From a virus: a stretch of DNA of 38,201 bases. Position numbers and translations under genes: made by a program. The first letter of the stretch is position 1. Every line of letters begins with the position of its first letter. Positions 1-38,201 of this stretch are shown here, one piece after another. The stretch is taken from the IMG/VR virus record IMGVR_UViG_3300024308_000046, positions 1 to 38,201 of that record. One strand, written 5' to 3'. The notes beneath the pieces were generated by a model, which saw only the letters and a program-made list of their open reading frames with translations, was not told the origin of the DNA and ran no database searches.

Positions 1-220
1 GTATCTGCAGGGCATAGCGGTGTTAGACGAATACGTGAATGCACTGACGTTTCATCGCAGGTAATGAGACTCGGCATCTTGGGCACACCTCGATTCAATG
101 GCGCTTGCATCGATGGCTGGAGTGGCGGCGGGATTTGCTGAGTTCTTTCACACTTCCCAACCCCCAGAAACGACTAAGCCCTTGAAAACCGAGGTTATTC
201 AGGGGCTTAGCTTTTTGATT
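1..220. other. Host DNA left of the prophage, no gene recognised
   Basis: No convincing gene is seen here; the short open frames lack coding character. The stretch 173-213 forms a hairpin (TAAGCCC ... GGGGCTTA) followed on the + strand by a T run (CTTTTTG), and it lies just beyond the 3' end of the old tRNA-Gly copy. It is therefore probably the original transcription terminator region of the tRNA, separated from the tRNA promoter by prophage insertion. Host assignment is inferred from its position outside the att repeat. Confidence 0.5.
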
Positions 221-270
221 TCTGGAGCGGGCGAAGGGAATCGAACCCTCGTCATGAGCTTGGGAAGCTC
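221..270 (-). repeat. attL: 3' part of tRNA-Gly(CCC), 50-bp direct repeat
   Basis: These 50 bases are identical to 37936-37985. They contain the tRNA-Gly 3' half on the minus strand, from the CCA end (223-225) through the T arm to the anticodon stem-loop. The 5' half is missing, so this copy is a tRNA fragment left by integration. The crossover must lie somewhere within the 50 bp. After base 270 the sequence diverges, although the 9-mer AGGTAATGC, which follows the repeat directly at attR, reappears at 297-305. Confidence 0.93.
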
Positions 271-347
271 TGCAGCAGACTGTCCAAGCGTGTCCGAGGT
301 AATGCAGAATTGACCGCCGAGCCCTTCTACTGCGGGGCCTCCAGGCT

Positions 348-386
348 AAGGGGGATGTCTCAGGTTGTTCCAGGTTGATCCCCCTT
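348..386. promoter_or_regulatory. Inverted repeat and tandem 10-mers upstream of int
   Basis: AAGGGGGAT at 348-356 is the reverse complement of ATCCCCCTT at 378-386, giving a 9-bp perfect stem with a 21-nt loop. The loop holds a near-perfect tandem repeat, CAGGTTGTTC then CAGGTTGATC (361-380). It lies between attP core and the integrase start, so it could be an operator or RNA structure controlling int, or an accessory recombination site. The structure is seen; the role is inferred. Confidence 0.4.
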
Positions 387-395
387 GCTTCGTGC

Positions 396-424
396 AAACG
401 GCCCCCAGAAACGGCCCCCAACTC
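396..424 (+). repeat. Candidate integrase arm-type site (P' side)
   Basis: Two tandem copies of the 11-mer AAACGGCCCCC, spaced 14 bases apart and followed by AACTC. Nearly the same unit occurs at 37868-37895 in the same orientation, 40 bp from the attR core, while this one is 125 bp from the attL core. In the circular phage the two would flank attP on both sides, as arm-type sites of tyrosine integrases do. It also lies just upstream of the int start, where binding could autoregulate int. Confidence 0.6.
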
Positions 425-440
425 CAAGGAATGCCAGCAG

Positions 441-1643
441 GTGCTCACCGAACGTCAGATCCGCGCGCTCAAGCCGGCCGAGAAGGAATTCACCGTCAGC
501 GACGGGCGTAGTGCGAGAGGGGAGGGCGTCCTGCTGCTGCGGGTACGCCCCAACGGGACCAAGGAGTTCTACTTCCAGCGTAGGAAGAACGGTCGCAAGC
601 TCAAGACCAAGCTCGGCACCTGGCCGGGCATGTCCCTCAGCGAGGCGCGGGACCAGTGCCGCGAGGAGAAGGAGATCCAGGTCGCAGCCGGCACGTTCAA
701 GGAACTGATGGCCGCCTACGTGGCGAAGTTGAAGGAGGAAGGCGCCGTCAGTGCCGACCACGTCGAGTGGAGCTTCGAGCGCTACGTCTCCAAACCGTTC
801 CCGACACTGGTTGAGCGTCCGGCCGTCCTGATCGGCCCTGCGGATATACGCGACATCCTGGCCAAGATGATCGACGACGGCGTCACCACCATGACCAACC
901 GGGTCCGATCCCGGCTACATGCCGCGTTCCAGAGTGCCCTGCAGCAGGCCTACAACCCCCGGGCCTACCTACAGCAGTCGATCAGCTTTGGCCTCACCAG
1001 CAACCCCGTGGGAAGCGTACCGGTGCAGGAGGATTGGGAGCAGCCAGGCGACCGCGCTCTCAGCGAGGTGGAGCTGGCTGCCCTCTGGAACCTTCTGCCC
1101 GAAAAGCTCTCGCTCACCACCGCCGAGTTGCTCAAGTTTCTGATAGCTGCCGGCGGGCAACGGCCTGAGCAGGTGCTGCGGTCGGACCGGACCATGTACC
1201 ACCGCGATCACCTGGTAGTCCGTAATGGCAAGGGCGGTGAGGGGGAGCGCCTACTGCACGTCGTTCCGTACAACAAGCTCATGCGGCAATGCCTGAAGGA
1301 GATGGATTGCATCAGCGAAACCAGCGCCTACCCCTTCCAGGGCCAGCAGGATGGCAAACCGCTCAATCCACAGTCGCTGTCCAGGGCGGTCCGTAAGCTG
1401 TGTGAGCGGCACCCTGACAAGTTCACCGGCCCGTTCACGCTCCGGGACATCCGTCGGACCTGCAAGACCCTGATGGCCAAGGCCAAGTTGAGCAAGGAAC
1501 TGCGTGATCGGATCCAGGGCCATGCCTTCAACGATGTGGCGTCAAAGCACTACGACCGGTACGACTACTTCGACGAGAAGAAGAAAGGCCTCGATCGCTG
1601 GGCGGCCTGGTTGGAAAAGCACGTGATCGGGACAAAAAAATAG
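441..1643 (+). CDS. int: Tyrosine-type phage integrase
   Basis: Site-specific recombinase that integrates and excises the phage at tRNA-Gly. The 400-aa product has an N-terminal arm-binding domain of the DUF4102 type (LTERQIRALKPAEKEF ... LLLRVRPNGTKEFYF, residues 2-60), a central SAM-like core-binding domain (about 90-190) and a C-terminal catalytic domain: Arg in GGQRPEQVL (241), the LRDIRRT box (Arg 338, with Arg in place of the usual first His), GH (361) and the nucleophile Tyr in KHYDRYDY (371). The chosen start is GTG 441, with AAGGA at 426-430. An upstream in-frame TTG at 375 would add 22 residues that do not resemble the family and would run through the arm-type repeat. It is convergent with the early operon. 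Confidence 0.95.
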   Translation: MLTERQIRALKPAEKEFTVSDGRSARGEGVLLLRVRPNGTKEFYFQRRKNGRKLKTKLGTWPGMSLSEARDQCREEKEIQVAAGTFKELMAAYVAKLKEEGAVSADHVEWSFERYVSKPFPTLVERPAVLIGPADIRDILAKMIDDGVTTMTNRVRSRLHAAFQSALQQAYNPRAYLQQSISFGLTSNPVGSVPVQEDWEQPGDRALSEVELAALWNLLPEKLSLTTAELLKFLIAAGGQRPEQVLRSDRTMYHRDHLVVRNGKGGEGERLLHVVPYNKLMRQCLKEMDCISETSAYPFQGQQDGKPLNPQSLSRAVRKLCERHPDKFTGPFTLRDIRRTCKTLMAKAKLSKELRDRIQGHAFNDVASKHYDRYDYFDEKKKGLDRWAAWLEKHVIGTKK

Positions 1644-1663
1644 GGCCGCCTAAGCGACCCTTT
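1632..1663. terminator. Bidirectional terminator between int and the early operon
   Basis: AGGG-C-CGC-CTAA-GCG-A-CCCT (1642-1661) forms a hairpin with one internal mismatch, preceded by seven A residues and followed by TTT. The A run gives a U run for transcripts read on the minus strand, so it can end both int and the early operon. It overlaps the int stop codon and sits at the end of the AlpA-like gene. Confidence 0.55.
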
Positions 1664-1847
1664 GGGGCTCCCACCTGGTTGGATCTGCCAACCACCTGTT
1701 GACCTCGGACTGCCTCCAGCCCACACGCCCCGGGGTGATCTGCACGGGGCTCGGGAACCTCCCGGCCTTCACCTCCCGCCGCAGGGTGCTACGCGCGAGA
1801 CTGGTGGCTTCGATGACTTCGGCCTCCCGCAAGAAACGATCAAGCAT
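1650..1847 (-). CDS. AlpA/MerR-like helix-turn-helix protein, possible excisionase
   Basis: A 65-aa protein with a winged-HTH of the AlpA/DUF-excisionase type: FLREAEVIEATSLARSTLRREVKAGRFP is the HTH and GWRQSEVNRWLADP the wing typical of phage regulators derived from MerR. It is the last gene of the early operon, converges on int, and its start overlaps the end of the upstream gene (TGA of that gene lies within the first codons). By position and family it is the best candidate for the recombination directionality factor (Xis/Cox), or a regulator of int. No other Cox-like gene is seen near int. The assignment as Xis is inference. Confidence 0.75.
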   Translation of the reverse strand: MLDRFLREAEVIEATSLARSTLRREVKAGRFPSPVQITPGRVGWRQSEVNRWLADPTRWEPQRVA

Positions 1848-2037
1848 CCTCCACCCCCAGCCATTCCAGGCGCCGCCTCCATTGTCTGCGCATCTCCTCG
1901 ATCAGCTTCTTGATCGCATCATCTCCCCGTTTCTTCAGGACCTCCCGCAGATCAACCAGGCGCTCCGGCGTGGTGTACCCACGCCGGAGCCAATACCGAG
2001 CTTCGCACTGCAACATGTGCTGAGAGTCCTGGCTCAT
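1840..2037 (-). CDS. Small phage protein of DUF7696 type
   Basis: A 65-aa basic protein (ECEAR-like start CEARYWLRRGYTTPERL, then VLKKRGDDAIKKLIEEMRRQW). The pattern CEARY, an R/K-rich middle helix and a terminal R-Q-W helix match the small phage family I know as DUF7696. Function unknown. It is translationally coupled: its ATG overlaps the stop of the PAPS-reductase-like gene as ATGA (2034-2037), and it overlaps the AlpA-like gene by 8 bp. It is fully part of the early operon. Confidence 0.7.
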   Translation of the reverse strand: MSQDSQHMLQCEARYWLRRGYTTPERLVDLREVLKKRGDDAIKKLIEEMRRQWRRRLEWLGVEDA

Positions 2038-3272
2038 GCCTGCACCTCCAGGAACAGCAGCGGCTGGACTGATCCGTCTGCATACACCCTGTCGAGCGGA
2101 GTAGTGGCGACAGGCTCGTCCCCATCCCAGCCGTCAGGCCAGGTCTCTGCGGCTATCAGCTCACGAATGCGGGCTTCTTCCTCTGGATTGATCATGTCCA
2201 CCATCGGCCGTCCTAGCCGCCGCGCCGCTTCGTTGATCTCCGCCTGGATGCCAAGCAGTCGTTCCAGTGCCATGAGACGAGACGCCAGAAGGATCGGGCC
2301 CATGCGTTGAGGGTTAGCCGCAATGCTGCCGTCTTTCAAACGCTCGACCCCGGCTTTGCGCAACCGGTGCTTGGGCTCCCGCAACTCGCGCCACAGAGCT
2401 TTGACCTGCTTGAGTGGCGCTAGATAGGCCCAAGATGGATTGAGCAGGATGGTATCGAGCGCCTTGTCCTCGCTGGCCAGCGGGCAGCCCGTACACCCTG
2501 TCCTCGCATTGATCTCTTCGGCCTCGTCGCCGCCGTAGGCGTCAGCAATCGTGGCTGTCGACCAGTCGCCGAACTCGACCTCCGGTGCCCAGTGCTTGAG
2601 CCATTCCCAGACGTGGCAGACGCGCCAATGCAGCAGCGGCGCCAGAGTAGCGAGGCGCCCCTTCAAACCCTTGGCTTCGGGCAGCACCTTCTGGTACCAG
2701 CCCTGGCCACACTCAGCGCCGTCCTTCCCACAGCTCATCTCGATGCGCTTGTCACGTATCGCGCTTTCGCCTTGGCGGACGCCTGTGATCATCAGGACGT
2801 TACCGTCCAGATCGGCGAGGCGCTGCTCTAGAGCGTCGGTCATCGGGTCGATCTTGATCTGGCGAGTGCACCAGCGGAGCGTGTTGTTGTTTGGAGGAGG
2901 AACCCCGCGCCCAAGGATGTAGACCATGAATCGCTTGTCCATGGGGGCAGTAACCACCTCGACGCGGATACCCCTTTCCTCCAGCTCCTCCATGATCCGC
3001 TTGGCTGCGTTAGCGAGCGGTAGCAGTTCTTGGCGCGTGTCGGCGTAGAACACGGTCAGGGTTTTCGGTGGCTTGATCCGGCCGGTATCGATCAGCCAGA
3101 TGACCAAGGTAAGGGTGGCGCTGCTGTCCTTGCCACCCGACCAGGCGATACCCCAGTGGTCATGGTCGGCTCCGTATGCCTGCAGAGACTGAATTGTAAG
3201 TTCAATGCTTTCAGTCATCTGCAGGCGCTGCGCACCGGCTGCGAAAATATCGCCTTGCCGTAACGAACTCAT
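2034..3272 (-). CDS. PAPS reductase / DndC-like ATP-pyrophosphatase
   Basis: A 412-aa member of the adenine nucleotide alpha-hydrolase superfamily. The PP-loop SGGKDSS is at residues 45-51, followed by a Rossmann-like core (LTVFYADTRQE). RWCTRQIKIDP (about residue 165) is the motif shared by PAPS reductases and the DNA phosphorothioation protein DndC, and a C-x2-C pair (GCTGCPLA) follows later. The family activates a substrate by adenylation and moves sulfur. Start 3272 gives an ATGA overlap with the methyltransferase stop, so the two are translationally coupled; starts further upstream would lie inside that gene. Phage copies next to DNA methyltransferases are common, and a role in DNA modification or anti-restriction is plausible but unproven. 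Confidence 0.85.
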   Translation of the reverse strand: MSSLRQGDIFAAGAQRLQMTESIELTIQSLQAYGADHDHWGIAWSGGKDSSATLTLVIWLIDTGRIKPPKTLTVFYADTRQELLPLANAAKRIMEELEERGIRVEVVTAPMDKRFMVYILGRGVPPPNNNTLRWCTRQIKIDPMTDALEQRLADLDGNVLMITGVRQGESAIRDKRIEMSCGKDGAECGQGWYQKVLPEAKGLKGRLATLAPLLHWRVCHVWEWLKHWAPEVEFGDWSTATIADAYGGDEAEEINARTGCTGCPLASEDKALDTILLNPSWAYLAPLKQVKALWRELREPKHRLRKAGVERLKDGSIAANPQRMGPILLASRLMALERLLGIQAEINEAARRLGRPMVDMINPEEEARIRELIAAETWPDGWDGDEPVATTPLDRVYADGSVQPLLFLEVQA

Positions 3273-5188
3273 GCCCCACCCCCTTGCTCCAGCTGCGCCA
3301 CGCTCAACCCCACCGCCACCGGCCGAACCCATATCGGCATGCTGCTGAGCATGAACGTCTCGCCCAGCTCGGCCAGCAGCAGGGTGGTACCCATCACGTG
3401 GGCGATCGCCTCGGCCGCTGCTGGCGGGACGGCGTTGCCGATCCGCTCGCGCCAGTCGCTGTCGCTGAGCCCGTCCAGGACCAGCTGCTCCTCGGGGTCC
3501 ACCAGGCTCTGCAGGGCAGCCAGCTCCAGGGTGGTGAAAGGCCTGTGCCAGGTCCCGTCGAGCGATTGGATGATGCAGGTGAGGCGCTCATCCGCCGCCG
3601 GCATGCGGGGATCCGCGACGCTCCAGCGGCCGTTGTCATAGCGGGCGCTGGCGGAGACGGCCCCAGCAGCCTGGTCGAAACCCACTACGCCGTAGTGGCC
3701 GCCCGTGAGGTAGGCATCCCCCTTGGTGCGATGGATGGCGCGCGGATCCGCGATCGACAGCGCGCCACTGGCCACCTGCTGGGAACCGGTCACGGTACCC
3801 GTGGGGCTGTTCCAGGTGCCGACGTGCAGCTTGCGGCTCGATGCCCCGGGGTGCCAGTTGAGGTATCGGGGATCGGCCACCGCCTGTCCGCCGGAGCTGG
3901 GCCCGTGTCCGCTGGGGACCGTGCCGGCGGCCTGGTCCATGCGGATCACCCGGAACACGTTGTTATGACGCACACCGCTCGGCCGAGGATCCGCTACCGC
4001 GAAAGCACCTTGTCCGGTGGTGCTGGCCGCGATGACGGTGCCGGCGTGGTCCTCCCAGTCCGTTACCGGGTACTTGCCGAAGCTCTGGCCGCGGGGATCC
4101 GCGACCGAGTAGGCGCCCTGGCCCGGCGACTTGACCCCGATGATGGCGCCCGAGGTGTCCGTCCAGCGACGCACCCCGTACTGCTGGTACTGGAGCGCCC
4201 CCTCCGGAGCACGTGGATCTGCCACGGAAAACGCCCCATTGGTCGGACTGGAGCGGCCGGCGATGGCCCCCATGCTTTCGTGCCAGCCATGCACGCCCAT
4301 GTAGCCGCTGCGGTACTCCGGCACGATCACCAGGTCGCGCAGATAGCCGTCCTCGATCGCCAGCTCGTTGAGGCTGCGCCAGTCGCTGCCGGCGCGCACA
4401 AGGGCAAGCCGAACCCAGGTTTTCCACTGCAGGGCCGGAACCCGGTGCATCGGCCCGGCGGCCTCGATGTCCCCCGGCAGCGGCATGCGGCCGAGGATGT
4501 CGCCCACGGCGCGCAGGCTCTTCTTCTCCGGCTCGTAGAGGAACGGCGGGACCTTCGCCACGTGGCGCGCCACCAGCAGAAAGCGCTTCCTGCTCTGCGC
4601 CAGGCCGCCCAACTCGCCGCAGTCGTGGGTGGTCTCGGCCACGGCGTAGCCGAACCCGCCCAGCAGGCTGTTGATCTGGTCCAGCAGGTGCCGGCCACGG
4701 GTGGCCAGGCGCGGGACGTTCTCGAACACGATCAGCGGCACTGGATCGTCCGCCCAAGCCTCGCCCATCAGCCAGATGCAACGCAGTGTCAGCTCGTTCA
4801 GGGCCTGGTATCGCGGGGTCTGGCTCAGCTTCTCCGAGAGCAGGCCGCTGGCACCTTTGCAGGGGCTGGAGATGAACACCGCGTCAGGGCGACGGCCGCG
4901 TGCGGCTCGGCGCACGTCTTCTGGCGTTGCCTCGCGCCACCCTTGCGGCGGCTCCTTCCCGTGGAAACGGATGTACTGGTCGCGGGTGAACAGGTCGAGC
5001 AGCGTCCCAGGCACGCCGGCCAGGCGCTCGAAGTCGGCAAGCCCGGCGGGATCCACATCGATCCCGCCCAGGCACTCCCACCTGGCCTCGACGCTGCCAA
5101 CCCGGGGCCGGGCGCGGTTGAAGCCCTTGGCGCCACCGCCCAGGCCACAGCAGAAGTGGAAATGGTAGAGCGTTCGGCGGTTAGCCAT
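3269..5188 (-). CDS. C5-cytosine DNA methyltransferase with duplicated repeat region
   Basis: Transfers methyl from AdoMet to C5 of cytosine, probably protecting phage DNA. At 639 aa it is longer than the usual 330-450. Motif I is FHFCCGLGGGAKGF (10-23), motif IV has the catalytic Cys in SSPCKG (110), motif VI is FENV (155-158), motif VIII is QSRKR (198-202) and motif X is RIGNAVPPA (582-590). Between VIII and X, residues about 300-530 hold six repeats of 36-45 aa, each with (D/Q)-x-AGT-V near its middle and ending in (V/I)ADPR (at 322, 362, 398, 437, 479 and 524). These resemble copies of the motif IX segment (PxxTVT ... P.R.LT..E.A.LQ); the last runs into a real FTTLELAALQ. The gene overlaps its upstream neighbour by 8 bp. 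Confidence 0.92.
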   Translation of the reverse strand: MANRRTLYHFHFCCGLGGGAKGFNRARPRVGSVEARWECLGGIDVDPAGLADFERLAGVPGTLLDLFTRDQYIRFHGKEPPQGWREATPEDVRRAARGRRPDAVFISSPCKGASGLLSEKLSQTPRYQALNELTLRCIWLMGEAWADDPVPLIVFENVPRLATRGRHLLDQINSLLGGFGYAVAETTHDCGELGGLAQSRKRFLLVARHVAKVPPFLYEPEKKSLRAVGDILGRMPLPGDIEAAGPMHRVPALQWKTWVRLALVRAGSDWRSLNELAIEDGYLRDLVIVPEYRSGYMGVHGWHESMGAIAGRSSPTNGAFSVADPRAPEGALQYQQYGVRRWTDTSGAIIGVKSPGQGAYSVADPRGQSFGKYPVTDWEDHAGTVIAASTTGQGAFAVADPRPSGVRHNNVFRVIRMDQAAGTVPSGHGPSSGGQAVADPRYLNWHPGASSRKLHVGTWNSPTGTVTGSQQVASGALSIADPRAIHRTKGDAYLTGGHYGVVGFDQAAGAVSASARYDNGRWSVADPRMPAADERLTCIIQSLDGTWHRPFTTLELAALQSLVDPEEQLVLDGLSDSDWRERIGNAVPPAAAEAIAHVMGTTLLLAELGETFMLSSMPIWVRPVAVGLSVAQLEQGGGA

Positions 5189-5471
5189 GAGCCACCTCCA
5201 CCATCGCGTACACCGTCACATCCTCCAGGCCGACGCGGTCCACGCCGACCAGGCGCTTGATGCCGTCCAGGTTGGCGGGGTGGCAGTCGGTGATCAGCAC
5301 CGCCGGTGCCTCCTCGTACTCCCCGCGCAGATCCTGGAGCTTGGCCAGCAGCCCACCGAAGGAGCTGTAGAGGCCGGCCTCCAGCTCCACCAGCGGGCGG
5401 CCCTGGGCGGCCAGGCCCTGGCGCAGCTTGCTCGCCGAACGGCGAGCGGTATCGATGATCTCAACGCGCAT
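5181..5471 (-). CDS. Unknown small phage protein (96 aa)
   Basis: The 96-aa product (starting MRVEIIDTARRSASKLRQGL) is a mixed alpha/beta protein without membrane segments or Cys motifs. I do not recognise the family. The start at 5471 has GGGAGG upstream with good spacing; longer in-frame versions would read through the neighbouring zinc-ribbon gene in another frame and give low-complexity residues. It overlaps the methyltransferase start by 8 bp and the upstream gene by 11 bp, so it is translated with the modification module, perhaps as an accessory factor. Confidence 0.8.
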   Translation of the reverse strand: MRVEIIDTARRSASKLRQGLAAQGRPLVELEAGLYSSFGGLLAKLQDLRGEYEEAPAVLITDCHPANLDGIKRLVGVDRVGLEDVTVYAMVEVAHG

Positions 5472-5703
5472 AGCGGCGACCTCCCAGGGCCTTCTTGGCC
5501 TTGATGTTCTCCATGTAGGTCGCCCACTCGGCCGCCTTGCGCTTCTGGCGCAGGCGGCTGCAGGTCGCGTGCTTGCGGTTGGAACGGGGGCCGCCGCATA
5601 CGTCGCAGATGCTCGGCAGCTCCAGGCGGTGGCTGGCCATGGTCGGCCGGGTGCGCGGGGTGCTAGCCTTCGCCCCGCCAACATCGGGTTGATTCACTTG
5701 CAT
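5461..5703 (-). CDS. Small putative zinc-binding phage protein (80 aa)
   Basis: The 80-aa product has a polar N-terminus and a C-x2-C followed by a third Cys and a His (CDVCGGPRSNRKHATC, residues 33-48), then a very basic helix (RLRQKRKAAEW ... KAKKALGGRRYAR). This suggests a small zinc ribbon that binds nucleic acid. Start 5703 is preceded by AAGGAG, part of the 16-base leader also found in front of two neighbouring genes. It overlaps the next gene by 11 bp. Family not recognised. Confidence 0.75.
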   Translation of the reverse strand: MQVNQPDVGGAKASTPRTRPTMASHRLELPSICDVCGGPRSNRKHATCSRLRQKRKAAEWATYMENIKAKKALGGRRYAR

Positions 5704-5709
5704 GGTGCT

Positions 5710-5756
5710 TCTCCTTGGGGTTGGTCGGCGTCGGGGTGTTGCAGCACCCCGACGCC
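5710..5756 (-). promoter_or_regulatory. Intercistronic stem-loop cassette A
   Basis: A perfect 12-bp stem (5727-5738 with 5745-5756) closed by a six-base loop reading CTGCAA on the transcribed strand, followed by the ribosome-binding site AAGGAG (5710-5715) and ATG at 5703. Cassettes B and C have the same loop and leader but different, mostly compensating stems. It is likely an RNA element (processing, stability or protein-binding site) rather than a terminator, as no U run follows. Confidence 0.7.
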
Positions 5757-5771
5757 ACTCTCTCCGGCCGT

Positions 5772-6101
5772 TCAGGCCCAGTTGTGGCGCAGCTCAGCCC
5801 ATATCGCCTCGCCGTCCGCCACGTACTCGTGCACCTCCTGCTCCGGGCTGTTGTCCAGGCGCAGCACCGCGATGCAGTCGTCGAACAGCCCCGCATCCAA
5901 CGCCCGCAGGCGGGTCAGGTCGAAGGGAAAGGCCGCCCCGTTGTAGAGGCCGAGCAGGAAGCCCCCCACCACCGCGCTCTGCCCCGTATCGCGGCGTGCC
6001 ACCGGCACCAGGCGGCGCAGGGCCGCGACACCGGCCGCGCGGATGGCCGGCCGCTCCTCCTGGTAGCGGAACAGCTCGTTGATCACGTCTTTCTCTTGCA
6101 T
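5772..6101 (-). CDS. DUF7673-type phage protein
   Basis: A 109-aa acidic protein. The segment AALRRLVPVARRDTGQSAVVGGFLLGLYNG followed by FDLTRLRALD and DDCIAVLRL matches the conserved core (L-x2-L-V-x2-A-x2-DTGQS ... FLL ... FDLT) of a small phage and plasmid family I know as DUF7673; its function is unknown. The start at 6101 is preceded by AAGGAG in the shared 16-base leader. Stem-loop cassette B lies upstream and cassette A downstream, so the gene is isolated from its neighbours by RNA structures. Confidence 0.8.
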   Translation of the reverse strand: MQEKDVINELFRYQEERPAIRAAGVAALRRLVPVARRDTGQSAVVGGFLLGLYNGAAFPFDLTRLRALDAGLFDDCIAVLRLDNSPEQEVHEYVADGEAIWAELRHNWA

Positions 6102-6107
6102 GGTGCT

Positions 6108-6145
6108 TCTCCTCGGTCATGGTCCCGGGCGTTGCAGCGCCCGGG
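6108..6145 (-). promoter_or_regulatory. Intercistronic stem-loop cassette B
   Basis: A perfect 8-bp stem CCCGGGCG/CGCCCGGG (6124-6131 with 6138-6145) with loop CTGCAA on the transcribed strand, followed by the AAGGAG leader (6108-6113) in front of the gene starting at 6101. The loop and leader are shared with cassettes A and C. No U run follows the stem. Confidence 0.7.
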
Positions 6146-6164
6146 TGTAGTGGGGTGGGTTACA
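6146..6164. promoter_or_regulatory. Ogr-box-like dyad TGTA-N11-TACA in the early region
   Basis: TGTA (6146-6149), eleven G-rich bases, then TACA (6161-6164), the same architecture as the three late-promoter boxes. Its centre is 54 bp from the next start (6101). It overlaps the stop codon of the 43-aa gene. It could let the late activator stimulate the downstream genes, or it may be a chance match. Confidence 0.35.
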
Positions 6165-6291
6165 GCGTGGCCACCAGGGCCAGCAGCGCGTCGGTGCCGA
6201 CCAGGCCCAGGGCCACCAGCAGGGCCAGGGCGGTGCCGGTAACGGCCAGGGCCAGCGGCAGGCCTGGAGGGTTGAGGTCGTCGTTGTGCAT
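6160..6291 (-). CDS. Small hydrophobic membrane peptide (43 aa)
   Basis: A 43-residue frame starting MHNDDLNPPG, with one continuous hydrophobic segment (residues 11-43, Leu/Ala/Val-rich with one Asp), so a single-pass membrane peptide is predicted. The start is supported by the exact 16-base leader AAGGAGAAGCACCATG, which also precedes the genes at 5703 and 6101. It is flanked by stem-loop cassettes on both sides. Function unknown; it could be a holin-like, exclusion or inhibitor peptide. The size and strong RBS are seen; the role is not. Confidence 0.65.
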   Translation of the reverse strand: MHNDDLNPPGLPLALAVTGTALALLVALGLVGTDALLALVATL

Positions 6292-6297
6292 GGTGCT

Positions 6298-6337
6298 TCT
6301 CCTTGGGGTGGGTGCCTGGGCGTTGCAGCGCCCGGGC
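6298..6337 (-). promoter_or_regulatory. Intercistronic stem-loop cassette C
   Basis: A 9-bp stem with one A-C mismatch (6314-6322 with 6329-6337) and loop CTGCAA on the transcribed strand, followed by AAGGAG (6298-6303) and ATG at 6291. It follows the primase-helicase stop codon directly. Bases 6289-6313 also match cassette A's leader closely, so the whole cassette seems duplicated. Confidence 0.7.
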
Positions 6338-6340
6338 GGG

Positions 6341-9064
6341 TCAAACGAGCTGGAACAGCCAGCAGCGCACCGTCTTCGGTTGCCCTGCCATGTCCGTCGC
6401 TCGGATTGAGTTGATGGGCTTGTTCTTCTCGATGAACTTCGGGCTCTTGCTGGTCGGCAGCACCCGCTTCAGCTCCGTCAGGTTCGGCACCTGCTGGCGC
6501 TTGTTGGCCGCCATCTCCACGAACTCGTTGAGGTTGATGGCCACGAAGGCCGCCTTGCGCGAGTGGTTCAGCGCCCCGCCCGGCTCGCGCAGCGGCATGC
6601 CGTTGAGGTACTCCACCAGGTCCCAGAATTCGCGGACCATCGGGTGGTCGGAGTCGATCGCCCGTTGCCGCTCCAGGGCCATCGCCGCGATCTCCTCGTG
6701 CACCAGGTCGCGCTGCTCGTCGCTCATCGGCACCACCCGCTGCAGGCAATCCACCAGGCTGCGCAGCTGCGCGTGGTTCTTCGCGATGCGCACCGTGCGG
6801 ATCCCGGGCAGGGCCAGCAGCTGCTGCTCGTAGCCCGACGTGCGCTCATCGATGAGGGCCAGCAGGTCCGCCTCCGGCTGCAGCGCCTTGATCAGGAAGC
6901 CGCTCAGGCGCTCGATCGGCATGCGCTCCAGCTGCTCGGCAAAGCGCTTGGTCTCCGGCGTGTGGTGCGCCCGGGTCAGGTTCACGTGGGAGAGGCGCTG
7001 CAGCATCGCCTCGGAGGCGTTGATCGCGTTGTTCTGGCCGATCAGCAGCGCCGAACGGAAGGGGGGATCGTTGGTGTCGTTGCCGCCGTTCTTCACCCCG
7101 GTGCTGCGCAGGCCCCGGCCGTTGTACGCGCTCTTGAACTCGTCCCAATCGAAGTGCCGCACCGGGCCGCCATCGGCCTGCTCGCGGTCCGACTCGATCA
7201 GCACCGTCGGCAGGTTGGCCACCTGCGAGAGGATCCGCGCCCGCGCCGCCTGGGTGGACTTCGAGGGGTCGAAGCCCTCGTACTCCGAGCGGCCCACCAG
7301 CTTCCACAGGAACTCGATCAGCGTCGTCTTGCCCGCGCCCGCCTCGCCGATCAGCTCCATGAACAGGAAGGACTTCTGCACCTGGCGGATCTGCTCCGCG
7401 TACAACGCCCCCAGCCACCACGCCAGCACCACCGTCCCGCGCACCCCGAAGCACCGCCAGAACAGCTCGAACCAATCGGCCCGGTACTCCGTCAGGTCCG
7501 TATTCACATGCAGCAGCGGGCTCTGGCTCTGGCTCTTGATGCTCAGCTTGCCCACATCGAAGAAGTCTTCCTCGTTGCGCTGGTACACCCGGCCGCCGGC
7601 GATGGCCAGGTCGTTGAACACGTACACCTCGTGGTCCCGGCTGTAGCCGATCCAGTTGATGGTGTTCACCTGTTTCAGCGTGTCGAGCTGGCCCTCCAGC
7701 ATCCGCTCCAGCTGCTGCGGCGTACCGCTGAACAGCGCCCCGTTGCACACGTTGAGCAGGCGCTTCTTGAACTCCGGCGCCGCCGTGATCTGAGCCGCGG
7801 TGAAGGTCGCCTTCACCGTCGGCGCGTCCGGCCGCTCCACGCGGAAGTAGTACCAGGCCTCGTCCGTCAGCTCGTTGCGCATGAAGTACAGCGCCTGGAA
7901 GTAGCAATTGCCGATGCGTGAAACCGTCCCGCTCAGGCGCAGCGCCTTCTCCCGGCGCTGCTTGTCGTTGAGCAGCGCCGCCTCGTGGCTGTCGCTGCTC
8001 TCCAGCTCCTGGATGGCCTTCTCGTAGCGCTCCTGGTCCAGGCGGAACCAGTACAGGCGCTGGTTGAAGCTGAAGTGGAACTCCTTGCGCTCCTCCCAGC
8101 AGTACATCAGCAGGCCTTTCTCCTCGGCCGACTCCGCCAGCAGCAGGGCGCCCTGGTGGCGTGCCTGCTCCAGGTCCCGCTGGATGCGGTGCGCGCGCTC
8201 GGCCGCGTCCTCGATGAAACTCCACTGCTGATGCAGGTCGTTCCAATCCACCTTCTTCGCCGAGCGCTGCGCAATGACCGCCGCCTCGCAGGTAAAGCCC
8301 AGTGCCCGCGCCTCCTTGGCCCAGCGGCGCATGTTGGCCTTGGCCACCGGCTCGTTATCCAGCGCCCACACCAGGCGCGGCAGGCGCTTGTCCTGCGCCT
8401 CGCAGGCCTTTTTCAGCTGACGGACCGACTCGGCCGGGAAGGGCGCACTGCTCATCATCGAAACCGCCGCCACCTCGTTGTGCAGCAGCGCGATGGCGTC
8501 GAAGATCCCCTCGACGATCCACAGCTCCTCCACCTCCAGCGGGTTGACCGAAGGCGGGCACCACCACATGCCCCGGTAGCTCTCGCCCGGCTTGAAGCGC
8601 GCCTTCTGCTTGCCGAATCGCTCCGGCCGGTCGATCAGCCGCTCCCAGTAGCCGCCCTTCTCCAAGGCGAAGCGCACCGTCGCACTGCCAATGCCCAGGT
8701 CCCGGCTCCAGTAGTTCTCCTGGGTGTACCAGCCCTGCAGCAGCTCCACCCGAAAGCCCCGGGCAAACTCCAGGTAGGCCCGCGCCGTCGCGGTCGGGTC
8801 CTCGGCCGTGGCCGGCGCCTGCGCGCTCCAGTCGTTGAACAGGTCGCCGTAGAGATCCTTCACGTGGAAGCGCGCATTGCACTTCTCCACCCGCCCGCAG
8901 ATCAGCATCCAGGGCGAATCGAAGAAGGTGTACAGCGTCTTCTTGTGGCACGCCGGGCACTCGCCCTTGCGCATGTAGTTGGTGCTCGCCATGTGCTGCA
9001 GGCCGTAGTCGGTCTGGATACGGCGCAGCACCTCCTGGCGCAGCTTCTCCTGCATCTGGCTCAT
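6341..9064 (-). CDS. Phage replication primase-helicase
   Basis: A 907-aa protein that primes and unwinds phage DNA. The N-terminal zinc site uses C36, C39, C56 and C62 (GECPACHKK ... LICGRVEKC). A Toprim domain follows, with WIVEGIFDA (183-190) and ALDNEP (234-239) as the metal-binding acidic clusters. The C-terminal half is a superfamily 3/AAA+-like ATPase: Walker A GEAGAGKTT (573-581), a hydrophobic strand ending in ESD (624-626) as Walker B, and LLIGQNNA (673-680) as the sensor-1 region. This fusion replaces the P2 rolling-circle A protein, so replication probably differs from P2. The start overlaps the preceding gene as ATGA. Confidence 0.9.
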   Translation of the reverse strand: MSQMQEKLRQEVLRRIQTDYGLQHMASTNYMRKGECPACHKKTLYTFFDSPWMLICGRVEKCNARFHVKDLYGDLFNDWSAQAPATAEDPTATARAYLEFARGFRVELLQGWYTQENYWSRDLGIGSATVRFALEKGGYWERLIDRPERFGKQKARFKPGESYRGMWWCPPSVNPLEVEELWIVEGIFDAIALLHNEVAAVSMMSSAPFPAESVRQLKKACEAQDKRLPRLVWALDNEPVAKANMRRWAKEARALGFTCEAAVIAQRSAKKVDWNDLHQQWSFIEDAAERAHRIQRDLEQARHQGALLLAESAEEKGLLMYCWEERKEFHFSFNQRLYWFRLDQERYEKAIQELESSDSHEAALLNDKQRREKALRLSGTVSRIGNCYFQALYFMRNELTDEAWYYFRVERPDAPTVKATFTAAQITAAPEFKKRLLNVCNGALFSGTPQQLERMLEGQLDTLKQVNTINWIGYSRDHEVYVFNDLAIAGGRVYQRNEEDFFDVGKLSIKSQSQSPLLHVNTDLTEYRADWFELFWRCFGVRGTVVLAWWLGALYAEQIRQVQKSFLFMELIGEAGAGKTTLIEFLWKLVGRSEYEGFDPSKSTQAARARILSQVANLPTVLIESDREQADGGPVRHFDWDEFKSAYNGRGLRSTGVKNGGNDTNDPPFRSALLIGQNNAINASEAMLQRLSHVNLTRAHHTPETKRFAEQLERMPIERLSGFLIKALQPEADLLALIDERTSGYEQQLLALPGIRTVRIAKNHAQLRSLVDCLQRVVPMSDEQRDLVHEEIAAMALERQRAIDSDHPMVREFWDLVEYLNGMPLREPGGALNHSRKAAFVAINLNEFVEMAANKRQQVPNLTELKRVLPTSKSPKFIEKNKPINSIRATDMAGQPKTVRCWLFQLV

Positions 9065-9312
9065 GCGTCCGCCCTCAGGCAGAAGCCGGCCAGCTCGAAG
9101 GAAACGCCGTGGTACTGGGCGGACGTGATTGCACCCGTCTCGAAGTACGCATCGAGCATGCCCTGCAGACGCTCGGTAAGCTGCAGGCGCTGCTCCAGGT
9201 TCGTGCCGTTGGCGAGGTCCGCCAGCTTCATGGTGAACAGGAAGCGCGCGCCGTCAGCCGCCAGCGCATGGCTCAGCGGCAGGTGTTCAGGGGTAGGGGT
9301 GGGTGTAGTCAT
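9061..9312 (-). CDS. Unknown phage protein upstream of the primase-helicase
   Basis: The 83-aa product starts MTTPTPTPEHLPLSHALAAD and is mostly helical (LEQRLQLTERLQGMLDAYFETGAI). I do not recognise a family; no Cys motif or membrane segment is seen. Its stop overlaps the primase start as ATGA, so the two are translationally coupled, and it may be a replication accessory protein. Confidence 0.75.
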   Translation of the reverse strand: MTTPTPTPEHLPLSHALAADGARFLFTMKLADLANGTNLEQRLQLTERLQGMLDAYFETGAITSAQYHGVSFELAGFCLRADA

Positions 9313-9323
9313 CAGTCAGGGCC

Positions 9324-9557
9324 TTACAGGTGGGCGTCAAGGGCGGCCTTGAGCGCGCCGATGGTGCGTTTGTGGCCGGCCAGGGCCGGGTAGTCGTCGA
9401 GGATGTGGCGGGCCCGCAGACCCTCCGGCACCGCGCGGTAGCGGTCGTCGTACCAGTGCTCCACCATCCCCCGGCGCAGCTCGCAGCGCAGGCTTTCCAG
9501 CAGCGCCTGGGCCACCGGCTTGGGCATGTCCACGTGGATCGCAACGGCTTCGGGCAT
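9324..9557 (-). CDS. Unknown small early phage protein (77 aa)
   Basis: Translated from ATG 9557, which has GAGGT eight bases upstream; a longer GTG-initiated version from 9599 lacks such a site. The product (MPEAVAIHVDMPKPVAQALL ...) is a soluble, basic, helical protein with a YDDRYRAVPEGL segment. Family not recognised. It lies in the early operon between two other unknown genes. Confidence 0.7.
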   Translation of the reverse strand: MPEAVAIHVDMPKPVAQALLESLRCELRRGMVEHWYDDRYRAVPEGLRARHILDDYPALAGHKRTIGALKAALDAHL

Positions 9558-9623
9558 GGCGTGAACCTCGAATTTCGGATGCAACTTCCCCAAACCCACA
9601 GCGTGGGCTGGGCGTATCGGTGG

Positions 9624-9977
9624 TCAGGGAGTGGTGAAGCGCGCGAGGAAGGCGTCCGGCAGGATCCGCCGGTGCACGAAAATGGCCTGCCCGTTGCGGC
9701 AGTCCACCAGGCAGATCGCGTCCGGGCTGGGCGCTTCCGCCAGGTTCACCTGCAGCCAGTGCGACTCGCGCAAGCGGGTGAAGGCCAGCTCCACCAGCCG
9801 CTGCGCCATGAACACCGGCACCTCCAGCGCCTGGGTCAGGTGCAGGGTGGCGCGCTCCAGCAGCTGGGCGTCCTCCAGGTGCTCTTGCGCATGGCGCTGC
9901 AGGTAGGCCGTGGCCGCCCGCTGCATCTGGTCGCGGTATTCCTGGGTGTCCAGGGTGCGTTGCGGTGCAGTGCTCAT
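9624..9977 (-). CDS. Unknown early phage protein (117 aa)
   Basis: A 117-aa soluble protein. The N-terminal half is helical (EYRDQMQRAATAYLQRHAQE), and the C-terminal half is beta-rich and hydrophobic (AICLVDCRNGQAIFVHRRIL). No known motif is recognised. Its start overlaps the ogr-like gene's stop as ATGA, so the two are translated together. Confidence 0.75.
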   Translation of the reverse strand: MSTAPQRTLDTQEYRDQMQRAATAYLQRHAQEHLEDAQLLERATLHLTQALEVPVFMAQRLVELAFTRLRESHWLQVNLAEAPSPDAICLVDCRNGQAIFVHRRILPDAFLARFTTP

Positions 9978-10252
9978 GCCGTCACCTCCAGCAGGTCCAT
10001 CTGGTTATCACCGGCCTGGCGCATAGCCTCCCGGCGCAGCGCCACCGGGGCCACCGGCAGCCGCACGGACGGGTTGGGCATGCCCGAGGGGCTCATCTCG
10101 TGGGTCATCTCGAATTCGGCCCGGGCCGACCAGCCGCAGGCCTCGTTGGTGCACTGCAGGTAGGCCACCCGCAGGAACACATGGGTCCCCTCACTGGTGC
10201 GGATGCGCATGCGGCCCTTGCAGTGCGGGCAAACCAGCTTGTAGGTGCTCAT
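9974..10252 (-). CDS. ogr: Ogr/Delta-family zinc-finger late transcription activator
   Basis: A 92-aa homologue of P2 Ogr and P4 Delta, which bind upstream dyads and contact RNA polymerase alpha to turn on late genes. The four zinc ligands are visible: C8-x2-C11 (VCPHCKGRM) and C34-x4-C39 (CTNEACGW), with 22 residues between the pairs as in the family. In P2, ogr follows gene D; here it lies within the early operon between the antirepressor and replication genes, so late activation would follow directly from early expression. The likely targets are the TGTA-N11-TACA boxes at 22456, 27411 and 33916. Confidence 0.92.
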   Translation of the reverse strand: MSTYKLVCPHCKGRMRIRTSEGTHVFLRVAYLQCTNEACGWSARAEFEMTHEMSPSGMPNPSVRLPVAPVALRREAMRQAGDNQMDLLEVTA

Positions 10253-10254
10253 GC

Positions 10255-10845
10255 TCAGCCCTTCGGATCAGGGAACAGCTCGCCGTTCTGCGGGGCGCAG
10301 CGGCCCACGGTGTGGATCGCCGGCACCGGCAAGGCCAGCAGGTGGCAGTGCTGGGCCAGCTGCGCATGCAGCGTGGCGCGAATGGCCGGCGCGGTTTCCG
10401 CCTTCAGCTGGGCCAGCAGCCTGGGCACCTGGCGGTGGATGGCGAGCTGCTGCGACACGCTCAGGTAGGAGGCCCCCCGGCTCTCCCGCGCCTGGCGCTC
10501 CATGGCGATGAAGTAGCGACGCACCTGACGGCCCTGGTCGTTGTTCTCCACCATGGCCAGCTCCTTGGCCATATCCAGGGTGAGGTGGTAGTCGATAGAG
10601 CGACGATCGCCACCTCGGGCACTTGTTTGATTCGCCGAATTTGGCGAATCAAACGCCCCCCTATTCCCCAAAACGGGGGAAAAGTCCTCGCCTTCGACGA
10701 AGCCGTACTGCTCGATCCGTCCCTTGATCCAGTTGCTGAAATCACGACCTACGCCAAGGAAGGCATGCAGGTCACGGGCATCGCAGAGCTGCTGCGCGCG
10801 GCCGTCGAGTTCGCCGTTGAATACCGGAATCAGTTGCTGACTCAT
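10255..10845 (-). CDS. ant: AntA/AntB-type antirepressor
   Basis: A 196-aa protein. The AntA/AntB domain spans residues 10-125, with DARDLHAFLGVGRDFSNWIK, then YHLTLDMAKELAMVENNDQG and RRYFIAMERQA, the hallmark of phage antirepressors that inactivate repressors and promote lysis. The C-terminus is a helical region without a KilAC domain. Between the two halves of the domain, about 20 residues (FDSPNSANQTSARGG) are encoded by a perfect 12-bp inverted repeat. Its start overlaps the upstream regulator as ATGA. Confidence 0.9.
   Translation of the reverse strand: MSQQLIPVFNGELDGRAQQLCDARDLHAFLGVGRDFSNWIKGRIEQYGFVEGEDFSPVLGNRGAFDSPNSANQTSARGGDRRSIDYHLTLDMAKELAMVENNDQGRQVRRYFIAMERQARESRGASYLSVSQQLAIHRQVPRLLAQLKAETAPAIRATLHAQLAQHCHLLALPVPAIHTVGRCAPQNGELFPDPKG
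10625..10654. repeat. Perfect 12-bp inverted repeat inside the antirepressor gene
   Basis: GTTTGATTCGCC (10625-10636) and its exact complement GGCGAATCAAAC (10643-10654) are separated by GAATTT. It is AT-richer than its surroundings and encodes a linker in the antirepressor. A second hairpin, TCCCC-AAAAC-GGGGA, follows at about 10665-10680. It may be an operator, a recombination target that lets antirepressor segments be swapped, or an mRNA structure. Confidence 0.6.
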
Positions 10846-11318
10846 GCTGGGGTTCCTTGTTGACGGTGCAGGGTGATCACGGCGCCGACCTCGGCGTGCC
10901 GTGCGGCGATGTGCTCACGGTGGGCGGCGATGATTTCGGCCAGCTCGGCCTCGTCCAGCCGGCCATCGCGCAGGGCGTGGGCGATGATCTGGTTGACCTT
11001 GCCCTCGGCCACGTCGGTGGCCAGCGCACGGGCGTACAGGTCCAGGTTGTCCAGCTCGGTATCCGGTGGCATGGGCACGAACACCCCGCCGTACAGCCGG
11101 CAGATGTAGTCCGGCAGCAGGGTGGTGCCGGTCACCTGCTCCAGCAGGTAGATCTGCTCATCGGCCAGCGGCCGGTGGCCGTTGCTCTCGTAGGCCTGGT
11201 TGTCGAACTTCTTCAGCTCCAGGCCCAGCTGTGCGGCAGCGCACTCGCGGCCACCGGGGTAGGTGTTGATCAGCGCGCTCATCACCTTGCGGCGGCTGGT
11301 GAGGATGGGGCGTTTCAT
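10842..11318 (-). CDS. YmfL/CII-like phage regulatory protein
   Basis: A 158-aa product from ATG 11318 (MKRPILTSRRKVMSALINTYPGGRE). The N-terminal region AALGL-type helix (ECAAAQLGLELKKFDNQAYE) followed by LADEQIYLLEQVTG matches the putative CII-like regulators seen in phages and annotated as YmfL family. The C-terminal helices are acidic. The position, second gene after the Cro-like gene and divergent from the repressor, is where CII-type regulators are found. Upstream in-frame starts would run through the Cro-like gene and are rejected. Confidence 0.75.
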   Translation of the reverse strand: MKRPILTSRRKVMSALINTYPGGRECAAAQLGLELKKFDNQAYESNGHRPLADEQIYLLEQVTGTTLLPDYICRLYGGVFVPMPPDTELDNLDLYARALATDVAEGKVNQIIAHALRDGRLDEAELAEIIAAHREHIAARHAEVGAVITLHRQQGTPA

Positions 11319-11353
11319 CTTCTCGTTTCTCCCGATTGGGCTGGCCGCTACGG

Positions 11354-11590
11354 TCAGCAGGCCTTCGCAAAGGGGTGGTCGAGCAGCCCCGGAATCAGCT
11401 CCGTCCCGAGCTGCTGGGACAGGTCCCGCATGATCGAGAAGGCAATGCGCCCATTCGGCAGCTCCGCCGAATCCGCCCAGCGATCCACGGTCTGAGTCAC
11501 CGTGCGCGGCTCGTAGCCCTTGGTCAGCGCGAACTTGCGAAAGCTGAGGCCCTGCTCGATCAGCCGGGCCTGTATCTGGCGTTTGTTCAT
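11354..11590 (-). CDS. Cro-like helix-turn-helix regulator
   Basis: A 78-aa protein, MNKRQIQARLIEQGLSFRKF followed by ALTKGYEPRTVTQTVDRWAD: an HTH of the type seen in BcepMu gp16-like and Cro-like phage proteins. It is the first gene of the minus-strand early operon, read from a promoter with -35 TTGACT and -10 TAACGT whose spacer holds a repressor operator. By position it should act as Cro, favouring lytic growth. Family membership is moderately sure; the Cro role is inferred from context. Confidence 0.75.
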   Translation of the reverse strand: MNKRQIQARLIEQGLSFRKFALTKGYEPRTVTQTVDRWADSAELPNGRIAFSIMRDLSQQLGTELIPGLLDHPFAKAC

Positions 11591-11619
11591 GGAATGGCGT
11601 GCCTCGCTTGGCTAAGATG

Positions 11620-11685
11620 TTCCCAATGCGGTGCACGTTAGATTCCCAATTGGGATTAGTCAAGAGGAAATTTCCCATATGGGAA
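11620..11685. promoter_or_regulatory. Immunity operators and early promoter PR
   Basis: Palindromes of the form TTCCCA-TGGGAA: TCCCAATTGGGA (11644-11655), TTCCCATATGGGAA (11672-11685) and a half-site TTCCCAATG (11620-11628). On the minus strand TTGACT (11663-11658), a 17-bp spacer and TAACGT (11640-11635) make a good promoter for the Cro-like gene, and the first palindrome fills its spacer. The second palindrome contains the repressor start codon (11679), indicating autoregulation. Confidence 0.8.
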
Positions 11686-12086
11686 TTGGTCAGAGAATAC
11701 GGCAGGCAGTCGAGAGCCTCGGTCTCTCGCTCAAGCAGGCTGCTGCTAGGTGCGATATTTCCTACAGTTCGATGCAGAACTGGGCGGGTGGGCACCGGGA
11801 CCCCAGGCCAGAGGCCCTGATCACCATAGGTTCCCGTTTGGGAATTTCAATTGACTGGCTCCTCACTGGCGAGGGGCCGATGCTGCGTAGCGAACTCGGC
11901 CAGTCTTCGCCCAGCGAAACCACCAGCCCCCGCGAGCAAGCCCTGCTCACCCTCTGGCGCGAACTCGACGAGGACGCCCAACGAGAAATACAGCGCCATG
12001 CTGAAGAGAAGAAACGTCTGACAACCCTTGAGCAACGTGTCTCGGAGCTGGAGGCCGTTGTCGCAGCTGGCAAAAGGCTGGCATAG
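11679..12086 (+). CDS. CI-like phage repressor, short form
   Basis: A 135-aa XRE-type HTH protein (IGQRIRQAVESLGLSLKQAA, then SYSSMQNWAGGHRDP and LGISIDWLLTGEG, residues 2-67), the fold of lambdoid and Bacteroides-to-Pseudomonas CI-like repressors. The C-terminus is a coiled coil (LERQ-type heptads from REIQRHAEEKKRLTTLEQRVSELEAVV) and not a LexA-like peptidase, so inactivation would come from the antirepressor and not from RecA cleavage. Start ATG 11679 follows AGAGGAA and lies inside an operator. The neighbouring palindromes are its likely targets. Confidence 0.88.
   Translation: MGIGQRIRQAVESLGLSLKQAAARCDISYSSMQNWAGGHRDPRPEALITIGSRLGISIDWLLTGEGPMLRSELGQSSPSETTSPREQALLTLWRELDEDAQREIQRHAEEKKRLTTLEQRVSELEAVVAAGKRLA
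11831..11844. promoter_or_regulatory. Intragenic operator-like palindrome in the repressor gene
   Basis: TTCCCGTTTGGGAA matches the two immunity operators in its outer five bases on each side, with an altered centre. It lies 150 bp inside the repressor gene. It may allow repressor looping or roadblock control. It is a sequence match only. Confidence 0.45.
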
Positions 12087-12120
12087 TCTGTTCCCACTAG
12101 GTACAGAGGGAGCTGCCAGT

Positions 12121-12393
12121 GTGATCAGCGATAGCCATGTCGAACTGATAAGTCGTTTCGATGACCCCGAGGAATTAAGTGAGATGCAGGCCTTCCTGGC
12201 GGAGGCCCAAGAACTGGATGTAGAGCATCTCCTGGTTCGCCTCTTCTACGACACTAAAGCCTGCCTTTGCATCATTGATACGGTTGACGGCATGACGGCT
12301 GCTCATCCAGATGCAGCCCTCCTTTCGCAGGCAGCGCATAACCATATTTCACAGTTTCAATTATTCGGGATTATCGGGCACCGCTTTAGATAG
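12121..12393 (+). CDS. Unknown protein downstream of the repressor (90 aa)
   Basis: The start is GTG 12121 with GAGGGAG upstream; an ATG at 12028 would overlap the repressor gene in another frame by 59 bases and is less likely. The 90-aa product (VISDSHVELISRFDDPEELSE ...) is acidic at the N-terminus, with a mixed hydrophobic middle (HLLVRLFYDTKACLCIID) and no clear membrane span. I do not recognise it. It follows the repressor by 34 bp on the same strand, so it is probably transcribed in the lysogen. Confidence 0.65.
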   Translation: MISDSHVELISRFDDPEELSEMQAFLAEAQELDVEHLLVRLFYDTKACLCIIDTVDGMTAAHPDAALLSQAAHNHISQFQLFGIIGHRFR

Positions 12394-12449
12394 TCCTGCC
12401 TTTCTATGAATACTTTATTGCCGCACCGCCTTAGGCTACGGGAGCGTAT

Positions 12450-13337
12450 ATGGCTGAGGTTGTAAAAGAGAAGTTCTCAATTTCGTATGATGCCGAAGTT
12501 GGTGATTATAAAAATCATGAGATTGATGCATTGACGCTTAGCCGTTCCATTCAGGGCGTCTATGACATGGTGGCTGAAGCCAGCGCTCTGGTTAATAAAG
12601 GCGCAGAGGTGAAACTGAAGGTTACGGCGCCCGCTAAAGAAGGGTCTGTGATCGTAGAGTATCTTTTGCTTGCGACTAATCCACAGGCCCTTGCTGTGCT
12701 GAAGTACCTCGGCTTCACAGCTGCTGGTGCAGCCATCGCAGGTGGCAATCTCATTGAGGTAGTGCGGAAGCTAAAGAATCGCCGTGTTGTGAATGTGGTC
12801 ATCGAAGGCGACTCTGAAACAGCCAAGATTGAGGTGGATGGCGAAACTATCGAGTGCGACAAATTTGTCGCCAAGCTCGCAGTCGATAAGAAAGTGCGTT
12901 CTGCACTGCATAGCGTAATCCAAGCTCCAGTTGCCGGCCGTGAGGGCGCTAAGTTCAAAGTCCTCGATGAGAAAGATAGTCCAGTGGTTGAGATTAAGGA
13001 GGAGTCGGTTGAGGATTATTCGCCCCTGCCACCTAAATCTCTGGAGAGCGAAGAGCTCAGCAGGGAAACTAAAACTGCTTATTTTGTTCAGGTGAACTTT
13101 GAGTCAAATAATGGTTGGCGGGTGAAGCTTGCTGATGGTACTGAACATGCCGTGACCTTGGCCGATGAAAAATTCATGGATAAGGTCAATCAGAACAAGC
13201 AGAGTTTTTCGAAAGATGATCTGTTTGAGATTGTTATTGAAACAAAGGCAATCTATCGTCAAACTAGATCGACGTTCAACTATACTGTCATTGAAGTTAC
13301 TAGGCACTTCGCCGACAAGGGGCGTAGGCTTGTTTGA
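12450..13337 (+). CDS. Unknown 295-aa protein, first gene of a moron cassette
   Basis: Lower in GC than the phage body. The N-terminal 65 residues (FSISYDAEVGDYKNHEIDAL ... VYDMVAEASALV ... VTAPAKEGSVIVEYLLL) are a beta-alpha-beta unit. Next is a short hydrophobic glycine/alanine stretch (LKYLGFTAAGAAIAGGNLIE, about 89-108), then a charged beta-rich C-terminal region with two halves (IEVDGETIECDKFVAKLA and VQVNFESNNGWRVKLADG). The layout recalls uncharacterised prophage proteins, possibly DUF7946-like, but I cannot name a family firmly. RBS GGGAG lies 6-7 bases upstream. Two small membrane-protein genes follow at 8 bp and with a 1-bp overlap, which suggests that they act together. Confidence 0.8.
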   Translation: MAEVVKEKFSISYDAEVGDYKNHEIDALTLSRSIQGVYDMVAEASALVNKGAEVKLKVTAPAKEGSVIVEYLLLATNPQALAVLKYLGFTAAGAAIAGGNLIEVVRKLKNRRVVNVVIEGDSETAKIEVDGETIECDKFVAKLAVDKKVRSALHSVIQAPVAGREGAKFKVLDEKDSPVVEIKEESVEDYSPLPPKSLESEELSRETKTAYFVQVNFESNNGWRVKLADGTEHAVTLADEKFMDKVNQNKQSFSKDDLFEIVIETKAIYRQTRSTFNYTVIEVTRHFADKGRRLV

Positions 13338-13345
13338 GGTGATAT

Positions 13346-13579
13346 ATGGGCATAGATACTGCGTTTGTAGAGGCGCTTTTCTATGTGTCGTTGATAATTC
13401 TTGCGCCTGTACTCTTTAAGTTTTCTCGGGTTGCGACACGGTATTTTTTGAATCGCTATATCTCAGATGCCGAGATCGTTGTAACCAGAAAGCGAAATGG
13501 TGTCGTTGTGAGTGTTCAACGGATCAAGACTACTGGCTACGTGGTCGACCAACTGAAGAGTCTGCAGGGTGACGCGTAA
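13346..13579 (+). CDS. Unknown small single-TM protein, second cassette gene
   Basis: A 77-aa protein. Residues 6-29 (AFVEALFYVSLIILAPVLFK) form one membrane segment near the N-terminus, followed by a basic, beta-rich tail facing the cytoplasm by the positive-inside rule (ISDAEIVVTRKRNGVVVSVQ). RBS GAGGTGAT lies directly upstream. It begins 8 bp after the 295-aa gene and ends in a TAATG overlap with the next one. Family not recognised. Confidence 0.75.
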   Translation: MGIDTAFVEALFYVSLIILAPVLFKFSRVATRYFLNRYISDAEIVVTRKRNGVVVSVQRIKTTGYVVDQLKSLQGDA

Positions 13580-13971
13580 TGGCCGACTCTAAGAAAAGTG
13601 GACCTCAGGGATTACAAGCGACCATTACAGCAGGCTTAGGTGCTGCTGCTACGGCGACCTGTATCCAGTGGATTGACCCGAAATATGCCCAGTACTGGGC
13701 GGGCCTTGCCAGCTTGATAGTTCCCGTAATCGGGTACTTTTTAGCCAGGTGGTTTGCATCTATGGACGAGCCTGAAGAGCTGACACGATACAAGGCGAGG
13801 TTGAAGCGAGACTTGAAGCATCAGTTGAAAATCCTCAATGACCGGCATGTCACTGACGATATCAAGAAAGGAGTCAAGAAGAAGTACAGCGAAACGATGT
13901 TGAAATTGTCGACCGCTAACCAAGACTACAAGGAGCAGGGGGCGGCTCAGGGCATTGTTGTTGATGAGTGA
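13579..13971 (+). CDS. Unknown membrane-anchored helical protein, third cassette gene
   Basis: A 130-aa protein. Residues 14-27 are a weakly hydrophobic Ala/Gly stretch and 41-60 (WAGLASLIVPVIGYFLARWF) a clear membrane span. From residue 66 there is a long, charged, probably coiled-coil domain (ELTRYKARLKRDLKHQLKIL ... KKGVKKKYSETMLKL). The start overlaps the preceding stop as TAATG, so translation is coupled. A strong terminator follows 15 bp after the stop, ending the repressor-cassette unit. Function unknown; it may be a membrane effector or scaffold. Confidence 0.78.
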   Translation: MADSKKSGPQGLQATITAGLGAAATATCIQWIDPKYAQYWAGLASLIVPVIGYFLARWFASMDEPEELTRYKARLKRDLKHQLKILNDRHVTDDIKKGVKKKYSETMLKLSTANQDYKEQGAAQGIVVDE

Positions 13972-13985
13972 TTTCAAGTTAAATG

Positions 13986-14014
13986 AAAAAGGCCCTGCAT
14001 TGCAGGGCCTTTTT
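13986..14014. terminator. Bidirectional terminator
   Basis: AAAAAGGCCCTGCA (13986-13999) pairs perfectly with TGCAGGGCCTTTTT (14001-14014). The A and T runs at both ends make it active in both directions: it ends the + strand repressor cassette and the minus-strand toxin-antitoxin operon. Confidence 0.92.
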
Positions 14015-14022
14015 ATTTCATT

Positions 14023-14424
14023 TCAAAGAAAAACATCTGCTGGAACATTGAAACGCTGTGTCAGTGCCTTAATGTGGCGAACATTGAGGTGGCGCCTGCC
14101 ATTGAGGATCTCGGAAACGACGGATTGGGCACCAATCTCTGGCAGATCACTCTGGGTAAGATGGTGCTCAGTCATCAGAAAGCGCAGCACTTCATGCCCT
14201 GGAGCATCGGGCAGAGGGTAATGCAGTGCGTCATAAGCCGAGATCAGGTCGCCCATTTGCGAGGCAAGAGCGGAGAACGGATGGTTTTCCTGTCCGCCGA
14301 TTGTGTCCAACAGCTCATCCAGCGCTTCGACCAGGGCGTCGTAGTCGGCCTCGGTCTCCGGCGGGGTGAGCAGTGGCGCGACATAGCGCCAGTGTTCGGT
14401 GGCTTGCTTAAGGAGTGCGCTCAT
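14023..14424 (-). CDS. higA: HigA-type antitoxin
   Basis: A 133-aa antitoxin and autorepressor. The N-terminal 80 residues are helical and acidic, while the C-terminal XRE HTH reads EHHLTQSDLPEIGAQSVVSE ... LNGRRHLNVRHIKALTQRF, typical of HigA proteins of the E. coli YgjM type. It follows the toxin gene by 7 bp, the usual toxin-first order of hig loci. Start ATG 14424 has a GAGGT close upstream; a GTG two codons earlier (14430) is also possible. It should bind the toxin and the palindromes at 14733-14787. Confidence 0.9.
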   Translation of the reverse strand: MSALLKQATEHWRYVAPLLTPPETEADYDALVEALDELLDTIGGQENHPFSALASQMGDLISAYDALHYPLPDAPGHEVLRFLMTEHHLTQSDLPEIGAQSVVSEILNGRRHLNVRHIKALTQRFNVPADVFL

Positions 14425-14431
14425 ATGCACC

Positions 14432-14716
14432 TCACTTCCATTGGTTGCGGTCATACTCTTTGTGGTCGAGCACGACCCGGATGAATACTTTGCGGTAGGT
14501 GTAATCGACCGTCGCGATAAGCCGCAGCTTGTTACCGCCAATATCGAAAACATGCTTGTCACCAACCTTGTCCACGCTTGGGAAGAGCTGCTTCATGGCA
14601 GCGAAATCTTTGGGCTCTGCCTTGGTCATCAACCGATACCATGCGTCTAGCGCGCTGGCTGAATTGGGCCATTTGTCCTTGGCTTCCCAGATGCGCTTCT
14701 GGGTAATGACGTGCAT
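14432..14716 (-). CDS. higB: HigB-type mRNA interferase toxin
   Basis: A 94-aa RelE-superfamily ribosome-dependent mRNase. It starts MHVITQKRIWEAKDKWPNSA and contains FDIGGNKLRLIATVDYTYRK and VFIRVVLDHKEYD, the conserved core of the YgjN/HigB family (LRLIA ... KVFI ... H-x2-YD). Its length is typical. It is the promoter-proximal gene of the pair and probably stabilises the prophage or blocks other phages. Confidence 0.92.
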   Translation of the reverse strand: MHVITQKRIWEAKDKWPNSASALDAWYRLMTKAEPKDFAAMKQLFPSVDKVGDKHVFDIGGNKLRLIATVDYTYRKVFIRVVLDHKEYDRNQWK

Positions 14717-14732
14717 GATCTGCTTCCGTATC

Positions 14733-14787
14733 GCAAATTGCTATGTCAATACGGTATTGCAATGCCGGCGCTATAGCAAGTTGCTAT
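14733..14787. promoter_or_regulatory. Operators of the hig operon
   Basis: Three short palindromic elements lie just upstream of the toxin gene: GCAAATTGC with TTGCTAT (14733-14744), CAATAC-G-GTATTG (14747-14759) and ATAGCAA-G-TTGCTAT (14773-14787). TTGCTAT recurs in the first and third. TTGACA on the minus strand at 14750-14745 may be a -35 element. HigA binding and autorepression at such sites is known for the family. Confidence 0.6.
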
Positions 14788-15266
14788 TCCAAAAAATCTT
14801 CTCGCCCTCGCCATCGAGTGCCCTGCCCTGGCCTGGGATGTTTGGGGGCCATCAAGCCTCCATCGGTAGGATGGTCCCGTAGTCGATGGACTGCTGTCGC
14901 TAGCCTCAGACCCGAGGCTGTGCCAAAGAAGGAATCACCCTATTCCCCACCTGATCGTCACGCGCGGCGAAGGTCAGCGCCTCTACCTCCACGTTCACCC
15001 CGACGCTGCCCCGGCCACCATCGTGGCGCAGTTGCAGAGCGAAGGCATTGTGATTGGGTACACACCACCACCTCACGTACCACCCGCCCCGCATCATAAG
15101 CCGGCTACATGCCGGCTTTTTGTTCCCCATCCTGAACCGTATGGACCACGTCGGCGCTTATGGCAACGCTGGATCAGATCAACCAGCGCGTGGTGCGCGG
15201 CCGTGCGGCTGGCAGCGGTGCCCTATGAGGTGGGTATTTGAGTTGACGGGAGAGTCGCGAGAGGCT
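14788..15266. pseudogene. Degraded region with remnant reading frames
   Basis: No intact gene is supported. Frame 14930-15075 (+) has good codon use and reads sensibly (HLIVTRGEGQRLYLHVHPDA, then TIVAQLQSEGIVIGY), but it has no ATG, GTG or TTG start near the AAGGAA at 14930 and runs through a terminator; a frameshift near its end would reach the stop TAA at 15097. After the terminator, 15160-15228 reads MATLDQINQRVVRGRAAGSG and stops after 22 codons, and another short frame starts at 15141. These look like ends of genes cut by insertion of the neighbouring morons. Confidence 0.4.
15098..15121 (+). terminator. Rho-independent terminator
   Basis: AAGCCGGC-TACAT-GCCGGCTT followed by TTT on the + strand. 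It ends the remnant frame upstream of it. Its presence supports the idea that a real + strand gene once ended here. Confidence 0.8.
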
Positions 15267-15836
15267 CTACAAGAGATCTGAAATCAGCAAAGGGGCTATT
15301 TCATTTACTAACGACTGGAAATGAAGGATGAATGCCAACGCCGCAACTTGGAGTGGAAATAAATACTCAATATAGTCGGTTAAGTCTGTTTTAAAGTCAT
15401 TGATTGTTTCTGGTATAAAACAGGTGAACCAGCTTATCTTGATTGTTAGTTGTGTAAGTATGCCATCTGAATAGTACTGTATTTCCAGTTTTCTTCTAAA
15501 TAGTTTTCTTACAAAATTCAGTGAGGCGATAGAATTTTTCTCGGCCCTTTTAATTTGGTTGTTAATTGTGCTGTTTATTTGGGGTGTTGGGATAAATCTG
15601 GACGACTTGATTATAAATTCCCTAGCTTTCTCATCCTTAGGCATTAGGGTTTTAAATCGAATGATTTCGTAAATAAGGATTGCCCAGACAAAAATTATTA
15701 TGTACTCCGGGCTTTTCAATTTTATTGAGACTGCTGGTGTGTTTACTGCCTCAAGGCTGCCGCCGGCAATGACGTACATGATTATAATTCCTGCTACTAT
15801 AAGTAGGTTTCGGCGTGCTTTCTGTAGTTCATCCAT
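15267..15836 (-). CDS. AT-rich membrane protein moron (189 aa)
   Basis: The gene is markedly AT-rich beside the roughly 65% GC phage genes, so it was probably acquired separately. Two N-terminal membrane spans (NLLIVAGIIIMYVIAGG and YIIIFVWAILIYEIIRF) are followed by a soluble lysine-rich part and a C-terminal hydrophobic segment (FPLQVAALAFILHFQ). Start ATG 15836 has GGAG nine bases upstream; a GTG at 15851 lies over that site. It follows D by 50 bp on the same strand. Family not recognised; superinfection exclusion or lysogenic conversion is plausible for such phage membrane proteins. Confidence 0.75.
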   Translation of the reverse strand: MDELQKARRNLLIVAGIIIMYVIAGGSLEAVNTPAVSIKLKSPEYIIIFVWAILIYEIIRFKTLMPKDEKAREFIIKSSRFIPTPQINSTINNQIKRAEKNSIASLNFVRKLFRRKLEIQYYSDGILTQLTIKISWFTCFIPETINDFKTDLTDYIEYLFPLQVAALAFILHFQSLVNEIAPLLISDLL

Positions 15837-15886
15837 TGAAGCTATCTCCACTTGAAAGCGACCATTTTAGCGTGGCCCCACTTAGT

Positions 15887-17152
15887 TCAACTAGTTGCTT
15901 GAATTTTCCTTAGCTCCCTCTCCACAGCCCGCTTCGCATTAGCCTTGCTCGCATACAGGTGGCGCAGGCGCTTGGGCTTGCTCTGGTCGCCGGCGGTGAC
16001 GCTGGCTTCCTTCCCCGTCTTCTTGTCCCGGTAGTAGGCGATCACGCCGGTGTAGTCGCCGGGCACTTCCTCGTACAGCGCGTCCACCAGGTCTTCGGGC
16101 AGTTTGCTCTCCAGCTCCAGGCTGGTGGTGTAGCCGCCGTCGGCGGTGAGGCTGTGCTGCACGTTGCCGCCATGCCAGACGATGGCATCGATCTCGTCCT
16201 TCACGCCCTGCAGGGTGTAGGTGAGTTCGGGGATGAGGTCCGGCCGGCCCTTGGCCAGGGTGTAGCTGAGGGTGGCGCTGCCGCGCTGCAGGCGGTTCCA
16301 CTCGCTGCGGGCGGCGCGCAGGGCGCTGGCCTGGTCGCTGTAGGTGTGGCGCAGGTCCTTGAGGTTGTCGCCGCCGCCGGCGATGGCCTCCTCCTTCCTG
16401 GCGCTGTTGACGTTGTAGTAGTAGGCGCGCACGCCGTCGTAGGCCTCGCGGTCGGCCACCAGGTAGCGGTGCTGGTCGCCGTCGGCGCGGGTGAGGGTGA
16501 TGTGGGGCAGCTCGGCGCCGCTGGCGGTCTTGCCGCCGTTGCCGCCGAGGAACAGCAGGCGGCCCGCCTTCACCGTGGCCACGGCGTCGTAGTCCTCGCC
16601 CAGGCGGGTGAGGATGTTGGCGTCGGACTCGTTGGCCTGGTCCAGCTGCAGCACCGGCTGGCTGTCCAGGGCCTCGGCCACCACGGGCACCAGGCCCTGG
16701 CGCTGGGCGATCTGGCGGATCACCTCGCCCAGGGTAGTGCCGCTGTAGCTCAGCTCGCGCTTGACCTTGAGCTGCTTGCGCAGATCCGCGCTGCGGCCTC
16801 GGATGTTGAGCACGTCGGGCATGCCGGTGTGCTCGGTCTCGTCCACGGTGAAGGTGCCCTTGTCCACCAGGCCGGTATCGGTCCAGCCCAGCCACAGGCG
16901 CAGGGTGGCACCCTTGGGCGGGATGGCCAGCAGGCCGTCGTGGTCGCTGAGGCTGATGTCCAGCTGGTCCGCCTCCAGGCCCCGGTTGTCGGTGAGGCTG
17001 AGGCTGATCAGGCGCGGGCTCACCAGCTGGGCGATGTCGAGGCCGTCCACGCTCAGGCGGAAGATGGGCGCGGGGTAGTCGTTGTCGCCCAGGGCGCTGC
17101 GGGCCGCGTCGCGCAGGATGCCCAGGGCGGACTCCACCAGGCCCTCGATCAC
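15887..17152 (-). CDS. D: Late control / tail protein D
   Basis: A 421-aa P2 GpD homologue. GpD forms the tip hub (gp27-like) through which the spike and tail tube attach. The sequence shows FRLSVDGLDIAQLVSPRLIS near the N-terminus, LRLWLGWTDTGLVDKGTFTV, then GEVIRQIAQRQGLVP and the C-terminal LRHLYASKANAKRAVERELR region that is conserved in the family. The GTG start (17152) overlaps the U stop as GTGA. It is the last gene of the FI-FII-E-T-U-D operon. Confidence 0.94.
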   Translation of the reverse strand: MIEGLVESALGILRDAARSALGDNDYPAPIFRLSVDGLDIAQLVSPRLISLSLTDNRGLEADQLDISLSDHDGLLAIPPKGATLRLWLGWTDTGLVDKGTFTVDETEHTGMPDVLNIRGRSADLRKQLKVKRELSYSGTTLGEVIRQIAQRQGLVPVVAEALDSQPVLQLDQANESDANILTRLGEDYDAVATVKAGRLLFLGGNGGKTASGAELPHITLTRADGDQHRYLVADREAYDGVRAYYYNVNSARKEEAIAGGGDNLKDLRHTYSDQASALRAARSEWNRLQRGSATLSYTLAKGRPDLIPELTYTLQGVKDEIDAIVWHGGNVQHSLTADGGYTTSLELESKLPEDLVDALYEEVPGDYTGVIAYYRDKKTGKEASVTAGDQSKPKRLRHLYASKANAKRAVERELRKIQATS

Positions 17153-17592
17153 AGCAGGATCCTCCGCAGGATGTTCACGCCGGTGGCGCTGGCGGCGCCG
17201 AGCAGGTCGGTGCGGCCGTCGTCCACCCGCGTCAGGCCCAGGCTGAACTCGATGCGGCGCGGGGTGCCGTCGGGGAAAAACAGCGTGCGCGTCTCGCTCA
17301 GCCGCTCGATCACCCACAGCCCGAGGATCCGCCCGCTGCCCTCCACCATGGGGTAGGCCTTGCCGGTGTTGGCCATCTCCCGCAGGGCGTCGAGGCTGAG
17401 CAGGCTGCCGGCCAGCTCGGGCAGCAGGATGCCCGGCAGGGTGAGGGTGTCGTCGCCCCGGCCGGCGAACTGCCGGGCCGGGTTGGTGCCCACCCGGCTG
17501 CTGCTGGGGTGGCGCCATTCGGTCTGCCGCTGCAGCTCCTGGTAGGCGAGGGTGGGCAGGCCGAACACGAACATGCCGAGGGCCATCATCAT
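17149..17592 (-). CDS. U: Tail protein U
   Basis: A 147-aa P2 GpU homologue, a tail terminator/completion protein. LGMFVFGLPTLAYQELQRQT is the family start and EFSLGLTRVDD the C-terminal signature. Three consecutive ATG codons begin the frame; the first (17592) is best spaced from GGAG. It is coupled to D by a GTGA overlap and lies 5 bp after T. Confidence 0.93.
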   Translation of the reverse strand: MMMALGMFVFGLPTLAYQELQRQTEWRHPSSSRVGTNPARQFAGRGDDTLTLPGILLPELAGSLLSLDALREMANTGKAYPMVEGSGRILGLWVIERLSETRTLFFPDGTPRRIEFSLGLTRVDDGRTDLLGAASATGVNILRRILL

Positions 17593-17597
17593 GGCGG

Positions 17598-20174
17598 TTA
17601 CTCCGAATCGGTGAGGCGCGAGCGGGTGCGGGCAGCGCCGGCGGCCTTCTGCCGGGCCAGTTCGGCGCGCACCTCGCGGGCGATGGCTTGCGGATCCATG
17701 CCCGGCGCGGCGTTGATGGTGATGCTGTAGGTGTCGCCGCCACGGGCCAGGGCGCCACCGCCGGCGCTGGCTACGGGCGGGCGGCTGTCGAAGCTGAAGC
17801 CGCCGCTGAGCACACTGGCACCGGCCTCGGTGAGGCGCCGGGCGGTGCTGCTGATCTGCCCCAGCACGTCGCCCTCGCCACCGGCCAGGCCCTGCACCAG
17901 GCCGGCCATGGTGAAGCCGCCCAGGCTGGCGAAAACGCGGCTTGGGGAGTGGATGCCGAGCTTCTCCTTGAACCAGGTGATGGTGCTGTCGGCGGCGCCG
18001 GTGATGCTGTCCTTCACGGCGGCGAGGCCGTTGGTGATGCCGTTGACCATGCCCTGCATGAGCATGCTGCCGAACTCGGAGAACTTGCCCGGCATCTCCA
18101 CGCCGAAGTAGTTCATCACGCCGGCGAAGGCCCGGTAGAACAGGCCCAGGGGGCTGAAGTTGATGATGAGCTGGGTGATGCCGCCGATGCCGCCGTCGAA
18201 GCCGGCCTTGATCTCGGCCCACAGGCCGAGGAAGAAGGCCTTGATCGGGTCCCAGTACTTGTAGATCAGCAGTGCCGCCACGGCGATGGCGGTGATGGCC
18301 AGGCCGATGGGGTTCATCATCAGCGCGCGGCCGACCCACAGGATGGCCTGGCCGACGATGGGCAGCACGGTGCGGCCGAGGTTGAGCAACACGCTGGCCA
18401 GGCCGCCGCCCTTGATGCCCGCCAGCATCATGGCGTAGCGGAACATGGCGAACGGCCCCAGCAGGGAGGCGATGCCCAGGGTGAGGGTGCCGAACACCGT
18501 GGCCAGGCCCGCCAGGCCCGCCACCACCTTGAGGATGGTGAAGGCCAGCTCGGGGTTGGCCTTCACCCACGTGGTGACGCGCTCGAGGATGCGGTTGAAG
18601 CCTTCGATCAGGCGGATGATCGAAGGCCGCAGCGTTTCGCCCAGGGTGGCGGAGAGGTTGAAGGCGCGGTTCTGCGCCATCTGCAGGCGGGCCGAGAGGG
18701 ATTCGGCGCGGATGTCCGCCTCGCGCTGCATGGAGCCCTTGGCCTTCTCCGAGTTGGCCAGGGCGAGCTGGCGGCGGTACTCGCCGACGTTGGCGGCGAG
18801 CTTGGCGGCGTCCTTGCCGTGCTCCTTGAGGAAGAGCTGGGTGGTGACGGTGCTCTGCTGTTCCTTGGGCAGTTTGTTGAGGGCATCGAGCACCTTGAGG
18901 ATGGTGCCGGTGGCATCGCGGGACATATCCGCCTGCACCTTCTTGGCCTCCAGGCCCAGGGCCTTGAGGCCGTCCTTGAAGCGCTTGGGCTGGATGCTGG
19001 CGTTGGAAAGCTCGCGGATCATGGCGTTGGTGGCGGTACCGGCCGTTTCGGCCGTGGCGCCCAGGCTGAGGAAGGTGCTGCCCAGGGCCGCCGCGTCCTT
19101 GAAGCTCATGCCCGCCGTGGCCGTGGCACCGGCGGCACGCTGCAGCACGTCGATGATGTCGCCGCCCTTGGACTGGGCGTTGTCGTCCAGGTAGTTGATG
19201 GCGTCGCCCAGCTGGTCGATGTTCTTGATCGGCAGCTTGTAGAGGTTGGCGATGCGCGCCAGGTCCTCGCCGATCTGGTCGGCCGGTAGCTCGAAGGCGG
19301 TGGCGGCATTGGCGGCCACACCGGCGAACTTCAGCAGCTCATCCTTGCCCTGGATGCCCATGCGCGCCCCGCCTTCCACCAGGGCGGCCAGCTCCGTCGA
19401 TGCCATGGGGATGCGCTCGGACATGGCCTTGATGGCGTCGCCCATCTCGTAATACACCGAGGTGAGCTTGCCGCCGTCGTCCCGCGCGCCTTCCACCTGC
19501 TTGGCCACGCCCAGCATGGCGTCCTCGAAGTCGATGTAAGCCTTGGCGGTGGCCACCACGGGGGCGCCCATCGCGGCGCCTGCAGCGGCGGATCCGGCAC
19601 CCACGCCGGCCATGCTGCCGGCCAGCGCCTGGGAGGCGTCGTACTGGCCCCGGGCGGCGGCCAGGCGCTTCTGCTGGGTGGTGATGCGCTTGAGCCGCTC
19701 CTCCTGCTGGCCGATGGCGCGGGTGGTGGCGCTGATCTGCCCGCGCAGGTCGCGCTCGGCGCTGCCCAGCTTGCGGGTGTCGATGCCGGCGGCGGCTAGC
19801 TTGCTGCGCAGGCCCTGGAGCTGCACCTGGTTCTCGCCGTGCTGGCGTTTGAGGGCGGTGGCCTCGCGGATGGCGCTACGCAGGTCGCGGGTCATCTGCC
19901 GGGTGGGCACGGTGCTGTTGGCCATTTCCCGGCTCAGGGCCTGCACCCGGGCGCGGGCGGCGCCCAGGGCGCGCTCGGTGTCCTGGGCGGCGCTGAACTG
20001 GGCGCGCCAGGCGGAGACGTCGCGCTGCTGGGCGTTGAGTTCCTTGAGGCGGTCGCGGGCCGCCTTCAGCTCGCGGGCGACGCCGACGGAGCCGCCCTGG
20101 ATGCGCTTGAGCGGCGCGGTGACGCGGTCCAGCGCGGAGAGAATGACCTGGAGTTGCAACTGGTCAGCGGCCAT
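17598..20174 (-). CDS. T: Tail tape measure protein T
   Basis: An 858-aa protein that sets tail length. It begins MAADQLQLQVILSALDRVTA, followed by about 160 residues of coiled coil (Ala/Arg/Gln-rich), an Ala/Gly-rich linker and the conserved tape-measure core (AYIDFEDAMLGVAKQVEGAR ... ELAALVEGGARMG). Hydrophobic spans follow at about 545-640 (VVAGLAGLATVFGTLTLGIA and NPIGLAITAIAVAALLIYKY), and the tail end is SPSRVFASLGGFTMAGLVQG. The length is similar to that of P2 T. The start overlaps the end of E' by 11 bp. Confidence 0.95.
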   Translation of the reverse strand: MAADQLQLQVILSALDRVTAPLKRIQGGSVGVARELKAARDRLKELNAQQRDVSAWRAQFSAAQDTERALGAARARVQALSREMANSTVPTRQMTRDLRSAIREATALKRQHGENQVQLQGLRSKLAAAGIDTRKLGSAERDLRGQISATTRAIGQQEERLKRITTQQKRLAAARGQYDASQALAGSMAGVGAGSAAAGAAMGAPVVATAKAYIDFEDAMLGVAKQVEGARDDGGKLTSVYYEMGDAIKAMSERIPMASTELAALVEGGARMGIQGKDELLKFAGVAANAATAFELPADQIGEDLARIANLYKLPIKNIDQLGDAINYLDDNAQSKGGDIIDVLQRAAGATATAGMSFKDAAALGSTFLSLGATAETAGTATNAMIRELSNASIQPKRFKDGLKALGLEAKKVQADMSRDATGTILKVLDALNKLPKEQQSTVTTQLFLKEHGKDAAKLAANVGEYRRQLALANSEKAKGSMQREADIRAESLSARLQMAQNRAFNLSATLGETLRPSIIRLIEGFNRILERVTTWVKANPELAFTILKVVAGLAGLATVFGTLTLGIASLLGPFAMFRYAMMLAGIKGGGLASVLLNLGRTVLPIVGQAILWVGRALMMNPIGLAITAIAVAALLIYKYWDPIKAFFLGLWAEIKAGFDGGIGGITQLIINFSPLGLFYRAFAGVMNYFGVEMPGKFSEFGSMLMQGMVNGITNGLAAVKDSITGAADSTITWFKEKLGIHSPSRVFASLGGFTMAGLVQGLAGGEGDVLGQISSTARRLTEAGASVLSGGFSFDSRPPVASAGGGALARGGDTYSITINAAPGMDPQAIAREVRAELARQKAAGAARTRSRLTDSE

Positions 20175-20283
20175 CTGGCTGGCTCCGTAGCCGGGCGCGC
20201 TCGCGCCATTCGGTCAGTTCGGTGAGGGTGAGCCCGTCCATGTCGGCCGGGGCCCAGTGGAACACCACGGCGATGTCCGCCAT
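20164..20283 (-). CDS. E': Tail protein E' (GpE+E' frameshift extension)
   Basis: A 39-aa frame (MADIAVVFHWAPADMDGLTL, then TELTEWRERARLRS) that matches the small P2 GpE family, in the -1 frame relative to E. In P2 this frame is made mainly as the C-terminus of an E+E' fusion by -1 frameshifting, and the two products chaperone the tape measure protein. Here the fusion would be 141 aa, with shift at the T TTT TTG site. An in-frame ATG at 20283 is present but has no strong RBS. Confidence 0.9.
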   Translation of the reverse strand: MADIAVVFHWAPADMDGLTLTELTEWRERARLRSQPDGR

Positions 20284-20291
20284 GGCGTCTT

Positions 20292-20588
20292 CTACGCGGC
20301 GGGGGAGCTGTCCTTCGCCGCCTTCGGCAGCAAAAAAGCCACCACCTTGGCGCCCAGGGCGAGCAGGTCGGCCGGGTCCAGGCCGCGCACTTCCAGGTCG
20401 GTGAGGGTGGGCACGCTGACACGCGGGAGGACCTTGATCAGGCTGTCCACGTCGAGCTGGACCAGCTCGGCCAGGTGCACGCCGCGCAGCTCGCCGGCGG
20501 TGGGCTTGCGCAGCTCGATGGTGGCGAAGGTGTGCTCGCCGCGCTTGAGGGGGGTTTCCAGCTCGACGCTGTTGGGGTTGGTGCTCAT
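20292..20588 (-). CDS. E: Tail assembly protein E
   Basis: A 98-aa P2 GpE-type tail assembly chaperone (pfam tail_E / GP24-25 fold family). The sequence reads VELETPLKRGEHTFATIELR, then KPTAGELRGVHLAELVQLD. It ends after ALGAKVVAFLLPKAAKDSS in the zero frame. The frameshift site lies at codons 85-86. It sits between the tube gene FII and the tape measure gene T, as in P2. Confidence 0.93.
   Translation of the reverse strand: MSTNPNSVELETPLKRGEHTFATIELRKPTAGELRGVHLAELVQLDVDSLIKVLPRVSVPTLTDLEVRGLDPADLLALGAKVVAFLLPKAAKDSSPAA
20331..20337 (-). other. Programmed -1 frameshift site T TTT TTG
   Basis: On the minus strand the heptamer T-TTT-TTG is in the correct phase in E (GCT TTT TTG: the last T of GCT begins it). 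A -1 shift continues into the E' frame at GCT GCC GAA and stays open to 20164. P2 uses the same heptamer at the same place. No other long A/T homopolymer run is seen in this GC-rich region, which supports selection for it. Confidence 0.92.
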
Positions 20589-20633
20589 GGGGGGATTCCT
20601 CGGGGTAGGGGCGCCCCGCGCGGGGCGCGTGGG

Positions 20634-21149
20634 TTACAGGCCCAGGGCCTGGCGCTGGGCTTCGAGCAGGTCCTTGCCGTCCACCTTCTCGATGAAGTTG
20701 AGCAGGTCGATCTCGATCACTTCGGCGTTATCGATGGTGAGCTTGTAGTAGCTGAGGGTGCTGGTGATCTTCACCTCGGTGTCTTCGCCCGGGGCGGCTT
20801 CGCCGCTGTCGATGGTCTCGTGCCGGCCGCGTGCCTGGATCTCCACCGCCATGACCTGGCCGGTGTCGTCGCGCTGGTAGGCGCCGGCCCAGCGCAGGGG
20901 GATCGCGGCGGCGCCCACGGCGCCGTATTGCTTCAGCACCGCTACGTCGAGGCCGCCGAGGGTCCATTCGATCTGCAGGCCGTCGTCGCTGAAACCGAGG
21001 TCAACCTTGACCGGGCCGTTCATGCCGCCGCCCCGGAATGCCTCCATCTTGCGGGCGAGCACCGGCACGGTGACGGACTTGCAGACGCCGCCGTACGAGT
21101 TGCCGTCGACGAATAGCATCATGTTCTTGAGTTTGCTGGGCAGGGCCAT
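20634..21149 (-). CDS. FII: Major tail tube protein FII
   Basis: A 171-aa P2 FII homologue that polymerises into the inner tail tube. Family features: MALPSKLKNMMLFVDGNSYG at the start, the central EFRGGGMNGPV-type segment (MEAFRGGGMNGPVKVDLGFS) and LSYYKLTIDNAEVIEIDLLN near the end. Length is standard. It lies 45 bp downstream of FI and upstream of E. A GC-rich hairpin (GCGCCCCGCGCGGGGCGC, about 20608-20625) lies between FII and E. Confidence 0.95.
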   Translation of the reverse strand: MALPSKLKNMMLFVDGNSYGGVCKSVTVPVLARKMEAFRGGGMNGPVKVDLGFSDDGLQIEWTLGGLDVAVLKQYGAVGAAAIPLRWAGAYQRDDTGQVMAVEIQARGRHETIDSGEAAPGEDTEVKITSTLSYYKLTIDNAEVIEIDLLNFIEKVDGKDLLEAQRQALGL

Positions 21150-21194
21150 GGGGGCGCTCTCCTACGGCGCGGCCAGATCCGCGCCGGACGTGGG

Positions 21195-22382
21195 TCAGGC
21201 GTTGATCTGGGCGGCGTAGTCGACCAGGTAGCGGTCGGTGATGCGCTGCTTGAAGGTGAGGTCCTCCAGCGGCGGCACGGGGGTGTAGTCGTAGTCGATG
21301 AACAGCTTGCCGGCCTTGAGGGTGTCCTTGTCGTTGGCCTCGGAGTCGTACCAGGCCTGGCCGTCGATGATGTAGCCGGCGGCCTTCAGCTCGCGGAACT
21401 TGGCGTTGATGCCAGCGATGATGTCCTTGATCAGGCCCGGGGTCATGGGCTTGTCCACGGCCCAGAAGTGCGCCTCGGCCATGGTGTCGGCCAGCACCTG
21501 GGCGGTGCGGGTGTAGTTCTCGAAGGCGAAGAGTGGGTCCTCGCTGCAGGTGCGCGAGCCCCAGAAGCGGAAGCCGGCCTCCTGGATGAGGGTGGTGACC
21601 TCGTTGCTGTTGAGGTAGTTGGCGTCGGTGGCGGGGTTCTGCAGGTCCCACCAGACGTCGGCACTGATGCCGGTGACGCCGTCCACGGCGACGTTGGAAA
21701 GCGTCTTGTGCCAGCCGATCTCCTGGTCGATCTTGGCCCGCAGGCCCAGGGCGATGGCCACCGCCGGGGCGGTGACGGTGGCGCTCTCGGTGGTGCTCCA
21801 GCGCTGGAAGTCGGGCCAGATCACCATGCATTCGCGGGCGCCGAAGTTGTTGCGGTAGGCGACGGCCTCTTCCTTGGTCTTGCAGCCGTGGGCGCTGAGG
21901 TAGGCGAAGGCGCGCAGGTCCTTGGCGATGCTCACCAGGGCGGCGGCCACCTCCTGGCTGTCCAGCCCCGGCACTCCGAGGATGCGCGGCACCACCCCCA
22001 GGCGGCCCTTGGCGGCCAGCAGGGCCTTCATGCCGGTGTACTTGCCGTCGGCGGTGGTGGTGCCGATGAGGTGGGACTTGAGCGAGGCGGCCTTCTGCGC
22101 CTCGGTCTCGCCGGTGCCGTCCGCCACGCGCACCACGATGGTCAGCGGCTTGGTCTGGTCGGCGATGGCCTGCAGGCTGGCGGCCAGGGTGCCCTGGGTG
22201 CCGGCCTTGCCGACGGCGGTCTGCACGTTGGTGATGAGCACCGGGGTGTCGAGGGGGAAGGCGGCTGCGTCGGCGTCCGCGCCGGTGCAGACCAGGCCGA
22301 TGACGGCAGTGGGGATGGTGCGGATCGGGCGCGTGCCCTCGTTGATTTCGAGGACGCGCACGCCGTGGAGGTAGTCGGCCAT
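21195..22382 (-). CDS. FI: Contractile tail sheath protein FI
   Basis: A 395-aa P2 FI homologue. It starts MADYLHGVRVLEINEGTRPI, continues IPTAVIGLVCTGADADA and has FRFWGSRTCS and WAVDKPMTPGLIKDIIAGIN in the C-terminal half, typical of myoviral sheath proteins. Start 22382 is chosen at the conserved MADYLHG. It is the first gene of the FI-D operon, with a late-activator box centred 83 bp upstream. Confidence 0.95.
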   Translation of the reverse strand: MADYLHGVRVLEINEGTRPIRTIPTAVIGLVCTGADADAAAFPLDTPVLITNVQTAVGKAGTQGTLAASLQAIADQTKPLTIVVRVADGTGETEAQKAASLKSHLIGTTTADGKYTGMKALLAAKGRLGVVPRILGVPGLDSQEVAAALVSIAKDLRAFAYLSAHGCKTKEEAVAYRNNFGARECMVIWPDFQRWSTTESATVTAPAVAIALGLRAKIDQEIGWHKTLSNVAVDGVTGISADVWWDLQNPATDANYLNSNEVTTLIQEAGFRFWGSRTCSEDPLFAFENYTRTAQVLADTMAEAHFWAVDKPMTPGLIKDIIAGINAKFRELKAAGYIIDGQAWYDSEANDKDTLKAGKLFIDYDYTPVPPLEDLTFKQRITDRYLVDYAAQINA

Positions 22383-22455
22383 GGTCGGTGCCTGCGTTGT
22401 GGGATGACAGGGCACAGGCTGCCGCGCGCGCGACGGCGCGGCGAGCGGCGGGGGT

Positions 22456-22474
22456 TGTAGGGGAGGGGGTTACA
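22456..22474. promoter_or_regulatory. Late promoter box upstream of FI
   Basis: TTGTA ... TACAA dyad: TGTA at 22456-22459 and TACA at 22471-22474 with eleven G-rich bases between. It has the same architecture as the boxes before V and P and corresponds to the TGT-N-ACA dyads at which P2 Ogr acts about 55 bp upstream of late transcription starts. Confidence 0.75.
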
Positions 22475-22573
22475 ACGCGTGCAGGCGGCGGGTGGGGTAG
22501 GGTTGGTATCAAGGCCGGTGCGGAGCCCGGGGGATGTGGTGCGGTAGAATCCTTCCTTCACAAGGAGGCTGTT

Positions 22574-22864
22574 ATGTGTACCCCTGATCCACGCTCTATT
22601 CTGCGGTTTTTCGTATGGGCTACGTTCGCGTTTCCAGCGCTTTTGAGCATGCACTTCTATGTGCAGATACTAGGGCCGGTTAGGCGCGTGGGCCTCTTGT
22701 ATGTTCCGTATTCTCTTGTTGAAGGAAACCTTCCGCTCACCTTTGTGCGCACTCTGTTACTGCTCACCCTGGTAGGTGGCGCTTGCGTTCTTTGGGCGGT
22801 TCTTCTGAGGAAGATCGAGCGAGTGTGGCAGCAACGAAAGACAGCTGGGAAACCGTCCTTCTAA
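22574..22864 (+). CDS. Two-TM moron protein in the P2 Z/fun locus
   Basis: A 96-aa protein starting MCTPDPRSILRFFVWATFAF. Two membrane spans are predicted (about 9-31, and TLLLLTLVGGACVLWAVLLR near 61-82), with a short loop between them and a basic tail. A perfect AAGGAG(G) lies 6 bases before ATG 22574, a possible -10 (TAGAAT, 22545-22550) upstream and a TTCG-loop hairpin downstream, so it looks like an independently expressed moron. It is on the strand opposite to the tail genes and lies between the fibre assembly gene and FI, where P2 has Z/fun, a gene that excludes T5. Function unknown; no family recognised. Confidence 0.78.
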   Translation: MCTPDPRSILRFFVWATFAFPALLSMHFYVQILGPVRRVGLLYVPYSLVEGNLPLTFVRTLLLLTLVGGACVLWAVLLRKIERVWQQRKTAGKPSF

Positions 22865-22882
22865 GAGGGCCTTCGGGCCCTC
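22865..22882. terminator. Hairpin terminator with TTCG loop
   Basis: GAGGGCC-TTCG-GGCCCTC, directly after the moron stop codon on the + strand and 40 bp from the end of the fibre assembly gene. The UUCG tetraloop gives an unusually stable hairpin; the T run is weak (TCTC). Confidence 0.7.
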
Positions 22883-22921
22883 TCTCCATACAAGTGCTTC
22901 CATTTGCATAGGGCAGCACAG

Positions 22922-23503
22922 TCAGCGGCCGGCGTTGCCCACCCCGTGCACGGCGGCCTCGATGGTGGCAACGGTCTCGGCGGCAATGTCCTCGGCCCGG
23001 GCGCTGTCGCCCGAGGCCATGGCCTGGCGGATCAGCTCCTTGGCCTGCAGGCGCGTCTCGCGGATCTGGTACAGCGCCTCGGTGTAGGCGGCGGCCTCGG
23101 CCAGGATGCTGTCGGCGGCCTGCCGTGGGGTGCGCCCGTTGAGGGCCCAGGCGGCAACGGTGCGCGGCACTTCGCCCTGGTAGTCAGCGGCGGCGAAGGC
23201 CTGGGCCTCGGCGGCGGCGCGCTCGTACTCCACGGCGCGCAGGGGGTCGCCGGCGACGGTGCGGCGCGCTGCGTCGGCGGCGGTGTCGATGCGCTGGACG
23301 AGCTCTGCCACCGTCAGCGTCGGAGCGGCCGGTTTGACAAGTTGCAGTGTGCCCTCTGCCGTCAGGTGGATCTGCTGCCCCTTGGCGAGCCCCTGCAGCA
23401 ACTGGGCGTATTCATCGGCGGTGAGGGGGATGCAGTCGTCCGGTACGTCGCTGCCGTTGATTCTCGGGGCGTAGAAGCCGCCGGTCATGGGTGAATACAG
23501 CAT
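22922..23503 (-). CDS. G: Tail fibre assembly protein
   Basis: A 193-aa protein of the Tfa / P2 GpG type that helps the fibre fold. It starts MLYSPMTGGFYAPRINGSDV with DCIPLTADEYAQLLQGLAKG next, the family N-terminal domain; Ala/Glu-rich helices follow. Located directly downstream of the fibre gene (9 bp), in the P2 G position. The N-terminal domain is well matched; the C-terminus is variable, as expected. Confidence 0.9.
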   Translation of the reverse strand: MLYSPMTGGFYAPRINGSDVPDDCIPLTADEYAQLLQGLAKGQQIHLTAEGTLQLVKPAAPTLTVAELVQRIDTAADAARRTVAGDPLRAVEYERAAAEAQAFAAADYQGEVPRTVAAWALNGRTPRQAADSILAEAAAYTEALYQIRETRLQAKELIRQAMASGDSARAEDIAAETVATIEAAVHGVGNAGR

Positions 23504-23512
23504 GGTCGCTCC

Positions 23513-24946
23513 TTATTTGCCGATGGCAAGCCAGTACACGTCGAAGTTGGAGTCACCGCTGGATGAGGAACCGTTGCCTGAGCGGCGAGCAAAAACTGCG
23601 GCCGAGCGGTTGAGCGCGCCGTTGCTCTGCGAGGTATCCCAGCCTAGGGGGACGCCGACGACAGGGAGGGCGATCTCGGCGTATTTGCTGTTGGGGAAGG
23701 TGACGGGGAACGTGACGGTGATGGGGCCTGCCGCCCCGTTGGAGGCTCGGCCCCACTGCAGGATCAGGCCCCCCAGCCAGGTGGGCAGCGCGATGTAGCC
23801 GGTTGCTCCCAGTAGCAGGTTCACGCCGGCTCGCAAGGTCTTGGGCGTGACCGTTACGTTGTCCAGCACGCCCGCCGTCACCTCGGCCTGGGTACCGATC
23901 CTGAGCACTCCGCGCAGGGTCTCCGTAGCATTGGCAGCGGCTGAGCGCAGGGACTGGAAAACCCTGAACGAGGTCATGGGGCGTGTGTTGTCTGCCGCAT
24001 CGCCCGCCTCGGCGTCGGCCTGGCTGGCGATGGCGATGCCATAGCCCTCCAGGCTGGTGGGGTTGGTGGCGGCGATCACGCGGCCGTAGCGGTCCACGGT
24101 GACGCTGCGGTAGGTGCCCACGGTGACCCCGCTGGGCCCGGCCATCATCTCGAAGATCAGGTCGGTGCTGCCCAGGGTAATGGGGGCGTCGCTCACCAGT
24201 TGCCAGACGCTGTCGCCGTGGGCAGTGCCCTTTTCCACATGGACCAGCAGGCCCGGCGTCACTTCGGCGCTGGCGTCCGCGTCCGGCGCCCGGTTCCAGC
24301 CGCTGGCCGACACCAGGTAGATCCCGTTGTCCCGCGCCTGGGGCTGGTTCTTCACCAGCACCCGGGCGCCGACGGTGAGGGCGACACCGTCAAGGGTCTG
24401 GATACCGCTGAGGGTGACGGGGGCCGTGGTGGCGGCCAGCACCGAGTGTTTGAAGTCCTGCTTGTTCAGCTCCTCGAGCAGACGCTGCTCGACGAAGCTG
24501 CGGGTCGCCAGCACCACGCTGGGGTCGACCTTCAGCTCCACCGTGCTGGTACTGCTCACCACCAGCACCATGCGCAGCACCTGGGTGCGCCCGCTGCCCT
24601 CGGCCAGCTGCGGCTTGTAGCTGGGCGGGCAGTTGGCCACGGCCACCAGGGTGCCGGCGGCGTCGTACAGGCCCAGCTCGCGGATCCACCAGCCGCCGAC
24701 GGTCTCGGGGATGACCAGCTCGGCGATCACCTGGCTGCTGTTGGCCGGGTCCACCTGCAGGGTGTTGAGGTTGGCCCGGTACGTCTCGCGCACCAGGGCC
24801 GTCTGGGTGCGGTCGGGGTTGGGCAGGCTGCCGTTGCCGTCGCCGACGGCCATCTTGCTGATCTGCAGGGGCTGGTTGAGGGCGGCGGCGTTGGCCAGCT
24901 TGGCCTCGCCGAGGGCGGTGAGGATGGCGTAGTAGGTCTGGCTCAT
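23513..24946 (-). CDS. H: Tail fibre protein H
   Basis: A 477-aa receptor-binding fibre. The N-terminal 150 residues are the phage tail-collar/DUF3751 domain that docks on the baseplate (SQTYYAILTALGEAKLANAA ... VIPETVGGWWIRELGLYDAA). Next come repeats with GxxVTVGTYRSVTVDRYGRV. The C-terminal gp53-like tip is GYIALPTWLGGLILQWGRAS ... NFDVYWLAIGK, which sets host range. It is shorter than P2 H (669 aa), so the shaft is reduced. The ATG overlaps the I stop as ATGA. Longer in-frame extension upstream would overlap gene I and is rejected. Confidence 0.93.
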   Translation of the reverse strand: MSQTYYAILTALGEAKLANAAALNQPLQISKMAVGDGNGSLPNPDRTQTALVRETYRANLNTLQVDPANSSQVIAELVIPETVGGWWIRELGLYDAAGTLVAVANCPPSYKPQLAEGSGRTQVLRMVLVVSSTSTVELKVDPSVVLATRSFVEQRLLEELNKQDFKHSVLAATTAPVTLSGIQTLDGVALTVGARVLVKNQPQARDNGIYLVSASGWNRAPDADASAEVTPGLLVHVEKGTAHGDSVWQLVSDAPITLGSTDLIFEMMAGPSGVTVGTYRSVTVDRYGRVIAATNPTSLEGYGIAIASQADAEAGDAADNTRPMTSFRVFQSLRSAAANATETLRGVLRIGTQAEVTAGVLDNVTVTPKTLRAGVNLLLGATGYIALPTWLGGLILQWGRASNGAAGPITVTFPVTFPNSKYAEIALPVVGVPLGWDTSQSNGALNRSAAVFARRSGNGSSSSGDSNFDVYWLAIGK

Positions 24947-25560
24947 GGGTAGACGCTCAGGGTGTCGATGAGGTGGGAGGTACCGCCCGCCACCAGCGTG
25001 GGGCTGCTGACCTCGATGGGGCCGGGGGCGTAGGGGTAGACGGTGAGGGTTTCGCCATCCAGCACGGCCACGCCAAGTGCAGCCGGGCCACGTGCCTCCA
25101 GGCTGATGGCCAGGCCGGTGAGGTGGCGGCTGAGGGGCTTGGCGTCGTCGATCAGCAGCGTGAGGGATTCGTACATGGCCTCGGTGATGCCGGAATCCAG
25201 CACGCCGATGTCCAGCGCGAAGGTGCCGCGAGGGCCTGCTGGCGTGGTCTGCCACCACTCGGTGACGCGGATCAGGTAGCCCAGGGGCTCCACCACGCGG
25301 CGCAAGGCGCCGATGGTGCCCTTGTGGGCGTGCACGAACCACGCGGAGCGGATCACCTGGCGTTTGGTGGCCTCGCTCCAGCCGGCTTCCCAGCGGTCCA
25401 CGGAGAACGCCCAGGCGAGGTAAGGCAGCAGGGCTACCGGGCAGCGCTCGGGGCTCACCAGGTCGCGGATGGGCACCGGTACCCGCTCGATCTCGGCCAG
25501 GGCCTGGGTGGCGAGGCGCTCCAGGGCGGTGGCGTTGCCGGGCAGCAGCGGGCGGGCCAT
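24943..25560 (-). CDS. I: Baseplate/tail protein I
   Basis: A 205-aa P2 GpI homologue, a baseplate wedge protein to which the fibre attaches. Signature: LLPYLAWAFSVDRWEAGWSE and WFVHAHKGTIGALRRVVEPL. It starts at ATG 25560, which overlaps the J stop by one base; a GTG one codon upstream is also possible. It precedes H. Confidence 0.94.
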   Translation of the reverse strand: MARPLLPGNATALERLATQALAEIERVPVPIRDLVSPERCPVALLPYLAWAFSVDRWEAGWSEATKRQVIRSAWFVHAHKGTIGALRRVVEPLGYLIRVTEWWQTTPAGPRGTFALDIGVLDSGITEAMYESLTLLIDDAKPLSRHLTGLAISLEARGPAALGVAVLDGETLTVYPYAPGPIEVSSPTLVAGGTSHLIDTLSVYP

Positions 25561-26459
25561 CACAGCGACGCCAGGCTGAGGTGGATGCCGGTGCAGTACC
25601 CGGCCTGGTAGGCCGTGGGCACGATGTCGGCCCAGCCGTTGAGCTGCACCTTGCGCACCCCCTCCACGTGCAGCGCGGCATGCACGGCCGAGGCGGAAAC
25701 CTCCACCCCCAGGCGCCGGCGGGCGTCGACCAGGGCCCGGCAGCGGGCCTCGGCCGCCGCCAGGATGGGCTCGGCCTCGGGGCCGGTGCTGGCCAGGTAC
25801 AGGGTGGCGGTGACGCTGTAGGGGATGATCTGCGCGCCCTGCACGGTGAGGCGGTCGGCCACCGGGCGCACGTCCTCGTCGGAGAGGGCGGCGAGCACCA
25901 CGGCCAGCAGGTCCGCCGGGGCGCTGCCGTCGCCGGCCAGGGCCTGCACGGTGACCACCACCTCGGCCGGGGCCGGGCTCACGGCGGTGGCATCGGCCAC
26001 CCGGCCGTCGGCGCTGCGGGCGTGGTAGACGTAGGCGTTGCGCGGGCCGGCGGTGCTCAGGCCCTCGAAGGCCATCTGCGCGCGCTCGCGCAGGGCGTCG
26101 TCACCCTCCATCACCGCCGGGGCCTGGTCGGTGGCGGGCGTCACCACCAGGCGGCGCACGTTGTAGTTGGCGGCCACCTGGTCCAGGTCGGCGCCACGGG
26201 CCTTGGCCAGCAGGGTGGCCAGGGCGGCCTCGTTGACCCGTTGCCGCCAGACCAGTTCGCGGTAGGCGTTCTCCTGCAGCAGCTTGTTGAGCGGGTCGGA
26301 CTCCAGCGCCATGCGCGCGGCGATCTCCTCGCGCTCGGCCTCGGGCCACAGGGCCAGCAGCGCGGCCTTGCGCTGCTCCAGGATCTGCTCGTAGTCCAGC
26401 TGCTCCACCACCCTGGGGTCGGGCAGCTGGGCCAGGTCGATGGGGGTAAAGGTCTTCAT
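25560..26459 (-). CDS. J: Baseplate assembly protein J
   Basis: A 299-aa P2 GpJ homologue, a wedge protein at the baseplate edge (T4 gp6-like). It starts MKTFTPIDLAQLPDPRVVEQ and has REEIAARMALESDPLNKLLQ and the core GDDALRERAQMAFEGLSTAG followed by YVYHARSADGRVADATAVSP. The length is standard. The start overlaps W as ATGA. Confidence 0.95.
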   Translation of the reverse strand: MKTFTPIDLAQLPDPRVVEQLDYEQILEQRKAALLALWPEAEREEIAARMALESDPLNKLLQENAYRELVWRQRVNEAALATLLAKARGADLDQVAANYNVRRLVVTPATDQAPAVMEGDDALRERAQMAFEGLSTAGPRNAYVYHARSADGRVADATAVSPAPAEVVVTVQALAGDGSAPADLLAVVLAALSDEDVRPVADRLTVQGAQIIPYSVTATLYLASTGPEAEPILAAAEARCRALVDARRRLGVEVSASAVHAALHVEGVRKVQLNGWADIVPTAYQAGYCTGIHLSLASL

Positions 26460-26800
26460 GCCACGGCCCCCAGGTTGAGCGGCACGCTCAGGCTGCCGGC
26501 GTCCAGGCTCTCCCGGTCGGTGACCTCCAGTTCCAGCACGTACTGCCCGGCCTGGCTGAGCTGGGTGAGCTGCACGCGGTCCACGCGCACGCGCGGCTCC
26601 CAGCGCATGAGCGCCATGGCGATGGCGGCGTAGCAGCGCAGCAGGGTGGCGGCGTTGCCGGGCTGGTCGATCAGGTCCACCAGCAGGCAGCCGTACTCCC
26701 GGCGCTGCACGCGGCTGCCGATGCGGGTGGTGACGATGTCGCCGATGCTCTGGCGGATGTGCTCGCGCCGGCTGATGGCGGCCCCGGTGTGGCGGTTCAT
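26456..26800 (-). CDS. W: Baseplate wedge protein W (gp25-like)
   Basis: A 114-aa P2 GpW / T4 gp25-like protein at the core of the baseplate wedge, which starts sheath assembly. Signature: REHIRQSIGDIVTTRIGSRV, then QRREYGCLLVDLIDQP with the conserved EYG motif, and RWEPRVRVDRVQL. Both ends overlap neighbours by ATGA. Confidence 0.95.
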   Translation of the reverse strand: MNRHTGAAISRREHIRQSIGDIVTTRIGSRVQRREYGCLLVDLIDQPGNAATLLRCYAAIAMALMRWEPRVRVDRVQLTQLSQAGQYVLELEVTDRESLDAGSLSVPLNLGAVA

Positions 26801-27363
26801 AGCGGCGGGCTCGTGGGGGCGCCCAGGTTGCCCAGGTGCACGTGCTTGACCAGGCTCACGCCGGCGGCGACCACGTCGGTGCTCACGGTGACGGTGCCGG
26901 TGACGTTCTGGTTGCCGGTCTGGGTGTAGTTGCCCTGGTGGGTGATGTCGCCGGTGATGGTTATGCCGCCGGTGCTCACCAGTTCGGTGCTGCCGCCGGC
27001 CGGCAGGGTGGCGCGCAGGTGGTGGGCGGCGCTGTCGTACTCGATCACTGCGCCGTCGCGATAGGTGCGCCGGTGCAGGCCTGGGCGGTCGCCATTGGCA
27101 GGGTGCTGGTCACTGAACAGGCCGACGATGGCCACGCCGTTGGCGGTCTGGCCAGAGGGGCTCAGTAGCACGACCTGCTCGCCGATGGTCGGTGGGTCCC
27201 ACTCGCGGTCATCGCCGGCGCGCAGCGTGGCCCAGGGCAGCCAGCCGGTGAGCAGCCGGCCACTCTGGACTTTCACGCGCGGGCCCGTGTGGTCCACCTC
27301 GGCGACAGTGCCGAGGCGGATGAGGTTTTCCAGCAGGCGGGTGATGGTGGCGAGATCGTTCAT
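26797..27363 (-). CDS. V: Baseplate spike protein V
   Basis: A 188-aa P2 GpV homologue, the tail spike that punctures the outer membrane. An N-terminal OB-fold domain (VAEVDHTGPRVKVQSGRLLT ... GEQVVLLSPSG) is followed by a beta-helix of short repeats (GGITITGDITHQGNYTQTGN, then VTGTVTVSTDV). The His-x-His (KHVHLGNLG) near the end is the usual iron-binding apex motif. Start MNDLATITR at 27363. A late promoter box lies centred 57 bp upstream. Confidence 0.95.
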   Translation of the reverse strand: MNDLATITRLLENLIRLGTVAEVDHTGPRVKVQSGRLLTGWLPWATLRAGDDREWDPPTIGEQVVLLSPSGQTANGVAIVGLFSDQHPANGDRPGLHRRTYRDGAVIEYDSAAHHLRATLPAGGSTELVSTGGITITGDITHQGNYTQTGNQNVTGTVTVSTDVVAAGVSLVKHVHLGNLGAPTSPPL

Positions 27364-27410
27364 GCCGCCGATGGTGGCGGCCACGCGCGCGTGATGCAGC
27401 CGCGCGGCTT

Positions 27411-27429
27411 TGTAAGGGGGGCGTCTACA
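27411..27429. promoter_or_regulatory. Late promoter box upstream of V
   Basis: TGTA (27411-27414), eleven bases (AGGGGGGCGTC), TACA (27426-27429). It lies over the end of gene S and centres 57 bp from the V start. P2 also has a late promoter before V. Confidence 0.75.
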
Positions 27430-27883
27430 GGGTGAGGTGGGCGAGCACCTGGTCACGCACCAGGTCCCGCTCGGCATCGGTGAGGCCGAGCAGCTCGCGC
27501 TTGGCGTACTGCACGTCGCGGGCGCCGGGGGCGGGGCGGTCGCGCAGGCCGTACTGGTGCACGCGGGCGATGCGGGCGATGCGGCCGGTGAAGCCGACCA
27601 CGGCGCCGTCGGCGCGGCCCTGGGCCTTGAGGTAGCGGGCGGTGCGCAGCTTGGTGAACATCCTGGCCTTGCGCTTGATGCGCCCGGCCTTGGCGCGCAG
27701 TTCGCGGGGCTTGCGCGGGGCGTAGGCGCTGCCGTCCGGGTTGCGCTGGGTGACGATGCGTTGCTGCTGGCTGCGGCGCAGGCCCTGGGCGACCTGGCGG
27801 GCGAGGCGGGTGCGCTCGGTGGGTTGCAGGCGGGTGATGAGCGGGGTGAGCCAGTCGCTCAGGTCGTCGAGCGGGTCAGCCAT
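27425..27883 (-). CDS. S: Tail completion protein S (virion morphogenesis)
   Basis: A 152-aa P2 GpS / phage_tail_S family protein needed for completing the tail. Signature: RLARQVAQGLRRSQQQRIVT, then QRNPDGSAYAPRKPRELR and GRIARIARVHQYGLRDRP. The start overlaps R by 8 bp. It is the last gene of the O-to-S operon. Confidence 0.94.
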   Translation of the reverse strand: MADPLDDLSDWLTPLITRLQPTERTRLARQVAQGLRRSQQQRIVTQRNPDGSAYAPRKPRELRAKAGRIKRKARMFTKLRTARYLKAQGRADGAVVGFTGRIARIARVHQYGLRDRPAPGARDVQYAKRELLGLTDAERDLVRDQVLAHLTL

Positions 27884-28355
27884 GGGGCACGTACCACAGG
27901 TCCTGGTTGCGTTGGCCCGGGGCGGGCCAGTCGGGGTCCAGCAGGGCTTCGCTGGGCTGGGGCTCGCCGGGGTGGCTGAGCTGCACCTGGCCGTTGGCGT
28001 CGTGGCTCACCACCACGCGCTCGGTGAGGCGCAGGGTGCAGGCGACGTCGGCCTTGTCGTTGTCGAGGATGTCCACCTCGAAGCTGACGGCCTCGCGGGC
28101 ACGGTCGAGGTTGGCGAGCAGCTCGGGCTGGTTGACCCGCAGCCAGCCGAGCAGCGGCAGCATGATCAGGTCCGGGTCGCCGGCGTAGTCGGTGAGGATC
28201 ACCTGCAGGTCGTAGTTGTACTCCCAGGAGAGGGATTTGGCTGCGGTGCAGCGCAGGGTGCCGTTGTCGATGAACACCAGCAGGCGGTCGGGGTTGCGTT
28301 GCAGGTCGGGGACGCTGGCCAGCAGGTGCCGGCGCAGGCTGGTGGGTTTGTTCAT
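27876..28355 (-). CDS. R: Tail completion protein R
   Basis: A 159-aa P2 GpR homologue. It starts MNKPTSLRRHLLASVPDLQR, with RLLVFIDNGTLRCTAAKSLS and WEYNYDLQVILTDYAGDPDL, the family core; it acts at the head-proximal end of the tail. The start overlaps the Rz1 stop as ATGA. Confidence 0.94.
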   Translation of the reverse strand: MNKPTSLRRHLLASVPDLQRNPDRLLVFIDNGTLRCTAAKSLSWEYNYDLQVILTDYAGDPDLIMLPLLGWLRVNQPELLANLDRAREAVSFEVDILDNDKADVACTLRLTERVVVSHDANGQVQLSHPGEPQPSEALLDPDWPAPGQRNQDLWYVPHG

Positions 28356-28609
28356 GGTTGGCCCTGTTGGTGGCGGTAGACCATGTCCACCTGGGCGGCG
28401 CAGTCGGCCCAGGCGGCTTCGAGGCGTTCGCTGTCGCTGAGCAGGTCGCCGTTAGCGGTCGGCGCCGTCGCCGGCAGCTGGCACGGCACCACTGCGGGAC
28501 AGCCAGTCACGGTAAGCGTCCGCTCCGCTGAGGGCGGGGCGCTCGCGCAGCCGGCGAGCAGCAGCAGGCAGAGGCAGAGCGGACCAGGTCCGCAGGTCGG
28601 GGTCGGCAT
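28352..28609 (-). CDS. lysC: Rz1-like outer membrane spanin lipoprotein
   Basis: An 85-aa lipoprotein. The signal sequence ends in LLLLAGC, a lipobox with Cys 21, followed by a Pro-containing periplasmic part. It begins inside the Rz gene in another frame and runs 100 bp past its end, the nested arrangement of P2 lysB/lysC and lambda Rz/Rz1. It pairs with Rz to fuse inner and outer membranes at lysis. Three further Cys residues occur. Confidence 0.9.
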   Translation of the reverse strand: MPTPTCGPGPLCLCLLLLAGCASAPPSAERTLTVTGCPAVVPCQLPATAPTANGDLLSDSERLEAAWADCAAQVDMVYRHQQGQP

Positions 28610-28895
28610 GGGTCAGCTCCTTGAGGGTGCGCTCGCGCTGGGCCAGGCCCTGGCGCAGTTGGGTCTGGAGGGTGCGCAGAGCGGCCTGGGCGGTGCGCTC
28701 GGCCTGCAGGGCCTGGTCGAGCTGGGTGATGGTCTGCGCCTGGCGCTCGATGCGCTCGCGGGCCTGCTGCAGGGCCTGGCCGTCGCGCTCGGCGCGGGCA
28801 CTTTCGGCCTGGCTGCGCAGCTGCTGGGTCCACAGCAGCAGGGCCAGGGCGGCCAGCAGGGCGAGGCCGTAGCGGGCCTGGCGCAGGGGACTCAC
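28452..28895 (-). CDS. lysB: Rz-like inner membrane spanin
   Basis: A 147-aa protein from GTG 28895, overlapping the endolysin stop as GTGA. One N-terminal membrane anchor (RYGLALLAALALLLWTQQL) is followed by a long periplasmic coiled coil (SARAERDGQALQQARERIER, QAQTITQLDQALQAERTAQA) typical of Rz/LysB. Its 3' part codes for Rz1 in a second frame. Confidence 0.9.
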   Translation of the reverse strand: MSPLRQARYGLALLAALALLLWTQQLRSQAESARAERDGQALQQARERIERQAQTITQLDQALQAERTAQAALRTLQTQLRQGLAQRERTLKELTHADPDLRTWSALPLPAAARRLRERPALSGADAYRDWLSRSGAVPAAGDGADR

Positions 28896-29716
28896 GCGGC
28901 GGCCTCGGTGTGCCGGGCGTAGGCGCGTTCGAGCTTCACGTCGTAGAGGTTGCGGGCGTAGGCGGGGCCGTTGTAGCGGCGGGCGAACTCGGCCCACTTC
29001 TTTCCCTTGAGGGCCTTGTGCAGGGCCGGGTCGGTTTCGATGAAGCGGACGAAGGCGTCGAGCTGCTCGGCCTCGCTGCGCTGTATGGCCTCGGCGAACG
29101 CCTGGACGCTGGGGTAGCCGAGGGCGGTGGCGTGGTAGCCCATGATCTGGAACAGGCCCCAGCTGGCGGACTCCAGGGCGCAGGTGTCGTCCAGCTGGCG
29201 GGCGCTGGCCAGGCGCTGGTGTTCGGCGGTGCCGCCGGCGTAGCCACCGGGCGCGGCGTTGACCAGGTTGGGGAACTTGGCGGCCAGCTCCAGGGCGCGC
29301 TGCTCCCGCTGCTGCACGTCGTCACCCGGGGCTCGGGCCAGCTTGAGGCGGGCCAGCATGACGTGGCGCTCGAAGAGGATCACCGGGCGGCCATTGGCAA
29401 GGAAGCCCTGGCCCCGGCTCTCCACCTCGTTGACGGCGTAGAGCGCGGCCAGTTCGATGCCGAGGCGTTTGGCGGCGGCCACCAGGTCGGCGTGCTTGAG
29501 TAGGCGACCGGTGTCCTGCCCGGCGAGGGCTGTGAGGGTCTTCTCGCCGGCGATGCCGTCCGCCACCAGGCCGATGCGGGTCTGGTAGGCGCGTACGGCC
29601 TGCTCGGTGGCGTCGCCGTAGTCGCCATCCTCGGTGAGCGTGGCGCCGTGGGCAACCAGGGCTTTCTGCAGCTGGGCGACGGCCTGGGAGCGGTCGCCGT
29701 GTCTGAGCGGGGTCAT
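28892..29716 (-). CDS. Endolysin: peptidoglycan-binding N-acetylmuramidase
   Basis: A 274-aa modular endolysin. The N-terminal PG_binding_1 domain (residues 1-68) reads MTPLRHGDRSQAVAQLQKAL, then DGDYGDATEQAVRAYQTRIG. From about 85 on comes the N-acetylmuramidase (DUF3380) domain: ALYAVNEVESRGQGFL with the likely catalytic Glu, RPVILFERHVM and SASWGLFQIMGYH. It replaces the smaller P2 LysA (GpK). No signal peptide, so it needs the holin. The start overlaps the holin stop by ATGA. Confidence 0.94.
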   Translation of the reverse strand: MTPLRHGDRSQAVAQLQKALVAHGATLTEDGDYGDATEQAVRAYQTRIGLVADGIAGEKTLTALAGQDTGRLLKHADLVAAAKRLGIELAALYAVNEVESRGQGFLANGRPVILFERHVMLARLKLARAPGDDVQQREQRALELAAKFPNLVNAAPGGYAGGTAEHQRLASARQLDDTCALESASWGLFQIMGYHATALGYPSVQAFAEAIQRSEAEQLDAFVRFIETDPALHKALKGKKWAEFARRYNGPAYARNLYDVKLERAYARHTEAAA

Positions 29717-30036
29717 AGGGAGTCCACCTTGCGGTTGAAGAAGCGGCGGGCGAGGGCGCGGACGCCTTCGACCCCCAGCAGGCCGATGGCACCGCCGAAG
29801 AAGGGCGCGGAGCCGGGCGGGATGCCCACCAGGCCCAGGCCGTGGCTCACGGACAGGGCCAGCAGGCCGCACAGCGGGGCCTCCAGCAGCACCCGGCGCA
29901 GGGTGCCGCCGCCGTAGATGACGCGCAGGCCGGCGATGAGGGCGGCCAGCAGGCCGGCGTAGAGGCCCGGCCAGTTGTGTTCGAGCCAGGCGAAGAACCA
30001 GGCCCAGGTTTCGGGGCGGTCAGGCATGCGCTTCAT
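29713..30036 (-). CDS. Holin (lambda-type family)
   Basis: A 107-aa membrane protein (MKRMPDRPETWAWFFAWLEH) with about three hydrophobic helices (WPGLYAGLLAALIAGLRVIY, LLEAPLCGLLALSVSHGLGL and FFGGAIGLLGVEGVRALARR), and the motif IYGGG-x4-RR typical of the lambda-family phage_holin_3 group. A second ATG at 30027 might be used to give a shorter form, a dual start as in holin/antiholin genes. The gene overlaps its upstream neighbour by 17 bp. Confidence 0.88.
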   Translation of the reverse strand: MKRMPDRPETWAWFFAWLEHNWPGLYAGLLAALIAGLRVIYGGGTLRRVLLEAPLCGLLALSVSHGLGLVGIPPGSAPFFGGAIGLLGVEGVRALARRFFNRKVDSL

Positions 30037-30475
30037 TCCAGTGTCCGGCGTGGATGGCGTGGATCCGCCGTACGACCTCGCCGAGTAGGGCGGGGCTGTA
30101 GCGCTGGGCCAGGGGGAAGCCCAGGGCGGCGGCACAGAACTCGCTGCAGAACATGCGGCGGGGGTTGTCGATGGTGAGCGGGACCAGCTGGCTGCCGAGC
30201 AGGCCGAGCCAGTCGTAGCCCTTGCCCTGGTGCGCGGTGAATACCTGCTCGATGAGCTGGGCGTCGGCCCAGGGCAGCGGGATCAGGTCCCAGTGGGCGA
30301 GGTCGAGCTCGATGCGCTTGGCGCGCACGCCGCCGTCTCGGCCGGAGGCGGACAGCCAGCGGCCGTCGGGCATCACCAGTTCACAGTGGCTGTAGGGCGA
30401 GCGTGTCCATACGCGGATGAGGCGGTTGAACAGGCTGCCCCGCGCCTTGTACAGGGCGAGGTAGATCAGTCCCAT
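30020..30475 (-). CDS. Permuted papain-like (YiiX/NlpC-P60 type) protein
   Basis: A 151-aa protein. SPYSHCELVMPDG places a His near residue 30 and RRMFCSEFCAAALG a Cys near 109, the His-before-Cys order of circularly permuted papain-like proteins such as YiiX. WLSASGRDGGVRAKRIEL is a beta core. It sits between X and the holin, in the lysis cassette, so a peptidoglycan, amide or thioester bond may be its target. Homologues in phages of this type are often given unrelated names. The catalytic reading is inference. Confidence 0.75.
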   Translation of the reverse strand: MGLIYLALYKARGSLFNRLIRVWTRSPYSHCELVMPDGRWLSASGRDGGVRAKRIELDLAHWDLIPLPWADAQLIEQVFTAHQGKGYDWLGLLGSQLVPLTIDNPRRMFCSEFCAAALGFPLAQRYSPALLGEVVRRIHAIHAGHWNEAHA

Positions 30476-30672
30476 AGGTTCACCGTTTGACGTTGGGGTT
30501 GCGGGGCCTGGGCGGGGAGGGTGACCCGGTGGCCCTGGGGGATGACCGGGCCGAGGTCGGCCAGGCCGGGGTTGGCCTCCAGAACCGCTTCGGTGAGGCC
30601 GGCGGTGCGCCCGTAGACCCGCCAGCAGATGGCGTCGACGGTGTCGCCCTGGAGCGCGCGGACGGTGTTCAT
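30466..30672 (-). CDS. X: Tail protein X
   Basis: A 68-aa P2 GpX-type tail protein with a LysM-like fold: TVRALQGDTVDAICWRVYGR, then EAVLEANPGLADLGPVIPQG. In the P2 order it follows L and precedes the lysis genes. The ATG overlaps the L stop by one base; it runs 10 bp into the next gene. Confidence 0.93.
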   Translation of the reverse strand: MNTVRALQGDTVDAICWRVYGRTAGLTEAVLEANPGLADLGPVIPQGHRVTLPAQAPQPQRQTVNLWD

Positions 30673-31136
30673 CAGATCAGCTCCACGGTGGTGCGGCCGA
30701 TGCCCAGCAGGTCGCGGATGGCCCAGCGCTGGTCGCGGCGGTACTCGGCGATGCTGTCCACCTCTTCGGCGGCCTTCTGCTCGCCGCTGTTGGTGGCGTC
30801 GTAGCTGCGATAGCGCTCGGCGATCTCGGCGCTGGTGGCGCAGTACACGGCGCGCCGGTAGGCGTGGACCAGGGCGCTGACGCCGTTGATCCTCGGGCTG
30901 GGGACGTCGGCGAGGGTGGCGTAGCCCTTGGCGATCCATTCGGCCCGGCGGGTGACCAGGTCGCTGTTGACGCTGAGCATGGCGTTGACGGTGGCCAGCG
31001 ACAGGCGGGCATTGGTGATGGTGCCGGCGATGCGCTGGGCTTCGCGCAGGTGGTCGGCGTCGATGTCCGGCCAGAAGCCGTCATTGACCAGGGTGAAGGC
31101 CTTGGGGGTGGTGTCGCCGCCGACGAAACCGCTCAT
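30672..31136 (-). CDS. L: Head completion/stabilisation protein L
   Basis: A 154-aa P2 GpL homologue that joins the head to the neck. Features: FVGG-x-T at the N-terminus, NDGFWPDIDADHLREAQRIA and ALVHAYRRAVYCATSAEIAE. Start ATG 31136 is the first residue that fits the family; upstream codons are unsupported. It follows M after 100 bp. Confidence 0.93.
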   Translation of the reverse strand: MSGFVGGDTTPKAFTLVNDGFWPDIDADHLREAQRIAGTITNARLSLATVNAMLSVNSDLVTRRAEWIAKGYATLADVPSPRINGVSALVHAYRRAVYCATSAEIAERYRSYDATNSGEQKAAEEVDSIAEYRRDQRWAIRDLLGIGRTTVELI

Positions 31137-31236
31137 GTGCTGCTCTCGCGTGGAGGGCGGTGGTCGGGGCGTCACAGCAAGGGAGGAGGTCCTGCTGATC
31201 GGCCCCGAGCCGCCCGGGTTGCGGGGGACCGCTCGG

Positions 31237-31938
31237 TTAGCCGGGGTTGCCGGTCAGTTTGGTGAGGAGGCGCTCGGCGCGCTCCAGATCCTTTTTGCCG
31301 CCGCAGCTGCTGTGCAGCTGGATGGCCTGGGTGAGTAGGTCGATGCCGGCCTGCACCTGCCCCGGTTGGCCCGGGTTGCTTTCGTCCAGGCCGCGCAGGG
31401 TGGCGCGGCCGAGGGCCAGGGTCAGCTTGGCGCGGGCTTCGTCGGGCATGTCTTCGCCTTCGGTGATGAGGGCGGTTCGGGTGAGCACGTCGAGGGGGAA
31501 CTCGGCGCCGGTCTTCTGGGCGGTGAGGGCGGCGGTGGCCACCTCTTCCGCCACCAGGCAACCGGTGGTGCGGGCAAAGCGGTCGGGCATCGCCATCTTG
31601 TGGCGCAGGACGTACTCGGCGATGTCGAGGCCGGCATCGAACTGGCCGGCGTCGAAGTTCCAGACCATCAGGGTGACCAGGACGTCGTCCTGGGCGCCCT
31701 GGCCGCCGGCCAGCACGCCGTCTACGTAGGGTTGGTAGTCGGGCAGCAGCTTGGCCTTGAGGTTGCCCTTGGCTGCCGTCGACTGGACGTTCTTGAGGCG
31801 GAGCTGGTCCTGCTGCAGCTTGGCCAGCATCAGCTCGTAACTGGTGAGTCCCTCCATGAGCTGGGCGGGGGCGGCCTGGGCCACCTCCCGCTCGGCGCGT
31901 TTGCGCAGGAGGTTGCGCTGGGCAAGGGTCAGGGCCAT
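31237..31938 (-). CDS. M: Terminase small subunit / endonuclease M
   Basis: A 233-aa P2 GpM homologue which, with P, recognises and cuts cos. It starts MALTLAQRNLLRKRAEREVA and has LPDYQPYVDGVLAGGQGAQD, DVLVTLMVWNFDAGQFDAGL and ALRYVLRHKMAMPDRF-like helices (IAEYVLRHKMAMPDRFARTT). Length is standard. It lies 4 bp after N. Confidence 0.94.
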   Translation of the reverse strand: MALTLAQRNLLRKRAEREVAQAAPAQLMEGLTSYELMLAKLQQDQLRLKNVQSTAAKGNLKAKLLPDYQPYVDGVLAGGQGAQDDVLVTLMVWNFDAGQFDAGLDIAEYVLRHKMAMPDRFARTTGCLVAEEVATAALTAQKTGAEFPLDVLTRTALITEGEDMPDEARAKLTLALGRATLRGLDESNPGQPGQVQAGIDLLTQAIQLHSSCGGKKDLERAERLLTKLTGNPG

Positions 31939-31942
31939 GGCG

Positions 31943-32950
31943 TCATACCCGCTCGATGTTCTCGACCAGTGCCACCAGCCCCAGGTCCTCGATCACGTAG
32001 GCGTCGTTGGAGGACTGGTAGTCGGCAATCTGGTCCAGGTCAGGTTCGTCGCGCAGGTGACGGCGGCGGGCGCTCTCCAGCCAGTAGATGGAGAGGTTGC
32101 TGAGGGTGGTGACCAGTACGCCGCCCTCGATGAAGAAGGGGGCGTCCTCGATCGGCAGGCCGCCCAGGCGGCCTTTGGTGACGATCTCGGCGGCGGCGTT
32201 CTCTTCGACGTTGGAGGCAGCACCCTTTTCGACGGCAGCCAGTTGCTTTTCGTGCAGCAGGTTGCGGTCGACCAGCACCACCAGATCCGGGCGCTTGCGG
32301 TGCCACGGGTCCAGCATCTGGATGGCGTCGAACACCAGGCCGTCGAGGGTCTTGTAATCGCCGGTGGCGCCGATGGTGACCTTGCCGGCGGTCTTGCCGG
32401 AGTCCAGCACCCGCTCAGGGGCGGCGGTGCGGATCTTTTGCAGCCAACCGATATTGACGTCCTGCAGCAGGGGGTTGGCGACGATGTCCGTATCGGCGGC
32501 CGCCTGGGTGCCGTTGAAACCAACCATGATGCGGTCAAGGCCCTGGCGCTGGACGATGGAGCTGGACAGGCGCACCTGGAAGTCAGGGAACTTGGCCCAG
32601 GCGTCGAGCAACTGGTAAGGGATGGCGGTGTCGTAGTTGGTCTTCTTGCAGGCGTAGCTGTCCTTGGTCAGGTGCGCGACGTTCTTGGGCTTGCGACGGG
32701 TGCCGGCGGCGGTGTTGGTTCGGCTGGCGATGGGGCCGCTGACGCCCAGGCCGATGGCTTCGCCTTCCTGTTCGTTGACGCCGATGATGTTGATGCGGCG
32801 CAGGAACTCGTTGGATTCCTGGATAGCGGTCTCGAGCTTCTGCTGCACTGTGGGGGTGACGCTGAAGCGTTCGGTGGCGGCGGGGACGCCGTTCAGCTTG
32901 GCCACGTGGGCCAGCAGGCTGTTGAAGACGGTACGGGTTTCGGTGCGCAT
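31943..32950 (-). CDS. N: Major capsid protein N
   Basis: A 335-aa P2 GpN homologue with the HK97 fold, which forms the T=7 head. N-terminus MRTETRTVFNSLLAHVAKLN, then the family markers FLRRINIIGVNEQEGEAIGL and CKKTNYDTAIPYQLLDAWAK, and RPDLVVLVDRNLLHEKQLAA. P2 N is trimmed at its N-terminus by the O protease, and the same may happen here. It follows O by 30 bp. Confidence 0.96.
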   Translation of the reverse strand: MRTETRTVFNSLLAHVAKLNGVPAATERFSVTPTVQQKLETAIQESNEFLRRINIIGVNEQEGEAIGLGVSGPIASRTNTAAGTRRKPKNVAHLTKDSYACKKTNYDTAIPYQLLDAWAKFPDFQVRLSSSIVQRQGLDRIMVGFNGTQAAADTDIVANPLLQDVNIGWLQKIRTAAPERVLDSGKTAGKVTIGATGDYKTLDGLVFDAIQMLDPWHRKRPDLVVLVDRNLLHEKQLAAVEKGAASNVEENAAAEIVTKGRLGGLPIEDAPFFIEGGVLVTTLSNLSIYWLESARRRHLRDEPDLDQIADYQSSNDAYVIEDLGLVALVENIERV

Positions 32951-32980
32951 TTAGGGTTCTCCGGTAGTCGGTCGGGCGGT

Positions 32981-33832
32981 TTAGAAGTCGCTGAGCACAG
33001 CGCCGTCCCCACCGGTGACGGTCGGGCGTTTCTGCTGGCTGTGGGCTTCGGTGCCTTCGAGGCGCGTGATCAGGTCGGCCAGCTGGGTCTCCAGCTTGCT
33101 GAACCTGGCTTCGAGGGCCTGGCGGGCCTTCTGCTCGGTGCTGAAGGCGCTGGCCTGATCCTTGGCGTGATCGGCGATGGCCTCGATGGCGCTGGACAGT
33201 TCGGAGAACTGGGCGGCATCCCTGCCTTCCTTGTCCTTGCTCTTGCCGAGCAGATCCATGACGCGGGTGAACAGGCCTGCGACCTTGCTCTCGGCGTCGT
33301 GGATCTCCTCGAATTCCATCAGGGTCTCTTCGGCGGCGCTGAAGAGGTTGTCCTTGTGCAGCTTGCGGGTGGCGAGGGTGCCGTGCTGGGCGCTGAACTG
33401 CAGCGCTTCGGTACCCAGGCTGGCGGGGCTGTCGGTGACGGCCAGGCCCACCAGGTAGGCCTTGCCGGTGTCGGCGAACTTGGGTTGCACCTCGATGCTG
33501 GTGTAGACCTTCTGCCCCTTCTTGTTGAGTTCGATGAGGGCGGCGGTGGGCTCGATCTGGGCGAACAGGGCGAGCTTCTTGTCGCCGGCGATGTCGACCT
33601 CTTCGGCCTTGAGGGCCAGGACGTCGCCAAAGGCGCCGAAGATGCTGTCCGGCCCCAGGCCACGGATGTGCTCGCAGTTCAGGCGAGCGCCGTAGGTGTT
33701 GGGGTTGTAGGTGGCGGCCATGTCTTCGATCCAGCTGCGCTCGATCTTGCGGCCGTCGGTGGTCGCGCCCTCGACGGCGATGCGGGTCCATTTGCTGCGG
33801 AGCTTGGGTTGGGGGGCGGTCTTGTCGGCCAT
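32981..33832 (-). CDS. O: Capsid scaffold and protease O
   Basis: A 283-aa P2 GpO homologue. The N-terminal half is a serine protease: Asp in ERSWIEDMAATYNP, His in LNCEHIRGLGPDS and Ser in KVYTSIEVQPKFADTGKAYL match its triad region. The C-terminal part is a helical scaffold (SELSSAIEAIADHAKDQASA ... LEARFSKLETQLADLITRLE). Start MADKTAPQPKLRSKW at 33832. Divergent from P, with which it shares the intergenic late-promoter region. Confidence 0.95.
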   Translation of the reverse strand: MADKTAPQPKLRSKWTRIAVEGATTDGRKIERSWIEDMAATYNPNTYGARLNCEHIRGLGPDSIFGAFGDVLALKAEEVDIAGDKKLALFAQIEPTAALIELNKKGQKVYTSIEVQPKFADTGKAYLVGLAVTDSPASLGTEALQFSAQHGTLATRKLHKDNLFSAAEETLMEFEEIHDAESKVAGLFTRVMDLLGKSKDKEGRDAAQFSELSSAIEAIADHAKDQASAFSTEQKARQALEARFSKLETQLADLITRLEGTEAHSQQKRPTVTGGDGAVLSDF

Positions 33833-33915
33833 GCTGAATCCTCGGTGCCTTGGCGGTGCGCCTTGCGTTGAGGGCATGGTCGACAGCTGGGCAGGGCGCA
33901 GCAACGCGCGCGACC

Positions 33916-33934
33916 TGTATGCGGGGGAGCTACA
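33916..33934. promoter_or_regulatory. Late promoter box between O and P
   Basis: TGTA (33916-33919), eleven bases (TGCGGGGGAGC), TACA (33931-33934), within a longer CCTGTA ... TACAGG dyad. Its centre is 57 bp from the P start, the same as for V, and 93 bp from the O start. It may serve the divergent promoters for both operons, as in P2. Confidence 0.75.
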
Positions 33935-33981
33935 GGGCGCGCCGGTAGGGGCTCGCGCGCGCGACCGGCAGCATCGGCGCC

Positions 33982-35739
33982 ATGAATGCCATCGTCGAGT
34001 TGCCCATCGATCCCCGCCGCCATGCCAAGCACCTGTATTGGCAGGGCTTCCGTGTGTGCGAGATCGCCGAGCTGATCGGCGAGAAAGAAAAGACGCTCCA
34101 CAGTTGGAAGGCGCGAGACGAGTGGGACCGGGCCACGCCGTTGCAGCGGATCCAGGCGGCGACCGAGGCGCGCCTGGTACAGCTGATCCTCAAGGAGCCG
34201 AAGTCGGGGGCGGACTACAAGGAGATCGATCTGCTCGGCCGCCAGATGGAGCGGCAGGCTCGTATCGAGCGCTACCAGGCCGGCGGCACCGAAACCGACC
34301 TCAACCCGGAGCTGGCGAAGCGCAACGAGGGACCGAAGCGCAAGCCCAAGCGCAACGACATCTCCGAGGAGCAGGTGGAGACGCTGGTCGAGGCCTTCCT
34401 CGATGGCGCTTTCGACTACCAGAAGGACTGGTACCGGGCCGGCAATCAGCGCACTCGCGCCATCCTCAAGAGCCGGCAGATAGGTGCCACGTTCTACTTC
34501 GCTCGGGAGGCGCTGATCGATGCGCTCACCACGGGCCGCAACCAGATTTTCCTGTCGGCCAGCAAGGCGCAGGCGCACATCTTCAAGGCGTACATCCAGT
34601 CGTTCGCCCGTGAGGTGGTGGGGGTGGAGCTGGCGGGCGACCCGATCATCTTGCCCAACGGGGCGGAGCTGCATTTCCTTGGTACCAACGCCCGCACGGC
34701 TCAGGGCTATCACGGAAATTTCTACTTCGACGAGTTCTTCTGGACCTTCAAGTTCAACGAGCTGAACAAGGTGGCCAGCGGCATGGCGATGCAGAAGCGC
34801 TATCGCCGCACCTACTTCAGTACGCCCAGCTCGATGGCCCATGAGGCTTACAGCTTCTGGACCGGGGAGCGTTTCAACAAGGGCAAGCCAGCGGCCCAGC
34901 ACCTGAAGCTGGACGTGAGCCACGACGCCCTGCAGATGGGGCGGGTGTGTGAGGACCGCATCTGGCGGCAGATCGTCACCATCCTCGACGCCGAGGGCCG
35001 GGGCTGCGATCTGTTCGACATCGATGAGCTGCGCCTGGAGTACGACGCGGCGGCGTTCCAGAACCTGCTCATGTGCGAGTTCGTGGACGACGGGGCCAGC
35101 ATCTTCCCGCTCAACCTGCTGCAGCCCTGCATGGTGGACAGCTGGGAAGCCTGGGCCGGGGACTACAACCACCTGGCCATCCGCCCCTTTGGCGACCGCC
35201 AGGTGTGGGTGGGCTACGACCCGGCCGAGACCGGCGATACGGCGGGCCTGGTGGTGGTGGCACCGCCGGCGGTACCGGGGGGGAAGTTCCGCGTCTTGGA
35301 GCGCCACCAGTTCAGGGGCATGGACTTCAACGCCCAGGCCGAAACCATCCGCCAGGTGACGCGGCGTTACTGGGTCACCTACATCGGCATCGATACCACG
35401 GGGCTTGGCAGTGCGGTGGCTCAGCTGGTCCGGCAGTTCTTCCCGGGGCTGCGCACGTTCTCCTACAACCCCGAGGTCAAGACCCGCCTGGTGATGAAGG
35501 CCTGGGACGTGATCACCAAGCGCCGCCTGGAGTTCGACGCGGGCTGGACCGACCTGGCCCAGTCCCTCATGGCCATCCGCAAGACGGTTACCCCGGGCGG
35601 ACGCCAGTTCACCTACACCGCCGGCCGCAACGACAACACCGGCCACGCCGATCTGGCGTGGGCGCTCTTCCACGCATTGCACAACGAGCCGCTGGAGGGC
35701 CAGACCCCGACCAATAGCGGCGTGATGGAGATCTACTGA
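33982..35739 (+). CDS. P: Terminase large subunit (ATPase) P
   Basis: A 585-aa P2 GpP homologue. The N-terminal HTH region is HLYWQGFRVCEIAELIGEKE, with KTLHSWKARDEWD. Then comes the packaging ATPase: RAILKSRQIGATFYFAREAL (Walker A-like, as in P2) and FYFDEFFWTFKF (Walker B, DE). The C-terminal nuclease region has VGYDPAETGDTAGLVVVAPP and YIGIDTTGLGSAVAQLV with its acidic residues. It is on the + strand opposite O, as in P2, and overlaps Q by one base (TGATG). Confidence 0.96.
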   Translation: MNAIVELPIDPRRHAKHLYWQGFRVCEIAELIGEKEKTLHSWKARDEWDRATPLQRIQAATEARLVQLILKEPKSGADYKEIDLLGRQMERQARIERYQAGGTETDLNPELAKRNEGPKRKPKRNDISEEQVETLVEAFLDGAFDYQKDWYRAGNQRTRAILKSRQIGATFYFAREALIDALTTGRNQIFLSASKAQAHIFKAYIQSFAREVVGVELAGDPIILPNGAELHFLGTNARTAQGYHGNFYFDEFFWTFKFNELNKVASGMAMQKRYRRTYFSTPSSMAHEAYSFWTGERFNKGKPAAQHLKLDVSHDALQMGRVCEDRIWRQIVTILDAEGRGCDLFDIDELRLEYDAAAFQNLLMCEFVDDGASIFPLNLLQPCMVDSWEAWAGDYNHLAIRPFGDRQVWVGYDPAETGDTAGLVVVAPPAVPGGKFRVLERHQFRGMDFNAQAETIRQVTRRYWVTYIGIDTTGLGSAVAQLVRQFFPGLRTFSYNPEVKTRLVMKAWDVITKRRLEFDAGWTDLAQSLMAIRKTVTPGGRQFTYTAGRNDNTGHADLAWALFHALHNEPLEGQTPTNSGVMEIY

Positions 35740-36788
35740 TGGGTAAACGTCGCAACCGAAACCTGCCGGCGACCACTGCGGACGCGGGCCGCGAAGGCGA
35801 GGTCCTGCTCAAGTCCGAAGGCAAGTCGATGGCGTTCACCTTCGGCGACCCGGTGCCGGTGCTCGATGGGCGCGAGATCCTCGACTACCTGGAGTGCTGG
35901 GCCAACGGTCGCTGGTATGAGCCCCCCGTTTCCCTGGACGGCCTGGCCCGTGCTTCACGGGCCAGCGTGTATTTGCAGTCGGGGCTGGGCTTCAAGCGCA
36001 ACGCTCTGGCCCGCACCTTCATCCCTCACAAGCTGCTGAGCCGAGCGGCCTTCGAGCAGATCGCTATGGACTGGGGGTGGTGCGGCAACCTGTACCTGGA
36101 GAAGCGCGACAACATGCTGCGCCAGGCCGTGGGCCTGCAGCCTTGCCTGGCCAAATACATGCGCCGGGGCACGGACCTGGATAGCTACTACCAGGTGCGC
36201 GGCTGGAAAGATGAGCACGCCTTCAAGCCCGGCAGTGTCTGCCACCTCCGCGAGGCGGATATCAACCAGGAGGTCTACGGCCTGCCGGAGTGGCTGCCGG
36301 CGCTCCAGAGCGCCCTGCTCAATGAGGCGGCCACGCTGTTCCGCCGCAAGTATTACCAGAACGGCAGCCACGCCGGCTTCATCCTCTACATGACCGACGC
36401 GGCTCAGAACGAGACCTTCGTGGATGACCTACGCACGGCCATGAAGAACAGCAAGGGGCCGGGCAACTTCCGCAACCTCTTCATGTACGCGCCGAACGGC
36501 AAGAAGGACGGCCTGCAGCTGATCCCCATCAGTGAGGTGGCCGCAAAGGACGAGTTCGGCAGCATCAAGAACATCAGCCGCGACGACCAACTGGCCATGC
36601 TGCGGATCCCGCCCCAGCTCATGGCGGTGGTCCCGCAGAACGCAGGCGGCTTCGGCTCGATCCGAGACGCTGCCGAGGTCTGGGCCATCAACGAACTGGA
36701 GCCCATCCAGGCACGCCTGCAACAGATCAACGAATGGCTGGGTGAAGAGGTGGTGCGGTTCCAGCCGTATGAGATAACGAGCGGCTGA
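35739..36788 (+). CDS. Q: Portal protein Q
   Basis: A 349-aa P2 GpQ homologue that forms the dodecameric portal. Family markers: MAFTFGDPVPVLDGREILDY, ECWANGRWYEPPVSLDGLAR, WGWCGNLYLEKRDNMLRQAV and the C-terminal LRIPPQLMAVVPQNAGGFGS. Length is standard. It follows P as TGATG and is followed by a terminator at 36804-36828. Confidence 0.96.
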   Translation: MGKRRNRNLPATTADAGREGEVLLKSEGKSMAFTFGDPVPVLDGREILDYLECWANGRWYEPPVSLDGLARASRASVYLQSGLGFKRNALARTFIPHKLLSRAAFEQIAMDWGWCGNLYLEKRDNMLRQAVGLQPCLAKYMRRGTDLDSYYQVRGWKDEHAFKPGSVCHLREADINQEVYGLPEWLPALQSALLNEAATLFRRKYYQNGSHAGFILYMTDAAQNETFVDDLRTAMKNSKGPGNFRNLFMYAPNGKKDGLQLIPISEVAAKDEFGSIKNISRDDQLAMLRIPPQLMAVVPQNAGGFGSIRDAAEVWAINELEPIQARLQQINEWLGEEVVRFQPYEITSG

Positions 36789-36803
36789 ATCTCAGGCACA
36801 AAA

Positions 36804-36828
36804 AAGGCGCCAACATAGGCGCCTTATT
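36804..36828 (+). terminator. Terminator of the P-Q operon
   Basis: AAGGCGCC-AACATA-GGCGCCTT followed by ATT, 15 bp after the Q stop and preceded by an A run, so it can act in both directions. Confidence 0.88.
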
Positions 36829-37022
36829 ACAAATCGGCTTTACAACTACCGAAAGCGTGTTAATATCCGCAGTTAAGTTCGGTCTTGGATAAAAACACTC
36901 ATATCTGAATGCAAGCCTACTGACATAATGATTATTTGTCAATGGCATTGTCAAAAAATCTCCAAGACCGGCTTCGCGGTGCCCCGGAGCGAGATTCCGG
37001 GGCCAACCTTCAAGGAGTCGGT

Positions 37023-37145
37023 ATGGATCCAGTAGCGACAATCGGCGTAATCGCCGCTGTCCTCGCCTGCGGTTCGGCCTTCCTCAGCGTCGTCATTAAG
37101 ACGATCCAGCTGAAGAGGCTAATCGAGCAGGACAGTAAGCAGTAA
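37023..37145 (+). CDS. 40-aa single-TM peptide between portal and cos
   Basis: The frame MDPVATIGVIAAVLACGSAF continues to a basic C-terminus (IKTIQLKRLIEQDSKQ), giving one membrane span over residues 6-25. AAGGAG lies 7 bases upstream of ATG 37023 and a very strong terminator just downstream, so it seems to be its own small transcription unit. An ATG at 36936 is in frame but lacks an RBS and adds a low-quality extension. Family not recognised; a short toxin-like or exclusion peptide is possible. Confidence 0.65.
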   Translation: MDPVATIGVIAAVLACGSAFLSVVIKTIQLKRLIEQDSKQ

Positions 37146-37149
37146 GTGA

Positions 37150-37180
37150 AAGCCGCCAGGCCTAGCCTGGCGGCTTTTTT
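37150..37180 (+). terminator. Strong Rho-independent terminator
   Basis: AAGCCGCCAGGC-CTA-GCCTGGCGGCTT: a perfect 12-bp stem with a three-base loop followed by TTTT, 4 bp after the stop of the 40-aa gene. Confidence 0.93.
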
Positions 37181-37286
37181 CATTCTGCGGGCTCCCAGGG
37201 CAGCCCGCAGCCTCTGCCCCCCTTCAAGGCAGTTTTAATCGAACTCGTTGATCGGCCGGTCATGTCGACCAGCACCTGGCGCGCGC

Positions 37287-37306
37287 GCTCGTCCCCCCGC
37301 GACGCC
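37287..37306 (-). other. Candidate cos site
   Basis: The minus strand reads GGCGTCGCGGGGGGACGAGC. The P2 cohesive end is, as I recall, GGCGAGGCGGGGAAAGCAC, so 14 or so positions agree, including the GGCG start and the CGCGGGG/GGCGGGG core. The orientation (reading from cos toward Q) and the location (about 0.5 kb beyond the Q stop, before any other gene) match P2. The exact nick positions cannot be told. Confidence 0.55.
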
Positions 37307-37481
37307 CCCGGTCTAAATGGGGCGCTTTTTCTGCACCCCTGCAGCTCTTTGCAAGAGAGCCCGGCTGCGGGGCTGCCTCAGAACACTGCGCATCAAAAAG
37401 CCTGCGAATCCCTGCAGATCGGCCCGGTAAACGGTGAGATATCAAGCCTGCCAGTTGAAGTACAGGGTGCGATTTTCAGAA

Positions 37482-37759
37482 TGAGTAACTTCCGCAACAT
37501 CCGCCGGGGGCATGGCTGGAGGCCGCGTGGTTCTTGGCCTAGAGGGTTACAAAGGTGAGTAATTTCAGGGTAATCAGAAAAGTGATTTCTGGCTAACCAA
37601 CTGATTTATAAGGGTTTTTACGAATGCAAAAATCACTCTCTTGATGAGTAATCAGATTACTAAATAGTTACTCAGAAATTACTTTCCAAATGAGCATGAA
37701 AAGCCAGTAGCAACAAGGGTTTAGGCTGCAATTTTGGTCAGGATTACAAAAATTACTCA
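37482..37759. repeat. Five TGAGTAA(T/C) sites between cos and attR
   Basis: Copies at 37482-37489, 37556-37563 and 37645-37652 on the + strand, and at 37667-37674 and 37752-37759 on the minus strand. The third lies in a palindrome AGTAATC-A-GATTACT (37647-37661). The region is AT-rich within GC-rich DNA and within 500 bp of attP, so the sites may bind integrase, the AlpA-like factor or a host factor. No gene is supported from 37181 to 37937. Confidence 0.55.
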
Positions 37760-37867
37760 TTTGGAAGACCCCCCTCTACCTTGGCGCGGAGGGTCGCGCA
37801 TCATGTGCGCATGCGTACGCGAGACAGTCAGTACAGGCTCAGCCGTTGACTGCATGCCGGTTTTGGG

Positions 37868-37895
37868 AAACGGCCCCCAAAACGGCCCCCAACTC
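37868..37895 (+). repeat. Candidate integrase arm-type site (P side)
   Basis: Tandem AAACGGCCCCCA and AAACGGCCCCCA sharing the central A residues, followed by AACTC. It matches 396-424 except for one G in the spacer. It ends 40 bp before the attR repeat. Same orientation at both ends. Confidence 0.6.
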
Positions 37896-37935
37896 TTTCC
37901 GGTTATCCCGATGGGCAGCTGGAAGGCCCGTGGAA

Positions 37936-37985
37936 TCTGGAGCGGGCGAAGGGAATCGAACCCTCGTCATGAGCTTGGGAAGCTC
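37936..37985 (-). repeat. attR: 50-bp direct repeat inside intact tRNA-Gly
   Basis: Identical to 221-270. It supplies the 3' portion of the tRNA from the anticodon stem to CCA, so phage integration restores a full tRNA gene. The right prophage border lies within or at the edge of this repeat. Confidence 0.93.
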
Positions 37986-38011
37986 AGGTAATGCCATTAT
38001 ACGACGCCCGC
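37938..38011 (-). tRNA. tRNA-Gly (anticodon CCC)
   Basis: A 74-nt tRNA on the minus strand. Acceptor GCGGGCG pairs with CGCCCGC, D arm contains ATAATGGCATTA, the anticodon arm is TGAGC-TTCCCAA-GCTCA with CCC at the centre, the T arm has GGTTCGATTCC, and CCA is encoded. It is the integration target. Its 5' half is host DNA and its 3' half phage-derived. Confidence 0.95.
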
Positions 38012-38027
38012 TTGCGAGGCCGACTTT

Positions 38028-38201
38028 TTACCAGAAGTCGTGGCCGAAATGAAGCCCCGCCCCTGAACCTTCCGTGATGAAACGCACCTTGCCGGCCGCC
38101 TGCGTCGGGCGCTGGCGGCCGGGTGTGCGCGTCATACGGCCATGGCCTGCGGGCCCAGGCCGTGGAGGACGCGGGGCTGCTGGCTGCGGGTGGGGGCGTT
38201 G
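38028..38201 (-). CDS. C-terminal end of a possible host gene
   Basis: On the minus strand an open frame enters at the window edge and ends at TAA 38030-38028, 17 bp upstream of the tRNA. It ends in GKVRFITEGSGAGLHFGHDFW, preceded by a Pro/Arg-rich stretch. Codon use is GC-rich. The start lies outside the window, and I do not recognise the protein. The Pro/Arg-rich part may be noncoding, so only the final 25 residues look convincing. Confidence 0.35.
   Translation of the reverse strand, partial: QRPHPQPAAPRPPRPGPAGHGRMTRTPGRQRPTQAAGKVRFITEGSGAGLHFGHDFW

Follow-up and report, generated by a model that had tools for sequence, protein, structure and literature searches.

The early operon and its hairpin-leader units

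The window, by which we mean the whole 38,201-nt stretch of viral DNA analysed here, carries on its minus strand the early operon of a P2-like prophage, and it is in this operon that the three hairpins of interest sit. Upstream in this operon lies a Toprim primase/helicase gene (phrog_1139, 6341–9064), which we use as a family marker and do not count among the targets discussed below. It is followed in order by a 43-aa hydrophobic ORF (6160–6291), a 109-aa DUF7673 ORF (5772–6101), an 80-aa ORF of unknown function (phrog_10699, 5461–5703), hereafter slot 0, a C5 methylase and a PAPS-reductase-like ORF. A primase of Pseudomonas otitidis DSM 17224 matches that of the window at 99% identity. At one end the window has a tRNA gene (37941–38011) and at its other end a putative integrase-like ORF (375–1643), which would fit a tRNA attachment site. 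As side observations on the primase, its tblastn matches in several loci (L238, L302, L344 and others) span ∼3.5 kb and not 2.7 kb, which suggests that many of these primases contain an insert, such as an intein. The primase of OR820920.1 (Bacillus phage vB_BpuM-ZY1) matches at 45.2% identity, like that of Halomonas phage vB_HboP_4908 and in the same score range, so the Bacillus host label of this record looks doubtful.

The earlier note had placed in this operon three hairpins (5727–5756, 6124–6145 and 6314–6337) with the loop CTGCAA on the transcribed strand, and all three are found at these positions with this loop on the minus strand. The 16-base leader said to follow each of them, AAGGAGAAGCACCATG, does recur three times (5701–5716, 6099–6114 and 6289–6304, against 0.20 occurrences expected in shuffles), although the middle copy, GAGGAGAAGCACCATG, carries one mismatch. 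The stems differ from each other, as had been claimed, at 12 bp in the first hairpin and 8 bp in the second, but the third is made of 5 bp, a C.A mismatch and further outer pairs and does not form the unbroken 8–9 bp described. A chance origin of this pattern is very unlikely, and the same leader occurs together with a C[T/G]GCAA hairpin in many IMG/VR contigs. The exact leader is present in >120 IMG/VR stretches, many of which are related phages that carry it after such a hairpin, and the unit is indeed common across related phages of Pseudomonas. In a set of 106 unique elements, most copies keep the six inner stem pairs, using several pair types (99, 99, 99, 93, 86 and 78% for pairs 1–6), with strong stem co-variation, which agrees with the proposal that structure and loop are under selection. 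The suggestion that the hairpin-leader unit behaves as a cassette fitted to small early genes holds as well.

A predicted antisense RNA gene at slot 0

The three hairpins are not equivalent but of two kinds, a distinction missed in the earlier note. The long copy is accompanied on the opposite strand by a predicted promoter, a structured 5′ domain and a U-rich tail, none of which is found at the short copies. When all copies are grouped by their downstream gene, those before slot 0 (128 copies) nearly all have stems of 11–14 bp, whereas the rest have mostly 5–10 bp. From these sequence features we predict a small antisense RNA (sRNA) gene, not described before, whose product of ∼90 nt has the long hairpin as its 3′ terminator. 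In the window this RNA would be ∼91 nt long (5676–5766, plus strand), with a structured 5′ domain, a segment complementary to the Shine-Dalgarno (SD) sequence and start codon of its targets (5697–5716, anti AAGGAGAAGCACCATGCAAG), a 12-bp terminator hairpin with the loop TTGCAG, the CTGCAA of the minus strand (5727–5756), and a tail (5757–5766).

The predicted promoter is an extended −10 element, TGcTAGCCT (5661–5669, plus strand), located within codons 12–14 of the 80-aa ORF; no good −35 was seen for it in the window. In related P2-like phages an antisense TAnnnT lies exactly at ATG+34 in 152/170 unique slot-0 copies, as compared to 7/149 other copies. TGn precedes this −10 in 147/158 copies, and the conserved antisense block downstream of the slot-0 start codon reads TGnTAGCCT. 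The amino acids encoded by codons 12–14 vary (K/E/Q; A/H/L/P/N; T/N/S/I) while A...TA is kept. By computation the putative RNA has what is expected of a cis-antisense RNA, namely a promoter of its own on the strand opposite its target gene (the conserved extended −10 at ATG+34) and, by position and by pairing in the window, complementarity over the ribosome site of the overlapping gene.

The hairpins had also been described as not being terminators. This is true of the mRNA strand, on which a terminator was rejected because there is no U run, but on the other strand the slot-0 hairpin has the properties of an intrinsic terminator of the predicted antisense transcript. Its tail averages 5.8 T of 10 on the antisense side and 0.5 on the sense side, and internal mismatches of the slot-0 stems, read on the mRNA strand, are 45 C.A/A.C against 3 T.G, such that the stems keep G.U pairs on the antisense strand. 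A GC-rich hairpin followed by a U-rich tract is found on this strand across the family; the tract of the window, ACTCTCTCCG, is weak, while it is T-rich in most relatives. Most other slots have neither the G.U bias nor the T-rich tail (slot 1, with 7 G.U against 5 C.A/A.C mismatches, shows no clear bias). A DNA-level element or cruciform was rejected, since no strand bias is expected of it and a strong one is seen; a YUNR-type recognition loop was rejected as well, as the loop does not fit.

The 5′ domain points to the same strand. Without the terminator it folds with a mean z of −2.32 (−17.1 kcal/mol) in the antisense orientation and of +0.55 (−4.7 kcal/mol) in the sense orientation, and the antisense fold is the more stable of the two in 40/40 representatives. 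The predicted RNA is 89–93 nt long in relatives and comprises a long 5′ hairpin in addition to the terminator hairpin, with two-sided changes in 10/16 pairs of the consensus. In the predicted fold of the window sRNA the anti-SD segment is partly paired.

These observations bear on the idea of a translational operator, in which a phage or host protein, in the manner of a coat protein or of boxB/N, binds the sense CTGCAA hairpin and either represses translation or modifies transcription. A conserved hexaloop on variable stems near a ribosome site is what such an operator might look like, but it leaves the antisense promoter, the antisense-only 5′ fold, the G.U pattern and the T tail unexplained, as it does the co-variation of the leader and the T/G/A loop variation between near relatives (see below), and we consider it highly improbable. 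As the main reading, a sense-strand protein-binding hairpin was rejected, as the opposite strand is favoured by the mismatches and the T tail as well as by the promoter and the 5′ fold. The protein or RNase partner invoked in the earlier note is likewise not needed, as complementarity to the antisense sRNA accounts for the invariant loop and leader.

The slot-0 proteins share ∼15 N-terminal residues while their bodies belong to different families; unrelated bodies beginning with a sequence like MQVNQPxGGxxKATT are seen in the window (5461–5703) and in L106, L015 and L034. This is as expected if the DNA under the sRNA is constrained, and the protein bodies appear to have been exchanged behind this constrained start. 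Such swapping behind a common start, and the presence of different genes behind the same leader, would also suit a model in which the hairpin-leader units are nothing but stretches of recombination homology that shuffle small genes and have no regulatory role. Homology alone, however, requires neither the RNA pairing rules that these units follow (compensatory stems and the G.U strand bias) nor the promoter rules, and we give this model hardly any credence.

To return to the predicted sRNA, a covariance model (R1) built from 40 sequences was run on 80 held-out loci from Pseudomonas genomes and matched 66 of them at full length with 62–95 bits, each match being antisense and lying downstream of the primase. 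These loci had been fetched by primase alone and serve as the held-out check, as thresholds were set during exploration. A covariance search for further copies was the refuting test named in the earlier note, and this outcome strongly favours the element. R1 matched 1/18 genomes of the sampled genus and 3/274 of the class, and one of these few matches (L423) is weak and has neither the primase nor the promoter pattern. A rule applied ab initio, without any requirement on the loop, identifies the sRNA gene in 289/417 loci. The terminator loops of these 289 loci, read on the mRNA strand, are CTGCAA (100), CGGCAA (78), TTGCAG (66), CGCCAA (25) and rarer types. In the TTGCAG loci that we term type B (L134, L135–L237; e.g. 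L188 and L206) the slot-0 loop is inverted between similar arms, and each phage has one element and a small protein with a ..VHKTP..RLES.. motif. In Rfam only a tRNA of the whole window reaches its gathering score, with no match to c4 RNA or another family; at relaxed thresholds the best sub-threshold matches are Scr6925 and SymR (SymR to the hairpin with 19.6 bits, as compared to 61). The deposited annotations of Dobby, D14A and UFJF_PfPro hold no RNA feature at the sRNA locus, and no described sRNA of this kind from a Pseudomonas P2-like phage was found in the open-access literature.

Putative trans targets and their co-variation with the sRNA

Judged by complementarity, the other two hairpin-leader units appear to be trans targets of the sRNA. 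The leader of the 109-aa ORF (6099–6114, minus strand) together with the following CAAG is perfectly complementary to the sRNA over 19 nt, and that of the 43-aa ORF (6289–6304, minus strand) together with its flanks over 23 nt, in both cases across the SD and start codon, whereas the other listed gene starts of the window reach ≤7 nt. The CTGCAA loops of the hairpins that precede these leaders (6124–6145 and 6314–6337, minus strand) are in addition complementary to the terminator loop of the sRNA. Across phages, identity between target and slot 0 runs uninterrupted through the start codon for a median of 20.5 nt, as compared to 4 nt in control genes, and 101/104 targets but only 58/217 control genes start with ATGC. 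Full-duplex energies are crude and were left out of the main evidence.

Each contig holds a single loop type, as mixed types occur in 0/62 multi-copy contigs of a first set, 0/65 of a second, overlapping set and 0/27 of the held-out genome loci. The 178 phage loci of type A (CTGCAA or CGGCAA) contain 202 further hairpins upstream of ribosome sites (98 + 104), every one of them with the loop of its own sRNA; the 12 remaining loop types seen in sRNA genes are absent from these targets. Where the sRNA has a loop other than CTGCAA or CGGCAA, target hairpins of this sort are nearly lacking. At least 13 loop changes are found on the primase tree, and the target loop changed with the sRNA loop in 11/11 independent pairs (p = 0.00098; 8/8 in an earlier tree). 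The prophages L381 and L382 of P. citronellolis have an identical slot-0 stem and differ in one loop base (CGGCAA and CAGCAA, respectively), and the targets follow in each. Fewer loop letters are used than base pairing by itself would call for.

Leader variants are likewise kept throughout a phage (e.g. AAGGAGAAACGAC, AAGGAGAGACACC, AAAGGAGAGAACC). The mean distance between the 13-nt leaders of sRNA and target is 0.73 within a phage and 2.33 after permutation (minimum 1.78). For these statistics we used loci fetched by loop, BLAST similarity or primase and left out the collection fetched by the exact RBS, because it is biased for the leader. A tree-corrected test gave 4.6 changes in the same direction, 0 opposite and 3.4 unchanged (p about 0.06, not significant), making it suggestive only that the leader follows the sRNA on the tree.

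The main alternative to co-evolution is that sRNA and targets, lying within a few kb of each other, were moved together by module exchange, which could mimic it; such linkage does not explain why the loop and the SD-start segment, and not the stems, are kept in common. In another model the sRNA controls just the overlapping slot-0 gene, and the other units are old copies of its leader captured as a ready-made translation start. All targets do lie near the sRNA gene, and many phages have an sRNA without a matching target (types TTGCAG, CGCCAA and others), as one would expect for control in cis only. Nevertheless we think this model unlikely, as the target stems differ from the stem of the sRNA and yet what the targets share with it is precisely the loop and the SD-start segment, which switch with the sRNA, and as the rare CAGCAA loop is present in all detected elements of L382.

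Proposed mechanism and comparison with known systems

Taken from sequence comparison, the reading that we hold to be highly likely is that of an antisense sRNA ending in a long hairpin that represses its overlapping gene and, in trans, the matched cassettes. In this mechanism transcription would begin on the strand opposite slot 0, ∼28 nt into that ORF, run back over the start codon, SD and leader of slot 0, and end in the terminator hairpin. In cis the sRNA would pair fully with its own overlapping mRNA, while in trans its pairing with other early cassette leaders would be less full but still extensive (about 20 bp across the SD and start codon) and could be assisted by a loop-loop contact between its terminator loop TTGCAG and the target hairpin loop CTGCAA. 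The apical UUGCA of the sRNA, which modelling predicts to lie in an exposed loop, complements AUGCAA at the target start codon. Translational repression is the most likely effect on the targets: ribosome binding would be blocked, and as a consequence the accessory early genes would be held down together until their mRNA outruns the sRNA. Transcription of the sRNA, the sign of its effect, the loop-loop contact and the timing with respect to lysogeny and lytic growth are points that we infer.

It is also reasonably probable that these phages have a temperate-phage regulon, in which a single antisense RNA gene, placed within 40 nt at the start of one gene, governs a variable accessory set that genes join by way of the hairpin-leader cassette, with key-lock types particular to each phage. 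Most of the phage antisense RNAs known are single cis regulators. What the comparison of phages suggests here is an sRNA whose regulon is modular and co-evolving, present in hundreds of prophage loci of Pseudomonas, the P. aeruginosa phages Dobby and D14A among them, and the natural series of loop types (T, G and A) and leader variants is well suited to the study of how sRNA-target specificity diverges between phages.

Several known systems resemble parts of this arrangement. An N-type site has a GNRA-like boxB loop beside boxA at the head of an operon that is served by an N-like protein; the present loop and its position, directly before the SD in several gaps, are unlike boxB. In type I toxin-antitoxin systems an antisense RNA that overlaps the beginning of a small gene neutralises a toxic peptide. 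An antisense RNA over a small-gene start is predicted here too, and short hydrophobic proteins occur among the predicted targets (one of 43 aa in the window), but many of the proteins encoded at slot 0 and at the targets are of other kinds than small membrane proteins. SymR is an antisense RNA opposite a toxin gene, with one cis target. Like SymR, lambda OOP and P22 sar, the predicted sRNA is short, lies opposite a gene and is antisense to that same gene; whereas each of those RNAs has one cis target, the present sRNA has extra predicted targets in trans and a co-evolving loop and leader.

Like OOP and sar, c4 is a phage antisense RNA with a cis target or a single target (PMC12197685). The c4 antisense RNA of P1/P7 acts on ant, its complementary segments, borne in loops, pairing around the ribosome site of the phage mRNA and blocking translation (PMC12197685). 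The likeness lies in a phage antisense RNA with complementary loop segments around a ribosome site; in contrast to c4, the present RNA is antisense to one gene and apparently matched to variable further cassettes, and there is no sequence family match.

Finally, the SAS/ESAS elements of cluster K mycobacteriophages combine a repeated ribosome-site sequence and an upstream inverted repeat before many small genes, with a type-specific consensus (PMC3203893). They too are repeated start-site elements before small phage genes, but they belong to other phages and have another sequence: SAS/ESAS are defined by a 13-bp GGGATAGGAGCCC before starts and 17-bp imperfect inverted repeats (PMC3203893), whereas the leader here is AAGGAGAAGCACC and the stems are of 5–13 bp around a fixed 6-nt loop. 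Their function was left open by the authors and no antisense RNA was described, although three cluster K phages each have a single SAS on the complementary strand (PMC3203893). Our analysis suggests re-examining other repeated phage start-site elements such as SAS/ESAS, for which an antisense RNA at the complementary-strand SAS might account as the predicted sRNA does for the elements here.
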